DNA of 64,000 nt from Prochlorococcus marinus XMU1411 (GTDB lineage: Bacteria; Cyanobacteriota; Cyanobacteriia; PCC-6307; Cyanobiaceae), in the NCBI RefSeq assembly GCF_017696075.1, contig NZ_JAAORI010000003.1, forward strand, positions 620,001 to 684,000, written 5' to 3'. Positions within the stretch are counted from its first letter, which is position 1; every line of letters starts with the position of its first letter. The notes beneath the pieces were generated by a model. It saw nothing but the letters and a program-made list of their open reading frames with translations. It did not search any database and was not told the origin of the DNA. This document shows, piece after piece, positions 1 to 64,000 of the stretch. The position numbers and the translations under genes were made by a program.

Positions 1-469
1 AAATAAAAATTAAAAATCTAATTTTATGAACAAAATTAAGCTCTTTATTACCAGATGTTAGACCTAAATCTGGTTTAAGGAATGAGTAAAAAGCTAATAA
101 TATGGATATTATTCCTAAAATTAAGTACAAATAATTTTCAGATATAGATTCAACTACAGAAGCCCCAAAAATTACTCCTGGCAATCCAAAAATTAAAATT
201 TGACAAGCAACACTTATATCATTACCTAAAGATTTGTAATTTCTTAAGGAACCCCCTATTCCTAGTGCTACTGTTGCTAATTTATGACTAGCCAGAGCCT
301 GATAATAAGGAACTCCAGATAAAATCAATGCAGGCAATTGTAATAATCCTGCTCCTCCTCCAGAAATCGCTGAGAACGTATTAGAAAAAAACGATATCAA
401 AAAGATATAAATACTTTTAAATATAGAATCATCAAAATCTACTAATAATATTGTTAATAAATAAAGCAT
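1..469 (-). CDS. TauE/SafE-family membrane permease (partial, 3' end cut)
   Basis: The reading frame is open from an ATG at 467-469 to the left edge, about 156 codons. The start of the protein has a glycine-rich stretch SGGGAGLLQLPAL followed by hydrophobic segments, which is the typical first half of TauE/SafE (sulfite exporter/DUF81) permeases. It would sit in the cytoplasmic membrane and move an organosulfur or other anion; the substrate cannot be told. The start overlaps the stop of a tiny upstream ORF in a TAATG arrangement, suggesting coupled translation. The C-terminal half lies outside the window. Confidence 0.75.
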   Translation of the reverse strand, partial: MLYLLTILLVDFDDSIFKSIYIFLISFFSNTFSAISGGGAGLLQLPALILSGVPYYQALASHKLATVALGIGGSLRNYKSLGNDISVACQILIFGLPGVIFGASVVESISENYLYLILGIISILLAFYSFLKPDLGLTSGNKELNFVHKIRFLIFI

Positions 470-564
470 TAACTATAAAATGTCCTTTGTATTAATAATT
501 TAAAATTATTCTCTTCATAAGAAGCATTTGCTTTAAGAAGTCTTATATTATCTTTTTCAATCAT
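469..564 (-). CDS. Small hypothetical ORF overlapping the TauE/SafE start
   Basis: A 31-codon ORF begins with ATG at 562-564 and ends in TAA at 469-471, sharing the TAATG overlap with the permease gene. The product is polar and has no recognisable domain. No clear ribosome binding site precedes it. It could be a short coupled leader or a chance ORF; the overlap is the only real support. Confidence 0.3.
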   Translation of the reverse strand: MIEKDNIRLLKANASYEENNFKLLIQRTFYS

Positions 565-609
565 ACTTTAAAAAAAACTGTTATTATCGAAAAAATTATC
601 AAGAATTTT

Positions 610-951
610 ATGCATAGACAAGATGCAATTTATCTTGATCAGTTTTGCCCCAAGATAAGTAATAAAAATTGGAGAGAGTCACTTAATAAACTTACTAATT
701 ATAAATGTATTTATTGCGGTAAGCCCTCAGAATCTCTCGACCACCTTCACCCAATGGCAAAAGGGGGGATTAGCAGTTCAAGTAATTGCGTACCATGTTG
801 TTTGTCATGTAATGGGAAGAAATCAGATTCAGAAGTTCTTAGTTGGTACAGAAAACAAAATTTTTATGATCCTCGAAGAGCTATGGCTATACGAGCATGG
901 TTTAATGATGATTTAAAACTAGCTTCAGTTCTTTTGAACTACTTAAATTAA
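610..951 (+). CDS. HNH endonuclease family protein
   Basis: A 113-residue protein with the HNH core: CIYC at residues 33-36, the catalytic-type DHLHP at 44-48, and CCLSCN at 63-68, giving a paired-Cys zinc site around the beta-beta-alpha-metal fold. Such solitary HNH proteins cut or nick DNA. There is no intron, phage or restriction gene nearby to explain a role. The ATG at 610 is the only reasonable start. The length and motif spacing are normal for small bacterial HNH proteins. Confidence 0.85.
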   Translation: MHRQDAIYLDQFCPKISNKNWRESLNKLTNYKCIYCGKPSESLDHLHPMAKGGISSSSNCVPCCLSCNGKKSDSEVLSWYRKQNFYDPRRAMAIRAWFNDDLKLASVLLNYLN

Positions 952-1038
952 ACGATGAATGATAAATTGATTGAGATACAAAAAAATATTTTTGTATATC
1001 CTTAAACAGGATCCTTCATTTTAGTAAGAAATGGTTTA

Positions 1039-1233
1039 TTAAATTATTCTTATTCTTTCTGAATTAATATTATTGCTCTTAAAAATCGAGATATTAGAAT
1101 AATCATCTTTCCACATTATTGGTGAATCTATAATCTTTCTCTCTGGAGACTTTACTGAAAAAATCAATCCAAATACAAAAAGGATGGTAATCAAAATTAT
1201 AGTCAATACTAATTTGTCTGAAATATTATTCAT
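1039..1233 (-). CDS. Hypothetical small membrane protein
   Basis: A 64-residue ORF with one hydrophobic segment at about residues 8-26 followed by a polar tail. No domain is recognised. Its start lies 9 bp downstream of the stop of the secreted protein at 1243-1644, on the same strand, so the two probably form an operon. Confidence 0.5.
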   Translation of the reverse strand: MNNISDKLVLTIILITILFVFGLIFSVKSPERKIIDSPIMWKDDYSNISIFKSNNINSERIRII

Positions 1234-1242
1234 TAAACTAAT

Positions 1243-1644
1243 CTATCTTGAAAAATTTATGTCAGGAGTAGTTTTTTCGTAAATTTCTAGAAAATATGAT
1301 TTAAAATAATCAACTCCCTCCTTTCCAATTAATCCAAACGACCATCCACAATCATTTACTACTTGCAATGAAATTTGATTTGCTAAGTCACTTTTCTCAA
1401 TCCATTTTTTCTGAGGATTGTAAGAGAAAGATATAATGTTTTCAGTTTTTACAATAGCTGATTTCATTGCTTCGTCTTTAGAAAGACCATTTTGGATGGC
1501 ATTACAATATTTCTTAGAGAAATTATTAGAAATCCTATTTTGTAGCAAACTAACACTAGGATCGGATGTATCAAAAGCCAAACCTATTGCAGGTTTTAAT
1601 TGAATAATTATAAAAAAAAGTAAGACAAAAAGTAATTTTAACAA
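1243..1644 (-). CDS. Secreted hypothetical protein, paralogue of 20597-20989
   Basis: A 133-residue protein with an N-terminal signal-peptide-like segment (about residues 1-22) and a mature region of about 110 residues. Two Cys-containing motifs stand out: KKYCNA, then VNDCGWS about 50 residues later. The protein at 20597-20989 has the same layout (KVFCDA, then LDNCGEF) and the same length, so I read them as members of one family of exported small proteins, perhaps stabilised by a disulfide. The function is unknown. Confidence 0.65.
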   Translation of the reverse strand: MLKLLFVLLFFIIIQLKPAIGLAFDTSDPSVSLLQNRISNNFSKKYCNAIQNGLSKDEAMKSAIVKTENIISFSYNPQKKWIEKSDLANQISLQVVNDCGWSFGLIGKEGVDYFKSYFLEIYEKTTPDINFSR

Positions 1645-1795
1645 CAGCTATTAAAAAATAGTTTATAAGTAATATAATAATATTTTAAAATTGTTTTTCA
1701 ATTAAATTTGATAATTATTAAAAGCAAATTAAATTTCAATTTATTAATAATTAAAAGTATTGCGATAAGTTCAGTAATAATAGTCAGAGGTTTAT

Positions 1796-2029
1796 TTGAC
1801 TACAAATATGTACGAATCATTGATGACATTGCTATTTTTTCCTGATTGGACAAATGGATTACCTTCAGATTTCTTAATTCTTCATTTTTTTGTAGGAGCT
1901 GTGATTTTCCCATTCAACATGATTCATGCTAAAGCAAGAAAAATTGACAGTCAAAACCCACAGGAAGCCGCTAATGGGTATAAAAATTCTGACAATGCAA
2001 CATTTTTTGGATACGAGGAAATCAATTAG
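1796..2029 (+). CDS. Hypothetical small membrane protein
   Basis: A protein of 77 residues from TTG 1796, or 73 from ATG 1808. The TTG is favoured because AGAGG at 1786-1790 lies 5 nt upstream, while the ATG would be too far from it. There is a single hydrophobic stretch (about residues 24-40) and a polar C-terminus rich in Asn. No family is recognised. It is followed at 33 bp by another small membrane protein. Confidence 0.6.
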   Translation: MTTNMYESLMTLLFFPDWTNGLPSDFLILHFFVGAVIFPFNMIHAKARKIDSQNPQEAANGYKNSDNATFFGYEEIN

Positions 2030-2062
2030 ATTTCCATAAAATTTATTTAAGGAATTAGTTTA

Positions 2063-2290
2063 TTGATGATAATTTCCCTAAATACAGCTTTAGATCTTAA
2101 AATATTTAGTCCAAGTGAACCTATAGGAATATTCATAATTTTTGTAGGATTAATATTTACTGGCATGATTTTCTATATTATTTATGCTGTAAGTACTAAT
2201 AAAGAATCCTTAGAGGACAAAAAAATAAGAACTAAAAAGGAGTACTTACAAAAGGAGAAAATAGGAAAGTTATTTCCTAAGAAAAAATAA
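2063..2290 (+). CDS. Hypothetical small membrane protein
   Basis: A 75-residue protein with one membrane segment at about residues 21-43 and a strongly basic, lysine-rich C-terminal tail, so the tail probably faces the cytoplasm. No domain is recognised. It follows the gene at 1796-2029 on the same strand with a short gap and may be cotranscribed. Confidence 0.55.
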   Translation: MMIISLNTALDLKIFSPSEPIGIFIIFVGLIFTGMIFYIIYAVSTNKESLEDKKIRTKKEYLQKEKIGKLFPKKK

Positions 2291-2515
2291 ATTTAATTAC
2301 TTTATTACTATAAAGATATTTATTTATATTATTAATTATTAAATCAGTAGGATCTAAAAACATTAGTTTTAATTCTCTTAAATCAAACATTTTCTAAAAA
2401 ACTAACTATAACAACAAAATTATTTTTACGAGGACTTCATACTTGTTAATTGCTCAGCTAAATTATTTTCATATCAGGCAAAAAATGTTAAAAATGGAAA
2501 AAATAATTTGAAATC

Positions 2516-3019
2516 TTGGAAAATTCACCTCAATATCTATTTCTTGCTAGTGGAGTGAATAATGGGGAAGGGTTTTGGATTGTGGGAATAAAAAATTGCG
2601 ATGAAAATATTCTTGAGGATGAAAATCTTTTAGATTGCCATAGAAAAGAATTAATAGGTAGCGATTCAGCAAAAGATATTCTTTTAGCTATAAATTTAAA
2701 CGTAAATAATTTATTAAGTGAACTAAGAAACAAAAATTATTTAATTACAAGACCTTCAATGGGGATTCCCTTTGATATCCCTTTAGAAATCTTGGAAAAT
2801 ATTTTTGATTTTTGGTTAGATATTTATAAAAATCATGAAGCCTGGGAAGCTTGTTTAGGACTTCTTAAAGTTAGGAAAAGGATTCCCCTAACAAACCTAA
2901 TTGAAAGCAATAGTTTAGTGGGAAACTCTAAAAAATGGGCTATAAAAATTGAAACCTTACATACTTATGTTCCTTCTTCACATAAAAATGAAAAATTAAA
3001 TGACCCCATGTGGGAATAA
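2516..3019 (+). CDS. Hypothetical cytosolic protein
   Basis: A 167-residue soluble protein beginning at TTG 2516; the nearby ATG at about 2498 is in a different frame and stops quickly. It is acidic, with no signal peptide and no membrane segment. I do not recognise a family. It overlaps the spurious N-terminal extension of the next ORF but not that gene's likely ATG at 3094. It may be the first gene of a run with the two nucleotide-metabolism genes downstream. Confidence 0.6.
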   Translation: MENSPQYLFLASGVNNGEGFWIVGIKNCDENILEDENLLDCHRKELIGSDSAKDILLAINLNVNNLLSELRNKNYLITRPSMGIPFDIPLEILENIFDFWLDIYKNHEAWEACLGLLKVRKRIPLTNLIESNSLVGNSKKWAIKIETLHTYVPSSHKNEKLNDPMWE

Positions 3020-3093
3020 TTTTATCTTTAAATACTAAAAATATTTACTTCATTGGATATTTAAGTAAAAATAAAATAACAAATAATATAAAA

Positions 3094-3279
3094 ATGAATA
3101 AACCATATTCTTTTAGTATCGATCAAATGAACGGGATAGTTGAGGATACATACGCCAAGATAATAAATGAATGTGAAAATTTAAAAAAAAATACTAATTG
3201 TCCAAATGAGCAAGTAGTAGCACTTTTAAGTGTAATTGCTTCAAATTACGCTACTACAACAGAAGAAAAAGAAAATTAA
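3094..3279 (+). CDS. Small hypothetical protein
   Basis: A 61-residue protein from ATG 3094. An in-frame extension to ATG 3010 exists, but it overlaps the previous gene and adds low-complexity sequence, so I chose the internal start. It is helical and polar with two Cys residues (about 28 and 36). The stop is directly followed by the ATG of the phosphoribosyltransferase gene at 3281, so the genes are probably cotranscribed. Confidence 0.5.
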   Translation: MNKPYSFSIDQMNGIVEDTYAKIINECENLKKNTNCPNEQVVALLSVIASNYATTTEEKEN

Positions 3280-3280
3280 G

Positions 3281-3676
3281 ATGATAAGTTATTTTACTTG
3301 GAGCGAATTTGATAAGAGCGTAGAAGAAATAGCTGAAAAATGTAGGTTTAAGGAGTTTTCTGGAATATATGGAGTTCCTCGGGGTGGATTATGTCTTGCT
3401 GTAGCACTAAGCCATAAATTAAAAATTAAATTAATTTCAAAACCTATAAAAAATTCACTAATAGTTGATGATGTTTATGAAACTGGTCTTACATTAACGA
3501 CCTTCAAAGATATTGAAGGAGCAGTGTTTTTTGTATTATTTAGTAAGATTAAACCTACATGGTGGAATACAGTACACATATCAAAAAAAAGCCAATGGGT
3601 AGTTTTCCCATGGGAAAATACTTTAAATTCAAAAAATGACCGCGAAGAATATATCAAAAAAAGAGGTTTAAGTTGA
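3281..3676 (+). CDS. Phosphoribosyltransferase domain protein
   Basis: A 131-residue type I phosphoribosyltransferase. The PRPP-binding loop LIVDDVYETG is at residues 60-69, with the two adjacent Asp residues that bind the ribose hydroxyls, and GVPRGG at 31-36 is the dinucleotide-binding-type loop. It is shorter than hypoxanthine or xanthine phosphoribosyltransferases, and the base it uses is unknown. The ATG at 3281 is chosen; a longer frame to 3236 lies within the preceding gene. Its stop overlaps the TTG start of the next gene (TTGA), so translation is likely coupled. Confidence 0.8.
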   Translation: MISYFTWSEFDKSVEEIAEKCRFKEFSGIYGVPRGGLCLAVALSHKLKIKLISKPIKNSLIVDDVYETGLTLTTFKDIEGAVFFVLFSKIKPTWWNTVHISKKSQWVVFPWENTLNSKNDREEYIKKRGLS

Positions 3677-4131
3677 AAAAGAAATTATATTTGGCAAATC
3701 CATATGGATTTTCAAAACAAACTAAAAGTCTCTTAAATGAATTTATTGAAATCTTCAATGATTTAAATGTAGAAGTATTTGAACCTTTTGAGAGAGCAAA
3801 ACCATTAACACAACAAGAAAGTGAATGGGCATATGACGTTGCAAGAAGTAATTTCCATGATTTAAAAGAATGTGATTGTATTTTTGCGATTGTTAATGGA
3901 AATCCACCAGATGAAGGTGTAATGATTGAACTCGGTATCGCAATTGCTTTAAAAAAGGAAATCTTTTTATTCAGAGATGATTTTAGAAATTGTTCCGATA
4001 GCGATCAATACCCATTAAATCTAATGTTATTTCTTGGACTGCCTAAATATGATTGGGAAAAATATTATTTTGAATCATTACAAGATATAAAAAGTAATAA
4101 AAAAAGATTTGTTGAGTGGGCAAAAAAATAA
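3673..4131 (+). CDS. Nucleoside 2-deoxyribosyltransferase family protein
   Basis: A 152-residue protein starting at TTG 3673, overlapping the stop of the phosphoribosyltransferase. It shows the family order: LYLANPYGF near the N-terminus, then DCIFAIVNG at about 68-76, then the nucleophile-type Glu86 in EGVMIELG. These enzymes exchange bases between deoxynucleosides or hydrolyse deoxynucleoside monophosphates. Coupling to a phosphoribosyltransferase suggests a base or nucleotide salvage or clean-up pair, with the substrate unknown. Several family members are hydrolases rather than transferases. Confidence 0.8.
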   Translation: MKKKLYLANPYGFSKQTKSLLNEFIEIFNDLNVEVFEPFERAKPLTQQESEWAYDVARSNFHDLKECDCIFAIVNGNPPDEGVMIELGIAIALKKEIFLFRDDFRNCSDSDQYPLNLMLFLGLPKYDWEKYYFESLQDIKSNKKRFVEWAKK

Positions 4132-4217
4132 GCTTTATAAAACATCAATTCTTGAGTAGAAGTATGAATTTTAAATTTATCTAATGAGGTGCTAGAATAG
4201 TATTTATTTAGAAAATT

Positions 4218-4394
4218 TTGACACAAGTAACAGTTGGAGAGAATGAGGGAATTGAGTCAGCCCTTAGAAGATTTAAAAGACAAGTATCTAAATCTGGAAT
4301 CTTTGCAGATTTAAAAAGACTTAGGCATCACGAAACTCCTATTGAAAAATACAAAAGAAAGTTACAACAGAGAAGAAAAGCAAGAAGAAGATAA
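4218..4394 (+). CDS. rpsU: 30S ribosomal protein S21
   Basis: A 58-residue protein read from TTG 4218 to TAA 4392-4394. It begins [20 protein letters not shown] and ends in a very basic tail (QQRRKARRR), which is S21. It joins the small ribosomal subunit near the anti-Shine-Dalgarno end of 16S rRNA. There is no Shine-Dalgarno sequence before the TTG. A TAGAAT -10-like box lies about 20 bp upstream at 4193-4198, so the transcript may have a very short leader. Confidence 0.95.
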
Positions 4395-4466
4395 TCTCCT
4401 AGAACTTATAAAGTTTTTGTAAATTTTTAATATTATTAAAATTTATAGAGGTTAAAAAAGATTTAA

Positions 4467-4796
4467 CTATTTAAGTTTTTTAAGCTTCTTAACAAGATTT
4501 ATTCCAACTCCTGACACAGCAAGAAGATCTTTTTCATCTGCAGCAATAACTGCCTTTGTTGTTTTAAATCCAGCTTCATACAAAGCTTTTGCGCTTTTTG
4601 CTCCAACACCTGGAAGTGTAGTCAAAGTTTCAATATTTTTCTTAGAGTTTACCGCTTTGTTTTTTGTTTTTGTTTTTGTTTTTGTTTTTGTTTTTGCAGA
4701 CTTTGCTGCTTTTTTTTCTTTCTTTAAAGGAGTTTCAGGAGTTACTGCACTTTTAAATAAAATTGATTTTAGTTTGCTGAGAAATTTAGAAATCAT
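4467..4796 (-). CDS. Helix-hairpin-helix protein with Lys-Thr repeat linker
   Basis: A 109-residue protein. Residues about 57-109 form two helix-hairpin-helix units (LPGVGAKSAKAL and VSGVGINLVKKL), a non-specific DNA- or RNA-binding fold. The N-terminal part is basic and includes a run of Lys-Thr dipeptides coded by a 6-bp microsatellite. It resembles the C-terminal DNA-binding module of larger repair proteins, but no enzyme domain is attached. A likely role is nucleoid or DNA binding. Confidence 0.7.
   Translation of the reverse strand: MISKFLSKLKSILFKSAVTPETPLKKEKKAAKSAKTKTKTKTKTKNKAVNSKKNIETLTTLPGVGAKSAKALYEAGFKTTKAVIAADEKDLLAVSGVGINLVKKLKKLK
4659..4697. repeat. GTTTTT hexanucleotide microsatellite inside the HhH gene
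   Basis: About six tandem GTTTTT units on the plus strand, read as alternating Lys-Thr codons on the minus strand. The unit is a multiple of three, so copy-number change would alter linker length without a frameshift. Confidence 0.85.
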
Positions 4797-5065
4797 TGCA
4801 ATATATAAGTAATAAAATTAACTCTTCAATTTAATATTATCAAATTCCAGAGGAATTAATAACTAGACAATAACTAATTGAATAGAAATAATTTATTTAC
4901 AATTATATAAAGACACACATTTAATATTTATGCAAGCTTACCAGCCATTGCACGGTATTTTAAATTATTTTTAAAAACTTTTAAAAAGATAAAATGTTTA
5001 TTCAAAATTTAAAGGTATTTATTAATTAGTAAAGTTAAAATCTTATTAAAGAACAGATCATAAAA
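4797..5065. other. Intergenic region with nothing recognised
   Basis: An AT-rich spacer between a minus-strand and a plus-strand gene. It should hold the two divergent promoters. I see no ORF above 12 codons and no convincing hairpin or RNA motif. Confidence 0.4.
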
Positions 5066-5662
5066 ATGAAGCTTATTTTTATAAGTGGACCTTCAGGAAG
5101 CGGGAAAACAACTTTATCAAATCAAATAATAAAAAAAAATAAAAATGGTATTGTGTTAAGTACAGACAATTACTATAAGACAGGGTTAATAAGTAAATTA
5201 CTACCAAAATTTGTAGAAGGTTTCTTTGATAGAAGTATTAGTTTTAATAACAGACTATTCAAAAAAGATTTTGATTTTATTTATAAGAATGGAATTTCAA
5301 TCTGTGATCGTTATTATAATTTCGAAAAGAAAACAATTCAAAATATCTTAAACGAAAAAAATAATATTAGTTTTTTAATTGTTGAGGGTATATTTGCTAA
5401 AGAATTTTCAAACACTTTAAATAATAAGGATTATGTTTTTTTAGAACTAAAAACTAAAAAATATGAGTGCATGAAAAGAGTTGTCCAAAGAGATATAAAA
5501 GAAAGGGGGAAGGGTAAAAAACAAGCTCAGAATGATTTCTTAAAATCATGGAGCATTTATTACGAAAAATTCAAACCTAATAGCATAAAAAATAATACAA
5601 ATAAATTCATTATTGAAAAAAACACTGATATTGATCACATTCTGAAAAAATTATTTAATTAA
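5066..5662 (+). CDS. Uridine-kinase-like P-loop kinase
   Basis: A 198-residue protein with Walker A GPSGSGKTT at residues 8-16, STDNYYK at about 31-37 (the DxYY element of uridine/phosphoribulokinase-type kinases) and a FLIVEGIFA Walker B-like strand in the middle. It resembles uridine kinase but is only distantly so, and the substrate could be another nucleoside or sugar. It converges on the FAD oxidoreductase gene and overlaps its stop by 12 bp. Confidence 0.7.
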   Translation: MKLIFISGPSGSGKTTLSNQIIKKNKNGIVLSTDNYYKTGLISKLLPKFVEGFFDRSISFNNRLFKKDFDFIYKNGISICDRYYNFEKKTIQNILNEKNNISFLIVEGIFAKEFSNTLNNKDYVFLELKTKKYECMKRVVQRDIKERGKGKKQAQNDFLKSWSIYYEKFKPNSIKNNTNKFIIEKNTDIDHILKKLFN

Positions 5663-6817
5663 GTCTTTAATTTTTTTCTCTAATATTAAAGCACTTAAAA
5701 TTGAGCCTTCAATTCTGCCAAATCCATCTCCTTCAAACCAATCTCCGCAAAATCCAATTCTATATTTTTTACTAAATTGTAAAGATAATGGTACGGCAAG
5801 GCCAGAAGGTTGTGAAGCTCTCCATTTCATAATAGATATTTTTTCATCAAAAGTTAATTTACGTACTACAGAATTCTCTTCAAACAGTTTATTGAAATTT
5901 GTAATTATTATTTGTTTAAAAACTTCTTCATCTTTTGCACTTATATAAGAATTAATTAACTCTGGGTCTTTTGAATGTACTACAATCCCTAATTTATTAT
6001 TATCTTGCAGCTGAAAAATAATTCTTTCAAATTTATATTTTTTTTCTAAATTATTTTTTAAATAAAAATACCTTTGTTTTTTAGAATAATAATCTTTATA
6101 ACTATAATTTTCATTTGTATAAATTAAAAAAGTTAACCTAGGAATAAATGTTTGTTCTTCTAAGAAATTTAATAGTAAATCTATTTTTTTATCATTATTA
6201 ATAGGAATAGCTTTTCTTAATGGAATTTGATTTACGTTTAATATTTTTAAAGACCTCTTATGTAACAACAAATTGGTTGAACAAATTAGATATTTAGACT
6301 TGAATTTTTCGCCATTTTTTGATGTTAGTAACCATTCCTTATCATCAAACTTCATATCTACTATTAAAGTTTCAAAGAAAAAATCAATTTTCTCTTTTAA
6401 ATTATTTGACTCAATTATCTTTCTCGATAATTCACTCATGGAATCTAAAGATAGATAATTAACCCCGCAAGAAAATTCAGATGTTTTTATGGTTTCTAAA
6501 TTAGAATCTTCATTTAGAAAATATAAGTCTGAGTCGTCAATTTTTATATATTTATTTTCCAATAATTCATCAATATAACTTTTTAATAGAAGATTATTTT
6601 TACTGTTAGATATATTAAAATTTGGAGAACCGTGGTTTAGTTTCCATCCTTTATATTTTTTGCTTATTCTTGTACTTGATCTCCCTCCCAGTCCACGACC
6701 AATTTCAATTAATCCAACTTTTTTTGTAATATTATTTTTCAGATGCTTCGAAGCGAAAACACAAGCAGATATTCCTCCACCTATTATTAATAAGTCATAG
6801 GTAAAATCACTTTTCAT
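5651..6817 (-). CDS. FAD-dependent oxidoreductase, renalase/amine-oxidase-like
   Basis: A 388-residue protein. The N-terminal LLIIGGGISACVFA is the ADP-binding beta-alpha-beta motif, followed by IGRGLGGRSSTR and, near the C-terminus, FCGDWFEGDGFGRIEGS, which closes the FAD site. This is the pattern of cyanobacterial renalase-like NAD(P)/FAD proteins. The substrate is unknown. The MTHFR-like gene lies upstream with a 20-bp gap on the same strand, suggesting an operon of two flavin-type proteins. Confidence 0.8.
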   Translation of the reverse strand: MKSDFTYDLLIIGGGISACVFASKHLKNNITKKVGLIEIGRGLGGRSSTRISKKYKGWKLNHGSPNFNISNSKNNLLLKSYIDELLENKYIKIDDSDLYFLNEDSNLETIKTSEFSCGVNYLSLDSMSELSRKIIESNNLKEKIDFFFETLIVDMKFDDKEWLLTSKNGEKFKSKYLICSTNLLLHKRSLKILNVNQIPLRKAIPINNDKKIDLLLNFLEEQTFIPRLTFLIYTNENYSYKDYYSKKQRYFYLKNNLEKKYKFERIIFQLQDNNKLGIVVHSKDPELINSYISAKDEEVFKQIIITNFNKLFEENSVVRKLTFDEKISIMKWRASQPSGLAVPLSLQFSKKYRIGFCGDWFEGDGFGRIEGSILSALILEKKIKDLIK

Positions 6818-6837
6818 AGGTTTAATATTGACAGAAA

Positions 6838-7641
6838 TTATCTTTCATTTTCTAAAAAACTATAAACAGAATCAAGTTTCTCTAATGATGAAAAATCAGA
6901 TTCAATTACAGGAGTAATATTATTATTTTTATAAAAACTAACTAAATCACTAGTAAAATCAAAAAAATTATCTAAGGCAAATAAACACTTTTCTGATATG
7001 TATACCTCTTTCCAAGGACGAAATTTAAACCGCGCTATAAATTGTTTAGAAGGAATAAATAAACTTCCAAATAGATTTAATTTTTCATCCTTAACTATTT
7101 TCTTGAGATAAGTCAACTCATTCTGAAGAACTTTAATATCTGTGCCATATTGAAACCAAATTGAATTTATTAATCCAGTCGAAATTTTTCTTTCGAACCT
7201 TTCTCTTTCTGAAGAAATATTATAATATTTTTTCAAATATGGATTATAAGCTATACCTAATTTAACTTTTAAATTTTTTTCTTTTTCTAAATAAGCTAAT
7301 ACATCAACTGAGTCAAAGTTTTTTTTCTTATTTGATCCCGACACAAGTAGAATTTCATAATTTTTATTAGTCTGAGAAATTTTAACAAAATCCAAAAAAT
7401 CCTGATACGATTTTTCTTTATTTTTTGAATATTGATGATAAAGACTATAGTGATAGGTTACATTAAATTCATTATAATTCTTAGATATATATTTAATAGT
7501 TGAATTAAATAAATCCTTCTTTATAATTCCTTTACAGGGAATATTGATGTTGTTTATATTATTTAATTTGCAGAAATTAAGTTTATTGTCTAACTGAGAA
7601 ATATTTTTAAACGATAATTCAAATCTTATATTATTGTTCAT
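6838..7641 (-). CDS. Methylenetetrahydrofolate-reductase-like TIM-barrel protein
   Basis: A 267-residue protein. A strand ILLVSGS, then KVKLGIAYNP, then ERERFERKISTGLINSIWFQYGTD reproduces the order seen in MTHFR: pterin or flavin barrel strands, the family's GVAxxPE-type strand, and the KxxAGAxFxxTQ helix/strand. The canonical residues are loosely conserved, so the reaction cannot be assigned. It precedes the FAD oxidoreductase in a likely operon. The family call rests on motif order only. Confidence 0.5.
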   Translation of the reverse strand: MNNNIRFELSFKNISQLDNKLNFCKLNNINNINIPCKGIIKKDLFNSTIKYISKNYNEFNVTYHYSLYHQYSKNKEKSYQDFLDFVKISQTNKNYEILLVSGSNKKKNFDSVDVLAYLEKEKNLKVKLGIAYNPYLKKYYNISSERERFERKISTGLINSIWFQYGTDIKVLQNELTYLKKIVKDEKLNLFGSLFIPSKQFIARFKFRPWKEVYISEKCLFALDNFFDFTSDLVSFYKNNNITPVIESDFSSLEKLDSVYSFLENER

Positions 7642-7673
7642 TATTTAGTATTCATATTTAATCAATCAACATA

Positions 7674-7907
7674 TTAACGAAAACACGCATCTGCTACGAT
7701 TCTTATTTTGGAAGTCGTCTTTTTATTCTTAGCCTTTAGAAAATAACTGGGAGAAATCTCTAATGCAGCTTTTAAAGAAATTTTATCTTCTGCAGATTTT
7801 GCAATAATTTGTTTAAAACATTTCCAATTTTCTGGTATTACTAAACCGGGCCATGATAAATAAAGTCCTAAAAAAATACCGAAAAATAAAAACAAAAAAA
7901 ACCTCAT
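7674..7907 (-). CDS. Small exported or anchored hypothetical protein
   Basis: A 77-residue protein with a hydrophobic N-terminus (residues about 2-17) that could be a signal or anchor, then a basic soluble region with Cys30 and a Cys near the end. No domain is recognised. Confidence 0.5.
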   Translation of the reverse strand: MRFFLFLFFGIFLGLYLSWPGLVIPENWKCFKQIIAKSAEDKISLKAALEISPSYFLKAKNKKTTSKIRIVADACFR

Positions 7908-8078
7908 AACAAATAGAATTTTTAACTTTACTAATTAAAATAAAAAAAACAATAGTTCAATTGTATTGGAAAATAATTAATAAATTATTTCCTTTCTTCT
8001 TATCGCAGATATTTAATCCATAAAAGATTTTCATGAACTCGAGAGGTTAGAATAACAAATAAAGTATTATTTTAGAAT

Positions 8079-8483
8079 ATGGCTAGCCAAGATTATCTAA
8101 TTGCAATAGCTTTAATAGAGCAAAACTTAGTTAGAGCAATGCCTCTTGGAGGTAAAGAAATTAAAGATAATTTAGAGGAATCAGAAAATTTCAAGAAACT
8201 TGGGGAAGAGGTAATTTTAAATCTTCTAATGAGAGTGTTTCAAAGAAGTGATGAAGGTGCTTTAAAAAGGGCTTCTGAAGAAAAAGGTTTGCTCCTTGTT
8301 CATATGCATCCTAAAAGAATGCAAAAAGAGCTTCCATTTATCAAATCTGAATGGATAAGAGATGGAGATACACAACAATTTCTAAAATACCTTAGCAATC
8401 TTTCCAAAGAAGTATGGACTGCATCTTTTGTAAAGTACAAAGGGATTGAATTTACTTCTATTTCGAAGAATGAAGAGATCTAA
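8079..8483 (+). CDS. Conserved-looking hypothetical cytosolic protein
   Basis: A 134-residue soluble, mostly helical protein with a balanced charge and good codon usage for this genome. No motif points to a function. It stands alone between a minus-strand gene and the peptidase E gene, with which it converges. Confidence 0.6.
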   Translation: MASQDYLIAIALIEQNLVRAMPLGGKEIKDNLEESENFKKLGEEVILNLLMRVFQRSDEGALKRASEEKGLLLVHMHPKRMQKELPFIKSEWIRDGDTQQFLKYLSNLSKEVWTASFVKYKGIEFTSISKNEEI

Positions 8484-8506
8484 AATATATTAAAAATATT
8501 TTCTTT

Positions 8507-9187
8507 TCAAAGAATTTCTTTCTTTACAATATTATTTTCCCTTGTAACTCTAAAGCAGTTTCTACCATTACCAAAATCAATTGAGGAATATTCAAAATCA
8601 TTTTTAATATGCAAGGCACAATTGCCCTCAATACATATACAAGATTCAATAATTTCTCTCTGAATAACATCATTAACGTAAGGTTCCCTCTCTTTCTCTT
8701 CATCGAAATGCGGACAGGCAATACCTTCAACTATACCTAAGCAATCAATTATGGCTAATTCTTTAGCATAAGAATCAGTTATACCTTTATCAAACCAACA
8801 AATAGCCCCAGCACTTACACCACTCATTACAATTCCTTTTTCATAAGCATTTCGCAAAATTTTATGTAAATTCCATTCTTTCCATACAGCTAACATACTT
8901 TTTGTATTTCCTCCACCGACATAAATGATGTCTTGAGTTAAAACTATCTCTTCTAAGTTTTCTGTTCTAGAAAAGAAATCAATATGGCTTGTTATACAAT
9001 CAAGTTTAGAAAATGCTCTATAAAAATTTAGTTTGTACAAACTACTATCGCCAGATGCTGTTGGAATAAAGCAAATTTTAGGTCTTTTTTTATTAATCAA
9101 TGAAACTATATATTTTTCAATTTCAAGAGAGCCTATTGAACGTCCAAACCCTCCTCCCCCAATTGCGACTATATTTTTACTAGGCAT
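8507..9187 (-). CDS. Peptidase S51 (dipeptidase E / cyanophycinase-like)
   Basis: A 226-residue protein with GGGNTKSML at about 91-99 and the nucleophile motif MSGVSAGAICW with Ser125. A conserved CPHFDEE follows in the second half. This is the class I glutamine-amidotransferase-like fold of peptidase E, which cleaves Asp-X dipeptides in the cytoplasm. The length matches PepE, and cyanophycinase is longer. The gene is divergent from the GNAT gene with only about 20 bp between starts. Confidence 0.85.
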   Translation of the reverse strand: MPSKNIVAIGGGGFGRSIGSLEIEKYIVSLINKKRPKICFIPTASGDSSLYKLNFYRAFSKLDCITSHIDFFSRTENLEEIVLTQDIIYVGGGNTKSMLAVWKEWNLHKILRNAYEKGIVMSGVSAGAICWFDKGITDSYAKELAIIDCLGIVEGIACPHFDEEKEREPYVNDVIQREIIESCICIEGNCALHIKNDFEYSSIDFGNGRNCFRVTRENNIVKKEIL

Positions 9188-9207
9188 ATTAAATAATAGA
9201 TTTGTAT

Positions 9208-9675
9208 ATGAATTTAAGACAAATTACCATTAAAGATCAACTGGAATTAAAGAAGGTTTATTTTGATTCAATTCAATCTTTAGATGAAAAAATTTATAGT
9301 AAGGAACAAAAAAGAGCCTGGTCAAGCCAAGCTTGGAATAACCCAAATTTTGATAAGTCAATAATTAAAGGAAAAGGATGGCTTATAAGTAAAAAAGGAA
9401 TTATTATTGCTTTTGCTACAAGATATCCCACCGATAGAATTGCGCTATTTTACTGTAAAGGTAAATACCAAAGAAAAGGCTTCGGGTCTAAGTTACTTCA
9501 TAAATTAGAAGATGAAGCAAAGAAAGAAAGTTTAGACTCTCTTTATACTGAAGCAAGCTTAATAAGTTATGAATTATTTCTTAAAAATGAATGGAAAATT
9601 AAACGTAAAGAAAAAATAATTATAAATAACATTTTTTTTGAAAGATATAAAATGACTAAAATTATAAAAAATTAA
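9208..9675 (+). CDS. GNAT-family N-acetyltransferase
   Basis: A 155-residue protein from ATG 9208; the TTG at 9202 is two codons upstream and less likely. The acetyl-CoA loop KYQRKGFGSKLL fits the Q/RxxGxG/A motif. It would transfer an acyl group from CoA to an amine, with an unknown acceptor. It is followed closely by a membrane protein gene on the same strand. Confidence 0.85.
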   Translation: MNLRQITIKDQLELKKVYFDSIQSLDEKIYSKEQKRAWSSQAWNNPNFDKSIIKGKGWLISKKGIIIAFATRYPTDRIALFYCKGKYQRKGFGSKLLHKLEDEAKKESLDSLYTEASLISYELFLKNEWKIKRKEKIIINNIFFERYKMTKIIKN

Positions 9676-9685
9676 TTTATTAATA

Positions 9686-10009
9686 ATGTCTAGTAAAAGC
9701 AAGTCGTTAATTCTGGTTAGAAGACTTCTAGTTTGGACTTTATACTTTTTTTCAGGATTTATACTTTATTCATACAAAGGTTTTTTACCTTCTTTTTTAA
9801 TTACTTTTTCAAGAATTATTTATCCATTATCTATTTTTTGGCTGCAAATAAGATTAAAAAAAAGAACCAATTTTTTACATATCGATTCAAAAATGACAAC
9901 ATCGCAATTATGGTTCAATTTATTACCTGTTATTGCATCTCTCCTAACAGTAATTTTTTCTCTAATAAATACATTTTTTTATTTTCTAGCAAAAATAATT
10001 AGCTCTTAA
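9686..10009 (+). CDS. Hypothetical membrane protein
   Basis: A 107-residue protein with two or three hydrophobic segments (about residues 12-28, 36-53 and 77-104) and basic loops. No family is recognised. It begins 10 bp after the GNAT gene stop, so it is probably in the same transcript. An overlapping ORF in another frame in the same region is a shadow. Confidence 0.55.
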   Translation: MSSKSKSLILVRRLLVWTLYFFSGFILYSYKGFLPSFLITFSRIIYPLSIFWLQIRLKKRTNFLHIDSKMTTSQLWFNLLPVIASLLTVIFSLINTFFYFLAKIISS

Positions 10010-10125
10010 TTTGAATAAGAGAATTATCTGATTACACTAATAATTTGTTTTATAAAAACATAATGTAAAGAAATTTGCCTTTTACTTAAATTTGTTTAAA
10101 TTTTAAATAGTGATCAATATTAATA

Positions 10126-10278
10126 GTGAAGAATATTTCATTAAAAAGAGGTATAAATTTTGATAATAAAGAAGAAAAAAGAACCGATTATGAATTATTC
10201 TCTTTAAAATTCACAGATAGCTTATATAAAAAAGATATTGGAAAATTTTTAGAGACGCTTTCTTCTCATTTTATTTAG
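10126..10278 (+). CDS. Small hypothetical protein
   Basis: A 50-codon ORF from GTG 10126 to TAG 10276-10278, coding for a charged, soluble peptide. Codon use is similar to neighbouring genes, but there is no recognisable domain and no strong ribosome binding site. Confidence 0.4.
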   Translation: MKNISLKRGINFDNKEEKRTDYELFSLKFTDSLYKKDIGKFLETLSSHFI

Positions 10279-10369
10279 AAATATATTTTTATTCTGATCT
10301 TCAAATTCAAACAGTCTTAAAAATAAATAGTTTTTTGAAGGATAATATAAAAGATTAAATCTTATTTCT

Positions 10370-10687
10370 ATGCAATTATTTCTTGCTGACTGCCAATTCC
10401 CAGATATTGAAAATCAAATAAAAGCTTATCAACTATTTGTGGAAGCCTGGGAAAATGGTGAAATGGCAAAATCAGATAAAACAGATAAGTTTGAGATGTT
10501 ATTTAGAGTACATGCTCCAGGAGAAGGGAGAGTAGTTTGTTTATGTAGGGCGCATAGTGATAAGGAAATTTTTGCGCATTTTGCCCCATGGAGAGCAAAA
10601 TTCGGAATTCATATGGAATTTACACCTGTAATTAGTTGTCAAAATGTAGTTGATTACCATAAAGATTTGTTCAAAACCTTGGAATAA
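10370..10687 (+). CDS. DUF3303-like protein
   Basis: A 105-residue cytosolic protein. The segment with EAWENGEMAK followed by a predicted ferredoxin-like strand-helix pattern (MLFRVHAPGEGRVVCLCRA) matches the DUF3303 family that I associate with marine picocyanobacteria. The function is unknown. It has its own ATG and stands in a plus-strand run. Confidence 0.6.
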   Translation: MQLFLADCQFPDIENQIKAYQLFVEAWENGEMAKSDKTDKFEMLFRVHAPGEGRVVCLCRAHSDKEIFAHFAPWRAKFGIHMEFTPVISCQNVVDYHKDLFKTLE

Positions 10688-10710
10688 TAACCTAATAACT
10701 AATTTTCATT

Positions 10711-10890
10711 GTGATTAAACCTTTTCCTAATCTTATTTTTAAAAAAAAAGATAGAAATTTGTCTTCTTCAAAAAGTAATCTTAAGAAAGAAGAAAACTTA
10801 AAATCTAAACCATTAATTATATTTGGTTTTATCATCTCATTAACCTCCATCTTTTTGCTTTTATTTACCATTAATAATAAATTTGGATGA
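10711..10890 (+). CDS. Small C-terminally anchored membrane protein
   Basis: A 59-residue protein from GTG 10711 to TGA 10888-10890. It has a basic, serine- and lysine-rich N-terminal half and one strong hydrophobic segment near the C-terminus. It follows the DUF3303-like gene by 23 bp. No family is recognised. Confidence 0.45.
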   Translation: MIKPFPNLIFKKKDRNLSSSKSNLKKEENLKSKPLIIFGFIISLTSIFLLLFTINNKFG

Positions 10891-10959
10891 TTTTTGAGTA
10901 ATTAGAACTATTACTAGGTAACAAATATGTTCTATTATTAACTTAAAATAACTATCTAT

Positions 10960-11076
10960 ATGGCATTTAACGAAGGGGGGATGGCATCAGGCCTTCTTAT
11001 CATTGCAGTATCAATTGTTTTTGCAGCTGGTTTTGGATTTTTAGTATTGCATTTTGTACCAGGGACGCCTTTTTAA
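10960..11076 (+). CDS. Small single-span membrane protein, photosystem-subunit-like in form
   Basis: A 38-residue protein from ATG 10960 to TAA 11074-11076. It has a short polar start, one membrane helix rich in Ala, Gly and Phe, and the ending HFVPGTPF. The size and layout are like the small subunits of photosynthetic complexes, but I cannot match it to a named one. The coding is convincing from start, stop and composition. Confidence 0.6.
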   Translation: MAFNEGGMASGLLIIAVSIVFAAGFGFLVLHFVPGTPF

Positions 11077-11108
11077 GAAAACAAATTCAATAAAAAATCT
11101 TGATTATC

Positions 11109-11378
11109 TTAAACATTAACAGTTTCTAAATCCTGCATTTGATTATCATCAGGATTAGATTCCTTCTTTAACCTATAGGCATAAAATAAAGATCCCAGAG
11201 CTATGGTACTAGAGGCTAAAATCCCTGAAATGAGTATCAAAGCAAAAAGACCTCCTATTAATCCCCCTTTTAATCTAAGCAAATTTGATTTAATTAAAAG
11301 AATTGACAAAAAAACAATAGTTGCTTTTAGAGAAGAGATTTTCAAGAAAGTTAATGGATAAAAAGGATTCAACAACAT
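11109..11378 (-). CDS. Hypothetical membrane protein
   Basis: A protein of up to 89 residues with a membrane segment around GGLIGGLFALILISGILASS and an acidic C-terminal tail. The N-terminal 30 residues may be an over-extension: internal starts in the same frame would give a shorter two-helix protein. No family is assigned with confidence. Confidence 0.5.
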   Translation of the reverse strand: MLLNPFYPLTFLKISSLKATIVFLSILLIKSNLLRLKGGLIGGLFALILISGILASSTIALGSLFYAYRLKKESNPDDNQMQDLETVNV

Positions 11379-11434
11379 TTCTTTAGAAGAATATAATTAA
11401 ATTTAATTCTAAAAATAAATTTTAAAAACTGCAT

Positions 11435-11467
11435 AAAAAAAAGACCCAGTTGAGTCTTTTTTTTTAA
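11435..11467. terminator. Bidirectional rho-independent terminator
   Basis: A stem of A-run plus GACcCA paired with TGaGTC plus T-run, followed by a run of T. It is symmetric, so it can serve both the minus-strand gene ending at 11489 and plus-strand transcripts from the left. Confidence 0.7.
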
Positions 11468-11488
11468 AACTATATTAAATTTGAATAT

Positions 11489-11626
11489 TTATGCATCAGG
11501 GTCAAAATTCTTAAGGTTAGGACCCGCAACAAGACCAACAAGACCAAAAAGGACTAAAGAACCAATTCCGAACCCTGCTGCCCAAGGATTGAAACCACCT
11601 AGAGCAAAAGAAGCTAATAAATTCAT
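11489..11626 (-). CDS. Small thylakoid-type single-span membrane protein
   Basis: A 45-residue protein from the ATG at 11624-11626; a longer frame to 11695 adds unlikely sequence. The ALGGFNPWAAGFGIG stretch leads into one Gly/Leu/Val-rich helix and ends in an acidic NFDPDA tail. The composition is like small photosystem or NDH subunits, but it lacks the chlorophyll-binding motif of Hlips. A rho-independent terminator directly follows it at 11435-11467. Confidence 0.6.
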   Translation of the reverse strand: MNLLASFALGGFNPWAAGFGIGSLVLFGLVGLVAGPNLKNFDPDA

Positions 11627-11787
11627 GATTTTAAAACATAATATCTCCGAGTTAGCATACAGATTTTTATGAAAAATATACCTATTTTGAGACATTTCTT
11701 CGTAATTATATGCATCTTTTAGCTAAATTCATCTATATTGCAATCCACAAAATTTTTATTTTTTATTTTATTATCAAGGAATAACCC

Positions 11788-11810
11788 GTCTTGTAGCTAA
11801 CTTTAAGACG
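11788..11810 (+). promoter_or_regulatory. Hairpin in the 5' leader of the DCC-family gene
   Basis: CGTCTT at 11788-11793 pairs with AAGACG at 11805-11810, about 20 bp before the start codon of the next gene. There is no T-run, so it is not a terminator. It may affect RNA stability or translation. Confidence 0.3.
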
Positions 11811-11830
11811 AGTAGCCCTCTATTTTTCTA

Positions 11831-12211
11831 ATGACTTCCAACTATACCTTTATTTATGATGGAGAATGTCCCTTCTGCAATCATTTTGCTGAACTCTTAG
11901 AAATCAAAAGCAAGATAACTAATATTAAGATTCTTGATGGTCGTAAAAATTTAACTTTAATTGAATCGCTATTAGAAAAAGGTTATGACCTAGATAGAGG
12001 AGCTATCCTACTGAAAGATGAAGATATCTTTCATGGGGCAGATGCAATTAATAATATTTGCAAGCAGATAAGTAATCCCTCAAGCAGTTTACTTTTGTTA
12101 CTTTCTAGAGTCTTTAAATCAAATAAACGAACAAACGTAATATTCCCGTTATTAATCATAGCTAGAAGATTCGCATTGATATCAAAAGGGATATCAACAT
12201 CTCTTGTTTAA
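11831..12211 (+). CDS. Thiol-disulfide oxidoreductase DCC family (DUF393)
   Basis: A 126-residue protein with FIYDGECPFCN at residues 7-17, the DxxCPxC signature of the DCC/DUF393 thioredoxin-like family, and the later motif FHGADAINNI. These proteins are thought to act in thiol redox reactions. The substrate is unknown. Confidence 0.85.
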   Translation: MTSNYTFIYDGECPFCNHFAELLEIKSKITNIKILDGRKNLTLIESLLEKGYDLDRGAILLKDEDIFHGADAINNICKQISNPSSSLLLLLSRVFKSNKRTNVIFPLLIIARRFALISKGISTSLV

Positions 12212-12317
12212 AAATAAAAATTTTCTAAATAATTAATAACATATTTATAAGCTTCTGTATCAATCAATGATAATTAATTATTTCTTAGCTAGAACTAGTA
12301 GGTAATCTTAAATTTTA

Positions 12318-12503
12318 ATGATAGAAAACTTCAATCCCTTTATTTCATTGGGTGGTGACAACAAAAAAGTTAATCATATGGCTGAAGCAGCACTTGAAAT
12401 GAATTTAACTTGTAATGATTTGAAGAAGGATTTAAATTTAACTGATGGAGATGTAGTGGATATGTTACAACTAGTCATGGATAGGTTTAAAAATAGTAAT
12501 TAA
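12318..12503 (+). CDS. Small hypothetical protein
   Basis: A 61-residue soluble, helical, acidic protein. The LTCNDLKKDLNLTDGDVVDML region looks like a short helix-turn-helix-like bundle, but no family is recognised. Confidence 0.5.
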   Translation: MIENFNPFISLGGDNKKVNHMAEAALEMNLTCNDLKKDLNLTDGDVVDMLQLVMDRFKNSN

Positions 12504-12547
12504 GTTTATATCGTTATTAATTATTCGTCATTTATATAATATTATTA

Positions 12548-12850
12548 ATGAAAACAGTAAAAATTGAGTTTTCAAAGTATGAACCAGTTACCTTTTTATG
12601 GCCTGAATTAATAGAGGATTACGGATTTGATAAAGCCAGAAAAATAGTTTCTCAAGCTATTGACTTACAAAAAATGAGTGGAACGAAAAATAACACCATG
12701 CCAATCATATTTTCAGGAACAGGAGGATTAGCTCTAATTCCATTACAAATGCTAGAAAAAGAAGACTTTAAAATTAGTTATAAAGATAACCAAGTTTTAA
12801 TATTTAATTTAAAAAGTAAGTCATTTCAAATTTTAAATGATGCAAACTAA
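12548..12850 (+). CDS. Hypothetical cytosolic protein
   Basis: A 100-residue soluble protein with no signal, membrane segment or recognised motif. It lies between two same-strand genes with gaps of 44 and 69 bp. Confidence 0.55.
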   Translation: MKTVKIEFSKYEPVTFLWPELIEDYGFDKARKIVSQAIDLQKMSGTKNNTMPIIFSGTGGLALIPLQMLEKEDFKISYKDNQVLIFNLKSKSFQILNDAN

Positions 12851-12919
12851 AAAACTAAATTAGTAACTTCTCGATAAATCCAAAATTACTTTATTATTTA
12901 ATAAGACATTTTTATAATA

Positions 12920-13636
12920 ATGGCTTTTGAAGCGACCTACCTTGGATCAAATGGTTGGCTTATAAAATTTCCAAAAACTAGTTTGATTATTGATCCTTGG
13001 CTCAAAGGAGATTTAATATTTCCACCAGGTGAGTGGTTTTTTAAAGGATCATTAGAAAAAGAAATTTCAATAGATAAAGAAATAGATATTATTTTATTAA
13101 CCCAAGGATTACCTGATCACTGTCATGTACCAACATTAGAAATGTTCAGAAAGGATATTCCTATAATTTGCCCTAAAAGTGCTATTGAAACATTAAAAAA
13201 AATTGGTTTTAATACAATAAAATTGCTTAAACCAAACGAAAAGACTAGTCAATTCAATTTAAGTTTTGAAGCCACTGCTGGAGCTCCAGTACCACAAATA
13301 GAGAACGGATATATTGTTAAAGACGATCAAGATAATGGTTTTTATATAGAACCCCATGGATATCTTGATAAAAATTTAAATAAACAAAATCTTGATGCAG
13401 TCATTACTCCTACAAAAAATTTAGAATTACCCCTTGTAGGTTCTTTTGTGAAAGGTGCTGATGTAATACCTAAATTGATTAACAAATTCAGTCCTAAATT
13501 TATACTTTCAAGTACCGTGGGCGGAGATGCAACATATTCTGGTTTTTTAAATAATTTTATTTCAGTACAAGAATACAAAGAAGAATTAAATAGTAATCTA
13601 GTAGATCTAAAGAGTATGCAATCTATTATGATTTAA
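12920..13636 (+). CDS. Metallo-beta-lactamase-fold protein with altered metal motif
   Basis: A 238-residue protein. The first strands and the loop IIDPWLKGDLIFPP match MBL-fold hydrolases of the UlaG/YtnP-like type. The metal motif, normally HxHxDH, reads QGLPDHCH at residues 62-69, so the first two metal-binding His residues are absent while D66, H67 and H69 remain. It could bind one metal or use a different site. The substrate is unknown. Confidence 0.7.
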   Translation: MAFEATYLGSNGWLIKFPKTSLIIDPWLKGDLIFPPGEWFFKGSLEKEISIDKEIDIILLTQGLPDHCHVPTLEMFRKDIPIICPKSAIETLKKIGFNTIKLLKPNEKTSQFNLSFEATAGAPVPQIENGYIVKDDQDNGFYIEPHGYLDKNLNKQNLDAVITPTKNLELPLVGSFVKGADVIPKLINKFSPKFILSSTVGGDATYSGFLNNFISVQEYKEELNSNLVDLKSMQSIMI

Positions 13637-13706
13637 ATTAATCCAAAAAGATCTTTTATTTAGTCATTTAGCTTGGAATTAAATCTAGTATAAAAGGAGT
13701 TCAAAA

Positions 13707-14072
13707 ATTCATTCATTTTTTTTTACCTCAATACTTTTATTAGCTTTAAATAGTAGCTATGTATGTGAAAATTCAAAGCTTGATCTTGTTATGAGAAATA
13801 ATATTAATGGTGACTTTTCTATAGTAGAAGAGATATCTGAGTTAAGGCCAGGAGCATTTATAAATATTAATTGGAATAAAAAAAAGCTTATGCTTCCATA
13901 CTCTCTAAGGAAATATTATATTTCCTTTACAGATAAAAAATGGGAATGGAGGTACCAATTTAATAAGGATGGATCGCCTGATATTGATAATCCTTCTTTA
14001 TACGAGCTACTTCCTTCTGGAGAAATTAAAACACATTTTTGTGAAGCAGAAAATAATATGTCAAACTTATAA
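13707..14072 (+). CDS. Secreted hypothetical protein with probable ATT start
   Basis: The frame runs from a stop at 13686 to TAA 14070-14072. The first ATG (13791) would give 93 residues, but 28 codons upstream of it encode a clear signal peptide (FFFTSILLLALNSSYVC). A consensus Shine-Dalgarno AAGGAG at 13694-13699 sits 7 nt before an ATT codon at 13707. There is no ATG, GTG or TTG in the proper place. I therefore read this as an exported protein of 121 residues starting with ATT. The mature part has no known domain. Confidence 0.55.
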   Translation: MHSFFFTSILLLALNSSYVCENSKLDLVMRNNINGDFSIVEEISELRPGAFININWNKKKLMLPYSLRKYYISFTDKKWEWRYQFNKDGSPDIDNPSLYELLPSGEIKTHFCEAENNMSNL

Positions 14073-14122
14073 TTTCAACATAAGTTTTCTAGATTATTTA
14101 ACTTCTGAACTTCTTTGTAAAA

Positions 14123-16729
14123 ATGAACAATCCCAAAAATCAAAAGAGTTTTTCTAAATATATAAAACTTGAAGACTACAAAGTTTTTGATTATGAAATT
14201 CCAGAAATTTTTTTGGACTTCGTAATTAAGAAAAATGCTGTTAATGTTACGACAAAACTAAAATTAGTAAAAAAAAATAAAAAAACCAGAAATCTTATTC
14301 TTGATGGTAAGGATATATTAATAAATAAAATATTTATAGATGACTTACTACTAGAAGAGAAATACTACAAACAGCAAAAAAATAACTTAAAAATTAAAAA
14401 TATAAATAAAGATAATTTTTTATTAAAAATAGAAGGAATAATTAAACCGAAGGAAAATACATCCCTTTTAGGAATGTATGAAAGCAATGGAATTATAACT
14501 ACGCAATGCGAGGCAGAGGGATTTAGAAGAATAAGTTTTCACTCTGATAGGCCTGATATTCTAAGCAAATACACGGTGAGAATTGAGGCAGACAAGAATG
14601 ATTATCCTGTCTTACTCTCAAATGGTAACGTCGTAAAAGAAAATAATCTTCCAGATAATAGACATGAAATAATTTGGGAAGACCCATATCCGAAACCCTC
14701 ATATCTATTTGCATTGGTAGCAGGCAAACTTAATTGTGTAAAAGACAATTTCATAACAAAATCAAATAAAAAAGTAAAAATAAATATTTATGTTGAATAT
14801 GGCGATGAACAATATGTTCAACATGCAATAAGTTCCTTAAAGAAATCCATGAGATGGGACGAGGATAAATTTAACCTTGAATACGATTTGTCATTGTTCA
14901 ATATAGTCGCAATAAGGCACTTTAATATGGGAGCCATGGAAAATAAAAGTCTCAATATTTTCAACTCAAAATTAATACTCGCTAATTCTGAAACAACAAC
15001 TGATGAAGAATTAGAGAGAATAGAAGGAGTGATTGCCCATGAATACTTCCATAATTGGACAGGTAATAGAGTTACTTGTAGGGATTGGTTTCAATTATCT
15101 CTAAAAGAGGGTTTAACAGTATTCAGAGATCAACAATTCACTGCAGACCTTCATAGTCATGAAATCAAGAGGCTTGAGGATGCAAAATTTCTTAGAAGAA
15201 ATCAATTTAGAGAAGATTCAGGTCCAACATCGCATCCTGTAATGCCAGAAAAATATCAAGAAATAGACAATTTCTATACCACCACGATATACGAAAAGGG
15301 GGCAGAAATAATTAGAATGCTTAATAAGCTTGTAAAAGATGAAAATTTCTATAAAGGATTTAGTAATTACATCGCAATATATGATGGGAAGGCTGCAACA
15401 ATAGACCAATTTGTCGATAAAATTTTAGAGGAAAATAAAGAAATCGATCCTAAAGAATTTAAAGTTTGGTATAAGCAAAATGGCACACCAAAAGTTAAAT
15501 TCAAGAGAATCTGGGATCAAACAGACGAAAAACTTACCATTCAGGCCTCACAAAGTAATCCAACAAGGAAAAACCCATATAATGATTTACCTCTAATAAT
15601 TCCTATAAAACTGGCTATATTTTGCGGTGAAAATAAAAAAATTGAAAAAACAGTTGTTTTAAAAACAAAAAAACAAGAATTTATTTTTAGGAATGTAAGT
15701 TCTCACCTCCAAATCCCTTTAGTAACTTATTTTCGCGAATTTTCTTCACCAGTAGATTGGGAATCAGACACTACCTTGGATGAAAAATTTTTAATCTTAA
15801 AATATGAAAAAGATTTTTTTACACTATTCAATACTATAAAATTATTTTATAAAAAAATTATTTTATGCAGATTAGATGAAAAACCAGATCATAAAATTGA
15901 AAATAAATTAATAAGCACCTTAATATCATTCATAAAAAATAAAGATATTAATTTATCTCTTTTATCAGAATTACTTAGTATTCCGACGTTTGCTGAAATC
16001 GAATCTGAGATGGAAAATATAGACCCTTTAAAAATATATAAAACTATTGACGAATTAAATCATTTATTCGGTACCAAATTAAAAGAAGAATTATATTTTA
16101 AGCTCCAAGAAATAGAGAAAAATCTAGATAAAGTTTGGCCAGAAGGTAAAAATGAAAGAAAACTAATCGAAACTATTTGGAAACTACTCTTGCATAGTGA
16201 TGATGGGGAAATTAAATGCAAAATAACTAATTATGTTGATAGTAATTCGATGACGCTAGCAAAAGCTGCATTGAATTCTTTCAGTAGGATTAATTGTCCT
16301 GAAAGAAAAATTATTTCAAATATATTCTTCAATAAATGGAAAAATAATAGTTTAGTTTTGGATAGTTGGTTCTCATTCAATGCATCTATAGAAATTGATG
16401 AAACAACAAAAAGCATTGAAAAATTATTTGAAAATAAGTTTTTTGATGCAAAATCACCAAACACTTTAAGAGCTATATTAAATACTTTCGTAACAAGAAA
16501 TAGTACTTTTCATGCTATGGATGGTTCTGGTTATAAATATATTGCAAAAAAGATAATTGACTTTGATAAATTAAATCCAATCGTAATTTCCCGTTTTGTT
16601 AAAGTATTTAGTAGATATAATTATTATTCAGAACCTTACAAAAGCAATATGATAGAAACAATAAAGCAGATAAAAAAAAATAAACTATCAACAAATACTA
16701 AAGAAGTATTAGATGCAATAATAGAGTGA
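14123..16729 (+). CDS. pepN: Aminopeptidase N (M1 family)
   Basis: An 868-residue protein with the M1 landmarks: substrate-binding GAMEN at 270-274, zinc-binding HEYFH at 306-310 and the third ligand Glu329 in KEGL. The long helical C-terminal domain is present, and the total length matches bacterial PepN. It removes N-terminal amino acids from peptides in the cytoplasm, recycling amino acids. It starts at ATG 14123, 50 bp after the secreted protein gene. Confidence 0.95.
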   Translation: MNNPKNQKSFSKYIKLEDYKVFDYEIPEIFLDFVIKKNAVNVTTKLKLVKKNKKTRNLILDGKDILINKIFIDDLLLEEKYYKQQKNNLKIKNINKDNFLLKIEGIIKPKENTSLLGMYESNGIITTQCEAEGFRRISFHSDRPDILSKYTVRIEADKNDYPVLLSNGNVVKENNLPDNRHEIIWEDPYPKPSYLFALVAGKLNCVKDNFITKSNKKVKINIYVEYGDEQYVQHAISSLKKSMRWDEDKFNLEYDLSLFNIVAIRHFNMGAMENKSLNIFNSKLILANSETTTDEELERIEGVIAHEYFHNWTGNRVTCRDWFQLSLKEGLTVFRDQQFTADLHSHEIKRLEDAKFLRRNQFREDSGPTSHPVMPEKYQEIDNFYTTTIYEKGAEIIRMLNKLVKDENFYKGFSNYIAIYDGKAATIDQFVDKILEENKEIDPKEFKVWYKQNGTPKVKFKRIWDQTDEKLTIQASQSNPTRKNPYNDLPLIIPIKLAIFCGENKKIEKTVVLKTKKQEFIFRNVSSHLQIPLVTYFREFSSPVDWESDTTLDEKFLILKYEKDFFTLFNTIKLFYKKIILCRLDEKPDHKIENKLISTLISFIKNKDINLSLLSELLSIPTFAEIESEMENIDPLKIYKTIDELNHLFGTKLKEELYFKLQEIEKNLDKVWPEGKNERKLIETIWKLLLHSDDGEIKCKITNYVDSNSMTLAKAALNSFSRINCPERKIISNIFFNKWKNNSLVLDSWFSFNASIEIDETTKSIEKLFENKFFDAKSPNTLRAILNTFVTRNSTFHAMDGSGYKYIAKKIIDFDKLNPIVISRFVKVFSRYNYYSEPYKSNMIETIKQIKKNKLSTNTKEVLDAIIE

Positions 16730-16743
16730 TTAATTGATAATAT

Positions 16744-16959
16744 TTAACTAAACATAATAATAACAATTGTAAATATTAAAAATAAAATAAATACAAGATA
16801 CTTATTAATAAAAATATAAACTAAATTATTATTATCTTTATTCCACTTTTTATTTACGTATTCCTTCGTTATAAATTTATTAGGTCTGCCACAATATAAA
16901 CATGTTGGGGAAGTTTTTAAAATTAAATTTTTACATTGTGGGCACTTTTTTTTTTCCAT
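16744..16959 (-). CDS. Zinc-ribbon protein with C-terminal membrane anchor
   Basis: A 71-residue protein with CPQC at 6-9 and CLYCGRP at about 20-26, forming a two-Cys-pair zinc ribbon. The hydrophobic segment at about 48-70 would anchor it to the membrane. The function is unknown. It converges with pepN at 14 bp. Confidence 0.65.
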   Translation of the reverse strand: MEKKKCPQCKNLILKTSPTCLYCGRPNKFITKEYVNKKWNKDNNNLVYIFINKYLVFILFLIFTIVIIMFS

Positions 16960-17124
16960 AATCTAATCTTACTGAATAAAATTGAAAACAGAAACCATCA
17001 ATAAAATAAGTAATTTAAATTTTATTTAATATATTTTGAATAATTAAATATCATTGCAAAAAAGAATTGGATTCTAACTATTTAAAAAAATTTAATATAA
17101 TAAAAAATTACTATTTGGTTTAAA

Positions 17125-17286
17125 ATGTTTGCTATTGCACTTGGAATGTCCCCTGTCGAGAAAATAACTGTTGCAATATCTGCTTCAATTTTTATAATCG
17201 CTTTTACATGGGTATCTATTAAGGGAGATTTAAGAAAACTTGCTAATGAACTAATTGAAGATAATGAAAATAATCAGGATAATTAA
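17125..17286 (+). CDS. Small single-span membrane protein
   Basis: A 53-residue protein from ATG 17125 to TAA 17284-17286. It has a membrane helix at about residues 12-31 and an acidic tail (ELIEDNENNQDN). No family is recognised. Confidence 0.5.
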   Translation: MFAIALGMSPVEKITVAISASIFIIAFTWVSIKGDLRKLANELIEDNENNQDN

Positions 17287-17299
17287 AAAATCTTTTACT

Positions 17300-17542
17300 C
17301 TACTTTGCATGCAAACTAGGGTAATCAATAATATGCCTAATTTCTTTTAGAGAAGAACCATAGATTTTTTCACCATTTAAGTGAACACCAATCCATTTTT
17401 CCTCTTTTTTAAAAAAATTACTTTTAGTAGTATTCATCTCGAAATAATCTTTATTATCCCAATTTAAAGTTATATCCCAACCTTTATAATTTTCTATCAT
17501 TGTGAAATACAGAACATAATTAAATAATACCCAATGAGACAT
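17300..17542 (-). CDS. Small hypothetical protein
   Basis: A protein of 80 residues from 17542, or 66 from the internal ATG at 17498-17500, whose start (MIENYKGWDITLN) looks more natural. It is soluble, Trp-rich and charged. It has no known domain. Confidence 0.5.
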   Translation of the reverse strand: MSHWVLFNYVLYFTMIENYKGWDITLNWDNKDYFEMNTTKSNFFKKEEKWIGVHLNGEKIYGSSLKEIRHIIDYPSLHAK

Positions 17543-17593
17543 ATAACAAAAACAAAGGAAATAAGTATTTTTTTCGTTATTTTTTTTTAATAT

Positions 17594-18769
17594 TTATTTA
17601 GAACTGACTTTTATTTTACGAGCAGCTTCATCTGCATTTTTTCTAGCCAAATTAATGTCAGGATTTGAAGAGAGAACAACACCCATTCTTCTACCTTTTC
17701 TAGAAACTGGTTTACCAAATATGAGTACTTTAGTCTTTTCAAATTCTAATGCTTCATTAAGACCCTCATAAATAGGATTTAGATACTCTTGGTTAGAGAG
17801 TATAACTCTAGTTGCAGAGGGTTCTATTAGATCTATATGCGGTATTGGTAAATTTAAAAAAGCCCTTAAATGTAATTCAAATTCATTAATATTTTGACTA
17901 ACTAATGTAACCATACCTGTGTCGTGTGGTCTTGGTGATAATTCTGAAAATATAACCTCACTTCCTTTTATAAAAAACTCTACTCCGTATAATCCAGCTC
18001 CATTAAGGTTATTTAATATTCTACTTGTCATTCTCTTAGCTTCAATAATTAAGGACTCTTTGATCTCTATAGGTTGCCAACTACATTGATAGTCACCATT
18101 AGATTGAAGATGTCCAATTGGTAAACAAAAAATATTTTCACCATTTTCTTTTCTTACAGTTAAAAGCGTAAATTCAAAATCAAAATCAATAAATTCTTCA
18201 ATAATTACACCTTTAACCTTTCCTCTTGAATTTGATTGTGCCTGTTTCCAAGCATTTTGTAAATCATTTTTTGTTTCAACCAAACTCTGTCCCTTTCCCG
18301 AAGAGCTCATTAAAGGCTTCAGTAAAAATGGGAATCCAATTTCATCTGCTTTTTTTTCTAAATCATCAAATTCAAAAATATAATCAAACTTTGCAGTTCT
18401 TATTTTTAAATCTCTAGAAGCTAAGTCTCTAATCTTATCTCTATTCATTGTAATTTCTACAGTTCTGGCGTTGGGAACAATATTGAATCCTTCATCCTCT
18501 AGTTCTTTTAAGGCCTCAATTGAAAGTGCCTCTATTTCTGGGACAACATAGTCAGGTTTAAATTCTTTTATAACATTTTTTAAAATATTTTTATCTCCCA
18601 TATCAATTACTCTTGAATAATCAGCAACTTGCATTGCAGGTGCTTTTTCATATCGATCAATTGCAATAACTTCTAATCCTAATCTTTTGGATTCTATTAC
18701 TAATTCTTTTCCAAGCTCGCCACTACCAAGCAATAAAATTCTCTTTTTAGAAAAAATTGACTCTTTCAT
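17594..18769 (-). CDS. purT: Formate-dependent phosphoribosylglycinamide formyltransferase
   Basis: A 391-residue ATP-grasp enzyme that makes formyl-GAR from GAR, formate and ATP in purine synthesis. LLGSGELGKE at residues 13-22 is the nucleotide-binding loop, LKPLMSSSGKGQS is the phosphate-binding loop, and FSELSPRPHDTGMVTL is the metal- and ATP-binding segment typical of PurT. The length is normal. A small membrane protein gene lies 11 bp upstream on the same strand. Confidence 0.95.
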   Translation of the reverse strand: MKESIFSKKRILLLGSGELGKELVIESKRLGLEVIAIDRYEKAPAMQVADYSRVIDMGDKNILKNVIKEFKPDYVVPEIEALSIEALKELEDEGFNIVPNARTVEITMNRDKIRDLASRDLKIRTAKFDYIFEFDDLEKKADEIGFPFLLKPLMSSSGKGQSLVETKNDLQNAWKQAQSNSRGKVKGVIIEEFIDFDFEFTLLTVRKENGENIFCLPIGHLQSNGDYQCSWQPIEIKESLIIEAKRMTSRILNNLNGAGLYGVEFFIKGSEVIFSELSPRPHDTGMVTLVSQNINEFELHLRAFLNLPIPHIDLIEPSATRVILSNQEYLNPIYEGLNEALEFEKTKVLIFGKPVSRKGRRMGVVLSSNPDINLARKNADEAARKIKVSSK

Positions 18770-18780
18770 ACAAATAACAC

Positions 18781-19023
18781 TTATTCTTCATCTCCAGAAG
18801 GTTGTGAAGATGTATCATCTGTAAATTTTTTATTTTTAGAATAACTAAATAAAAAGTATCTACTAAACCAATTTTGACTTCGCATACTATTAGTTATTGA
18901 CTTTGAAATTGCACCTAAAAAAAAGAATCCAATCATTGCCCAAATGATTCTTTCTAAAGCAATTGCAGGTGAAAAACCTTGGCCGGAATTAATAATTTCA
19001 GTAAGAGGGTCTAAAGGGTCCAA
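18781..19023 (-). CDS. Hypothetical single-span membrane protein
   Basis: An 80-residue protein with one membrane segment at about residues 24-42 and a polar C-terminus ending in a Ser/Asp/Glu-rich stretch. It lies 11 bp upstream of purT and is probably cotranscribed. No family is recognised. Confidence 0.55.
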   Translation of the reverse strand: MDPLDPLTEIINSGQGFSPAIALERIIWAMIGFFFLGAISKSITNSMRSQNWFSRYFLFSYSKNKKFTDDTSSQPSGDEE

Positions 19024-19169
19024 ATTTAAAATGATAAATAATATTAATTATAAAGGGTTAAATAAATGAAAAATTAAAACTTATAAAAGAAATAACCAAA
19101 ACCATCATATAAATTAAACACAATAAATTCTATACAATGCTATCTTCAAGGGGTGAATTTTTTTTAGAC

Positions 19170-19649
19170 ATGCAAGTTGACGTGCAAAATACTACAGTTC
19201 TTTCTGCAGATGGATCATCCATAAAACTAGGTAAATATTCAGGGGAAGTAATTTTAGTTGTAAATGTAGCTAGCTATTGCGGAAATACTGCTCAGTATGA
19301 GGATCTTCAAAAGCTACATGATTTATATTCAAGCAAAGGCCTAAGAATACTTGCATTCCCTTGTAATGATTTCGGAAAACAAGAACCCGATTCTCTTTCA
19401 GAAATAAAAGATTTTTGCACAACAAATTATGGAGTTAAATTTGAAATCTACGAAAAAGTTCATGCTAAAGGCAACACCACAGAACCATACACAACCCTTA
19501 ACAAGGTTGAACCTGAAGGAGATGTTGAATGGAATTTTGAGAAGTTTCTGATAGGAAAAGATAGTAAAGTAATAGCAAGATTCAAACCAGGTATTAAACC
19601 GTTTGACGAAAACTTAATAGCAGCTATCGAAGTAGCTTTAGATTCATAA
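19170..19649 (+). CDS. Glutathione-peroxidase family protein
   Basis: A 159-residue protein from ATG 19170 (an in-frame ATG at 19137 adds 11 unlikely residues). It has VNVASYCGNT with the peroxidatic Cys37 in place of selenocysteine, FPCNDFGKQEP with the catalytic Gln and second Cys, and WNFEKFLIGKDS with the catalytic Trp/Asn. This is the Cys type, which probably uses thioredoxin to reduce lipid or organic hydroperoxides. Confidence 0.92.
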   Translation: MQVDVQNTTVLSADGSSIKLGKYSGEVILVVNVASYCGNTAQYEDLQKLHDLYSSKGLRILAFPCNDFGKQEPDSLSEIKDFCTTNYGVKFEIYEKVHAKGNTTEPYTTLNKVEPEGDVEWNFEKFLIGKDSKVIARFKPGIKPFDENLIAAIEVALDS

Positions 19650-19789
19650 CAATCTTCTTATAATTCAAATTAAAATGTTTAAATTTAAGATCCTTTATAT
19701 TGAATTAAAAAAATAAACATATTATTCTAAAAAATATCCTATTTTTAGGATTCAAACCTTTCTAATATTATTAAATTTAATTTAAAATT

Positions 19790-20549
19790 TTATTTATTAT
19801 CAGAATCAACTTCTACGTCTATTATTTCATCTTTAACAGTTCTTTTTTTAGGTTTAATTGATTTTACCTCAGGCTCTATTTTTTCTTCTTTAACAGTTCT
19901 TTTTTTAGGTTTAATTGATTTTACCTCTGGCTCTATTTTTTCTTCTTTAACTTCAATTTCTTCTGGTGCCCCTGCCTTTACTTCTGATTCTACTATTTCT
20001 TCTCTAACTTCAATTTTTTCTGGTGCCTCTGCCTTTACTTCTGACTCTACTATTTCTTCTTTAACTTTAATTTCTTCTGGTGCCCCTGCCTTTACTTCTG
20101 ATTCTACTATTTCTTCTCTAACTTCAATTTTTTCTGGTGCCTCTGCCTTTACTTCTGACTCTACTATTTCTTCTTTAACTTCTAACTTCAATTTTTTCTG
20201 GTGCCTCTGCCTTTACTTCTGACTCTACTATTTCTTCTTTAACTTCAATTTTTTCTGGTGCCTCTGCCTTTACTTCTGACTCTACTATTTCTTCTTTAAC
20301 TTCAATTTTTTCTGGTGCCTCTGCCTTTACTTCTGACTCTACTATTTCTTCTTTAACTTCAATTTTTTCTGGTGCCTCTGATTTTACCTTTGAATTAGCT
20401 AACCTTTGATCTTGATCTTTACTAAAGAGGAATTTTAATAGTTTTTTGAATAATGAGAAACCTTTTTCAATTCTTTTAGGACCTAAAATTGAAAGCAAAA
20501 TGACTAAAATTATGAATATTTCAGGTGAATTTAAACCTAATAGTTTCAT
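19790..20549 (-). pseudogene. TatA/B-like protein with 19-residue repeats, split by frameshift
   Basis: The N-terminus (from ATG 20547-20549) has SPEIFIILVILLSILGPKRI followed by an amphipathic helix, the TatA/TatB layout. About ten repeats of a 19-residue unit built on EAPEKIEVKEEIVESEVKA follow. A 7-bp tandem duplication at 20176-20189 shifts the frame in the fourth repeat: the first frame stops at 20175 and the second continues to 19790. Joined, the protein would have about 250 residues. It may be a real mutation, phase variation or a sequencing error in the repeats. The N-terminal 124 residues could still work. Confidence 0.75.
19800..20385. repeat. 57-bp tandem repeats in the TatA-like gene
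   Basis: About ten units of 57 bp (19 codons), each coding APEKIEVKEEIVESEVKA or a variant. The units near 20200-20385 are nearly identical, pairs between 19950 and 20160 form a 114-bp higher-order repeat (EAPEKIEVREE then GAPEEIKVKEE), and the last units have diverged to KPKKRTVKEEKIEPEVKS. They are coding tandem repeats without spacers, so this is not a CRISPR array. Confidence 0.9.
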
Positions 20550-20596
20550 AAAGTAATGAATTCTATTTATATTTTAGTACATGCTAAAAATTTAAT

Positions 20597-20989
20597 CTAA
20601 TTATTCTCAAAAGTTGGTAAATAGAGTTCCCTATTTGATGCAATTAAACCTTCTTCTTTAAAAAACATCTCTAGGTCTTTTAGATCATTTAAATCTACAA
20701 ATTCACCACAATTATCTAATATATTATTATGGGTGAAATTCCATAAATTATCCAAATATTCGTCATCGTCTGGAAATGCTACAAATTTTAAATATGTATT
20801 ATTCAAAGCATATTCACTAGCAAAATCAGAATCTAATCCTTCTCTCTTAGCATCACAAAAAACTTTAGCAAATCTTTTGCCTACTGAAGTTTGAGCACTC
20901 GATAAATCTAAATTACCTTGTATAGCTTTTACATTTATTGGTGCAATAAAAATAATTATTGAAAGAAAAATAGATACTAATATAAACAA
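20597..20989 (-). CDS. Secreted hypothetical protein, paralogue of 1243-1644
   Basis: A 130-residue protein with a signal peptide ending near VKA (residues about 20-22). The mature part has FAKVFCDAKREGLDSDFA and later LDNCGEF, aligning with the Cys positions and spacing of the protein at 1243-1644. The family function is unknown. It lies upstream of the TatA-like gene on the same strand. Confidence 0.65.
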   Translation of the reverse strand: MFILVSIFLSIIIFIAPINVKAIQGNLDLSSAQTSVGKRFAKVFCDAKREGLDSDFASEYALNNTYLKFVAFPDDDEYLDNLWNFTHNNILDNCGEFVDLNDLKDLEMFFKEEGLIASNRELYLPTFENN

Positions 20990-21161
20990 GAAAGAATTTC
21001 CTTTTTAAATTTAAACTCAATATAAACTAACAAAAAAAGTAATCAATTAGGCCAATTTAAGTAAAAGCACTTATTATTAATTAAGAAATAAATAGAAAAC
21101 ATAAAATCAGCTCCATATTTGAATTTATAATAAAAAAAAGATTAAATAGATTTAAAATTAT

Positions 21162-22169
21162 ATGTCTTCAAATATAAAACTAAAAGGAAGGGGAGTTAAT
21201 AGGATAATTACGAGTAAAGTCATGCTATCTCCATTAGCAGGAGTTACAGATAACATTTTTAGGCGACTTGTACGTAAATGGGCGCCAAACTCTTTACTTT
21301 TTACAGAAATGATAAATGCCACAAGTCTTAAAAAGGGATTTGGAACACAAAAAATCAATCAAATAGATTTAGAAGAAGGTCCAATTGGAGTACAAATATT
21401 TGATAATAGGCCATATGCCGTTTCTGAAGCCGCGAAACAAGCTGAGGACTCTGGAGCTTTCTTAATTGATATAAATATGGGATGTCCAGTAAAAAAAATT
21501 GCAAAGAAAGGTGGAGGCAGTGCTTTAATTAAAGACCGCAAACTTGCTATAGAATTAGTCAAAAATGTCGTAAAAGCTGTCAAAATTCCAGTCACTGTAA
21601 AAACTCGACTCGGATGGGATAGTAAAGAAGAAAATATAGAGGATTTCTTATTAAAGCTTCAGGATGCGGGAGCAACAATGATCACACTTCATGGAAGAAC
21701 TAGAAAGCAAGGTTTTTCAGGCAAGTCAGATTGGGAAATGATCGGGAGACTTAAGAGGTTATTAGAAATTCCAGTAATTGCTAACGGAGATATCAAAAAT
21801 CCAGATGACGCTCTTAATTGTTTAAAAAAAACAAATGCTGATGGTGTAATGATTGGACGAGGGATTTTAGGATCACCATGGAAAATAGGAGAAATAGATT
21901 ATGCCATTAGAGAAAATAAAAACTTTAAAGAACCAAACACTGAAGAAAAACTATATTTAATTATTGAGCATCTTGATGAATTAATAAAAGAAAAAGGAGA
22001 TCACGGCTTGCTTATTGCCAGAAAACATATCTCATGGACATGTAAAGACTTTAAAGGAGCATCAAATTTGAGAAATAACTTGGTTAGAGCTGTTGATAAA
22101 AATGAAGTTAAAAATTTAATAAATAAAATGATTAAAACTTTGGAAAATGAAAAAAATATATTAGTGTAA
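21162..22169 (+). CDS. dus: tRNA-dihydrouridine synthase
   Basis: A 335-residue FMN TIM-barrel protein. MLSPLAGVTDNIFRRL starts the barrel, DINMGCPVKKIAKKGGGSAL carries the active-site Cys and phosphate-binding Lys, and VIANGDIKNPDDA plus GVMIGRGILGSPW form the FMN phosphate site. It reduces uridines in tRNA with NADPH. It appears DusB-like, but the exact position specificity is not decided. A DUF2470 gene follows 18 bp later. Confidence 0.93.
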   Translation: MSSNIKLKGRGVNRIITSKVMLSPLAGVTDNIFRRLVRKWAPNSLLFTEMINATSLKKGFGTQKINQIDLEEGPIGVQIFDNRPYAVSEAAKQAEDSGAFLIDINMGCPVKKIAKKGGGSALIKDRKLAIELVKNVVKAVKIPVTVKTRLGWDSKEENIEDFLLKLQDAGATMITLHGRTRKQGFSGKSDWEMIGRLKRLLEIPVIANGDIKNPDDALNCLKKTNADGVMIGRGILGSPWKIGEIDYAIRENKNFKEPNTEEKLYLIIEHLDELIKEKGDHGLLIARKHISWTCKDFKGASNLRNNLVRAVDKNEVKNLINKMIKTLENEKNILV

Positions 22170-22187
22170 AACCAATCTATTCTTTAA

Positions 22188-22442
22188 ATGAAAATAATTA
22201 GTAAAGAGACAAGTAAAAGAGTTTGTGATCATATGAACAATGATCACATAGATTCAGTTCACAAATATCTTATTCATTATGGAAAGATATCAAACTTTGA
22301 TAATGCATATATGGAAGAAATTAATAATAGTTATATAAAAATCAATTACGATGGCCAGTCAGCAATTATCAACTTTAAAAATGAAATATCTGAAGAAGAA
22401 ATTCATTCAACCTTAGTATCAATGATCAAAGAGATTAAATAA
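22188..22442 (+). CDS. DUF2470 domain protein
   Basis: An 84-residue protein consisting of one DUF2470 unit. The MNNDHIDSVHKYLIHYG segment is the characteristic DHxDA-like helix also found at the C-terminus of HugZ/pyridoxamine-oxidase-like haem proteins. It stands alone here, downstream of dus. Confidence 0.75.
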   Translation: MKIISKETSKRVCDHMNNDHIDSVHKYLIHYGKISNFDNAYMEEINNSYIKINYDGQSAIINFKNEISEEEIHSTLVSMIKEIK

Positions 22443-22465
22443 TAAAGTAATTTATACAAAAAAAT

Positions 22466-22630
22466 CTAATTTTTATTTTCATAATAATCAGTTATCTTCT
22501 TACATTCTTCAAATGAAAGCATGCTTAATCTAGATGTGGCTTTTATTTTTAGAATCGCACAAACAGCTAATAAATCTGAGATATCAATATTAATTGCTTC
22601 AGAAAGCTCTAGGACCCTAAGACCTTTCAT
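22466..22630 (-). CDS. Stand-alone IF2 N-terminal-domain-like microprotein
   Basis: A 54-residue protein from the ATG at 22628-22630 to TAG at 22466-22468. GLRVLELSEAINIDISDLLAVC followed by KATSRLSMLSFEECKKI fits the IF2_N fold pattern (RVYELAKELNI..., then hydrophobic helix and SSLSxEE). In translation factor IF2 this module is an N-terminal appendage. Here it is a separate gene of unknown role. Confidence 0.55.
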   Translation of the reverse strand: MKGLRVLELSEAINIDISDLLAVCAILKIKATSRLSMLSFEECKKITDYYENKN

Positions 22631-22675
22631 TAGTATGAAAAAAAATCTTTTTCTAAATTATTAGAAACTTTGAAA

Positions 22676-22915
22676 TCAATGGGCTGCATTTTTCCCTAAA
22701 CCTGCAACAAATGGAAAAGTTTGTTCATCCCCAAATATATCTTCTACTGAAGAATTAGAAATATTATTTTTTTTATTTTTATCAGGCTTAATATCTTCAA
22801 TTTCATTAGAAATATTATCTTTAATGTTATTTCCAATTTCTTTTGCTAATAAATTATCCATATTAGAAAATATTGAAAAAACTAAAACAAATAAAAACAA
22901 AATAATTCTTTTCAT
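22676..22915 (-). CDS. Small secreted hypothetical protein
   Basis: A 79-residue protein with a signal peptide-like start (about 1-24, ending LLAKE) and an Asn/Asp/Lys-rich mature part ending FPFVAGLGKNAAH. No family is recognised. Confidence 0.5.
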   Translation of the reverse strand: MKRIILFLFVLVFSIFSNMDNLLAKEIGNNIKDNISNEIEDIKPDKNKKNNISNSSVEDIFGDEQTFPFVAGLGKNAAH

Positions 22916-23015
22916 AAAAAAATTTTATCTAATACTATTGTCATATGCCAATAAAGTTATTTAGAAAAAATATATAATTTTAAAACAAATCTAAATAAAT
23001 CAAAGTAAAAATTAT

Positions 23016-23252
23016 TCATCTTCCCAACTTATTTCTATTTTTAAATCTAATTAAAAAATAAAGACCTAATAATAATAGAATTGCCAAGGAATACTGATTA
23101 AGAAAAACATAAACTATATATACGAGAAAGGGGAACAAGCATGCCCTCTTGAAATTTAATTTCTGTTCTTTTGACATATTTTTCCAATTTAAATATTCTT
23201 CCCATTGAAAAATCTTCTTCATTTTTCTACTTCTATTATTACGATTAAACAT
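23016..23252 (-). CDS. Hypothetical membrane protein
   Basis: A 78-residue protein with a basic N-terminus and one long or two short membrane segments (about residues 40-69). Starts at 23252 or at the internal ATG near 23220-23222 (MKKIFQWEEY) are both possible. No family is recognised. Confidence 0.5.
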   Translation of the reverse strand: MFNRNNRSRKMKKIFQWEEYLNWKNMSKEQKLNFKRACLFPFLVYIVYVFLNQYSLAILLLLGLYFLIRFKNRNKLGR

Positions 23253-23358
23253 AAATTTATAAATATAGTTTTAGTGATTCTTATATTAATAAACAATATT
23301 AATCTACAATATCAAAATAATTTTTTTCAATGAATAAAAGTAATTTTTATATAAAAAA

Positions 23359-23778
23359 ATGAACTCAAAACCAATTTGGAAAATAGAAAAAATTGTTTTA
23401 CCTCAACATGCCGACCATGCAGGAGTAATGTGGCACGGTACCTATTTTAATTGGCTTGAAGAAAGCCGAATAAATGCACTCTTAGAAGTAGGTACAAGTT
23501 ATTTTGAACTAACTAAAAAAGGCTTTGATTTGCCTTTAATCAATACTTCAATAAAATATAAATCCCCTTTATTACTTGGTGAAAAAATAACAATAGAAAG
23601 CAAATTCAATATTGAAAAAAGTCCACGGATTAATGTAATTTCAAAATTTCTTAATAAGAGAAAAGAAATCTTAACGATTGCTGAAGTCAATTTAGTCTTA
23701 ATAAATAAAAGAAATTTTTCTATAATAAGAAAAAGGCCAGATTTCCTATCGGAAGCATTTATTAAATTAAACGGTTGA
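23359..23778 (+). CDS. Acyl-CoA thioesterase, 4-hydroxybenzoyl-CoA type
   Basis: A 139-residue hot-dog-fold protein. HADHAGVMWHGTYFNWLEESR at residues 17-37 contains the catalytic Asp19 and the helix start typical of the 4HBT group. In cyanobacteria one such enzyme hydrolyses 1,4-dihydroxy-2-naphthoyl-CoA in phylloquinone synthesis, and this gene is a candidate. No other phylloquinone gene is adjacent, so the substrate stays open. Confidence 0.8.
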   Translation: MNSKPIWKIEKIVLPQHADHAGVMWHGTYFNWLEESRINALLEVGTSYFELTKKGFDLPLINTSIKYKSPLLLGEKITIESKFNIEKSPRINVISKFLNKRKEILTIAEVNLVLINKRNFSIIRKRPDFLSEAFIKLNG

Positions 23779-23820
23779 AATTATTATCCGTTAATTGAAA
23801 GATTTATTAAATTATTTATT

Positions 23821-24018
23821 ATGAATATATTTCAAGTTATTGACTCTTACCAATATGAAATGGAATCAAGATATCAAGAAAAATCAATGCTTACAAATCT
23901 TTTTACAGAGCATAAATTCATAGGATGGTTAGGCTTGTTTATAGTATTTTTCTCTATCTTTGCAATTTTTGTTTTTCAATTTCTTGAGTGGGAAAGTAAT
24001 GACAATAAGAAAAGTTAA
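23821..24018 (+). CDS. Hypothetical single-span membrane protein
   Basis: A 65-residue protein with a polar N-terminal third and one membrane helix at about residues 36-57. No family is recognised. It is in a plus-strand run leading to the Mrr-type nuclease. Confidence 0.5.
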   Translation: MNIFQVIDSYQYEMESRYQEKSMLTNLFTEHKFIGWLGLFIVFFSIFAIFVFQFLEWESNDNKKS

Positions 24019-24058
24019 GAAGATTTAATGCTTATAATTCAACTGAATGATTTAAAAA

Positions 24059-24310
24059 ATGGCTATTTACCTAAAAATAACTAACCCTACAGAGGTTGTA
24101 AAAAAAAAGACCTCAAAATGGCTTACAGATATTACACCTGAAAGGATTGATAGGAAATTGGTCGAGGATGAAGTAATAAAAGGCATTATCGAACAATTAA
24201 CATTAGAAGGCATAAAAGGAGAGATTTCAGCAATTAATGGGTTTGAAGTAAATGAATCATCAGTAATAACAAAAAATAATTTTGTTATTAGAAAAACAAA
24301 AACTTTCTAG
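24059..24310 (+). CDS. Hypothetical cytosolic protein
   Basis: An 83-residue soluble protein with alternating charged and hydrophobic residues and no known motif. It lies 21 bp upstream of the Mrr-type nuclease gene on the same strand and may be cotranscribed with it. Confidence 0.55.
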   Translation: MAIYLKITNPTEVVKKKTSKWLTDITPERIDRKLVEDEVIKGIIEQLTLEGIKGEISAINGFEVNESSVITKNNFVIRKTKTF

Positions 24311-24330
24311 ATCAAAAATAAAAATCATTA

Positions 24331-25197
24331 ATGAAAATTATTATTTTAATTATTTTTATCATTTTTCTAATTTTTATAATCATAAGGAATTATCAAATTA
24401 AAAAGAAAAAGATCAAATTAAATAATGCTTTAAATTCCAATTTATTTATTCAAACAATTAATAATTTAATAGAAGAAAACAAATACAATTTGTTAGAGGA
24501 AAGGATTAGATTAAGAGAAATAGATGCTTACGGTAACGAGGATTATAAAAAATGGATTGGCAATCCACCCCTTGATGAAAAAGCTATAGAGAAAAATATA
24601 TTAAATGGCTCTAAGCGATTTAAAGAGGGAATTCCATACTTTTGGGAAAAGGTAATTTTAAAAAAATTTGGAAGTATGGAATTATTTTTCGAAAAGTGGA
24701 GATCATATTGTAATGAAAATCCTAATATTGATGATGAGATAATTGGATCTATTAGAAAGCTCGAGACTGAAGATTGGTTTGTGTTCATAGCAAGTCAAAT
24801 AGAGAAATCATGCTTAAACCTAATAGAAAAAAACTACTCAAGTAAAAACAAGGAAAACTACAAAAAAGGTATTAGATTTGAAAATCATTGTATGGAAATT
24901 CTCAAACAAAATGGCTGGGAAGTAAAAGAAACCCCTAATACAGGAGATCAAGGGGTTGACTTAATTGCTTCGATAAATGATTTGAGAATATGTATTCAAT
25001 GCAAAGATCATGAAAAAGCTATTGGAAATAAAGCAGTTCAGGAAATTTCAGCTGGTAAATTATTTTGGAAAGGTACACATGCAATAATAGTCTCAAAATC
25101 AGGCTTTACAAAGTCTGCTCATCAACTAGCAAAATCAAATAAAGTGGAACTAATCAATGAATATCAATTAAAAGATTTAGAAAAGTTTATTGTTTAA
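24331..25197 (+). CDS. Membrane-anchored Mrr-type restriction endonuclease-like protein
   Basis: A 288-residue protein. Residues 1-19 are a membrane segment followed by a basic patch. Residues about 178-288 are the Mrr catalytic domain: Glu184 in RFENH, GDQGVD with Asp210, and QCK at 223-225, the PD-(D/E)xK set. The middle region (50-170) is unfamiliar. Mrr nucleases usually cut modified DNA, but no methylase or specificity subunit is nearby. Confidence 0.8.
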   Translation: MKIIILIIFIIFLIFIIIRNYQIKKKKIKLNNALNSNLFIQTINNLIEENKYNLLEERIRLREIDAYGNEDYKKWIGNPPLDEKAIEKNILNGSKRFKEGIPYFWEKVILKKFGSMELFFEKWRSYCNENPNIDDEIIGSIRKLETEDWFVFIASQIEKSCLNLIEKNYSSKNKENYKKGIRFENHCMEILKQNGWEVKETPNTGDQGVDLIASINDLRICIQCKDHEKAIGNKAVQEISAGKLFWKGTHAIIVSKSGFTKSAHQLAKSNKVELINEYQLKDLEKFIV

Positions 25198-25202
25198 ATA
25201 AT

Positions 25203-25607
25203 TTATATCAATTGTGTTAATCCCTCTTTGTAAAGTAAAAGTGTTGTAAAAACTCCTGAGGCCCACATTAAACCTCTAGCTGTTGGGATATTAAATACAT
25301 ATGCACCAATATAAAAAAAACGAAAAATAGGATGAATCAATGCTGCAATTATTGCAATATTAGAGTCAGTCAAAGTAATCAAACAAAGAAGACATGCGGG
25401 TGCATGTAGTGAAATACTTTCCCAACAATTTTGATGACACCAAACTGCTCTTTTTCCAAATGAAGGTAATTCATCGAATAAAGCCCTTGGAGCAGACATA
25501 TTTTCAACAGAATAACCTGCTTTAAGTCTCCCTATAGTTAATGGAATAATTGACAATAAAACAATTCCTACTGATAGACAAAGGCTCCAGGCAAAAGCTA
25601 CTTGCAT
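25203..25607 (-). CDS. MAPEG-family membrane protein
   Basis: A 134-residue protein with four hydrophobic segments. The ALFDELPSFGKRAVWCHQNCWESI loop and HPIFRFFYIGAYVFNIPTAR motif are those of bacterial MAPEG proteins. These are membrane proteins related to glutathione transferases and eicosanoid enzymes, and the bacterial role is mostly unknown. It converges with the Mrr-type gene. Confidence 0.8.
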   Translation of the reverse strand: MQVAFAWSLCLSVGIVLLSIIPLTIGRLKAGYSVENMSAPRALFDELPSFGKRAVWCHQNCWESISLHAPACLLCLITLTDSNIAIIAALIHPIFRFFYIGAYVFNIPTARGLMWASGVFTTLLLYKEGLTQLI

Positions 25608-25726
25608 ATAATTTAAATAATATTATTAGCTTAATAATTGAAGCTCGTTATCGTGATAAATGAAAAATCATTACCATAGATTAAACTTTGCAAAAAATGG
25701 TTTAATTTATATTAAAAAAATCATTT

Positions 25727-25825
25727 ATGGATATTTCAAAGGTAGTTTTAATTTTTGTCATAAGTTTACTAATATATTTTGCTTTTCTGTTTTTAGGATT
25801 TTTTCTTAAGGATAAAAATTTAAAG
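25727..25825 (+). CDS. Small membrane protein, possibly truncated by a T-run frameshift
   Basis: ATG 25727 opens a frame of 32 codons that ends soon after a run of eight T at 25799-25806. With one T fewer, the frame would continue into a charged tail (KDKNLKAQNLKKEE) and stop at 25852-25854, giving a 41-residue protein that looks more natural. Either the genome has a recent frameshift or the run length is misread. Confidence 0.4.
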
Positions 25826-25982
25826 GCTCAGAATCTAAAAAAAGAAGAATAGATAATTAATACCACAAAAATTTACTATTTTCTCAATATTTTTATATCT
25901 TTTTGGATATATTTCATGGAAATAAAATTTGATCCAAATAATAATGAGGCATATTGAAATTCAATAAGAAAGTTGACGGTAT

Positions 25983-26276
25983 ATGAAAAATTTTTATAAG
26001 TTTCTTAAAAGTTTTCTATTTATATCACTTTGGCTTATTTTATCCTCATTTTTAACCCAATATTGGAATACCTTTCATTGGGAATATATTTACTTAAACT
26101 TCAGAATTATATTTGATAAAGAATTTTGGTTTGTTGTAGAAAAAATTCTTTTAGGATTTGATATTGGTTACTGGTTAGAAGAAGCACTGAAATTCTTAAG
26201 TTATGAAATACCTAAAGAATCTTTTAAATATTTTCCAATTTATTTCGTATTAAAGTCTATTTGGATAAAGAATTAA
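25983..26276 (+). CDS. Hypothetical membrane-associated protein
   Basis: A 97-residue aromatic-rich protein with one N-terminal membrane segment and amphipathic helices after it. No family is recognised. It converges with the PAP/fibrillin gene at 26286. Confidence 0.5.
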   Translation: MKNFYKFLKSFLFISLWLILSSFLTQYWNTFHWEYIYLNFRIIFDKEFWFVVEKILLGFDIGYWLEEALKFLSYEIPKESFKYFPIYFVLKSIWIKN

Positions 26277-26285
26277 TTTATATAT

Positions 26286-26828
26286 TTAATAGATTTTAAT
26301 AAATTCTTTAAAATTATTGAATAAAGTCGGAGAATTTATTTTTCTTAAAACAAATAAAGTTCCTTTATCACCTCTGCAAATTCTAAGATTATTACTTAAA
26401 TAAGTTATCTCTAACCACCCTAATTGTTCATTATTTATTTCTTTCATAGCTTTTATATTTTTTCTTCCAAACTTAGGCCCTATAACACCAGCATGTGTAA
26501 ATTTTACCCCAATTCTTTTTTCATTTATATAATAAAGACTTATTAAAATACCAGTACCAATAATTGATCTTATTCCTCTCGGTTTAAGTAGATTAAGACC
26601 ATTCAAATTAAAAGGATCAAGAATTTGAAGGTTATCAATAAAAGGCGAATATTTTAAAAAAGAACTATTAGAACTACTCCACCGAAGCTCCCAGACGCCC
26701 TTTAAATCATTTCTATTTTTGCTGAAGGAAAAATTATGACCAATTTCAAGTTGTTTGGCAATAGTACTTATACTCTCTGAATTTGGAGATTTAAGAAGTA
26801 AATTTAATAAATCATCTTCGGAATACAT
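26286..26828 (-). CDS. PAP/fibrillin family protein (short form)
   Basis: A 180-residue protein. LKGVWELRWSSSNSSFLKYSP is the N-terminal lipocalin-like strand of plastid-lipid-associated proteins, and LRICRGDKGTLFVLRK matches the conserved C-terminal strand. These proteins bind to thylakoid lipids or plastoglobules and are linked to stress and quinone metabolism. A second, longer relative is at 29259-30029. Confidence 0.75.
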   Translation of the reverse strand: MYSEDDLLNLLLKSPNSESISTIAKQLEIGHNFSFSKNRNDLKGVWELRWSSSNSSFLKYSPFIDNLQILDPFNLNGLNLLKPRGIRSIIGTGILISLYYINEKRIGVKFTHAGVIGPKFGRKNIKAMKEINNEQLGWLEITYLSNNLRICRGDKGTLFVLRKINSPTLFNNFKEFIKIY

Positions 26829-26906
26829 CTTATAAACGCTGAATATATAATTAAGGATAAATACTTACCTCTTTGTGCTATATTCTACCCAGAATATGTT
26901 GATTTG

Positions 26907-27191
26907 ATGACAAAGAGCTATTGGCTAAAGAAAATTTCAATTCCAAATGCTGATTTATTTCTGGAATATATAAGGACAGTATTACCTTGGATTAAATCTG
27001 TGGGAGGAGTAATAGTAAAAAGAGATTTGATACAAGAATCAACCTCAAATGAATGGGACGGAGGGCAGCTTGGATTAGTAATAGAATTCGAATCAAAATT
27101 TGCTGCTAAAAAAGCATTTTATTCTGAAGTATTTCAAAAATATTTGCAGTCCAGAGATTTAATGGAACTAGTTACTATAAGTACTCTTTAA
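26907..27191 (+). CDS. DUF1330-like protein
   Basis: A 94-residue protein from ATG 26907 (a TTG directly upstream is also in frame). KSYWLKKISIPNADLFLEYI and VIEFESKFAAKKAFYS fit the dimeric alpha-beta barrel DUF1330 family. The function is unknown. Confidence 0.65.
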   Translation: MTKSYWLKKISIPNADLFLEYIRTVLPWIKSVGGVIVKRDLIQESTSNEWDGGQLGLVIEFESKFAAKKAFYSEVFQKYLQSRDLMELVTISTL

Positions 27192-27327
27192 AAAATCAAC
27201 CATTAGCGATCTCACTCAAACAACTTATAAGTATTTATTACTATTAAATTATTTATGTAATATTTATAACTTCACTAGCGATAGCATATTTTGCAAAATT
27301 TAATTGTAAAAGTAATCCGTTAATCAA

Positions 27328-27507
27328 ATGAACTATTCAACAGAAAAGGACGATTATTTGATGACAACTCCATATACAAAAAAAATTCAGCAAAAATTTG
27401 AAAAGGTTAAATCTTTTTTAGAGCAAAATGGATTTAATCCTTCATCAGAGAGCTTAATGCAAGACATAGTTAGCTCAGAAGAATATATTGCTAAAAATGG
27501 CTTATAA
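27328..27507 (+). CDS. Small hypothetical protein
   Basis: A 59-residue soluble helical protein from ATG 27328 to TAA 27505-27507. It converges with the Psb34-type gene with only a few bases between stops. No family is recognised. Confidence 0.5.
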   Translation: MNYSTEKDDYLMTTPYTKKIQQKFEKVKSFLEQNGFNPSSESLMQDIVSSEEYIAKNGL

Positions 27508-27511
27508 AATA

Positions 27512-27691
27512 TCAGAATATATTCAAAGTCCTTAAATAATAAAAACCGCCTATTAGAAAAGGTAATAATATTCCAATAAATAAAAATATGGATTTCTTTG
27601 ATTCGCCTTCTGATATAGGGTTAATTTCTGGTTCAATTGCAAAACCATTTTGTCTACCACCGCTTTCGGTTGTATAACCTTTTTTATTCAT
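27512..27691 (-). CDS. Psb34-type (Ssl1498-like) photosystem II assembly protein
   Basis: A 59-residue protein from the ATG at 27689-27691. The N-terminal GYTTESGGRQNGFAIEPE matches the signature of the Ssl1498/Psb34 family, followed by one membrane helix (about 35-52). In other cyanobacteria this light-harvesting-like protein binds a photosystem II assembly intermediate. The helix lacks the chlorophyll-binding motif of Hlips. Confidence 0.8.
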   Translation of the reverse strand: MNKKGYTTESGGRQNGFAIEPEINPISEGESKKSIFLFIGILLPFLIGGFYYLRTLNIF

Positions 27692-27776
27692 AAGAAAAAT
27701 AATCTAAGCAGATTATCTCATGTAAAAACTTATTTAAAAAATTTTTTTACATTTAGAATTAAACTAATTTTAAGAT

Positions 27777-27911
27777 CTAATAATTGATTTCAATCTGAGA
27801 TTTCAATTTGGCAGCTTTTTTTAAAAGACCTACAACTTCCTTACGGCCATTAGCAAACTCAGCCTTATTAAGTAACTCGCTATATTTTTTTGTGATTTCT
27901 CTATGATTCAT
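27777..27911 (-). CDS. Small basic hypothetical protein
   Basis: A 44-residue helical, lysine-rich protein from the ATG at 27909-27911 to TAG at 27777-27779. No family is recognised. It lies in a minus-strand run of short genes. Confidence 0.5.
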   Translation of the reverse strand: MNHREITKKYSELLNKAEFANGRKEVVGLLKKAAKLKSQIEINY

Positions 27912-27997
27912 TTTGGATGATCTATTCAATAAATTATAAAGTTACTAAAAATATTTTTTGTATAAAAGATATCAAAATAGAGTTTAAGTACCTTTAC

Positions 27998-28300
27998 CTA
28001 TTTAAACCAACCTTTTTTCTTTGGTTTAATCTCTTCTTTAATAACTTCTTTTTTTCTCCCAAATAATCCCTTTTTTTGGACTGGTAAATTCTCTTCAACA
28101 GGTTTAGATTTTCTATTAAATAAGCCTTTTTTTGGTTCTTTTTTAATTGATTCTTTTGTGTCGGAAATCTTTGTTTTTTTAGGATTTGATTTTGAATTCT
28201 TAGGTTTTCTATCTGCGAATAAAGTTTGATATACAAAAAAACCAAAAACAGCAAAGAAGCCTAATGCCTGTACTAGAGCAGTTCCAAGATTATCAAACAT
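27998..28300 (-). CDS. Membrane-anchored lysine-rich protein with KKGLF repeats
   Basis: A 100-residue protein with a membrane segment near residues 10-27 and a very basic tail in which KKGLFNRK, KKGLFGRK and KKGWFK recur about every 20 residues. Its ATG follows the stop codon of the upstream gene directly (TAAATG), indicating coupled expression. A second frame over the same DNA is a shadow. The function is unknown; the repeats suggest binding to a membrane surface or nucleic acid. Confidence 0.6.
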   Translation of the reverse strand: MFDNLGTALVQALGFFAVFGFFVYQTLFADRKPKNSKSNPKKTKISDTKESIKKEPKKGLFNRKSKPVEENLPVQKKGLFGRKKEVIKEEIKPKKKGWFK

Positions 28301-28486
28301 TTAGGCCTCAACTTTGTATAGTGATTCTTTTTCTTTCGCTTCTATACATTTTTTATCATCAGACAAGCATTCAATTTCTGCCTTATTCTCAGTATGAGAA
28401 CTGCAACCACCTGCATTTGCATTAGATATTGAAAACAAAGTTAGTGCCCCTAAAATTAAGGCGCATGATGTGTTAATCGGTTTCAT
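28301..28486 (-). CDS. Small secreted Cys-containing protein
   Basis: A 61-residue protein from the ATG at 28484-28486; a longer frame to 28522 is unlikely. A signal peptide ends at SNANA, leaving a mature peptide of about 40 residues with four Cys (GGCSS, IECLS, KKCIEA and neighbours). It is exported to the periplasm or lumen and its function is unknown. It is coupled to the following gene. Confidence 0.6.
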   Translation of the reverse strand: MKPINTSCALILGALTLFSISNANAGGCSSHTENKAEIECLSDDKKCIEAKEKESLYKVEA

Positions 28487-28571
28487 GAGTTTTATTTTTA
28501 TTATGGAAAAATAATTTCCCAATTGCGAAGATAATCTTCTCTTCTGCTAAAAGTATCCCCTTTTTATATAT

Positions 28572-28751
28572 CTATTTGTAGTAGTTAACTAAATCGATAA
28601 TTAATATTGCTAGTAATGAAAAACCTAAAATGAAAGGTAAATAAGGATATTTATTTAAAATTTTGTTTAGTTTATTTTTCGATGTTTGTTTTTCCTTTTT
28701 CTTTTCTCTAGGTGGTAAGCCTAACTCTTCCCTTCTCTTAGCTTCTCCCAT
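28572..28751 (-). CDS. DUF2839-like small membrane protein
   Basis: A 59-residue protein from the ATG at 28749-28751 to TAG at 28572-28574. MGEAKRREELGLPPREKKK is the typical start of a cyanobacterial small protein family that I associate with DUF2839. One membrane helix is near the C-terminus. The function is unknown. Confidence 0.65.
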   Translation of the reverse strand: MGEAKRREELGLPPREKKKEKQTSKNKLNKILNKYPYLPFILGFSLLAILIIDLVNYYK

Positions 28752-28878
28752 AATTTTTAAAACTATTTAAGACTATTTTATATAGTTAGTGGTAGTAGTG
28801 TATTGTTCTAGATTTAAATTATTAACGGTTAATTTAGTTTAAATTTTGGATATATTAAAAATATATAAAAAAAAATAC

Positions 28879-28986
28879 ATGATTGAAGTAGTTTGGTCAG
28901 TAAATATAATGATTGCAATACTTATTATTGGTGTTGCCTGGGTTCTTTATTACATATTTACTTATGATCAAAAATTTACTTCCTAG
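28879..28986 (+). CDS. Very small single-span membrane protein
   Basis: A 35-residue protein from ATG 28879 to TAG 28984-28986, almost entirely one membrane helix with the short tail TYDQKFTS. It lies 4 bp before the Nif11-like gene and is probably cotranscribed with it. Confidence 0.5.
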   Translation: MIEVVWSVNIMIAILIIGVAWVLYYIFTYDQKFTS

Positions 28987-28990
28987 ATAA

Positions 28991-29173
28991 ATGTCAGATA
29001 AAGATCTAAGTAATTTTCTAAAAAAAATAGAGCAACTTAATCAAATTGCTGAGCTAATAAAAAATAATCCTAGTAAAAAGTTATCCCTTTCAAAATGCAA
29101 GAATCATGATGAAGTAATTAGATTAACCACTGAATGGGGTTTTGACATTGGTAAAAGGTGGGGAGAATATTAA
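28991..29173 (+). CDS. Nif11-like small protein
   Basis: A 60-residue protein. SNFLKKIEQLNQIAELIKN, then HDEVIRLTTEWGFDIG, match the Nif11 leader-domain pattern (short helix, LxxKIKxA-like, then EVxxLAxExGF). Some marine picocyanobacteria use such leaders for lanthipeptide precursors. This one ends right after the domain, with no Gly-Gly cleavage site and no Cys core, so it is not a prochlorosin precursor. Confidence 0.6.
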   Translation: MSDKDLSNFLKKIEQLNQIAELIKNNPSKKLSLSKCKNHDEVIRLTTEWGFDIGKRWGEY

Positions 29174-29258
29174 TTGATTTTATTACCAGCATTATTAAAA
29201 TTGCCATCAACTTCAAATTAAATTCCTAAGATTAATTAGTATTTCTTGTATTGGAGTT

Positions 29259-30029
29259 ATGAAAGAAATTGAAGAGATAAAGTCAAATATATATAAAATA
29301 GCTGCTGTTACAGATAGAGGGCAAAGATTAAATAAATTAATTTCTCCTATGTATGAGGAAAAAGCTAATGAAATGGATGAATTGATTGATGCTCTTAAAG
29401 ACTTTAGTTTTGAAATATCAGAAAAATTATTGTCTGGAGAGTGGGAATTGATTTTTTCTAATGTTGAATTATTTCGAAGTTCTCCTTTCTTCCTTGCTAT
29501 TGAAAAGGCATTAAATAATGAATTTAAAAGTAATCTTTTTTTTAAATTACATCAATTGCAAGTAGGGTCCTTTGGCATATCAACTATTGGGAGAATTGCT
29601 CAAAAGATTGATTTTGACAAAAAAGAATTTATATCTAGTTTTGACACTACAATATTTGGGCTAACAACAATTCCTATCTTAGGTTGGTTCAAACTATTGC
29701 CTACTTTTGGTGGAAGAGTAATAACTCTAGCAAGTGATTTAGTTTTAAGAAACAATTTGCTTGATATGAACTTACAAAAGACAAAAGTTTCCAAAGTTGA
29801 TGGACTTAATAAGATTCCATTATTTAGTGAATTACTTATGGATAGATGGTATCCAGTTAAAGAGGTATGGAATAAGTTACCTTGGAATAAAGAATCGCCA
29901 AATTGTCAGGTTTCAATTGTATATTTAGACGAAGAAATGAGAATTATGCAGGATATGTATGGGTCTATTTTTATTTATATAAGGCCTTCAATTTCCTTGT
30001 TGAATTCAAATACAATCTCTAATGATTAA
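29259..30029 (+). CDS. PAP/fibrillin family protein (long form)
   Basis: A 256-residue protein. SGEWELIFSNVELFRSSPFF is the first lipocalin-like strand of the PAP/fibrillin family, and MRIMQDMYGSIFIYIRP fits the closing strand. An additional N-terminal helical part (about 1-60) precedes it. It is likely thylakoid- or plastoglobule-associated. It is a distant relative of 26286-26828 on the other strand. Confidence 0.75.
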   Translation: MKEIEEIKSNIYKIAAVTDRGQRLNKLISPMYEEKANEMDELIDALKDFSFEISEKLLSGEWELIFSNVELFRSSPFFLAIEKALNNEFKSNLFFKLHQLQVGSFGISTIGRIAQKIDFDKKEFISSFDTTIFGLTTIPILGWFKLLPTFGGRVITLASDLVLRNNLLDMNLQKTKVSKVDGLNKIPLFSELLMDRWYPVKEVWNKLPWNKESPNCQVSIVYLDEEMRIMQDMYGSIFIYIRPSISLLNSNTISND

Positions 30030-30162
30030 TTAAAAGACTGACTAATATTTTTAGTAATTTATGGATTAAATCCATTGAAATTTTATTTTAAAGATTAATT
30101 AATAAAAACATTTCGCATCTTGAATACAAATAGGTTATGTTCATAGTGAACATTTTTTTATT

Positions 30163-30477
30163 ATGCTCAGAAATCAAGAAAAAAATTCAGTTGTTAGAGG
30201 AATATTCTTAATAGGAGGATGGGGATTAGGTCTAGACAGATTCTACGAAGGAGATAAAAAAGGTGGTTTTTTATCAATCATTGGTTGGAGTATCACATTT
30301 TTTAGCTTTATCTTTCTTAAATGTTCAGGTTATAAATATGTTGAGGGTGTGAAAAATTATTCAGATTATTCTCCTAACCCATTAATAGTATTACCTTTAC
30401 TAGCAGGAGGATATGGTGGCTTTCTAATAATTAAGAAGGCATTTAGATTAGCTAAGCAATTTGAAAATGCAGAATAA
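30163..30477 (+). CDS. TM2-domain membrane protein
   Basis: A 104-residue protein. GGWGLGLDRFYEGDKKGGFLS is the TM2 domain signature, with the DRFY turn between two membrane helices. It is a cytoplasmic membrane protein. The function of TM2 proteins in bacteria is mostly unknown. Confidence 0.75.
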   Translation: MLRNQEKNSVVRGIFLIGGWGLGLDRFYEGDKKGGFLSIIGWSITFFSFIFLKCSGYKYVEGVKNYSDYSPNPLIVLPLLAGGYGGFLIIKKAFRLAKQFENAE

Positions 30478-30495
30478 TACTAACTGCAGGTAAAT

Positions 30496-30657
30496 TCAAG
30501 ATAACAATCCAGATCCTTTCAAATAAAATTTAAATAAAAGAATCACTAAAAGGTTTACAATTGCTAAGGCTACTAAACCATTTCTGTTTTTTACATCTAA
30601 TTTCTTGACTAAATTAGAAAGATAAACTACAGGATTTTCTGGCTCTTTATTATCCAA
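30496..30657 (-). CDS. Small single-span membrane protein
   Basis: A 53-residue protein from TTG (complement of 30655-30657) to TGA at 30496-30498. It has a soluble N-terminal half and one membrane helix at about 28-44. No other start fits. It is downstream of the 30754-31128 gene on the same strand. Confidence 0.45.
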   Translation of the reverse strand: MDNKEPENPVVYLSNLVKKLDVKNRNGLVALAIVNLLVILLFKFYLKGSGLLS

Positions 30658-30753
30658 GTTTTATTTAAATATTAATTTGACAAGAAAATATCACAGTTTC
30701 ATTTGAAGAATCAAAATTGTAAAGATGAATATCCAAAAAGAAACAAATAATTT

Positions 30754-31128
30754 CTAACCCATTATTCCTGCATTTCTTAAAAACGCTTTACCCATATTGC
30801 CAATTACAAAAAATAGAGACAAATTAATTAAAAGGATTATTAATAATGCCAACATTTTATAGTTTGGATTAGTTGAAATGCCATCAAATCCATTATTAAG
30901 AAATCTTTTAAAAAGTGATTTGTCAATTTTTAGTTTTTGTTGCTCAGAATCAAGTTTTACTTTTTCTTCTGAAGAATCTTGGTTACTTGCTTTCTCTAGA
31001 AATTCTGTAAATGCCTTAACATTTTCTTCTTTTTTATTCCCCTCATTAAGATCTTTATTGTCTTCATTCAAATTGGGGGACGATTCGATTGAATTATTTT
31101 CCTCAGGATTAAGTTTTGAATCTTCCAA
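30754..31128 (-). CDS. Acidic protein with C-terminal membrane segment
   Basis: A 124-residue protein. The first 75 residues are very rich in Glu, Asn and Ser and probably disordered, and a membrane helix lies at about 92-112. No family is recognised. A strong terminator-like hairpin lies only 35 bp upstream of the start, which may be an attenuator or the end of a separate small RNA. Confidence 0.55.
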   Translation of the reverse strand: MEDSKLNPEENNSIESSPNLNEDNKDLNEGNKKEENVKAFTEFLEKASNQDSSEEKVKLDSEQQKLKIDKSLFKRFLNNGFDGISTNPNYKMLALLIILLINLSLFFVIGNMGKAFLRNAGIMG

Positions 31129-31162
31129 ATTAGTAGTAAATGCTAGGAGTATATTACACCAT

Positions 31163-31197
31163 AAAAAAAACCCACTCGATCAATTGAAGAGAGGGTT
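31163..31197 (-). terminator. Rho-independent terminator of a leader or small RNA
   Basis: On the minus strand AACCC-T-CTC (31197-31189) pairs with GAG-T-GGGTT (31177-31169), with an 11-nt loop, followed by eight T. No minus-strand protein gene lies upstream on the right side for more than 1.5 kb, so it ends either a short RNA or an attenuated leader of the gene at 30754-31128. Confidence 0.65.
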
Positions 31198-31290
31198 AGC
31201 TAAGGTTAAAGTTCTTACATAAATAATAATTTATTTTAATTAAATTTGCGTTTGTGGCATTATGAAGTTTTAATTTAGATTAAATTCAAG
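31163..31290 (-). ncRNA. Candidate minus-strand small RNA or attenuated leader
   Basis: The stretch between the plus-strand gene at 31308 and the terminator has no ORF of note on the minus strand but would be transcribed towards the terminator. The 5' end is only a guess. The downstream gene starts 35 bp after the terminator, so conditional termination is possible. No known family is recognised. Confidence 0.35.
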
Positions 31291-31307
31291 GTGATTTTTT
31301 ATTTCAT

Positions 31308-31514
31308 ATGTTAGATGCTAATACTAAAAAAGCATGTAAAGATGATCCCTCAATAAGAGAAATTAAAATTAGAAATATAGAACATGCTATTGAACAAGCA
31401 GAATTGATGATAAAAGAATCAAAAATGAGCCAAGAAGAATTAATCTTCTTAAAAAGAAAAATATCGGACTCAAGGCAGGATTTAGAAATACTTTATTTAA
31501 TGAAAATTCAATGA
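31308..31514 (+). CDS. Small helical hypothetical protein
   Basis: A 68-residue, highly charged helical protein, possibly coiled coil (residues 15-60). No known motif. It starts at ATG 31308. Confidence 0.55.
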   Translation: MLDANTKKACKDDPSIREIKIRNIEHAIEQAELMIKESKMSQEELIFLKRKISDSRQDLEILYLMKIQ

Positions 31515-31630
31515 ATATAAATTTTTTAATCTTTTAAAAGAATTGAATTTATACAAAGAAAATTAATTTGTATATTTGAAGACTTATAAAGTTTAAAGAG
31601 AATGTAAGAATTTTTATAAAGGTTCTAGTA

Positions 31631-31732
31631 ATGTCTAAAAATAATCTCTATATACCTTTAAAGGTTGTTCCATACATCTTCATTTCAATTACTGCCATAG
31701 CAATAACAGCAGCTACATATGTAATTACTTAG
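31631..31732 (+). CDS. Very small membrane protein
   Basis: A 33-residue protein from ATG 31631 to TAG 31730-31732, with a short basic start and one Ala/Ile/Thr-rich membrane helix. No named small photosystem or cytochrome subunit is recognised. Confidence 0.5.
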   Translation: MSKNNLYIPLKVVPYIFISITAIAITAATYVIT

Positions 31733-31796
31733 TTCTATAAGCTATGTAAAGTTTTTAGATATTAAATAAATTAAAATATTTGTAATAACAAATTGT

Positions 31797-32039
31797 ATGA
31801 ATAAATTTAAAATAACAATTTTTACAATATTAATTATCATATTTTCCCTTATTGGGATTAAAAAATTTATTTATATAAATCAAGTTAAAGATTTAAAAAA
31901 CAAAGAAGAATCATTCTTAAATGAATCTATACGTGTTTTAAACGTATGCTTCGATCTAGAAAATAAAAATAAAAGAACTCTTAATAAATCAATTGAATTA
32001 ATTGAGTATTGCTTAGAGGAATATGGATATAAAAACTGA
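31797..32039 (+). CDS. Small membrane-anchored hypothetical protein
   Basis: An 80-residue protein with an N-terminal membrane anchor (about 5-22) and a charged helical domain with two Cys (NVCFD and EYCLE). No family is recognised. Confidence 0.5.
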   Translation: MNKFKITIFTILIIIFSLIGIKKFIYINQVKDLKNKEESFLNESIRVLNVCFDLENKNKRTLNKSIELIEYCLEEYGYKN

Positions 32040-32171
32040 TTTCAAAACTTGAATGATGAATTTCCTTAATACTCCACTAATATGCAAATAAAAAATTTCT
32101 GATCAATAATCTTATTATGTTCCATAAATTTTTTGTTATTAATAATATTTTCCTAATTTAATTTTTTTAAA

Positions 32172-32585
32172 ATGACTAAAGTGAAATGTTCTTATTTAGG
32201 AAATTTAAACTGTGAGGCTATTCATCTACAATCTGGGAGTCTTATTAGAACGGATGCACCTTTAGATCACTGTGGTAAAGGTGAAAGTTTTTCCCCAACT
32301 GATTTATTAGCAACATCTCTAGGTACTTGCCTGCTAACAATTATGGCAATAAAAGCTAAATCGAAAGGATTTGATTTGAAAGGAATACATTTAAATATTG
32401 AAAAACTAATGACACAAAATAGCGAGAGGAAGATAAAAGAACTAATAATAGATATTTTTATACCAGAGAACACTTCTAATGAAACTATTGATTTTTTGAA
32501 AAAAGCTTCTAAGGAATGTCCAGTTACAAGAAATTTATCTCAAGAAATAGATATTAAGATTAGTTGGCATTATGAAAAATCTTAA
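32172..32585 (+). CDS. OsmC/Ohr-family protein
   Basis: A 137-residue protein. FSPTDLLATSLGTCLLTIMAIKAK is the central OsmC helix with the first redox Cys, and SKECPVTRNLSQEI contains the second. The two Cys form the peroxidase centre in OsmC/Ohr proteins, which detoxify organic hydroperoxides. The length is normal, and it falls in the general OsmC-like group rather than clearly in Ohr. Confidence 0.85.
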   Translation: MTKVKCSYLGNLNCEAIHLQSGSLIRTDAPLDHCGKGESFSPTDLLATSLGTCLLTIMAIKAKSKGFDLKGIHLNIEKLMTQNSERKIKELIIDIFIPENTSNETIDFLKKASKECPVTRNLSQEIDIKISWHYEKS

Positions 32586-32612
32586 ACATAGTAATTACAT
32601 AAAAAAATATTA

Positions 32613-32723
32613 ATGAAATACTTTATTGGAATAGTCATTCTTTTATTTGGAATATATATAATGACAGACTTGGCATTAAAGACTAGGTATACAAGAAAAA
32701 GACTTTCAAAAGGGAAAAAATAA
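32613..32723 (+). CDS. Very small membrane protein
   Basis: A 36-residue protein from ATG 32613 to TAA 32721-32723: one membrane helix, then a basic tail (RYTRKRLSKGKK). It follows the OsmC gene by 27 bp on the same strand. Confidence 0.5.
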   Translation: MKYFIGIVILLFGIYIMTDLALKTRYTRKRLSKGKK

Positions 32724-32798
32724 ATCTTATAAATCATAATATTGCAGATTAAAGAATTAGATTTAATTTTTACTAAGAATTAAGGCATATTTTAGTTT

Positions 32799-33083
32799 TT
32801 ATTTTTTCACTATTTTTTGATCAATCAAACTAATCAAAGGGATCATTAAATTTACATTTATTCCAACAGTGCACCATGCGTAAATAATAAGAAAAAATAT
32901 TTTTATAAATAAATTAGGGGGTAAGGTGAAAAATATTTTGAAAAACCCTCCAATGAATAACACCAATATTCCAATTTGAAAAAGACCTTTGATTATCCAT
33001 TCAAGTCCATTTTTTTTAATGTTTATATAAAACCAGAAAAAAACAAAACCAGATAACAATAAATATATAAAATTTATGATCAT
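32799..33083 (-). CDS. Hypothetical membrane protein
   Basis: A 94-residue protein with about three membrane segments. No family is recognised. A palindrome TGATAATTATCA, resembling a Fur/Zur site, lies 45 bp upstream of its start. Confidence 0.55.
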   Translation of the reverse strand: MIINFIYLLLSGFVFFWFYINIKKNGLEWIIKGLFQIGILVLFIGGFFKIFFTLPPNLFIKIFFLIIYAWCTVGINVNLMIPLISLIDQKIVKK

Positions 33084-33127
33084 CTTTTTAGAGAAAATCT
33101 AATAAATTTGCCATTACTAAGGCATGA

Positions 33128-33139
33128 TGATAATTATCA
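33128..33139. promoter_or_regulatory. Possible Fur/Zur-type operator
   Basis: A perfect 12-bp palindrome TGATAATTATCA lies 45 bp upstream of the membrane protein gene at 32799-33083. It resembles the AT-rich dyads bound by Fur-family regulators. It is shorter than the palindrome before znuA and unsupported by experiment. Confidence 0.35.
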
Positions 33140-33221
33140 CTTTTTATCTGCTAATTTTTTTTAAAAATGGAAAAGTTATACAAAAAACAATAATAATAAA
33201 TTATTTTTTTATCTTTTATTC

Positions 33222-33605
33222 TTAAAACATTTTCGATTTTAGTAAATCAACTCTTTTTTGATTCACTCCCAAATCACTTTCTCCGACTCTTGATTCTGAT
33301 CTTATTGATAAGACGTTTGATTCAGGAAGAAAGGATACTTCTAAGTCGTCTACATACTTCATCCATTTACTTGTTGCCTCTGCATGGAGATAATCACCAT
33401 CAATTTCTACAATCTCAGTTCTTGGAGTGTTTTCGATAAATGTTTTAATCTCTTCAAAAGGTTTCTCAATATTGTTAACCTCCCATTCTTCTCGTACACA
33501 ATGGGCAATATCTACACAAGGTTTTAATTCTACATGTGAGGCAAATGATGAAGAAGGGAATAAAAAGCTTGAGCAAATTAAAATTCCTAAAAAAAGTATT
33601 TTCAT
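33222..33605 (-). CDS. Secreted DUF1499 family protein
   Basis: A 127-residue protein with a signal peptide (about 1-22, ending SFA). The mature part has NTPRTEIVEIDGDYLHAEATSKWMKYVDDLEV and SIRSESRVGESDLGVNQKRVD, the conserved core of DUF1499. It would be periplasmic or lumenal. The function is unknown. Confidence 0.85.
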   Translation of the reverse strand: MKILFLGILICSSFLFPSSSFASHVELKPCVDIAHCVREEWEVNNIEKPFEEIKTFIENTPRTEIVEIDGDYLHAEATSKWMKYVDDLEVSFLPESNVLSIRSESRVGESDLGVNQKRVDLLKSKMF

Positions 33606-33734
33606 TAACAGGGGTAATTAACGATCCATAATCTAACGAATTAAATTACTAATTTGTAATTACGTATCTCATTATTTTTGAAGATAGCAAATATGTTTTA
33701 ATATTCAGTATTTAACATGTATTTCTAATAATCA

Positions 33735-33830
33735 AAAAAAAAAGACCTCTTGAAAAAGAGATCTTTTAAAATTGATTTATAACAAGTGTTTCCTTGTTTC
33801 CACTGAAATAAATCAATTCCTCCTACACAC
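33735..33830 (-). ncRNA. Yfr2-family small RNA
   Basis: Minus-strand candidate RNA of about 95 nt. A 10-bp perfect stem joins 33771-33780 with 33808-33817. Its loop carries GGAAACA twice (complement of 33787-33807), the motif I know from the Yfr2-Yfr5 family. A 3' hairpin (33740-33751 with 33756-33767) and a T-run complete a terminator. A TATTAGAT -10-like box lies just upstream of the putative 5' end near 33830. The 5' end includes GTGTGTAGGAGG, complementary to the Yfr1 core with one bulge. Confidence 0.65.
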
Positions 33831-33900
33831 AAATCTAATATCACACTTAATTTCAAAATATGTAATAACTAATAGACCTCTATCTTAACTGTCACATCGC

Positions 33901-33982
33901 AAAAAATACAAAAGTACTCAATCATTTCGATTGAGTACTTTTAAAGTTATCAGAAAAAAGTGTGTGAGGAGTTTCTGATATT
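33901..33982 (-). ncRNA. Second Yfr1-like small RNA
   Basis: Minus-strand candidate RNA of about 80 nt. It contains the invariant Yfr1 core ACTCCTCACAC (complement of 33962-33972) in the loop of a 9-bp hairpin (33948-33956 with 33972-33980). It ends in a 14-bp perfect terminator hairpin (33910-33923 with 33929-33942) followed by a T-rich stretch. A TAGATT -10-like box precedes the putative 5' end. The canonical Yfr1 has a different 5' stem and is at 61.9 kb, so this would be an additional copy. Confidence 0.6.
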
Positions 33983-34053
33983 TTTAATCTACTCCGTAGG
34001 TAATTTAAAAGGCTACAGTATAAATTACTAATTATTTAAATCTTTCAGAAAAA

Positions 34054-34230
34054 TTGGCCGTTGATGAAAAAAATAATCAAAAACATAAAAAATTCATGAA
34101 AAGCATTTACAAAAAAATCATTTTTATTATTTCGGCAATTGCTCTTTTTTCAGTAATAGTGGGTGTTGTCAAATATTCGCTTATTTATATTGAAAATAAT
34201 CCCGAAAAATACTTACCTACACAAAAGTAA
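34054..34230 (+). CDS. Small membrane protein
   Basis: A 58-residue protein from TTG 34054 (44 residues from the internal ATG at 34096). The longer form starts with a polar DEKNNQKHKK stretch, then one membrane helix, then NNPEKYLPTQK. No family is recognised. It is the first plus-strand gene after the small-RNA locus. Confidence 0.45.
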   Translation: MAVDEKNNQKHKKFMKSIYKKIIFIISAIALFSVIVGVVKYSLIYIENNPEKYLPTQK

Positions 34231-34307
34231 GACAAAAATTAAGTATAAATTCACTTCAAAAAATCTATAAAGTGTCTTAAATATGTTTTACATAGACAGC
34301 TTTAGTC

Positions 34308-34451
34308 ATGAAAATAAAAAATACTTCAGTTCTTAATCAGAATAATATTCATTTAATTCAATTTAAAAATAAGCATAAATATCAAATACTTGAGAATTAC
34401 TGGGAGAAAAGAAAGAAAGAATGTGAAAAAAATCTTTCAAAATTTTGCTAA
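34308..34451 (+). CDS. Small basic hypothetical protein
   Basis: A 47-residue Asn/Lys-rich soluble protein from ATG 34308 to TAA 34449-34451. No domain. It lies 9 bp before the next plus-strand gene. Confidence 0.4.
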   Translation: MKIKNTSVLNQNNIHLIQFKNKHKYQILENYWEKRKKECEKNLSKFC

Positions 34452-34460
34452 CCGATAATT

Positions 34461-34709
34461 ATGAATTTTATTTTTTCTTTTTTATTAGCATCTGTAATGT
34501 GGGTACAAGTTCCACAGTGGGAAGCTGACTGGTCAAAGTGTGCTGTAGATGTTCCCGATTCATCCTGTCACTGGTACGTAGCTGCTCCAGATAATACGTT
34601 TGGGGAAGGATTTAATTGGGAAAACGCACCTTGGTTTGATGCTAATGGATTACAGGATGTAGCTAAAATTGAGAGAGAATCTGTAGTAGAAAAACTTCAA
34701 AATAACTAA
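34461..34709 (+). CDS. Small Trp-rich protein with hydrophobic N-terminus
   Basis: An 82-residue protein with a short hydrophobic start (a possible signal peptide, about 1-14) and a Trp- and Cys-containing segment (WEADWSKCAVDVPDSSCHWYV). The two Cys could form a disulfide after export. No family is recognised. Confidence 0.5.
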   Translation: MNFIFSFLLASVMWVQVPQWEADWSKCAVDVPDSSCHWYVAAPDNTFGEGFNWENAPWFDANGLQDVAKIERESVVEKLQNN

Positions 34710-34792
34710 AGTTTCTATTTCATCAATTAACTTTTAAAAGTATTTAAATTTAGTTGCTTAGCGGTTAACTTTTGATTAATTAAAAAATTTTT

Positions 34793-34939
34793 ATGCGTTT
34801 CAAAGTAAGTCTCAAAAAAAATGGAAAGGAATTTGATGAAGTTGTTATAGCTAATAATAAAAAAGAGGCTATGGAAGTAGCTTTAAAAAACAATCCAGAA
34901 GCTCAAGCATTAAACTCTGATTGGACATTTAAGATTTAA
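34793..34939 (+). CDS. Small hypothetical protein
   Basis: A 48-residue protein from ATG 34793 to TAA 34937-34939. It begins with beta strands (MRFKVSLKKNGKEFDEVVIA) followed by a helix NKKEAMEVALKNNPEA, a compact alpha-beta fold. Its stop abuts the convergent znuB stop. Confidence 0.55.
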   Translation: MRFKVSLKKNGKEFDEVVIANNKKEAMEVALKNNPEAQALNSDWTFKI

Positions 34940-35725
34940 TTATTTGCGAAGTTTAGGAATTAAAAGAGAAGCGACACAAATAACACTAATTGCAGGTCCA
35001 GGCGATAAATTAAAGACTATAGAGAGAGTAAAACCCAGAAGTGAGATGCATAATCCAAAAAATGAAGACCTCATCATTGCAATTCTTAAACTATGAGCCT
35101 TATTTAGCCCTAACAGAGTTGGGGTAGAAAGAAGAGCAATAACAAGAATTACTCCCACTGCTGACATTGAACTAACAATTACTAATGCCGTTGTAAAACT
35201 TAAAGCAAGATTTAATAAAGAAACGTTTATACCACTCGCGGATGCACCTTCTGGATCCAATCCCACATAAACAACCTTTTCATATCCAAAAGTCATTAAA
35301 AGTATAAATACTAAAAAAGCAATTATTGTTCTAAGTAAATCTCCAAAATTTGCTGTCAATAAATCCCCAAATAATACTGCCTCCAAATCAATCCTTATTC
35401 CGAGAAGAGGAATTATAAGGACTCCAAACCCAAGCATTCCGGCTAAAATTGTGTTCATTATTGCTTCATAATTTTCACTTTTTCTACTAGTTAAACTTTC
35501 CGCAATTACTGAGCCCAGAAGACCACTTATAACGCCACCAATTGAGGGATGTATTCCGAGCGCTAATGCGAGAGCAAGTCCAGGCAACACACAATGAGAG
35601 ATTAAATTAACTTGTAATAATCTCTTATGAGTGATTAATACAGTTCCCATAGCTGGGCATAAAATCCCAGAGAATATAGTTATTATTAATGGAACCAGCC
35701 ACCAGTTGTTATTAATAAAAGACAT
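34940..35725 (-). CDS. znuB: Zinc ABC transporter permease
   Basis: A 261-residue integral membrane protein of the ABC-3 family (ZnuB/MntB), with seven or eight hydrophobic segments. GTVLITHKRLLQVNLISHCVLP-type residues near 26-47 and VVYVGLDPEGASASGI around the middle are family landmarks. It would form the zinc channel with ZnuC and ZnuA. The zur and znuC genes sit between it and znuA, with zur on the opposite strand. Confidence 0.88.
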   Translation of the reverse strand: MSFINNNWWLVPLIITIFSGILCPAMGTVLITHKRLLQVNLISHCVLPGLALALALGIHPSIGGVISGLLGSVIAESLTSRKSENYEAIMNTILAGMLGFGVLIIPLLGIRIDLEAVLFGDLLTANFGDLLRTIIAFLVFILLMTFGYEKVVYVGLDPEGASASGINVSLLNLALSFTTALVIVSSMSAVGVILVIALLSTPTLLGLNKAHSLRIAMMRSSFFGLCISLLGFTLSIVFNLSPGPAISVICVASLLIPKLRK

Positions 35726-35742
35726 TATTCGAAAGATTCGGT

Positions 35743-36177
35743 ATGATCAAAAATACGAGACAAAAAATGATTTCGGAAACAATGGTAACTAAGTCTGACA
35801 TTACCAAAAGACAAGAACAACTTCTTGAAGAACTTAATAAATGTGATGATGAATTGTCTGGTCAAGAGTTGCATAGACAATTGATAGAAAGCGGAAAGGC
35901 TATGGGACTGACGACTGTTTACAGGAATCTTCAAGTTCTGATAAAGCATGGCTTAATACGTTCTAGACATCTCCCAACAGGAGAGGTTCTGTACACTCCC
36001 GTAGATAGAGATATTCATCATTTGACCTGTGTTCAATGTGGTGAGACATCAAAAATGGAAGGATGCCCGGTAAAAGATATTCATACACCCAAAACAAATC
36101 CAAAGAAATTCCAATTATTGTTTCATACCCTGGAGTATTTCGGACTTTGCCAAAACTGTTATCAAGCTCAGAATTAA
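35743..36177 (+). CDS. zur: Zinc uptake regulator, Fur family
   Basis: A protein of 144 residues from 35743, with possible internal starts at 35767 and 35782. The winged-helix part includes TTVYRNLQVLIKHGLI, and the C-terminal half has HHLTCVQCG and the pair CQNC, a structural zinc site. The genes on both sides are zinc transport genes, which favours Zur over Fur or PerR. It would bind DNA with zinc and repress the cluster. It is transcribed against znuB and znuC. Confidence 0.85.
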   Translation: MIKNTRQKMISETMVTKSDITKRQEQLLEELNKCDDELSGQELHRQLIESGKAMGLTTVYRNLQVLIKHGLIRSRHLPTGEVLYTPVDRDIHHLTCVQCGETSKMEGCPVKDIHTPKTNPKKFQLLFHTLEYFGLCQNCYQAQN

Positions 36178-36190
36178 AAAGGAACATTTT

Positions 36191-36961
36191 CTAATCACAG
36201 AAATTATTTTCGTTTATAGAGCTAATGTTTATAGCCTCTAATTTATCTTTTATTTGGTCAGGACTACCAACTGCCAAAACACTTTTATCAAGAACGATTA
36301 CTTGATCATAGTTATTTAAAGACTCGCCCCAATCATGGCTACTTACGAGCAAAGAAAGTCCCGCATCCGCAAGTTGACGAACAATTTTTAGAAAATCTTC
36401 CTTTGCAGGTGGGTCCAAAGCTGCACAAGGTTCATCTAAAAGAAATATTTTTGCAGGGGACATAAGAGTTTTTGCTAATAGAGCTCTTTGCTGCTGTCCT
36501 CCTGAAAGAGAATCGAGTCTTCTATTAGCCAAATTTGCAATACCTACTCTTTGCATTGTCGCCTCTAATTCACAACATTTATTAATCCAAGAATTTGGAT
36601 ATGCTAGAAGAGTCTTGATTTGAAAGGGGTTATTACTTCTTGATTTTGAATACTTTATCTGACCAAGAGATACCAATTTTTCAACTGTAATGGGGAACTT
36701 CCAATTCATAGAACTTCTTTGAGGCATAAGTGCCACAAGAGCTCTAGATCTATACAAATTTTCACCGTCAATTTTTATTTCGCCTTTATCTGGAGTATTT
36801 TGTCCTTGCAATATTCTCAAAAGAGTTGATTTACCAGCGCCGTTTGGGCCAACTAACGCTGTTAGAGTTCCAGGTTTAATCTCAACCGATACCTTATTCA
36901 AAGCTGGCTTACTTTTTTTTGTGTATGCAAAGGTTAAATTTTCAGCAACTAAAGTAGCCAT
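36191..36961 (-). CDS. znuC: Zinc ABC transporter ATP-binding protein
   Basis: A 256-residue ABC ATPase: Walker A GPNGAGKST at about 38-46, signature LSGGQQQRALLAKTL in the middle, Walker B IFLLDEP, and the switch His in VSSHDWG. It powers zinc uptake with ZnuB and ZnuA. Its start is divergent from znuA, sharing a 136-bp control region. It is separated from znuB by the opposite-strand zur gene. Confidence 0.9.
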   Translation of the reverse strand: MATLVAENLTFAYTKKSKPALNKVSVEIKPGTLTALVGPNGAGKSTLLRILQGQNTPDKGEIKIDGENLYRSRALVALMPQRSSMNWKFPITVEKLVSLGQIKYSKSRSNNPFQIKTLLAYPNSWINKCCELEATMQRVGIANLANRRLDSLSGGQQQRALLAKTLMSPAKIFLLDEPCAALDPPAKEDFLKIVRQLADAGLSLLVSSHDWGESLNNYDQVIVLDKSVLAVGSPDQIKDKLEAINISSINENNFCD

Positions 36962-36999
36962 TAATTAATCTTTTAAAAAAGTCACTTTACAAGCTTACC

Positions 37000-37022
37000 A
37001 ATAATACAAATTGCGTATTATT
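37000..37022. promoter_or_regulatory. Inverted repeat near the znuC start
   Basis: AATAATAC at 37000-37007 and GTATTATT at 37015-37022 are perfect inverted repeats with a 7-bp spacer, about 40 bp upstream of the znuC start. This could be an operator half of the divergent control region or a short hairpin. It does not match the Zur palindrome. Confidence 0.35.
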
Positions 37023-37060
37023 TTCATAACATTTGATACCTTTACTTGTCAGACATTATG

Positions 37061-37077
37061 AAAATGATTATCATTTT
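37061..37077. promoter_or_regulatory. Zur-box-like palindrome before znuA
   Basis: AAAATGATTATCATTTT is a perfect 8-1-8 palindrome, 20 bp upstream of the znuA start. The layout, a long AT-rich dyad with one central base, is that of Zur and Fur operators. Since zur lies within the cluster, Zur-zinc repression of znuA and probably the downstream cobW-WD40 genes is likely. Its position between znuC and znuA could also control znuC. Confidence 0.7.
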
Positions 37078-37097
37078 TAAGTGTTTAATTATTTTTC

Positions 37098-38639
37098 ATG
37101 TCAATTTTTAAAAGACTTTTAACAAATAGAACAGGTTCGAGTAAGTCGATTATTAAAAATTCAGTAATCGCTGGAACGATTATATTTTCTGGTTTTGGGC
37201 AGGATGTTATGGCTAAAGGAAAATCATACGTAGCAGTAGAACCACTAGTTTGTGATTTAGTTAAATCAATTGCATTACCATCTGACGAAGTTACATGCTT
37301 AGTAGATAGAAAACAAGATGTTCATGACTTAAAGATCAATCCAAGGCAAGCTCAATTACTAAATAGCGCAGACAAAGTATTTACTCTTGGTAAAGAAATG
37401 ACTCCAAGTATGAGAAATTGGGAAAATAAAAAGAATACTGTTGTTGTAGGTGTTAGTGCAATAGACGTAGATGATCATTCTGATCATGGAGGTCATGATG
37501 ATCACTCAGACCATGGTGGACATGACGATCATGCTGAACATTCAGCTAAGGTAGACGACCACTCTGATCATGGAGGTCACGACGATCACTCAGATCATGG
37601 TGGACATGATGATCACGCTGAGGGTGCTTTCGAATGGGCAGGCAAATTCCAACTTTCTAAGGGTTCTTACAAATGGTCATTTGAAAAAGTCGATGGAGAA
37701 TATGCAGATCCTGCAATGAAGATGGTGATTCTCAAATCTAATGACATAGAAGGGTCTGAAGATTTAGCTAAAGAACTATTAGGATCTAAAGAATCAATAA
37801 GCAGAAAAAATGATGGTACTTTGATAGCCAGTAATAAAGCTTTTGTTCTTAACTTTGATCAAAGAAAAGAAAGTACTGTTTTTAACGTGGATATCAAAGA
37901 AGATGGTCAATATATATTTTTTACTGAACACATGCCTTTTGAGTTTGAAGCAACTCAACACTTTTTTAAAGACGTTTCAAATAGTGATGTAGAACCAATA
38001 GCACAAGTACCAGACGAAGGAGAGGGGCATCATCATCATGACCATGGAGGACTAGATCCTCATGTTTGGCATGATCCACATAACATCATAAAAATGGGAG
38101 ATCTTATAAGCAAAAGTTTAAAGAAAGATATTTCAGTTTTTAATAGAGGTGACAGAAAACTAATTAATGAAAGATTCGAAAAAGCTGATTCTCTCTTAGA
38201 AGGCTTAGATAGTTGGATCGTCGAACAAGTAAGCTCTATTCCTGAGGAAAACAGAGTAATTGTCTCTAAACACAAAGCAATGGAATACTACGGGGATGCA
38301 TTTGGTTTTGAAACCATTAGTTTACTTGACTTTCTTGGAGACTCCTCAAGCTTAAGGCCAGACAACATAAGTTCTACTTTAAAAATGTTAGATGAAGAGA
38401 AGGTTCAGGCAATATTTCCTGAACAAATTCCAGCATCTAAGTTATTAAGGAACTTAAGTAGACAAAGTTCAGTTCCTTTAGCTTCTAATCAAATATTCGT
38501 TGATGGATTGATGATGAATGGTAATACGGTTTCAGTAGCCGTTCACAACACTTGTACAATTGTTGATTCATTAGGTGGAAGCTGTGATAAAGAATCTGGC
38601 TCAAATCTTGAGTCTGAATGGTACAAACTTTCAGATTAA
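37098..38639 (+). CDS. znuA: Zinc-binding periplasmic protein with His-rich repeats and inserted domain
   Basis: A 513-residue protein, much longer than the usual ZnuA of about 300. It has a signal peptide (about 1-40), the first ZnuA lobe (VAVEPLVCDLVKSI to about 120), His/Asp/Gly-rich tandem repeats (124-175), an inserted domain (about 178-290) similar to one in the adjacent CobW protein, then a second His cluster HHHHDHGGLDPHVWHDPHN (311-329) with ZnuA metal-ligand context, and the second lobe. It would bind zinc in the periplasm and deliver it to ZnuBC. Confidence 0.88.
   Translation: MSIFKRLLTNRTGSSKSIIKNSVIAGTIIFSGFGQDVMAKGKSYVAVEPLVCDLVKSIALPSDEVTCLVDRKQDVHDLKINPRQAQLLNSADKVFTLGKEMTPSMRNWENKKNTVVVGVSAIDVDDHSDHGGHDDHSDHGGHDDHAEHSAKVDDHSDHGGHDDHSDHGGHDDHAEGAFEWAGKFQLSKGSYKWSFEKVDGEYADPAMKMVILKSNDIEGSEDLAKELLGSKESISRKNDGTLIASNKAFVLNFDQRKESTVFNVDIKEDGQYIFFTEHMPFEFEATQHFFKDVSNSDVEPIAQVPDEGEGHHHHDHGGLDPHVWHDPHNIIKMGDLISKSLKKDISVFNRGDRKLINERFEKADSLLEGLDSWIVEQVSSIPEENRVIVSKHKAMEYYGDAFGFETISLLDFLGDSSSLRPDNISSTLKMLDEEKVQAIFPEQIPASKLLRNLSRQSSVPLASNQIFVDGLMMNGNTVSVAVHNTCTIVDSLGGSCDKESGSNLESEWYKLSD
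37467..37634. repeat. 84-bp tandem duplication coding His-rich units
   Basis: Two tandem copies of a 28-codon unit (37467-37550 and 37551-37634) starting VDDHSDHGGHDDH. Each copy contains two internal repeats of SDHGGHDDH. The copies differ only at a few third positions and at the last residues. They are probably metal-binding low-complexity segments whose number can change by recombination. Confidence 0.85.
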
Positions 38640-38716
38640 ATTTTTCTAATAAAAACGGTTTTCATTTCTTTTTATTACTATTATTAAACTATTGTTTATT
38701 TAGTAGAAATCAGTAA

Positions 38717-40066
38717 ATGAGCATCAAAGATAAAGTTCCCGTTACTATTCTCACTGGATTTTTAGGTTCAGGGAAGACTACTTTGCTTAATAGAATATTG
38801 AGTGAAGAGCACGGGAAAAGAATAGCCGTTATCGAAAATGAATACGGTGAAGTAGGTATAGATCAAGGACTCGTAATAAATGCAGATGAAGAAGTTTTTG
38901 AGATGTCAAACGGTTGCATTTGTTGTACTGTTCGCGGTGATTTAATAAGAGTCCTTGGCAACCTTATGAAGAGAAGAGATAAGTTTGACTATGTTTTAGT
39001 AGAAACGACAGGATTAGCAGATCCTGGGCCAGTTGCTCAGACTTTTTTCATGGATGAAGAGATTAGTTCTGAATTTACTCTTGATGGAATTGTAACTTTA
39101 GTTGATGCTGCCCATATTGATCAGCAGCTAGGCAGGAGTGATGAAAGTTCAGAACAAGTTGCATTTGCAGATGTTCTTGTCCTTAATAAAACTGATTTAG
39201 TCTCTGATGATGCACTAGATACTCTTGAATCAAGATTAAGAGACATGAACCGAATGACTCGAATTATTAGAGCCGAAAATGCCAAAGTACCAATTGAAAC
39301 AGTCTTAAATCTAAGTGCATTTGATCTTGATCAGATCCTTAAACGCAGACCAACATTCCTTGAACCAGAATATCCTTTTGAATGGACAGGTGTTTACGAT
39401 CTTGATGCAGGTAAATATGAATTAATGCTAGAAGAAGGACCCGATCCAGAAATGTCCTTGGTAGCCCTTTCTAACCAAGGGGAGAGTGAAGAGGAACTTT
39501 TAGATGGTGCCGAATCCTCCGTGAGACTTTATGCAGAAAAAGCTAATACATTAGATCCTGGAAATACCATCTCATATGGAGAACATATAAATCTCAAATT
39601 GGAGGATAAAGGAAATAAATCCTTCATCCTGAACATAGAAAAACCTACAAAGATAGGTTTGTTTACACAGCACACTGCTGAAGAATTCAATATGAAAGTC
39701 ATTAAAAGCGACGAAAATAAAGAGATCCCATTTAATACTGAAAGGTTCTGGCAAGCAGAGCACGAACATGATGATGAAGTTGGCTCAATTGCTATAGAGC
39801 GTTTTGGAGATGTTGACCCAGAAAAACTAAATACTTGGATGGGAAGACTTCTCTCAGAAAAAGGGGTAGATATATTCAGAACTAAAGGTTTCATTAGTTA
39901 CTCAGGCAACCCAAGGAGAATAGTTTTCCAAGGAGTACACATGTTGTTTACTGCACAACCTGACAAAGAATGGGGTAATGAACCTCGTAGAAATCAACTT
40001 GTTTTTATCGGTAGAAATCTGAATGAAAAAGAGATGCAAGATGGTTTCGATAAATGCCTGATATAG
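38717..40066 (+). CDS. CobW/COG0523 family GTPase, zinc-metallochaperone type
   Basis: A 449-residue protein with Walker A GFLGSGKTT (14-22), the COG0523 metal motif GCICC (66-70), NKTD (157-160) for guanine binding and a C-terminal CobW domain (about 360-445). Between the GTPase part and the CobW domain is an extra domain (about 221-330) similar to that in the adjacent ZnuA-like protein. The place in a Zur-zinc cluster suggests a zinc metallochaperone for growth at low zinc, not cobalamin synthesis. It overlaps the WD40 gene by 13 bp. Confidence 0.88.
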   Translation: MSIKDKVPVTILTGFLGSGKTTLLNRILSEEHGKRIAVIENEYGEVGIDQGLVINADEEVFEMSNGCICCTVRGDLIRVLGNLMKRRDKFDYVLVETTGLADPGPVAQTFFMDEEISSEFTLDGIVTLVDAAHIDQQLGRSDESSEQVAFADVLVLNKTDLVSDDALDTLESRLRDMNRMTRIIRAENAKVPIETVLNLSAFDLDQILKRRPTFLEPEYPFEWTGVYDLDAGKYELMLEEGPDPEMSLVALSNQGESEEELLDGAESSVRLYAEKANTLDPGNTISYGEHINLKLEDKGNKSFILNIEKPTKIGLFTQHTAEEFNMKVIKSDENKEIPFNTERFWQAEHEHDDEVGSIAIERFGDVDPEKLNTWMGRLLSEKGVDIFRTKGFISYSGNPRRIVFQGVHMLFTAQPDKEWGNEPRRNQLVFIGRNLNEKEMQDGFDKCLI

Positions 40067-41127
40067 AACCATTTAGCCCAAGAGGCATGTTCCATGAAGG
40101 ATGGACAGCTGAAGTTAACGATTATGCCATAGCATGTGGCTGGGCTCTAAAAGGAAAACAATTTATTGTTGGCGACGTGGCAGGTGGCATTTTTGCATTC
40201 GAAGGAGATACTGGAAAAATTATTTGGGAAAAAGAAAATACTCACTCTGGTGGTCTACTAGCGATGGCAATTCATCCAGAGGGTGAAATTTTTGCAACAT
40301 CAGGTCAGGATGGAAATGTTCAAATTTGCAATTGCCACGAAGGTAAAGTAATTAAAACGCTTGATCTTGGCAAGGGTTGGGTAGAACACCTCAAGTGGTC
40401 TAATGACGGTTTATTTCTAGCTATAGCTTCCTCAAAAAAAGTATATGTTTTTAATGAAATTGGAGAAGAGAAATGGATCTCAGAAGACCATCCAAGCACA
40501 GTAAGTGCAATAACATGGTCAAATAAAAATGAGTTGGCAACTGCATGCTACGGCAGAGTGACATTCTTTGACATAGTTAATAATAAAACGAATCAAAAAC
40601 TCGAGTGGCAAGGATCATTGGTCTCTATGGAATTAAGCCCCGATGGAGATATTGTCGCCTGTGGGAGTCAAGACAATTCAGTTCATTTTTGGAGAAGATC
40701 AACAGGAATGGATGCTGAAATGACTGGATACCCTGGGAAACCAAGTCACCTTTCATTTGATGACAGCGGAAAATTATTAGCGACAAGTGGCAGTGAAAGA
40801 ATCACAGTATGGAGCTTTATAGGGAATGGTCCAGAGGGCACTATGCCAGGAGAGCTATGTCACCATACAGAACCTATTTCCAGCCTAGCCTTTTCCAATA
40901 AAGGTATGCTTGTAGCCTCAGGATCTAGGGATGGTTCCGTTGTCGCAAGTTTCCTCAAGAATGACGGCAATGGTGATCCCGTTGGGGCTGCATTCGCAGG
41001 AGATTTAGTAGGGGCAATATCTTGGAGACCTGATGATTGTGCACTTGCAGCAGTCAATGCAAAAGGTGTTGTAAATGTATGGAAATTTAAAGTTCGTACT
41101 AACCTTTTTTCAAAGGGATTTAAGTAA
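40054..41127 (+). CDS. WD40 repeat protein in the zinc cluster
   Basis: A 357-residue protein with about seven WD40-type blades, for example GGLLAMAIHPEGEIFATSGQ, SMELSPDGDIVACGSQ and SSLAFSNKGMLVASGSRDG, enough for one beta-propeller. There is no signal peptide. The start overlaps the cobW gene end by 13 bp, implying coupled translation. It is probably a scaffold for the CobW GTPase or its client. There is no catalytic motif. Metal binding cannot be judged. Confidence 0.85.
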   Translation: MPDIEPFSPRGMFHEGWTAEVNDYAIACGWALKGKQFIVGDVAGGIFAFEGDTGKIIWEKENTHSGGLLAMAIHPEGEIFATSGQDGNVQICNCHEGKVIKTLDLGKGWVEHLKWSNDGLFLAIASSKKVYVFNEIGEEKWISEDHPSTVSAITWSNKNELATACYGRVTFFDIVNNKTNQKLEWQGSLVSMELSPDGDIVACGSQDNSVHFWRRSTGMDAEMTGYPGKPSHLSFDDSGKLLATSGSERITVWSFIGNGPEGTMPGELCHHTEPISSLAFSNKGMLVASGSRDGSVVASFLKNDGNGDPVGAAFAGDLVGAISWRPDDCALAAVNAKGVVNVWKFKVRTNLFSKGFK

Positions 41128-41145
41128 AAAGTAGAAATTTATTAA

Positions 41146-41301
41146 TTACCAATAGTTAGTTTTTAAATGTCTTTCCATACAAATGACCTCACAGTCATTA
41201 TCTATACCTTTTGGGTGAATATCGCAATATGAGAGACATTGAAAATATTCGTCTATGGGATTTGATTTATCAGTTTTACTAACTTCTTTCGAATGATTCA
41301 T
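41146..41301 (-). CDS. Small Cys-containing hypothetical protein
   Basis: A 51-residue protein from the ATG at 41299-41301 to TAA at 41146-41148. It has four Cys, with QCLSYCDIH and DCEVICMERH forming two pairs. It may bind metal or form disulfides. It has no signal peptide. It converges with the WD40 gene 18 bp downstream, so a link to the zinc cluster is possible but unproven. Confidence 0.55.
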   Translation of the reverse strand: MNHSKEVSKTDKSNPIDEYFQCLSYCDIHPKGIDNDCEVICMERHLKTNYW

Positions 41302-41863
41302 AAAAGGTTTCCTCAATTACTTAAAATTAAGATAGACGAATTAAATATCAAAAGAAATAAGCAAAACTTACTAAAAATATCTCAAAAAAATTAGCACAAT
41401 TGATTCCTACTCTCGGACATTTTTAATTAAAAAGCAATGCGTATAAAAACGGATTGTCTTTAGAGAAATATTTTCCTAATTTTATATTGTTGAGTTCTAG
41501 GAGGTCTTTCAAAATGATCGATAGCCTGCCTGAAATTTCGGAATAAACCGAACTAATTTAATTAACTGCTCCAATTATTTTTTATTAATGTCTAAGCTTC
41601 CTTCTTCTGCATCGTTTAGGTGCCCTTTGAGAAACAAGCTTAATTCTAGAGTTTTTGCCCCAGTTAAAGACAATTAGTTAATTTTAGTGAGCATTAGCTT
41701 AATAGAAGTTAGCAACAAGGATCAATGATTTAGGTGCGTTATTAACTTCAGTAAAAAATATAAGTAAGAGATAAAAGAGGGCTTAAATAAGCCCTCTTTT
41801 TTTTGTTATAGGATGACTTTCTTCTAATTTTATAGATAATGATTAAAGCAATAAATTTTTAAA
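41302..41863 (+). other. Structured non-coding region with a strong terminator
   Basis: 562 bp without a convincing long gene. Notable parts: a 10-codon ORF at 41514-41546 preceded by a consensus AGGAGG, a 29-codon ORF at 41588-41677 without a Shine-Dalgarno sequence, a hairpin GAAGTTA...TAACTTC near 41705-41751, TAAGCTT...AAGCTTA pairing (41592-41598 with 41636-41642), and the motif TTTAGGTGC twice (41615-41623, 41729-41737). It ends in a strong terminator. A plus-strand non-coding RNA, or several, is likely. No Rfam-type family is recognised. Confidence 0.5.
41773..41804 (+). terminator. Strong rho-independent terminator
   Basis: AGAGGGCTT pairs with AAGCCCTCT across a short A/T loop, flanked by A-run and T-run so that the stem extends to about 13 bp, followed by eight T. 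It ends transcription of the structured non-coding region on the plus strand and can also act on the minus strand. Confidence 0.85.
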
Positions 41864-42139
41864 ATGGTTCAATATTATTGCCCATATTGCAATCCTAAAT
41901 ATCAATTTCAAAAACAATCCTCAAATGGTACTTTGATTTGTGGCTTGTGTGGAGAGGATCTTGTAAAAAAACCATTTATTAGGTTGAACCAGATAATTGC
42001 TTTAGTTGCTGCTTCATCATTACTTCTACCGTTAGTATATACTTTTATTTTTTTAATTAAAAATCAAATAAATCCTCCTAATAAAAATTATCAAGCAAAT
42101 AGTAATTTAATGATAATTATCAAAGAAACACTTTCATAA
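41864..42139 (+). CDS. Zinc-ribbon membrane protein
   Basis: A 91-residue protein with CPYC (6-9) and CGLCGED (about 26-32), a zinc ribbon, then a membrane helix at about 45-69. It resembles the N-terminal ribbon of cyanobacterial membrane proteins of unknown role and is oriented like the reverse-strand ribbon protein at 16744-16959. Confidence 0.6.
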   Translation: MVQYYCPYCNPKYQFQKQSSNGTLICGLCGEDLVKKPFIRLNQIIALVAASSLLLPLVYTFIFLIKNQINPPNKNYQANSNLMIIIKETLS

Positions 42140-42163
42140 AACAATTACAAAAATCTCGAGAGG

Positions 42164-42397
42164 TTAACCTCTACAAAGTGATTTATTTAAACAAGAATTT
42201 TTACTCTCAATATTTATTTGATCATCAATATTTTTTAATTTGTTTTTATTACTTATTACTTTAACTTTTTGGCCGCAATGTTCTTTGCAACCACCATTAA
42301 ATAAATTATGTGCATACAAATTAGAAATATTCGTAAGTAATAAAAGAAAAACTATTTTATAAATTTGATAAAAATAAGACTTAATTTTTAATATCAT
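42164..42397 (-). CDS. Small secreted Cys-containing protein
   Basis: A 77-residue protein with a signal peptide ending about residue 29 (LYAHN). The mature part has NGGCKEHCGQK and the two Cys SCLNKSLCRG, i.e. two CxxxC-type pairs. It is similar in style to the secreted protein at 28301-28486 but not clearly related. Confidence 0.55.
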   Translation of the reverse strand: MILKIKSYFYQIYKIVFLLLLTNISNLYAHNLFNGGCKEHCGQKVKVISNKNKLKNIDDQINIESKNSCLNKSLCRG

Positions 42398-42428
42398 ATT
42401 CTCAGAATTAGTAAATAAATAATATCAG

Positions 42429-42665
42429 TTAATTCCAAGGAGTGTTTATAAGTCCCCAGATATCGAAGAAGAAAAATAAAACTGCAATAACAACAAGATC
42501 CCATGCTCTTTCCCTAAAAGCCCAAGGCGCAATAAAAACTTCCCCAAGTCCATGAAGTGCCGCACCTACTGGTAGATGATCAAGAACCAGCAAACTGTGA
42601 GAGAGGATAAAAAGAAAGCTTGCGAAATATCTAAAAAAAACAAATTGCCAATTACTAGAACTCAT
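42429..42665 (-). CDS. Conserved-looking membrane protein
   Basis: A 78-residue protein with three hydrophobic segments and a well-structured loop (GLGEVFIAPWAFRERAWD). No family is recognised with certainty. The pattern of aromatic and Gly residues suggests real conservation. Confidence 0.6.
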   Translation of the reverse strand: MSSSNWQFVFFRYFASFLFILSHSLLVLDHLPVGAALHGLGEVFIAPWAFRERAWDLVVIAVLFFFFDIWGLINTPWN

Positions 42666-42793
42666 GCCTTTTAGATTTTTAAGAAATATACTTCAATGAT
42701 TAAAATAATGATATAGATCTAGTTAAGAGATATTATTTTTGGTAGCCATAAATACGAATAAAGATATAAAGCTAAAGTAAAAGTTACTAAACG

Positions 42794-44236
42794 ATGAAAT
42801 ATATGTTTTCAAGTTATCAGCCTAAAAATAGTTTTGATGAATACTTTAAGGATAATGTTAACTCTGCTAGAGAAATATTGATTCCACTTCTTTCATCCTT
42901 AGATAATATGGGACTTGAGGAATTAAACAGGAATCATTCTGCCGCAAAAAAATTATTACTAAGACATGGTGCAACTTTTAGATTAAATGATACTGGTTTA
43001 AAAGGTACTGAGAGAATATTACCTTTTGATCCACTTCCAAGAATAATTAGTAAAGATGATTGGGTAACTTTAGAAAAAGGGTTAAAACAAAGGCTTGAGG
43101 CAATTGATTTATTCCTAGATGATATTTATAATTCTCAAAAAATAATTAATGATGGAATAATTCCAAGAGAATTAATAGAGAGTTCAGAAGGTTGGAGACC
43201 TCAGATGATAGGTTTCAAACCTCCACTAAATAAATGGTGTCAAATTTCAGGACTTGATTTAATAAGAGATAGAAAAGGAGATTGGCATGTTTTAGAAGAT
43301 AATTTAAGGTGCCCTTCTGGTGTTGCTTATTTTTTAGAGAATAGATTAGTCATGAAGAATATTTTCCCTAATCTTTTCTCAGGAAGAATAGTTAAACCAA
43401 TTGATGAATATCCATCATATCTTTTAAAAACTCTTCAAGAACTAGCTGTTTGGACTGACACTCCCAAGATAGTTCTACTAACTCCAGGAATTTTTAATAG
43501 TGCTTATTTTGAACATAGTTATTTAGCTCAAGAAATGGGCATACAACTAGTTCAGGGTCATGACTTAGTTTGTAATGATGATTATGTATATTTAAAAACT
43601 ACCTCTGGATTAAAAAGAGTAGATGTCATTTACAGACGAATTGATGATGATTTCTTAGATCCTCTTAATTTCAGAAAAGATTCCTGCCTTGGTGTTAGCG
43701 GATTACTTGATGTTTTTAAGGCAGGTCATGTTGCTTTAGCAAATGCACCTGGGACTGGAATAGCAGATGACAAAATGATTTATTCTTTTGTTCCAAAAAT
43801 GATTAAATATTATCTTGATGAAGAAATTATTATTAAAAATGTAGAAACTTACATTTGTCATTATCAAAAGGATCGAGAATATGTTCTAGAAAATTTATCA
43901 AAACTTGTTGTTAAGTCTGTCGCAGAAGCTGGTGGTTATGGAATGTTAATTGGCCCTCACTCAACAACGAATGAGATAGAAGAATTCGCTAATAAAATTA
44001 AAAATAATCCTAGAAATTTCATAGCACAACCAACATTAGAATTATCTACTGTGCCCTCGTTATGTGATGGAGAACTATATCCATGTCATGTTGATTTAAG
44101 ACCATATATCTTAAGAGGAAAAGATTCATGGGTTAGCCCAGGCGGGCTTACGAGAGTAGCATTAAAAAAAGGATCATTAGTCGTTAATTCTTCTCAAGGT
44201 GGAGGATGCAAAGATACATGGGTTGTAGGTAAATAA
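42794..44236 (+). CDS. Circularly permuted ATP-grasp type 2 protein
   Basis: A 480-residue protein of the COG2308 (DUF404/DUF407) type. Landmarks are WHVLEDNLRCPSGVAYFLENR, YRRIDDDFLDP, ANAPGTGIADDK and VVKSVAEAGGYGMLIGP with STVPSL. These circularly permuted ATP-grasp proteins are predicted to form amide or peptide bonds with ATP. The adjacent alpha-E and transglutaminase-like genes form the usual three-gene set. The stop is one base from the next start. Confidence 0.9.
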   Translation: MKYMFSSYQPKNSFDEYFKDNVNSAREILIPLLSSLDNMGLEELNRNHSAAKKLLLRHGATFRLNDTGLKGTERILPFDPLPRIISKDDWVTLEKGLKQRLEAIDLFLDDIYNSQKIINDGIIPRELIESSEGWRPQMIGFKPPLNKWCQISGLDLIRDRKGDWHVLEDNLRCPSGVAYFLENRLVMKNIFPNLFSGRIVKPIDEYPSYLLKTLQELAVWTDTPKIVLLTPGIFNSAYFEHSYLAQEMGIQLVQGHDLVCNDDYVYLKTTSGLKRVDVIYRRIDDDFLDPLNFRKDSCLGVSGLLDVFKAGHVALANAPGTGIADDKMIYSFVPKMIKYYLDEEIIIKNVETYICHYQKDREYVLENLSKLVVKSVAEAGGYGMLIGPHSTTNEIEEFANKIKNNPRNFIAQPTLELSTVPSLCDGELYPCHVDLRPYILRGKDSWVSPGGLTRVALKKGSLVVNSSQGGGCKDTWVVGK

Positions 44237-44237
44237 T

Positions 44238-45179
44238 ATGCTTTTAAGTCGTGTAGCAGAATCTCTTTATTGGATTAATCGTTATTTAGAACGTGCGGAA
44301 AACATATCTCGTTTCGTCGAAGTAAGCGAAGCTATGTCATTAGATTGTCCACCAGGAAGTGCCGAACCTTGGCTCCCTTTAATTGATGCTTCAAGTGACA
44401 GAGAATCTTTTGATAAGAGATTCCCAGAGAAAAAACCAGATGACGTTATTAATTTTTTAATAAGAGATCGTTTAAACCCAAATAGTATAATTTCTTGCAT
44501 TCAAATGGCAAGAGAAAATGCGAGACAAATCAGAGATGTCATGACCACAGAAATGTGGGAACAAATTAATATTTTATATTGGAATATGCAAGAAGGAGAG
44601 GCAATATGGAATAAACCAAGACAAGAACAATTAAGTGAAATAAGGAGGGAATGTCAGCTTTTTTATGGAATTACAGATGCGACTCTAAGCAAAGATCTTG
44701 CCTGGAGATTTAGCATTCTTGGAAGATTAATCGAAAGAGCTGACAAAACATCAAGAATTTTGGATGTTAAATATTATTTACTCCTACCCAGCTTAGATGA
44801 ACTTGGAGGAGTCCTTGATGAGCTGCAATGGATAGCACTTTTACGTTCAGCTGGAGCTTATCAAATGTTTAGGAAAGCAGTGCAAAATTCTATAAAGCCT
44901 AATTCAGTCGCGAGATTTCTTTTACTTGATCCAATTTTCCCTAGATCAGTAAGATACTGTCTTGATGGGATAAGCAATACACTTAAAACGATAGACACCT
45001 CACCATCTACTGAAAATCCTTCAGAATTAGAATGTATGAGAGGTTTGCTTAAAGCAAAGTGGAGTTATATCAGAATTGAAGATATAATCAATGATGGTTT
45101 ACATGAGGCAATCGATTCATTGCAAATGGATTTAAATAAATTAAATGATCTCATTCAAGAAAAATATTTTATTAATTAA
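44238..45179 (+). CDS. Alpha-E domain protein (DUF403)
   Basis: A 313-residue all-helical protein. MLLSRVAESLYWINRYLERAEN is the strongly conserved N-terminus of the COG2307/alpha-E family, with RENARQIRD and LGRLIERADKTSRILDVKYY later. It is always paired with the permuted ATP-grasp gene and thought to be a partner or substrate-handling subunit. The gene begins immediately after the ATP-grasp gene. Confidence 0.9.
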   Translation: MLLSRVAESLYWINRYLERAENISRFVEVSEAMSLDCPPGSAEPWLPLIDASSDRESFDKRFPEKKPDDVINFLIRDRLNPNSIISCIQMARENARQIRDVMTTEMWEQINILYWNMQEGEAIWNKPRQEQLSEIRRECQLFYGITDATLSKDLAWRFSILGRLIERADKTSRILDVKYYLLLPSLDELGGVLDELQWIALLRSAGAYQMFRKAVQNSIKPNSVARFLLLDPIFPRSVRYCLDGISNTLKTIDTSPSTENPSELECMRGLLKAKWSYIRIEDIINDGLHEAIDSLQMDLNKLNDLIQEKYFIN

Positions 45180-45190
45180 TAAGTTTATTA

Positions 45191-46048
45191 ATGAGAATTA
45201 AATACATTCACAAACTTGAATATAAATACGAAGACCCTGTTCAATTAGGCGAGCATAGATTATGTATAAAGCCAAGGTCAAATGGATTCCAAAAGCTAAA
45301 GAATTTTGAATTAAAAATAACTCCAGAACCAGAAATTATTTATCCATTACTTGCTGCCAGCGGAGAAGAGATTAATAGAATCAGATTCAATGGATTAACA
45401 GATAATTTAACTATTGAATCAATCAGCGAAGTTGAAACTATTAAACATCCAAACATTATTGATGGAGTTAAAAATAGAGATTTAACATTACCTTTTTGTA
45501 GAAGCATTATTAACAGAGATTTACAAGGAGCATTAGAGGGATGGATGCCAAATGGACAACACGATCCTTCTGCAGTAGAACTTGCCCAAGAAGCCTTAGC
45601 AGGAAGCATTAATAACGCATTATCATTTACATACCAACTAATAGAAATTATTCAAGATCGGGTTAAATATACCAAAAGACATACTGGTCCAGCATGGCCT
45701 GCTAGCAGAACGCTTAGAGAACGTATAGGTTCATGCAGAGATTTAGCAATGCTAATGGTTGAAGCTTGCAGGTCTATAGGTATCCCAAGTAGGTTTGTGA
45801 GTGGTTATCATTTTGAAGATCCCTTACCCTCTGAGTTGGATTTACACGCTTGGGCTGAATTATATATTCCAGGTGCTGGTTGGAGAGGTTTTGATCCAAG
45901 CGGAAAAGGATTAATAGATGATAGATATTTAACATTGGTATCCTCTTCAAAATCTAATTTAACCTCTGTAATTACAGGAAACTTTATAGGAAAAAATAAT
46001 TTAGAAAATACTTTATCCTGGGAAATCAAACCTCTTGAAATTAAATAA
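45191..46048 (+). CDS. Transglutaminase-like cysteine protease
   Basis: A 285-residue protein with an N-terminal beta-strand domain (COG1305 type, YKYEDPVQLGEHRLCIKPR) and a transglutaminase core whose triad is Cys182 in GSCRDLA, His219 in DLHAWAE and Asp235 in FDPSGK. It probably hydrolyses or forms an amide made by the neighbours. It is the third gene of the ATP-grasp/alpha-E/transglutaminase operon, 11 bp after the alpha-E gene. Confidence 0.9.
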   Translation: MRIKYIHKLEYKYEDPVQLGEHRLCIKPRSNGFQKLKNFELKITPEPEIIYPLLAASGEEINRIRFNGLTDNLTIESISEVETIKHPNIIDGVKNRDLTLPFCRSIINRDLQGALEGWMPNGQHDPSAVELAQEALAGSINNALSFTYQLIEIIQDRVKYTKRHTGPAWPASRTLRERIGSCRDLAMLMVEACRSIGIPSRFVSGYHFEDPLPSELDLHAWAELYIPGAGWRGFDPSGKGLIDDRYLTLVSSSKSNLTSVITGNFIGKNNLENTLSWEIKPLEIK

Positions 46049-46172
46049 ACACTAAATTTTTAATCTTTTAAAATAACAAAAATATAAATAATAATATGTT
46101 TCTTTTTTAGTGTTAATTGATACGTTCTTGGTTATATATATCTGTTTTCATTTGTTTAATCTTTAAAGAAAA

Positions 46173-46694
46173 TTGAACTCAAGTTTAGAAATTCCAGTTA
46201 TCAAATCAAACAAATCGAAAATGTTTGAATTGATAAGTTATGAAAAATTTCGCGATACAAAAGATGTAAGATTTTTTGATATTAGTGTTAATGAATCAAA
46301 CTATAGAGATCTAGTTATTCACAGTGGGGCTGCAGTTAGTCCTCCAAATGATGAAGAATTTAAGAATTGGCAATTTTACATACATCACAATCAAGAAGAT
46401 AATCTTCTGGCTATCTCCGGGGGAAGAACATTTTTTCTTGTCAATTTTGGGTGGGATTATCCTTTTTATAAAGTTAGATTAGAATCTTGCGGATACATTT
46501 TAAGAATACCTAGAGGAACTTTTCATAGATCAGTATCTGACGAAAACGGTTCCATAGTTTTAAATCAAGCTATAAGAGATAAAAAGGGTACAGTTGAATC
46601 TGAATTCAAGGTTACGAATAGCAAAGATAACAAAAAACTTCTAGATTGTATAACTAATTTAGAGCCTAGATTCAAAATTTATAGTGTTAAATAA
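46173..46694 (+). CDS. Cupin-like hypothetical protein
   Basis: A 173-residue protein from TTG 46173. The region GYILRIPRGTFHRSVSDENGSIVLNQAIR has a cupin second-motif feel (PxGxxH with a short loop), and the rest is beta rich. The metal ligands are incomplete, so the assignment is tentative. It lies 124 bp after the transglutaminase gene on the same strand. Confidence 0.5.
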   Translation: MNSSLEIPVIKSNKSKMFELISYEKFRDTKDVRFFDISVNESNYRDLVIHSGAAVSPPNDEEFKNWQFYIHHNQEDNLLAISGGRTFFLVNFGWDYPFYKVRLESCGYILRIPRGTFHRSVSDENGSIVLNQAIRDKKGTVESEFKVTNSKDNKKLLDCITNLEPRFKIYSVK

Positions 46695-46777
46695 TTTTAA
46701 AAAGGAGTTCCAAATATAGTCATCAATTTTAAAAATTATCTAATTGTTATAAGATAATAATGTTTGAATTCTCTAGT

Positions 46778-47296
46778 ATGAAATTTTTCAGATTTTTAAA
46801 ATATTTTTTATGCATAACTTTTTCTTTCTTAGTTTTATCCTCTCCAGTTTTTGCTGGGGCAAATGTAGCTGTTAAGGGCGAGGGAGATGAAGTTCCAAGT
46901 TATGTAAGATCTAATATTACTGGATTTGATTTCCATGGAGAGGATCTTCATTTGTCATCTATAGCTGGAGCAGTTGCGAGAGATGCGGATTTTAGTGACG
47001 TTGATTTACATGGGACAACCTTAACCCTATCTGATTTAAAAGGTTCTAATTTAAATGGAATCGACCTGACCGATACTCTTTCTGATCGAGTTAATTTCCA
47101 AAAAACAGATCTTAGAAATGCTGTTTTAATAAATATGATCGCATCAGGTAGCAGTTTTGCAGGAGCTCAAATAGAAGGAGCAGATTTTTCTTACGCTATT
47201 CTTGACAGCGAAGATCAAAGAAATCTTTGTGAAATTGCTGATGGGATCAATCCAACAACAGGCGTTTCAACCAGAGAAAGTCTTGAGTGTAGTTAG
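46778..47296 (+). CDS. Thylakoid-lumen pentapeptide repeat protein
   Basis: A 172-residue protein from ATG 46778 (an upstream ATG at 46760 adds six residues). A signal peptide ends at VFAGAN. A(D/N)LxX repeats follow ([31 protein letters not shown] and onwards), forming a right-handed beta-helix. The C-terminal [22 protein letters not shown] is typical of lumenal pentapeptide proteins of cyanobacteria and plants. The function is unknown. Confidence 0.85.
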
Positions 47297-47319
47297 AACA
47301 AAAACTATAAGTAAACTTA

Positions 47320-47673
47320 TTATAAATAAACTTTCTTACCATTATTAAATTTATAAATCCTTTGTTCATCATCTTGAAATATCATTTCACCATTTAATTT
47401 GGATTTCTTAAATTTTGAAAGCCTTGCTCTGTGAATATTAGATTTCCTATTAATATTTTCTTCGTTATCATAACTCCCAATATAGATATTTATATTAGGG
47501 TTTGAAAAGGTTTTTTCTTCCTCTCTTAAAAAAATTCTTTCAATATTTGTTTGCGTGCTTTGAAGTTTATTTTTAAATTTGTTTAATTTTAAGTTCTTTG
47601 GTTTTTTAGATTTAATTTTTTTGTAGACCCAAAAAATAACTCCTAAAATTAGAAAAAATAAAAATATATTCAT
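47320..47673 (-). CDS. Membrane-anchored hypothetical protein
   Basis: A 117-residue protein with an N-terminal membrane segment (about 1-17) and a long basic cytoplasmic part. No family is recognised. It follows 47677-47868 by 3 bp, so the two are translated together downstream of the PfkB gene. Confidence 0.5.
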   Translation of the reverse strand: MNIFLFFLILGVIFWVYKKIKSKKPKNLKLNKFKNKLQSTQTNIERIFLREEEKTFSNPNINIYIGSYDNEENINRKSNIHRARLSKFKKSKLNGEMIFQDDEQRIYKFNNGKKVYL

Positions 47674-47676
47674 TAA

Positions 47677-47868
47677 CTATTTAATTTTTATTTTAATATC
47701 TACTCCTAAGTTACTTTTAGTAGTTAATATTTCTTTTCTTAAGATTCCATAAGTAAAAATTCTAGATAAAGTTTTCAAAGATTTAAAAAACAAAAAAACA
47801 GTAAATAAAAAGAAAACAATAATATTTTCTACAAGAATATTTTTATTTTTATTATCTAGATTGCTCAT
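47677..47868 (-). CDS. Small membrane protein
   Basis: A 63-residue protein with one membrane helix at about 13-30 and a basic C-terminus. It lies between the PfkB gene and the 47320-47673 gene on the same strand with very small gaps. Confidence 0.5.
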   Translation of the reverse strand: MSNLDNKNKNILVENIIVFFLFTVFLFFKSLKTLSRIFTYGILRKEILTTKSNLGVDIKIKIK

Positions 47869-47884
47869 GTAAGTGTTAATTCAA

Positions 47885-48754
47885 TTATTTTTCATCATTA
47901 TTTGCATATGGTCCGAAAAATTCACTAGCGTCTCTTCCCATTACTTTAGCAAGATTTAAACTTTTATCTATATCCCATTTAGATGCCATTCCATAAAGAA
48001 TACCTGCAGCAAAAGAATCACCACATCCATAAGAATCAACTTTTAGTTTTTTGTTTTTAAGAGCCTTATATCTTCCTCCTGGGAATATAATGCCTCCCTT
48101 CTCTCCCTCGGTTTTAATAGTATATTTGGGTTTTAACGATAATTCAGAAAAAGAAAAAACTTCTCCGGGATCAAGATTACTGCCTATTAATCCATCTAAA
48201 AGAACATTTGAATTATTAATTGTATTTAATCCTACCCTTGGTGTTGTACACAGTGTTGAAGCCGATCTAGCTATTTTAAAAATCTCTGAATCAGATGCAG
48301 TAATAAAAATTCCGTCCATTTTTTTTAAAATGTTCCATTCTAAATTGTCTTTATGAGTTGGAGCTAACCTTTCTCCAATAACTGTTATTGCTCTTTCACC
48401 TTGAGAATCAATTAAACTAAATCCTCTTCTAGTTGGTTTATCACGCCAAGCTACATGTAACTTAATTCCCATATTTGAGAGAATCTTGAAACACTTATCT
48501 CCATAATCATCATTACCTAATGACGTAAAAAAATGAATTTGGCTTGAAGTTAAATCAGAAAGTATTTTCGCGATAATAGATCCACCACCAGCTGGATAAT
48601 CAAGGGACTTTTCAGAATGAGAAATGACTCCAGGTTTTGGTAATTGATCAACCATTAAAAAATTTATCCACTCAACATGACCAACAACGGCAAAATTTAA
48701 ATTTCCTTTTTTAAATTTATAGTCTTCAACTTTATTATTCTTTTCAACAACCAT
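47885..48754 (-). CDS. PfkB-family carbohydrate kinase
   Basis: A 289-residue kinase. The first PfkB pattern is at DYPAGGGSIIAKIL (about residues 52-65), and the second, VDSYGCGDSFAAGILYG, contains the catalytic Asp. It would phosphorylate a sugar or nucleoside with ATP. Ribokinase, adenosine kinase and fructokinase cannot be separated from sequence alone. Two small membrane protein genes follow it closely. Confidence 0.85.
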   Translation of the reverse strand: MVVEKNNKVEDYKFKKGNLNFAVVGHVEWINFLMVDQLPKPGVISHSEKSLDYPAGGGSIIAKILSDLTSSQIHFFTSLGNDDYGDKCFKILSNMGIKLHVAWRDKPTRRGFSLIDSQGERAITVIGERLAPTHKDNLEWNILKKMDGIFITASDSEIFKIARSASTLCTTPRVGLNTINNSNVLLDGLIGSNLDPGEVFSFSELSLKPKYTIKTEGEKGGIIFPGGRYKALKNKKLKVDSYGCGDSFAAGILYGMASKWDIDKSLNLAKVMGRDASEFFGPYANNDEK

Positions 48755-48795
48755 AAGCTTTTAAATACTATTATTAAAAGAAATATTTTTGACAA

Positions 48796-49167
48796 GTGAA
48801 TTCATTTAACATTTTAAAAGATAATAAACAGATACTATCTTTTCTTTACCTTTTTCTATCAATTTTGGGGGCTGTTCTGCCAATGTTGGCAAATTTCGAA
48901 TTTGCTAGGGAATATGGAAACAGCTTTGATATAAATAACTTCATTTCTTTAGCGAATGCAAACCCTGCAGCTCAGTCAATTTCTAGAGACTTATTAGTAG
49001 GTGCAAGCGCTATTTTTATATGGATAGTAAATGAATCAAAAAAACTAAACATGAAGAATATGTGGGTTGTATACATTGGAACTTTTCTTATAGCCTTCGC
49101 ATTCTCTGCACCTTTTTTCTTATTTCTAAGAGAAAGAAGAATTATTGAATTAGAAAAGATTAATTAA
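48796..49167 (+). CDS. DUF2834 membrane protein
   Basis: A 123-residue protein starting at GTG 48796. It has three membrane segments, with the FIWIVNESKKLNMKNMW loop and AFAFSAPFFLFLRERR end that are typical of DUF2834. The function is unknown. Its stop overlaps the convergent MFS gene stop by 4 bp. Confidence 0.75.
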   Translation: MNSFNILKDNKQILSFLYLFLSILGAVLPMLANFEFAREYGNSFDINNFISLANANPAAQSISRDLLVGASAIFIWIVNESKKLNMKNMWVVYIGTFLIAFAFSAPFFLFLRERRIIELEKIN

Positions 49168-50393
49168 AATAATCTCTTAAATAGAATTGTAAATGCAATA
49201 AAGCAAAAACAAGAAATTGAAAGCCAAATTATTGAAGCATAACCAAATAGATCTAATATGCGTCCTGAAATAAATGGTCCAAAAAAATAACCCATAGCGA
49301 AACATTGTGAAAGTAAAGCAAGTGCAAAACCTTTTTTCTTTGAAGGAGCTATTCTGAAAACCACATCTGTTGATGTTGGAAGAAATGATGCAGTCCCTAA
49401 ACTTACTAATATCAATGAAAAAGAAATTAAATAAAAAGCTGAGATATTTAAGTAACTAGAAATAAATAATAAAAATGAAGCTAAAGAGAAATTTATTAAA
49501 CTAAATTTCAAGCCATATAATCTTTCTTTCTTAGATATCCAAGAACCGACAGGCCATTGTAAAAACAACAATAAAATTAACTGAATAGAAATTATAAAAC
49601 TTATAATTTCTTTGCTTAATGCATTACGATAAACTCCACCTTTAACAAGATCTAGTGGCAAAGTTACTTGAATCAAAGCTAAAGAGGTTGTTATCAATAA
49701 AATAGATAAAATTATTATTATTGAATTTTTATTCCATTTCAATTGTTCTTGATTAATTGGATCTACTCTTTTTTTTTGGAAATTTTCTAAGTTTCTTTTT
49801 ATAGAAGAACTATTTCTAGATATTAAATATGTGATAACTAACATGCAAAATATATCATTAATAAAAATTGATTTGGAATACAAAAAATTCGTCATATAAC
49901 CCCCTAAGAATACCCCAAGAAATATTCCTAAAGCCTCAGAACTTCTAACAAGAGCATAAGCTTTGCGTGTTTCGATAGGATGGCAAAAATATGGCACGCC
50001 AAACTCGGCAGCAGGCCAATATATTCCTGCAGCAGCCCCAACAAATGATTGTCCAATTATGTACAAAAAAGTATCTCTTGAAATAATGAGGCATAAGCTA
50101 GCGAAAATACTTAGTATTGAAGAAGTTACTATTGGAAATTGTATTTTCCCTGTTTTATTAAGATAATTACCCGTAAAGAGTCTTGTTAAGGTTCCAATTA
50201 TTGCTGAAATGGTAAATCCCACGCCAATATCTGTTGCAGATAATCCTAGGTTATTAAAAATAAGTGATGTTAAATAAATAACACCTCCTGCTCCAAATGC
50301 AGCAAAAAATCTTATCTTGGTTATTAACCTTAAATGATATGGAAATTGAATCCACCAATTTTTGCTAATTTGTAAACTATTTGGATTAATCAC
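49164..50393 (-). CDS. MFS transporter
   Basis: A 409-residue protein with about twelve hydrophobic segments in two halves. FTISAIIGTLTRLFTGNYLNK is the loop 2-3 region, and GPFISGRILDLFGYASI fits the second half. It exports or imports a small molecule; the substrate is unknown. The gene start faces the alpha/beta hydrolase start across 2 bp, so both share a very short control region. Confidence 0.85.
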   Translation of the reverse strand: MINPNSLQISKNWWIQFPYHLRLITKIRFFAAFGAGGVIYLTSLIFNNLGLSATDIGVGFTISAIIGTLTRLFTGNYLNKTGKIQFPIVTSSILSIFASLCLIISRDTFLYIIGQSFVGAAAGIYWPAAEFGVPYFCHPIETRKAYALVRSSEALGIFLGVFLGGYMTNFLYSKSIFINDIFCMLVITYLISRNSSSIKRNLENFQKKRVDPINQEQLKWNKNSIIIILSILLITTSLALIQVTLPLDLVKGGVYRNALSKEIISFIISIQLILLLFLQWPVGSWISKKERLYGLKFSLINFSLASFLLFISSYLNISAFYLISFSLILVSLGTASFLPTSTDVVFRIAPSKKKGFALALLSQCFAMGYFFGPFISGRILDLFGYASIIWLSISCFCFIAFTILFKRLF

Positions 50394-50395
50394 TA

Positions 50396-51946
50396 GTGAA
50401 ATACATTTTTATAATTTTTTTTAGTTTTTGTGGTTTATTTTTTAATAATGGTTTAAAGGCTGCTGAAAAGATAAATATTAAGTTTGAAGAGATGGAAATC
50501 CCTCTTACTATAGAACAATTATTAAAATTAGAAAAATACAAAGATGATTCAACAGAATTAATAGAATGGTTAAAAAAAAATGGATTAATAAGAATTTTTG
50601 AATTATCAAAATTTTTAGAATTTCCAGTTTTCAAGGAAGAGGGATTAAATAGAGAAATATTAAGAAGTTGGATAGGGCGTAAAATTCTTACAGAATTAAG
50701 CAAAAGCATTGAAGTTCCAAATGACAATAATGGAACAGAAATTTATAACACTATAGAAAATTTATTAGATCAAAAAAAAGAAGTTTCAACTTTAGAAATT
50801 ATAAAAGCATTACCATCAGAAGAAATTTCACTTGATATTGATAATTTAATTTTAATAATTTCATCTTGGAAAAATGAATTATCAATGCAACAAGAACTTT
50901 TATCCAAATTAAATAAACTTGAAAGAACGAACCAAAATGCCTTCAAAAATACTGAAAAAAAATCAACTCAAGATCTAATAAAAATTGATAAAAAAATTTA
51001 TGCTCCTCACCGAGTGAAACATTTTGAAATTGAAATATGGAAAAAAAATAAAACAAATGATGATAAAGAGCTAATAATTTTTATGCCAGGACTTGGAGGC
51101 GAAATTAATAATTTCAAATGGATAGGAAACGAATTAGCTAAAAGAGGTTGGCCAATATTATTCATAGATCATAGAGGGAGTAATTTAGAATCATTTATAG
51201 AAGTACTCGAAGGTAAGGAAACAATACCAGGAAGTGCAGACTTTTTCTTATATAGAATTAAAGATTTAGATGCTGTATTAAAAGCTCATGAAAAAGGAGA
51301 ATTTGGTTTACCTAATGATTCTTATATTTTAATGGGGCATTCACTTGGTGCTTTAATAGCACTTTTATATGAAGGCAATAAACCTACTGAACAACTGGAG
51401 GATAAATGTGATTCGGCATTAAAAGACTTTGCGGTAACAAATTTATCTAAATTACTTCAATGTCAGTTGAGCGAAATACCATTTCCTAAGAAAAATAACA
51501 CTAATAAGGCCAGTGCAATTATAGGTTTTAATTCATTTGGCAGTTTAGTATGGCCAAAAGAAAATAGTACCGGAATTAGAACACCAACTCTTCTAATAGG
51601 TGGCACATATGACCTTATCACACCATTAATAAATGAACAATTTAGAGTTTTTTCTGCTTTAAATAATCCATCAAATAGATTTCTAATTATTGAAGGAGCA
51701 AGTCATTTCTCTCCAATAAGAATTAATAAAAGCTATAAAAAAGATAATGATGTCTACAAAATAAGTGAATCTTTTATTGGTTCAGAGCCAATATTAGTAC
51801 AAGATTTATCTACGAAATTTATAGTTGAATTTTTAAAAAATATCAAAGACCAAAAGATCCCTAAAGTAGTTAAAAACCAAAGATATTTGGGACTTGATTT
51901 CCATCTTTTAGATCTTGAAACAATAAAAGAAATTTCCAAAAATTAG
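50396..51946 (+). CDS. Alpha/beta hydrolase with N-terminal DUF1400-like region
   Basis: A 516-residue protein with a signal peptide (about 1-22), a DUF1400-like segment (about 25-150, with LTIEQLLKLEKY), and an alpha/beta hydrolase domain with the nucleophile elbow GHSLGA and a late His in GASHFSP. This architecture is common in cyanobacteria for exported carboxylic ester or lipid hydrolases. The substrate is unknown. The start is 2 bp from the divergent MFS gene, and the 3' end overlaps the permease gene by 4 bp. Confidence 0.82.
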   Translation: MKYIFIIFFSFCGLFFNNGLKAAEKINIKFEEMEIPLTIEQLLKLEKYKDDSTELIEWLKKNGLIRIFELSKFLEFPVFKEEGLNREILRSWIGRKILTELSKSIEVPNDNNGTEIYNTIENLLDQKKEVSTLEIIKALPSEEISLDIDNLILIISSWKNELSMQQELLSKLNKLERTNQNAFKNTEKKSTQDLIKIDKKIYAPHRVKHFEIEIWKKNKTNDDKELIIFMPGLGGEINNFKWIGNELAKRGWPILFIDHRGSNLESFIEVLEGKETIPGSADFFLYRIKDLDAVLKAHEKGEFGLPNDSYILMGHSLGALIALLYEGNKPTEQLEDKCDSALKDFAVTNLSKLLQCQLSEIPFPKKNNTNKASAIIGFNSFGSLVWPKENSTGIRTPTLLIGGTYDLITPLINEQFRVFSALNNPSNRFLIIEGASHFSPIRINKSYKKDNDVYKISESFIGSEPILVQDLSTKFIVEFLKNIKDQKIPKVVKNQRYLGLDFHLLDLETIKEISKN

Positions 51947-52965
51947 TACTCTATTCGTGGATCTAAATATGCGATTAAAATATCCACTAAGAGATTTAAA
52001 GAGACTATGAGCATAGAGGTAAAAATTACAATTCCTTGAACCAAGGTATAGTCTCTTTGAGAAATAGCTTCATGTAATCTTAAAGCTATACCTGGCCATG
52101 AAAAAGTTACCTCGAACAATAGAGCACCTCCTGCTAATGAGGCCATAGTCAAGCCAGAAATAGTGACGATTGGCAATAGAGCATTAGGCAATGCATGGTT
52201 TAATAATATTTTTTTCCTTGATATTCCTCTACATATAGCAGCATTTACATAATCACTTTTTAATGTCTTATCCAAATTTACTCTTAATGAGCGGCTGAAT
52301 ATACCACTTAATAAAAAGCCAAGGGTAATCGAAGGAAGAGCGAGATGATAAAGACTATCTTTCAAAGCAATAATATTATTTGAAATAATACTATCTAAAA
52401 CTAGAAAACCTGTAATTTGAGGTTGTTGATGAAATATTGGAAATCTACCGCCAATTGGGGAAATATTAAAAAACACAGAAAATAATAATTGCGCTAACAT
52501 TGCACCCCAAAAAGGAGGGATCGCATACGTAGCAATTCCTAATATTCTCGCAATATAATCAGTCTTTTTCCCTCTATTTCTTAAGCCTATTAATCCCAGT
52601 GGGAATCCTATTAGTGTGGCACTTAATATTGAAAAGAATCCAAGCTCAAGACTTGCAGGCAATGCCTTAATAATAATATTTAGGACTGGCTCTTGGGTAC
52701 TAAGAGATTGACCGAAATCTAAGTGCAATATATTTTTAATATATGTAAAGTATTGATTTATTAAAGGTTCATTTAACCCCAATTTATTTCTTAGAAATTC
52801 CCTAGAAACCTCATCTGCACCAGATCCAAGTATGGCATCAACAGGATCGCCAGGAGCAACTCTTAATAAAATAAAAACTAATGAAGAAATAATCCATAAC
52901 ATTATCGGTATTAACGAAATTTTTAATAGGGAATAATTTAGTAGTTTATTTAAATTTCTACTCAT
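51943..52965 (-). CDS. Peptide/nickel ABC transporter permease (DppB type)
   Basis: A 340-residue permease with about six membrane segments and a conserved ABC loop (CRGISRKKILLNHALPNALLPIV). RVAPGDPVDAILGSGA is the typical N-terminal motif of DppB/OppB/NikB. It overlaps the upstream binding-protein gene by 8 bp. The second permease and the ATPases are not in this window, so the complete importer must be assembled from genes elsewhere. Confidence 0.9.
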   Translation of the reverse strand: MSRNLNKLLNYSLLKISLIPIMLWIISSLVFILLRVAPGDPVDAILGSGADEVSREFLRNKLGLNEPLINQYFTYIKNILHLDFGQSLSTQEPVLNIIIKALPASLELGFFSILSATLIGFPLGLIGLRNRGKKTDYIARILGIATYAIPPFWGAMLAQLLFSVFFNISPIGGRFPIFHQQPQITGFLVLDSIISNNIIALKDSLYHLALPSITLGFLLSGIFSRSLRVNLDKTLKSDYVNAAICRGISRKKILLNHALPNALLPIVTISGLTMASLAGGALLFEVTFSWPGIALRLHEAISQRDYTLVQGIVIFTSMLIVSLNLLVDILIAYLDPRIEY

Positions 52966-54529
52966 TAATTAACTCAAGATCACTCAATGAAATTATTCCT
53001 GCACCATTAAAAATAGGTTTTGATATTTTATTTTGAGACCATGCTTTTTGAGAGGATATCCAAATAGGAATATAAGGTATTGAACTTGCTGCTATTTTTT
53101 CAATTTCAACAAGTTTTTCTAATCTTTTAATACCACTTATTTTTTCACTCTCAAGAAATAAACTTTCCACTTTATTAGATCCCCAAAAACTACCGCTGTA
53201 AACGGATTCTCCTTTTTTACATATACCATCAACTATTTCATTACAACTTAAAAGAGGGGTGAGATAGGCCTCGGGATCTGAATAAGCCCCAGTCCAATCG
53301 AGAAGAACTGCCGTATAAATTCCTAAACTTAGATTCTTATAAACTGTTGTAGATTCAACCCCATTAAGTTCAATATCAATACAATCTTTCAAAGAACTTT
53401 TAATTTCTTCTTGCCATGTCAGAGCAATAAGCTTGTCAGCTGGTACATTCGATCTATAAGTAAGGGGTATTTTTAGAATATTTCCATTGCAATAATTTTC
53501 TTCTTGCAATAATCTTCTCGCCTCTAAATAATCATATTTAGGCCACAGTTCTTGATTATTTTTTTTTAATATCGGAGGAATAATTGATCTAGATGGCTTC
53601 CTTAATCCATAACTTACTTTCTCACTAATCAATTTTCTATTAAGACTTTTTGCCAAAGCCAGTCTTAAATTAAGATTACTTAAGGGATAAGAACTAGTTT
53701 TAAGGCTTATAAAACTTAATTCGGTGAAAGGGCTATTACCTTCATTAAACTGTTTATTTTTACTTAAATTATTTAAACTTTTTCTCTGACTATCATCAAT
53801 TGAGTTTGATAAAAGCACATCAATTTGTTTACTTTTTAAAGCCCCAAAAAGAGAAGATGAATTTGAATATCCCACAAAATTAACGCCCTTATTTAAGGGC
53901 TTTTCACCCCAATAATTTAAATATGGTTCAATTGATTGAACTTCATTAGAAAAACTGGTCAGCACATACTTCCCAGTACCAACGAATTTTTCATTTAGAA
54001 ACTTATCAGAATATTTTTTGTAAAATGTAGGAGATATTGGAGTTAAATTTACTGATGTGAGTAAACCATTTAAAGAACTTGATGGTTTATTCAAATTTAT
54101 TATGACTGAATATTCACTTGGAGTTTCTATTGATTTAATCTTATTTCCTAAAATATAATTCATCGTTCCAATTCTTTTGAATCTATCAAAAGTAAATTTT
54201 ATAGCATTTGAGTTGAATGCAGTTCCATCGTGAAAAAAAATATTCTTTCTTAAATTGATAGTTAATTGAAGTCTATCCTTTGAAATAATTGGCATCCCCA
54301 AGGCCAATTCAGGGATTAATTCTCCATCAGAATTTAATTCATATAATGTGTCTCCTAGAGAACTGATTAATTGAATTGCTTTAAGAGTATTTGCTCTAGC
54401 TGGATCTAAAGATTCAATTTTTCCTGAACTTGCTACTATGATTTTTTTAGATATTCTTTTTGAGCCGCAAGAATTCTGTAAAAAAGAAATTAAAATAATA
54501 AATATTGATAAAACAAATTTATTTTTCAT
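52958..54529 (-). CDS. Peptide/nickel ABC transporter substrate-binding protein
   Basis: A 523-residue family 5 solute-binding protein. A lipoprotein-like signal (about 1-21, with Cys after QNS) is followed by SLDPARANT and FHDGTAFNSNAIKFTFDRFK, both standard motifs of the family. It would bind peptides or a metal complex in the periplasm and feed the adjacent DppB-type permease. Its gene overlaps the upstream small gene by 4 bp (ATGA). Confidence 0.9.
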   Translation of the reverse strand: MKNKFVLSIFIILISFLQNSCGSKRISKKIIVASSGKIESLDPARANTLKAIQLISSLGDTLYELNSDGELIPELALGMPIISKDRLQLTINLRKNIFFHDGTAFNSNAIKFTFDRFKRIGTMNYILGNKIKSIETPSEYSVIINLNKPSSSLNGLLTSVNLTPISPTFYKKYSDKFLNEKFVGTGKYVLTSFSNEVQSIEPYLNYWGEKPLNKGVNFVGYSNSSSLFGALKSKQIDVLLSNSIDDSQRKSLNNLSKNKQFNEGNSPFTELSFISLKTSSYPLSNLNLRLALAKSLNRKLISEKVSYGLRKPSRSIIPPILKKNNQELWPKYDYLEARRLLQEENYCNGNILKIPLTYRSNVPADKLIALTWQEEIKSSLKDCIDIELNGVESTTVYKNLSLGIYTAVLLDWTGAYSDPEAYLTPLLSCNEIVDGICKKGESVYSGSFWGSNKVESLFLESEKISGIKRLEKLVEIEKIAASSIPYIPIWISSQKAWSQNKISKPIFNGAGIISLSDLELINE

Positions 54530-54798
54530 ATTTTGTAATTACTTAATTTTTCTGAAGAATTATTTGAGCAAAAAATTTGAAAAGTTATTTGACTTATTTC
54601 TAAAGCAAATGTTTTTTTAGAATTACAGGCAAAAGGCCACTCTCTCACCCAACAAATTTCTTTACCTATATTTAAACCAATTACTTGAAAAGTCTTATTG
54701 CTATTTTTAATTTTTACACAAGCACCTTTATAAAGGTTTTCAGAAAAAATTAAATTATTATCTTCATTATTATTATCTAACAGTTTTGAATGAATCAT
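54526..54798 (-). CDS. Hypothetical cyanobacterial protein
   Basis: A 90-residue protein from the ATG at 54796-54798; a frame to 54819 adds seven residues. It is a small beta-rich, soluble protein with the segment VKIKNSNKTFQVIGLNIGKEICWVREWPF. Its stop overlaps the start of the binding-protein gene by 4 bp, showing coupled translation. No known family. Confidence 0.55.
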   Translation of the reverse strand: MIHSKLLDNNNEDNNLIFSENLYKGACVKIKNSNKTFQVIGLNIGKEICWVREWPFACNSKKTFALEISQITFQIFCSNNSSEKLSNYKI

Positions 54799-54868
54799 TA
54801 AGATGATAAAACCAAACACTTACTTTCTTCGGTTTACCAAGCTATAAAGAAATTTGCAAACTATTTTT

Positions 54869-56170
54869 TTAAATACAACTTAATTGACTTGCAATAATTT
54901 TGACTTCAATAAGTGAATTTATTTCTTCTTTCGATTTCTCAAAATCTCCATTATTCACCTCATGAGTAATAACGACAATTTCAGCTTTGTCCTCACTTGC
55001 ATCTAATTGAACAATCGATTCGATGGATACATTATTTTTTCCAAAAATATCTCCAATCTTTCCTATTACGCCTGGACTATCAAGACAAATAATTCTAAGG
55101 TAATTTTTTTTATTTATTTGTGACGCTCCGATTATATGACAATTTCTCCAGAAATCGAATGATAATAATGGATCGATTGAATTATTATTTTTTACTGAGG
55201 CAGCATGCAGACTTAATATATCTGATACTACTGATGCAGCAGTTGGGCCACTCCCTGCACCTGGACCATACAACATTATCTCTCCAAGAGGATCAGCCTC
55301 TATCAATAAAGCATTGTTAACGCCCTTTACTGTTGCCAATGGATGAGATTTTGGAATCAAAGAGGGCCCTACCCAAATATTCAAAGCAAGTGATTCATTA
55401 CTATTAATTTGTACCCTTTCGGAGAGCGCTAAAAGTTTTATTTCAAATCCTAATTTATTGGCATATTCGATATCTTTGAGATTAATTTTACTTATGCCTA
55501 CAGTATTTATATCATCTCTTTGAATTTTTCCTCCAAATGCAAGTTCACTAAGAATTGAGATCTTATCAGCAGCATCATGGCCCTCAACATCTGCAGTTGG
55601 ATCGAATTCTGCATAACCAAGGCTTTGGGCCAATTTTAAGGTTTCCTTATAATCAGCTTTCTCATTTGTCATCTTCGAAAGAATAAAATTTGTTGTTCCA
55701 TTTATTATCCCAACCATTTTTTTTATGCTGTTACTTTTTAATGATCTTTTTAAGGGTTCAATTATGGGAATTCCGCCGCAAACTGCCGCCTCTGACAATA
55801 TATAAACTCCCTCTTTAAATGCAGTTTTATATATCTCTTCGCCATATCTTGCAATGACTGCTTTATTTGCGGTAACAACAGATTTACCTACCTTTAATGA
55901 TTGCAGAATAATATCTTTTGCCAAATCAACCCCACCCATTACTTCAACAATTACATCTACAGAGGGGTCATTAATCAATTGAAATGGATCATCAGTTAAT
56001 AAATTATTATCAAGCTCAATATCTCTTTTTTTACTAAGATCTTTAACTGCTATTTTTGCAATTTCTATTTCTTTTAGAATTGGATGGGAATCAACTTCGG
56101 AACTTAATATTTTATAAATCCCTGAACCTACAGTTCCAAAACCTACAATCCCAATTCTACATTTTCTCAT
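54869..56170 (-). CDS. hom: Homoserine dehydrogenase
   Basis: A 433-residue enzyme: the NAD-binding IGIVGFGTVGSGI at about 5-17, the catalytic domain with FDPTADVEGHDAADKI containing the conserved Lys/Asp region, and a C-terminal ACT domain (SPGVIGKIGDIFGKNNVSIESI) that senses threonine. It makes homoserine from aspartate semialdehyde on the way to threonine and methionine. The length is normal. Confidence 0.95.
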   Translation of the reverse strand: MRKCRIGIVGFGTVGSGIYKILSSEVDSHPILKEIEIAKIAVKDLSKKRDIELDNNLLTDDPFQLINDPSVDVIVEVMGGVDLAKDIILQSLKVGKSVVTANKAVIARYGEEIYKTAFKEGVYILSEAAVCGGIPIIEPLKRSLKSNSIKKMVGIINGTTNFILSKMTNEKADYKETLKLAQSLGYAEFDPTADVEGHDAADKISILSELAFGGKIQRDDINTVGISKINLKDIEYANKLGFEIKLLALSERVQINSNESLALNIWVGPSLIPKSHPLATVKGVNNALLIEADPLGEIMLYGPGAGSGPTAASVVSDILSLHAASVKNNNSIDPLLSFDFWRNCHIIGASQINKKNYLRIICLDSPGVIGKIGDIFGKNNVSIESIVQLDASEDKAEIVVITHEVNNGDFEKSKEEINSLIEVKIIASQLSCI

Positions 56171-56208
56171 TTTTTATTTCTTTTGTCATTGAGTTTAATT
56201 TTATATTA

Positions 56209-56634
56209 TTAGACCTCCAAAAATTCATTTGCTTGAGACTGCATTTTCAATAATATGTTTAAAAAACCATTTGATCGTGAAGGAGTTAAGCTTGCTTTCA
56301 AACCAGTATCTTCAATAAATTTCTTATCTATTTTAATAACTTCATTTGGTGTTAATTCATTTAACCCAGTGATTAAAAATGCCAATAAACCCTTTGTTAT
56401 CAGGGCATCAGAATATCCTTCCCAAAATAATTTACCACTTTTAATTTTTGCCTTGACAAAAACTTCTGAAACACATCCTTTAACTTTATTTTCTTCAACA
56501 AGGATTTCACTTTCTGGTTCTTTCAATTTTTTTCCTAACCACAAAATGTATTCATATTTTCTTTTTGGATCTTCTGATTTCTTCAGTTTTTCTAATAATT
56601 TTGATAAGTTATTGTATTTTTCCTGATTTTCCAT
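56209..56634 (-). CDS. sufE: Cysteine desulfuration protein SufE
   Basis: A 141-residue protein. VKGCVSEVFV has the sulfur-accepting Cys54, and the protein ends with the typical helix. SufE takes sulfur from SufS and passes it to the SufBCD scaffold for iron-sulfur cluster assembly. It lies 38 bp upstream of hom on the same strand. Confidence 0.92.
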   Translation of the reverse strand: MENQEKYNNLSKLLEKLKKSEDPKRKYEYILWLGKKLKEPESEILVEENKVKGCVSEVFVKAKIKSGKLFWEGYSDALITKGLLAFLITGLNELTPNEVIKIDKKFIEDTGLKASLTPSRSNGFLNILLKMQSQANEFLEV

Positions 56635-56673
56635 TTTTAAAACTATAAATTAATCACTTTATGAATTTTTTTA

Positions 56674-57231
56674 TTATACAAATATTTCTTTTTCTGTGAT
56701 AAAGCCCGATAAAGGAATATCCCACTTAGCTCTTGTTAATGGAATAGGACTTACACAATTAGAAGTTAATACTCCAATGCATGGAACATTTCTCCAATCA
56801 TTATCTCCCCTTAATTTATCAAAATAACCTCCTCCATAACCTAATCTTGTTAAATTCTTATCAACGGAAAGACAAGGAACAAGTATCATGCTTATCTGCA
56901 AATGACTTAATGGAGAAGAGTTATTTGGACTTAGTATCCCCTCAGAATCTTTGGTAAGAGGCTTTTCATCCCATGGATAAAATAACAACTCTTTTTTACC
57001 TTTACATCTGGGCAAAGCTAAAGTAAATTTTTTCTTGAGACTCCTTATATCTACTTCATTTTTTAGAGGCCAATAAATTGCTATATAACCAATATCTTTA
57101 CATCCCTTCACAAATGAATCAACAAAAAATCTTACATTCTTTTCTACATTTTCTCTTTGTTTAAAGGAAATCCCATCTCTTAGTTTTCTAAACGTATCCC
57201 TCTCCAATTTCTTATTTTCAAAGATCTTCAT
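56674..57231 (-). CDS. 5-formyltetrahydrofolate cyclo-ligase
   Basis: A 185-residue protein. LTRLGYGGGYFDKL is the signature ATP-binding motif, and IYWPLKNEVDI in the first half is also conserved. It converts 5-formyl-THF to 5,10-methenyl-THF. It begins the downstream part of a minus-strand run with ruvC 9 bp upstream. Confidence 0.9.
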   Translation of the reverse strand: MKIFENKKLERDTFRKLRDGISFKQRENVEKNVRFFVDSFVKGCKDIGYIAIYWPLKNEVDIRSLKKKFTLALPRCKGKKELLFYPWDEKPLTKDSEGILSPNNSSPLSHLQISMILVPCLSVDKNLTRLGYGGGYFDKLRGDNDWRNVPCIGVLTSNCVSPIPLTRAKWDIPLSGFITEKEIFV

Positions 57232-57240
57232 ATTAAATTT

Positions 57241-57714
57241 TCAGTTAAAGCCATCTTCATTAAGTTTTGTGAGTGCTATAGCCAATGCATCTGCTGAATC
57301 ATCAGGTTTTGGAGGTTTGTTAAGCTTTAAGTTATACATAACAGCATCAAGAATATCTTTCTTAGATGCCTTTCCAGAGCCAGCAATTGTTAATTTTATC
57401 TGAGCAGGTGAATATTCACTGACATGAATTTTTTTAGAGGCCAACACCATCATAATCACGCCTCTAGCTTGCACCACACTAATGGTAGTGCTTGACCTGT
57501 AAAAGAAAAATTTTTCTACCGCCGCTGCAGTTGGGTTCCAATGATTTATTAATTCATTAAGATCTTGGAATATCTCATAAAGTCTATCTTCTTCTTTTTT
57601 ATCTTTACCTGTCTCAATAACACCGCAATCTAATAATATCTTTCTTTTATTTTCTATTTCAATTATTCCATAACCAACTCTAGCTAATCCAGGATCAATT
57701 CCAATTATTCTCAC
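57241..57714 (-). CDS. ruvC: Holliday junction resolvase RuvC
   Basis: A 157-residue nuclease. [13 protein letters not shown] has the first active-site Asp, AAVEKFFF the Glu, and [10 protein letters not shown] the last two Asp. It cuts Holliday junctions during recombination repair. It lies 5 bp downstream of chlI on the same strand, so they are cotranscribed. Confidence 0.95.
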
Positions 57715-57719
57715 TGTTA

Positions 57720-58808
57720 TTAAGCTTCAGCAGACAATTGAAATTTTGAAAGATTTTCTTTTTCATCTAAATCGAATACTTTACAAAAAGCTTGGATGAC
57801 TCTTTCACCTGAATCAACTTGTTCTAGAGGATCTTTTCTTAGCCTATGTCTTAAAGAACAAGAAATAACTCTTGCTATGTCTTCTTCTTGCACTTCAGTT
57901 CTACCTTCAAAGGCTGCAATTGCCCTTGCAGACCTATTTGTAACAATATCTCCACGTAAACCATCAACATCTAGTTCTCCACAGATCGCAGAAATATTCA
58001 ATCTTAGATCATCGTCCATTTGAACAGAATTTAATATTTCTTGTGCTTTAATTACCTTTTGTTGAAGTTCATCCTGTTGTTTCTCAACACTCAATGAAAA
58101 CTCATCAGGATTATCGTCAAAAGAAGTTCTTTGATCTACTACTTGAACTCTTAATTCAGCATCTCTAACTGTCTTAACCTCAACACTCATACCAAACCTA
58201 TCCAATAGTTGAGGTCTTAATTCACCTTCTTCTGGATTTCCTGAACCAATAAGGACAAACCTCGCAGGATGTCGAACTGAAACTCCTTCCCTTTCAACTG
58301 TATTCCATCCAGAAGCAGCCGAATCTAAAAGTACATCAACTAAATGATCATCAAGCAAATTTACTTCATCCACGTATAGTAAACCCCTATTAGCTTTAGC
58401 CAACAATCCAGGTTCAAATGCCTTAACACCTTCACTCAAAGCCTTCTCTATATCAATGGTTCCACAAAGCCTATCTTCAGTAGCCCCTAAAGGTAAGTCA
58501 ACCATAGGTACTTGTTTTCGAATACTCTCTAGATTTTCTCCTTGAGTAAATTTTTCCAAAACTTCTTTACTTTGTAAATCAGGATCAACTAGAGAACTAT
58601 TGTATGGATCATCTTTAACAACCTCGATTGCAGGCAACAAATCAGCTAAGGCTCTTATTGTTGTAGACTTTCCAGTCCCTCTATCACCCATTATCATGAC
58701 TCCACCAATTCTTGGATCAATAACATTTAACAAGAGAGCCAATTTCATTTCTTCTTGACCAATTACTGCTGTAAAAGGAAAAACTCTTCTTTTCTTTGTT
58801 GTAGGCAC
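57720..58808 (-). CDS. chlI: Magnesium chelatase subunit I
   Basis: A 362-residue AAA+ ATPase: Walker [10 protein letters not shown], Walker [11 protein letters not shown], sensor region [21 protein letters not shown]. With ChlD and ChlH it inserts Mg into protoporphyrin IX for chlorophyll. The length matches cyanobacterial ChlI. It is the promoter-proximal gene of the run that continues with ruvC and the cyclo-ligase. Confidence 0.95.
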
Positions 58809-58930
58809 AGTTTTAGTTTTCTTAAATATTCAAATAATCAATAGATGCTACTTCAGAAAATGCTTTTAGTAAATATCCCTGTAGAATTAAAATTACAAGT
58901 TAATAATAACTAATCAAATTTATACTTAAC

Positions 58931-59680
58931 TTAATTTTTTTTTGAATTGTTTAAAAACCAGTTTATTTGATGGACAATTCCTCTTAAAACATTTATTTCG
59001 TGCATTGATGTATTTGCCCTTAAAATCGAATTCTTAAATTTACTGATTTTTGGCTTAGAAGTATGTTTTAAGAGATATCCAACTCGCAAAAGCATTTCCT
59101 CTATCTCCACAAATGTATCATGAACTTCTTTCGATGAAGCTAAGTTAAAAACTTTTAATTCATTATTTAAATTCTTTTTAGAAGACTTATTTAATTCATA
59201 CAAAACTATTGAAACAGCGTGTGAAAGATTTAATGAAGGATTATTCTGAGAAGTTGGGATATTAAAAGTTTTATTTGCCAGAAGCAATTCACTGTTAGTT
59301 AAACCTCTATCTTCTCTTCCAAATATAATTGCTAAATTATTTATCTTCTTAAAGGATGTAGTCCAATCAAATATATCTTCAGAAGATCCAAAAAATGAAT
59401 CTTTCTTTACATCAATTCTTCCACAAGATGCTAGAACTAAATCACAATCGAAAATTGCTTTTTGAAGATCATCAAAAATCTTACAATTTTCAAGAAATTT
59501 TTGACCTTTAAGGGCCATTTTTTTTGCTTCTAAAGAAAATATATCGCATTTCGGAGAAACAATTCTTAATTCATTAACTTCAAAATTACTGCATAATCTA
59601 GCAACGCTCCCTACATTTAAAGGGCCATTTGGTTCAACTAATATTACCTTTAAATTAGAAAAATTTCTTCCCAAAATCAT
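58931..59680 (-). CDS. TrmJ-like tRNA/rRNA 2'-O-methyltransferase (SpoU family)
   Basis: A 249-residue SPOUT methyltransferase. VEPNGPLNVGSVARL (motif 1), IIFGREDRGLTNSEL (motif 2) and IPTSQNNPSLNLSHAVSIVLYEL (motif 3) are all present. By similarity it is the TrmJ type that methylates position 32 of tRNA. Its start overlaps the stop of cytM by 4 bp. Confidence 0.88.
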   Translation of the reverse strand: MILGRNFSNLKVILVEPNGPLNVGSVARLCSNFEVNELRIVSPKCDIFSLEAKKMALKGQKFLENCKIFDDLQKAIFDCDLVLASCGRIDVKKDSFFGSSEDIFDWTTSFKKINNLAIIFGREDRGLTNSELLLANKTFNIPTSQNNPSLNLSHAVSIVLYELNKSSKKNLNNELKVFNLASSKEVHDTFVEIEEMLLRVGYLLKHTSKPKISKFKNSILRANTSMHEINVLRGIVHQINWFLNNSKKN

Positions 59681-60063
59681 TCAAGGCTATGAAGATACTT
59701 TAATAAATTTGACATATTTATAGGATCAATTTCAAAACTTGGCATAGGAGGTGTTAGGCCTCCAGTAACTTGTTTTATTATCTCTTTATCATTCAAACGT
59801 CGAGTTATTGAGTGTAAGTCTGGGCCCACTAATCCTCTTGCTGTAATTCCATGACATCCAACACAATTTATCTTAAAAAGAGCATCTCCTTCCTCAGCAG
59901 AGCCATCAAGCTCAAGAGTTTCAATTATATATTTGTTATTCTCTTGATGATTTAAAAAAAATATTGAGAAACAAATCAATAAAACTCCAAATACAATAAA
60001 AACAATTTTCAAAAATTCTCTTTTAAAGTCTCTTTCTGCTGCAGTTGATGAAGATGTTGACAC
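59677..60063 (-). CDS. cytM: Cytochrome cM
   Basis: A 128-residue protein. It has an N-terminal membrane anchor (about 17-36) and one haem site CVGCH (67-71), with a Met ligand likely in the PPMPSF segment. This layout matches the cyanobacterial cytochrome cM, a low-potential lumen-facing cytochrome. It overlaps the methyltransferase gene by 4 bp and is divergent from petG. Confidence 0.88.
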   Translation of the reverse strand: MSTSSSTAAERDFKREFLKIVFIVFGVLLICFSIFFLNHQENNKYIIETLELDGSAEEGDALFKINCVGCHGITARGLVGPDLHSITRRLNDKEIIKQVTGGLTPPMPSFEIDPINMSNLLKYLHSLE

Positions 60064-60118
60064 AAAAAATAGTCTCTATGTAACAATTGTGAATAAGAAA
60101 TTCAAATAAGGCAAAAAA

Positions 60119-60238
60119 ATGATCGAGCCTCTTCTATGTGGAATTGTTTTAGGTTTAGTTCCAATAACTCTTCTTGGATTATTCGTAAGTGCATGGAATC
60201 AATACAGAAGAGGTTCAGGGATGCTGGACATTGATTAA
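60119..60238 (+). CDS. petG: Cytochrome b6-f complex subunit 5
   Basis: A 39-residue protein from ATG 60119 to TAA 60236-60238. [20 protein letters not shown] is the N-terminus of PetG, with one membrane helix and a short basic tail. It stabilises the b6-f complex in the thylakoid. Its 3' end overlaps the 3' end of rsmD by 24 bp on the other strand. Confidence 0.95.
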
Positions 60239-60814
60239 AAATGTTAATCTTGACTGCCCATAATTTCTTACATCTATAGTTTCCCACAAATTACTTTTTT
60301 TAATAAATAGGTTAGGAGAATGTTCACAAATAACTATTGAATCTTTTTTTAAAAACTCACAATTGAATAATTGATTTAAAACTAATTCATGTAAATCGAC
60401 ATCGTATGGAGGATCTAGATAAACAAAATCAAATTTTAATTTATTTAAATCCATATTTCTAGATGATAAGTTTCTCTCATAATTTGGTTTTGTCCATTTC
60501 AAAACGTCTTTACATATAACTTCGATATCATTTCTCCTGTTCTCTATATTCTCCAACGAGAGTAAATTTTCTAAGCAAATTTTTGAGTTGATTTTATTTT
60601 TTTCAATTGCAAGTATTTTTCTTGCCCCGTGATTATATGCTTCACAAGATATGGCCCCTGTCCCACTAAATAAATCTAACCAGTTACTATTTTCAACTTT
60701 TTTGTTCAATATATTAAATATGGCCTCTCTTACTCTCAAAGTTGTAGGTCTGGTATAAGAATTATTTGGACTTTGGAGTTTTTTACCACCTATTAATCTT
60801 AAGTTTGTCTTCAT
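60215..60814 (-). CDS. rsmD: 16S rRNA (guanine-966) N2-methyltransferase RsmD
   Basis: A 199-residue SAM-dependent methyltransferase. [11 protein letters not shown] and [15 protein letters not shown] at the start, [14 protein letters not shown] as motif I, and VYLDPPYD as the catalytic motif IV are those of RsmD. It methylates G966 of 16S rRNA. It is 13 bp downstream of hisH on the same strand and overlaps petG by 24 bp. Confidence 0.92.
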
Positions 60815-60827
60815 CAGTAATTATCAA

Positions 60828-61445
60828 TTATTGAATATTACTAAGCCATCGTCTCAAAAGTTTTTCACCTGTTTTTCCGGATTTTTCCGGATGAAATTGA
60901 CAGGCTAATAAATTATCATTCTCAATCATTGCAGTTAATTTTTCCGAGCCATAATCAACTTGAGCTGCAATAATATTTAGGTCATCTGGGATTGCATGAT
61001 AGGAATGTACAAAATAGACCCAATTATTTAATTCTTCAAGCCCAAATAAAGTATTTTTTTTTGTAGGTAAAAGTTGGCACCAACCCATGTGTGGGATTCT
61101 TTGGTTAACAATATTGGGTATTTTTTGTATTTTTCCTTTTAAAATTCCCAGTCCTTGAACTTTTCCTTCATCACTAGATTCAAAAAGGAGTTGGAGACCT
61201 AAACATATCCCAAAAAAGGACTTCCCACTTTTAATCCAATTTTTTAAATCAGTTATCAAATCAGTATTTATAAGATTATTCATCGCTGGATCAAACGCTC
61301 CAACCCCAGGAAGTATTATCGCCTTACAAAGATTAGAATCATTAGAGTTTTTAATTAATATAATCTCTTCTCCAAGACTTTCTAGAGATTTTGTTACGGA
61401 ATGAATATTCCCCATTCCATAATCTATTAGTCCAATTTTATGCAA
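60828..61445 (-). CDS. hisH: Imidazole glycerol phosphate synthase subunit HisH
   Basis: A 205-residue class I glutamine amidotransferase: oxyanion strand ILPGVGAFD, nucleophile Cys in FFGICLGLQLLF, and His/Glu in CQFHPEKSG. It supplies ammonia to HisF in histidine synthesis. It lies 11 bp downstream of trxA. Confidence 0.95.
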   Translation of the reverse strand: MHKIGLIDYGMGNIHSVTKSLESLGEEIILIKNSNDSNLCKAIILPGVGAFDPAMNNLINTDLITDLKNWIKSGKSFFGICLGLQLLFESSDEGKVQGLGILKGKIQKIPNIVNQRIPHMGWCQLLPTKKNTLFGLEELNNWVYFVHSYHAIPDDLNIIAAQVDYGSEKLTAMIENDNLLACQFHPEKSGKTGEKLLRRWLSNIQ

Positions 61446-61456
61446 AGCTTTTAAAT

Positions 61457-61780
61457 TTATAAATGCTTAGTTAAAGTGCTCGAAAGAGTTGCTTTTGGCA
61501 CAGCACCAACAACGGTATCAACCTTTTGACCTCCTTTAAAGATCATTAATGTAGGAATACTTCTAATTCCGTATTGACTGGCTACATTTGGATTCTCATC
61601 TGTGTTTAATTTAAAAACTTTAATTTTCCCTTCAAAGTCTTTTGAGATTTCTTCTACAACTGGTGCGACCATCCTACATGGTCCGCACCATGGTGCCCAA
61701 AAATCAACCAATACTGGTAGATCACTTTGCAGTACATCCTTGTCAAATGAAGAATCAGTTACGGCTGGAGCTGATGACAT
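61457..61780 (-). CDS. trxA: Thioredoxin
   Basis: A 107-residue thioredoxin with WCGPC (31-35) and the cis-Pro segment [10 protein letters not shown]. It is the standard cytosolic m-type that keeps thiols reduced and regulates enzymes in light. The gene follows Yfr1 on the same strand. Confidence 0.95.
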
Positions 61781-61871
61781 AATTTAAGTATTCCTTTTTG
61801 AAAATTTAGCAGGCAATTCTTTTAAGTGATGATTTCATTACAGATAAAATAATATAAGTAACAAAATATCT

Positions 61872-61928
61872 AAAAAAGCCCGATTAATCGGGCGATTTAG
61901 TGTGTGAGGAGTATGGGGTTTCCCCCAT
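61872..61928 (-). ncRNA. yfr1: Small RNA Yfr1
   Basis: A minus-strand RNA of about 55 nt. A 5' hairpin (TGGGGTTTCCCCCA at 61914-61927 on the plus strand), then the single-stranded core ACTCCTCACAC (complement of 61902-61912), then a terminator hairpin GCCCGATTAATCGGGC (61878-61893) with a T-run. The order, the core and the place between guaB-type and trxA genes are those of the known cyanobacterial Yfr1. A TATTAT -10-like box lies just upstream. It regulates mRNAs by base pairing with their ribosome binding sites. Confidence 0.9.
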
Positions 61929-62010
61929 CAATTAATAATAACTCCTAAATAGAAATTTTTTCAATTAAAAACTTAATTCACTAAGGTTTTATACTTTTGC
62001 TCTAAATAAA

Positions 62011-63174
62011 CTACTTACCCATCCCAAGCTGCTGAGCTTTTTGATAAACCTTACCCTCTGTAAGAAGAGATGGTGCTATAACTATTTCAACTTCTTGCAT
62101 TTCTTTAATGTTTTTTGCCCCAAGAGTACTCATTGAGGTTCTAATGGCTCCTAATAAGTTATGTGTCCCATCATCAAGCAAGGCCGGGCCCTTAATTATT
62201 CTTTCTAAGGATCCTGAAGAACCAACTTCAATTCTTGTACCCCTAGGCAATACTGGACTTGGAGTAGCCATACCCCAGTGAAATCCTTTACCTGGAGCGT
62301 TTGAGGATTTAGCTATTGGGGATCCAATCATTACAGCATCTGCTCCACATGCTAAACATTTACAGATATCTCCGCCCGTCACAATTCCTCCATCACCAAT
62401 AATAGGAATATAACGACCACTTTCTTGAAAGTAATCATTTCTTGCCGCACTACAATCAGCAATTGCAGTTGCTTGAGGGATTCCAATTCCCAATACTCCT
62501 CTTGATGTACATGCCGCTCCAGGTCCTATCCCAACCATTAATCCTGCAACTCCAGCATCCATAAGAAGTTTTGCAACCTCATAAGTAACACAATTACCAG
62601 CTATAACTGGGACATTCAAAGATTGGCAGAGATCTTTAATGTTTAAGGTTTCCTTACCTTCCATACCAAGGTGTTCAGTTGAAACAACTGTTCCTTGAAG
62701 AAAAAATAAATCTATTTTGGAAGTATTAAGTGTTTCTTTAAACTTAATAGCAGCTTGAGGGGTCCCACTAAAAGCTGCGATACCTCCTCCTTCTTTGACC
62801 TCCTTTATTCTTTGTAAAATCAACCCCTCCTTTACAGGTTCACTGTATATCTTCTGCATTAATGGAACAAAATCGTTCTTACCGACTGATGCTATTTGGT
62901 TCAATATTTCATCAGGGTTTTCATATCGTGTTTGTATTCCCTCCATATTAATAACCCCTAGGGAACCTAATTTTGTGAGTTCTATAGCCGTATTAACATC
63001 GACAACACTGTCCATGGCACTAGCTACTATCGGAACTTCTCTTTTAAAATCACCTAAGGCCCAAGAAGGATCAGTCAAATCGTAATCAATCGTTCTATTA
63101 CCAGGGACTAAAGCTATTTCATCAATACCATAAGCCCTTCTGACTTTTTTATTTAAACCAAGTTCAATATTCAC
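62011..63174 (-). CDS. guaB: GuaB3-type IMP dehydrogenase-related protein
   Basis: A 387-residue TIM-barrel protein. PGAACTSRGVLGIGIPQ contains the catalytic Cys loop, and VPIVASAMDSVVD and GDGGIVTGGDICK are family motifs. The length and the absence of CBS domains show it is of the GuaB3 class. I recall that GuaB3 of a cyanobacterium has been reported to reduce GMP rather than oxidise IMP, so the name guaB is uncertain. It is divergent from gyrA. Confidence 0.85.
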   Translation of the reverse strand: MNIELGLNKKVRRAYGIDEIALVPGNRTIDYDLTDPSWALGDFKREVPIVASAMDSVVDVNTAIELTKLGSLGVINMEGIQTRYENPDEILNQIASVGKNDFVPLMQKIYSEPVKEGLILQRIKEVKEGGGIAAFSGTPQAAIKFKETLNTSKIDLFFLQGTVVSTEHLGMEGKETLNIKDLCQSLNVPVIAGNCVTYEVAKLLMDAGVAGLMVGIGPGAACTSRGVLGIGIPQATAIADCSAARNDYFQESGRYIPIIGDGGIVTGGDICKCLACGADAVMIGSPIAKSSNAPGKGFHWGMATPSPVLPRGTRIEVGSSGSLERIIKGPALLDDGTHNLLGAIRTSMSTLGAKNIKEMQEVEIVIAPSLLTEGKVYQKAQQLGMGK

Positions 63175-63353
63175 GGAATTTTTCTTTTATTCTGATTAAA
63201 TTAACAACTAAAGGGGTAATAAGCCAAGGTTTATTTAAAAACAACAGGTTTTATTTTGATTTGTGTTTAAATGTGAGTATTTGGGAATTAAATAAATCTT
63301 TTTTTTTATTCATTATGACAATCAGCGATTATTATTAAAGAAAGGATTTTTGT

Positions 63354-64000
63354 ATGTCTGATATTTTAGATTCTGATAACTCAGGATTAAACGAAGATAA
63401 CGACCGAATTATTCAGACTGACTTAAGAAATGAGATGTCTCGCTCATACCTTGAGTATGCAATGAGCGTTATAGTTGGTCGTGCTCTTCCAGATGCGAGG
63501 GATGGCCTAAAGCCTGTTCATAGAAGAATTCTTTATGCAATGTATGAACTTGGTTTGACTAGCGGGAGACCATACAGAAAATGTGCAAGAGTTGTTGGAG
63601 AAGTACTAGGTAAATACCACCCTCACGGTGACACTGCTGTTTATGATGCTTTGGTAAGAATGGCTCAAGATTTTTCCATGAGGATGCCCCTTATAGACGG
63701 CCATGGAAACTTTGGTTCTGTAGATAACGACCCTCCTGCAGCAATGAGATATACAGAATCTCGTCTACAGTCTCTTACTGATGAAAGTTTACTAGAGGAT
63801 ATTGAATCAGAAACTGTAGATTTCGCTGATAACTTTGACGGTTCTCAACAAGAGCCAACAGTTTTACCTGCAAGAATTCCTCAGCTACTTTTAAATGGAT
63901 CATCTGGAATAGCCGTAGGAATGGCAACTAATATTCCTCCCCATAACTTAGGAGAATTAATCAATGGTCTCAAATCAATCATTCAAAACCCTTCTCTTGA
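63354..64000 (+). CDS. gyrA: DNA gyrase subunit A (partial, 3' end cut)
   Basis: 215 codons to the right edge. [25 protein letters not shown] is divided over residues 23-47, [20 protein letters not shown] is the quinolone-binding region, and [10 protein letters not shown] holds the active-site Tyr133. It makes the double-strand break in supercoiling with GyrB. It starts at ATG 63354, 179 bp from the divergent GuaB3-type gene. Confidence 0.95.

Follow-up and report, generated by a model that had tools for sequence, protein, structure and literature searches.

How does the same domain come to be carried by a zinc receptor and by a GTPase that are encoded side by side? This question is raised by a zinc gene cluster of Prochlorococcus marinus XMU1411, found in the window of 64,000 nucleotides. 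ZnuA-type receptors are expected in the periplasm and CobW GTPases in the cytosol. An initial annotation had aligned segments of the two neighbouring proteins by eye and proposed a common zinc-handling or docking function. The features concerned are as follows, in coordinates of the window.

34940..35725, minus strand: ABC-3 permease (ZnuB-like)
35743..36177, plus strand: FUR-family regulator (Zur-like)
36191..36961, minus strand: ABC ATPase (ZnuC-like), divergent from znuA
37061..37077, plus strand: Zur-box-like palindrome AAAATGATTATCATTTT upstream of znuA
37098..38639, plus strand: ZnuA-like metal ABC receptor gene (PF01297), 513 aa
37470..37619, plus strand: His/Asp-rich repeats directly ahead of module copy 1 (residues 125-174)
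37620..38006, plus strand: module copy 1, in the ZnuA-like receptor, residues about 175-303; invariant E179, D204, H278, E282 and F283
38028..38045, plus strand: HHHHDH, which follows module copy 1 (residues 311-316) and immediately precedes DPHVWHDP in the receptor core
38717..40066, plus strand: CobW/COG0523 GTPase gene (PF02492 and PF07683, NGCICC motif), 449 aa
39368..39739, plus strand: module copy 2, in the COG0523 GTPase after the G domain and ahead of CobW_C (residues 218-341); E222, D243, H319, E323 and F324 are invariant
39761..39775, plus strand: HEHDD motif of CobW (residues 349-353), a few residues beyond the end of the module
40054..41127, plus strand: WD40 beta-propeller gene, which shares its first 13 bases with cobW

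The two hosts are unrelated, as the initial annotation held. PF01297 matches the ZnuA-like protein at 143.3 bits (curated cut-off 29), and CobW consists of a PF02492 G domain (206.9 bits, cut-off 20.7) and a PF07683 C-terminal domain (85 bits, cut-off 22), with the CxCC metal motif of COG0523 present as NGCICC in its translation. In a single BLASTP comparison, residues 175-283 of the ZnuA-like protein align with residues 218-324 of CobW at 30% identity (E=1e-5), which agrees with the alignment made by eye; the next-best aligned segment gave E=2.0. The motifs quoted earlier (FEWxGxxxL, GxY, DPxM and F(T)xH..EF) are all correct, and the profile-profile comparison by hhalign, applied to alignments of ZnuA-type and CobW-type modules, returned a probability of 97% (E=3e-11). 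A profile of six haloarchaeal and Alicyclobacillus sequences, with zero cyanobacterial members, matches CobW at 2.1e-23 and ZnuA at 2.9e-17, and these are its sole matches among 81 ORF segments of the window. Because the six sequences were gathered with the ZnuA copy as query, the CobW match is the independent one. Searched against its own genome, each copy retrieves itself and the other copy only (the other at E of about 1e-3), and the module profile finds only the ZnuA-like and CobW genes at E<=0.001. Chance similarity of the two segments is ruled out by the BLASTP score and the profile comparison. Judged from sequence, one homologous domain is present in both proteins of the cluster, in the region marked earlier (about 178-290 and 221-330); it is slightly longer than was drawn, covering about 125 residues (about 175-303 in ZnuA and 218-341 in CobW).

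The cluster carries an exact Zur-type palindrome upstream of znuA. Of 77 Prochlorococcus loci, 74 have the TGATNATCA palindrome in this position. A search around znuA in five loci that carry the module but come from outside this genus gave no TGANNNTCA site. In Synechococcus WH8102, genes synw0970-0973 are reported to be up upon zur loss and under zinc scarcity (PMC9337993). Zinc is the putative cargo of the ZnuA-like receptor in this context of palindrome and WH8102 cluster expression.

In the receptor, the module lies within the His-rich loop. The insertion had been described as adjoining His-rich repeats; it has His stretches before it (residues 125-173) and after it (residues 311-316), and the DPHVWHDP that follows is conserved in the receptor core. 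ZnuA without the module is found in genomes G167 and G513 and, in G459, in the copy at the znu locus; the His-rich loop is kept in three of three module-free Prochlorococcus ZnuA loci. The ZnuA of genome G020 has neither module nor His loop. In CobW, the insertion is placed just upstream of an HxHD motif that is present at the equivalent site in all five module-free relatives read (318-329 aa), which were chosen from 40 listed rows.

Four host types carry the module: CobW/COG0523 GTPases, ZnuA-type receptors of picocyanobacteria and haloarchaea, stand-alone haloarchaeal lipoprotein-like proteins, and one Alicyclobacillus membrane protein with zero match to known families. Of the three stand-alone proteins, L117 and L118 lie in neighbourhoods without annotated metal genes. 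Among 11 plasmid records with the module, seven have it in recognised metal proteins (four ZnuA-type, three CobW-type); the remaining four hosts match no family, one of them adjoining a CsoR/RcnR-type regulator and another lying downstream of urease genes. In 59 of 61 module matches, at least one flank has an HxH or HH stretch within 45 residues. The case is strengthened by recurrence of the module in further hosts, most of which are metal proteins, at their His-rich stretches. The scan of named genomes covered the best 80 of 272 loci, all from Prochlorococcus or uncultured picocyanobacteria.

Local duplication of the module between neighbouring genes is disfavoured by the tree, whose key forks reach 93-96% bootstrap, although it carries a flag for long branches. 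The CobW copies, including that of the window, cluster together, and the ZnuA copy falls with modules from haloarchaea. Since the two copies fall into separate lineages, they are unlikely to result from local exchange. Phage or virus cargo was also considered and rejected: viral_contigs gave 14 and 20 pattern matches with zero confirmed, and the ZnuA copy has no match in phages.

No name was known for the domain to the initial annotation, and no Pfam or NCBIfam family describes the module in the two window segments. Twenty module members gave matches to 11 stray Pfam families, one member each (best E 0.0089), among which CBM_35 and PA14 are below threshold (E 0.12 and 0.11). The ZnuA-like protein matches ZrgA of NCBIfam (E 2.5e-6, far under the cut-off) at residues 86-179, a His-rich stretch outside the module. 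ZinT has no match at E<=1 in Pfam for the 20 members, nor in Pfam or NCBIfam for the two window segments, and no credible solved relative of the ZnuA module was found by sequence (best E 0.17). The module is therefore undescribed in Pfam and NCBIfam, while accessory zinc-recruiting domains as such are already known. Six residues (E, G, D, H, E and F) do not vary across 19 diverse rows of the alignment, and four of these (E, D, H, E) are metal-capable. In all 156 distinct sequences, most of them picocyanobacterial, H, E and F are retained. Over 20 archaeal and bacterial rows, the most distant being 23% identical to the first, 13 columns are invariant. There is only one invariant His, in the 19 rows as in the 156 sequences, so the three-His zinc site of the ZinT family was not found; Cys is absent from both window copies.

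Structural models suggest a jelly-roll-like beta-sandwich, at pLDDT 82 for the ZnuA copy and a low 62 for the CobW copy. The best VIA matches of the two models are weak (Z 5.6, rmsd 3.7, 98 aligned; Z 5.9, rmsd 3.6, 97 aligned). The GPR180 N-terminal domain is the top weak neighbour of both, the p24 GOLD domain appears in both lists, and CBM35 and CBM4 chains are among the weak matches. This likeness to GOLD and jelly-roll domains has no counterpart in sequence, and for the ZnuA copy Foldseek gave no significant match, its best E being 0.018.

Taken together, we favour, at a probability of about 0.5, that the module is an accessory metal-recruiting domain placed in His-rich metal loops and serving unrelated metal-handling hosts. 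Of the two functions initially proposed, common zinc handling stands as the best inference. The module may fold independently, bind metal through the invariant E/D/H/E set and pass it on, although these four residues could be structural. Several observations speak against this role: the single invariant His and the lack of Cys in the window copies, which differ in this from the three-His ZinT site; L117 and L118 with no metal genes around them, and the Alicyclobacillus host without a family; the ZnuA proteins that do without the module, in G020 together with the His loop; the five loci of other genera that gave no palindrome near znuA; and the low confidence of the CobW model. Proximity to His loops may also mean no more than that loops accept insertions, since the host families have these loops in any case. 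Probably, the module feeds metal to its host protein. In the receptor it would catch scarce Zn2+ (or Co2+/Ni2+), and the metal would then reach the ZnuA cleft by way of the His-rich loop that flanks the module, as has been proposed for the ZinT-like domain in AdcA. In CobW, the module beside the HxH motif would hold or hand over metal, or gate its release to clients.

The other initial proposal, docking, belongs to a reading in which the module is an interaction beta-sandwich for host dimerisation or for docking to a client or permease, without metal binding of its own. Jelly-roll and GOLD-type domains often mediate interactions, and the VIA likeness is in keeping with this. So is the downstream neighbour, in which Pfam finds WD40 repeats: 31 of the 32 loci examined have a WD40 gene, whole or in pieces, downstream of module-bearing cobW, and WD40 proteins are of scaffold type. 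However, the module is unnecessary for this pairing, because two module-free CobW genes, of Dolichospermum and Skermanella, are likewise paired with WD40 genes. A shared partner is also made less likely by hosts expected on opposite sides of the membrane, which no single soluble protein could reach. Moreover, among the six invariant residues, four are acidic or His, which is unlike a hydrophobic patch. We regard this reading as rather unlikely.

Jelly-roll domains also bind small ligands in many cases, and if the module held a metal-chelate, metallophore or sugar, ZnuA would receive chelated metal. The predicted fold, the stray CBM_35 and PA14 matches and the CBM35 and CBM4 structures point in this direction, but a ligand-binding role hardly accounts for a copy in CobW, a protein expected in the cytosol, and none of the 20 members has a significant match to a carbohydrate-binding family in Pfam, which makes it improbable. 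Finally, a passive spacer or stabiliser tolerated by long exposed loops would fit the loop or linker position in CobW, ZnuA and the membrane protein, and the loci where the module is absent (L181, L184 and L185) or doubled (L122 and L134). Nevertheless, 13 invariant columns between archaea and bacteria exceed the constraint that a spacer needs, and stand-alone module proteins exist, so this is the most improbable of the explanations weighed here.

For the metal-recruiting role there are partial precedents. AdcA of Streptococcus pneumoniae, as described in PMC7858048, combines a zinc receptor core with an extra folded domain that works with a His-rich loop and is important under scarcity. Zinc accumulation suffers when the ZinT-like domain and the His loop are both lost, but solely under zinc restriction, and the growth effect of losing either one is given there as not significant (PMC7858048). 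In AdcA, the ZinT-like domain is a C-terminal lipocalin-like barrel with three His ligands (PMC7858048), whereas the module lies inside the His loop, has a single invariant His and is predicted to form a jelly-roll-like sandwich. The zinc receptor AztC is loaded through a flexible loop by an accessory zinc protein, AztD, but AztD is described as a separate periplasmic beta-propeller (PMC6689063) and the module is built into the receptor. For comparison with AztD as an exported propeller, a crude hydropathy scan of the WD40 neighbour of cobW gave no hydrophobic N-terminus, but the same scan also missed the signal-like start of ZnuA. The zinc exoprotein ZepA of Anabaena, compared by description only, is two-domain, with homologs reported absent from archaea. 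Diatom ZCRP-B was dropped since it is described as NikA-like. For CobW, Haas et al. (2009) report that prokaryotic subfamily 5 of COG0523 clusters with WD40 genes and znuABC, in some cases downstream of predicted Zur sites (PMC2770081). The window shares this context, from which we infer that its CobW belongs to subfamily 5; an inserted domain like that of the window CobW goes unmentioned in the sections of PMC2770081 at hand.

A bolder and more tentative proposal is that the module may be the founding member of an undescribed superfamily of compartment-independent metal-relay cartridges, which plug into His-rich loops for capture and hand-over of Zn, Co or Ni. If this is true, a receptor, a GTPase chaperone, a membrane transporter and a surface lipoprotein would all be hosts, capture would be kinetic, and one device would serve both zinc import and, across the membrane, zinc allocation.

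In the WH8102 zinc cluster, the two downstream genes are reported as uncharacterised (PMC9337993); if gene order holds, they gain suggested identities from the present analysis. The module family spans bacteria and archaea, and in Prochlorococcus it is common to a zinc receptor and a metallochaperone GTPase. It offers defined residues and a natural comparison between ZnuA with and without the module. Prochlorococcus is among the most abundant phototrophs, and the module bears on the client identity of COG0523 proteins and on picocyanobacterial life at very low zinc.

The two module-bearing genes of the window lie next to each other, and their neighbours are a divergent znuC, a gene for a FUR-type regulator and znuB. 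The features concerned are as follows.

37061-37077, 17-base exact palindrome AAAATGATTATCATTTT, upstream of znuA
37098-38639, ZnuA-like receptor gene (PF01297, 143 bits)
38717-40066, CobW/COG0523 GTPase gene (PF02492, 207 bits; PF07683, 85 bits)
40054-41127, WD40 gene, overlapping cobW by 13 bases

The initial annotation had aligned by eye a segment of the receptor with one of the GTPase. This alignment was confirmed by BLASTP of the two proteins, in which ZnuA 175-283 against CobW 218-324 is the sole significant segment (E=1e-5), and by a profile built from six haloarchaeal and Alicyclobacillus sequences. Among 81 ORF segments of the window, this profile matched CobW (E=2.1e-23), ZnuA (E=2.9e-17) and no other; the ZnuA match is partly circular, since the six sequences were gathered using the ZnuA copy, while the CobW match is not. 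The profile-profile comparison that the annotation had called for is also significant, with E=3e-11 between ZnuA-type and CobW-type modules and 1e-17 and 2e-20 for each against the third set. When each copy was searched against its own genome (1.67 Mb) at E<=10, only itself and the other copy were matched, without a third; that genome has four CobW_C matches, of which only the window CobW was found to carry the module.

In ZnuA, the module is placed inside a His-rich loop. The ZnuA encoded at the same locus lacks the module and has the loop intact in three Prochlorococcus genomes (G459, G167 and G513), and a 319-aa ZnuA from another genus (G020) has neither. In G459, the module-free ZnuA at the znu locus (L181:3388-4557) and a second ZnuA encoded elsewhere (L180:4493-6067), which bears the module and is very like that of the window, form a natural pair with and without the module. 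Doubling is seen in two genomes: one ZnuA carries two modules in tandem (L122:4712-6556), and a ZnuA frame of 873 aa has an apparent internal duplication that includes the module (L134:6727-9345). In CobW, the module separates the G domain from the CobW_C domain and is soon followed by an HEHDD motif; in five module-free relatives of 318-329 aa, chosen from the 40 listed of 69 records found, only a few residues stand between "...FL" and an HxHD motif. HxH or HH occurs no more than 45 residues away, on at least one side, in 59 of 61 module matches, the exceptions being a decayed Pantoea piece and the first tandem copy of L122. Because His loops belong to the host families, this closeness describes where modules are placed and is no proof of metal binding.

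Six columns (E, G, D, H, E and F) are invariant among 19 diverse rows. The metal-capable residues among them are E179, D204, H278 and E282 in ZnuA and E222, D243, H319 and E323 in CobW. In a set of 156 distinct sequences strongly biased to picocyanobacteria (92 CobW-type, 56 picocyanobacterial ZnuA-type and 8 others), the H, E and F columns show no exception, and E and D are each present in 155 (the exceptions are one gap and one Asn).

Four types of module host were seen. CobW GTPases carry it in picocyanobacteria, in four cyanobacterial assemblies from outside the family (G201, G226, G229 and G241, of uncertain taxonomy given an estimated contamination of 1-7%) and on three plasmids, where the host is intact in Pantoea agglomerans, decayed in Pantoea soli and annotated without the start of the G domain in Paraburkholderia sprentiae. 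On the Pantoea soli plasmid, this decayed gene and a WD40 gene in pieces (L171:6055-7702) adjoin zigA and genes for a transcriptional repressor and a nickel transporter. ZnuA-type receptors carry the module in picocyanobacteria and on four haloarchaeal plasmids; in the stretches read for three of these (L114, L119/L175 and L120) there are one or two CobW-family GTPase genes, in which the module was looked for and not found. The Haloarcula halophila plasmid (L119, L175) has the same block twice, comprising two GTP-binding genes, molybdenum-cofactor, iron-sulfur scaffold and cobalt-factor II methyltransferase genes and znuA, whose frame is broken in one copy. Stand-alone proteins on three haloarchaeal plasmids have a His-rich tail and a Cys in what we take to be a lipobox. 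One of them, on a Natrinema plasmid (L174:3875-4426), is encoded immediately after structural and accessory genes of urease, a hint of nickel, not zinc, there; around the other two (L117 and L118), the annotation shows no metal genes up to 5 kb away. The last host, encoded on a plasmid of Alicyclobacillus, is a membrane protein that has several hydrophobic segments and matches no profile of Pfam or NCBIfam; its gene adjoins one for a CsoR/RcnR-like regulator, and it contains an HX4DH motif, which is typical of nickel/cobalt transporters.

By tblastn, the ZnuA copy matched 7 of 72,556 plasmid records at E<=0.01, and searches with the CobW copy or with any of three further members gave 11 records each at E<=0.1. 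Phages searched with the ZnuA copy gave no match, and none was confirmed in viral contigs. The module is found in 50 of 201 genomes of the family (profile A7) and 30 of 386 of the phylum (profile A2). The CobW type is present in all 50 family genomes, together with the ZnuA type in 40, and the ZnuA type never occurs alone, as called by frame length and score with gene content checked in a subset of loci. A counter-example is the single-cell locus L053, with a module-bearing ZnuA and no module-bearing cobW within the available stretch. Both types are present in 76 of the best 80 of 272 loci, and three of the remaining four are short. A module remnant with stop codons was seen at G050:C2:120843-120995.

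Trees were built from 58 sufficiently complete modules after removal of near-copies (>=93%). In the first (32 rows, the window CobW copy removed as a near-copy), a branch (96/88) separates the CobW modules from the rest, and the ZnuA modules of picocyanobacteria are joined to the haloarchaeal ones (96/82). In the second (33 rows), which includes the window CobW copy, these supports are 94/88 and 93/85, just below the strict mark, and that copy is placed among picocyanobacterial CobW modules (97/98); long branches were flagged in both trees. The separate grouping suggests that most likely two module lineages met in the cluster, rather than one gene having copied its neighbour. Of 32 loci with a module-bearing cobW, 31 have a WD40 sequence after it, the exception being a 3.8-kb contig (L177) whose frame ends in unrelated sequence. 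The module is not required for this pairing, since WD40 genes also follow the module-free CobW of Dolichospermum and Skermanella (E 5e-31 and 2e-28 to the window WD40); none follows three other module-free CobW genes that were read. The propeller gene is tightly coupled to cobW in bacteria, with and without the module. Clustering of COG0523 subfamily 5 with WD40 and znuABC is reported by Haas et al. 2009 (PMC2770081).

An exact match to AAAATGATTATCATTTT arose in none of 100 dinucleotide shuffles of the window; when two mismatches are allowed, 0.69 matches are expected by chance. TGATNATCA precedes znuA in 74 of 77 Prochlorococcus loci (80 less three with too little upstream sequence), and G101 and G120, which have the module only in CobW, carry similar palindromes ahead of cobW. 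A universal link between module and palindrome is disfavoured, because TGANNNTCA was not found close to the start of the frame in 7 of 16 further loci; of these seven, five come from other genera than the window and have a ZnuA that bears the module. A zur mutant of Synechococcus WH8102 shows raised levels of the cluster synw0968-0973, in which synw0970-0973 are responsive to zinc as well as to Zur; synw0972 and synw0973 are termed uncharacterised (PMC9337993). From gene order, we infer that these two correspond to the cobW that bears the module and to the WD40 gene. A review reports that the cluster annotated ZnuA is nearly absent from Prochlorococcus (PMC8786288), so that the window receptor probably belongs to another cluster.

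AlphaFold2 models reached pLDDT 82.3 and pTM 0.79 for the ZnuA copy (pLDDT 55-71 in the remaining four models) and 62.4 and 0.59 for the CobW copy. Strand order around one helix, as read from each model separately, is similar in the two. Foldseek gave no match to the ZnuA-copy model at E<=0.001; in a second look, the best match of both models was the GPR180 N-terminal domain (9fow; Z 5.6, rmsd 3.7, 98 aligned, and Z 5.9, rmsd 3.6, 97 aligned), and p24 GOLD was in both lists. As such Z values are common, the models only suggest a jelly-roll-like sandwich.

No description of the module was found among the papers searched; Barnett et al. 2012, on marine cyanobacterial zinc genes, may touch on it. 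The initial annotation had proposed either zinc handling or docking as the common function. Docking is the main rival to metal capture, and a common partner fits the two hosts less well than a shared biochemical property, because they are expected on opposite sides of the membrane, the receptor in the periplasm and the GTPase in the cytosol. As a working model, AdcA comes closest: its ZinT-like domain and its His loop, the latter at the interface, aid zinc recruitment under restriction (PMC7858048). Zinc hand-over from AztD to AztC is described as dependent on the flexible loop of the receptor AztC (PMC6689063). On these analogies, the module would capture metal, which would then move along the adjoining His loop to the site of the host, a reading to which we give slightly better than even odds (about 0.52).
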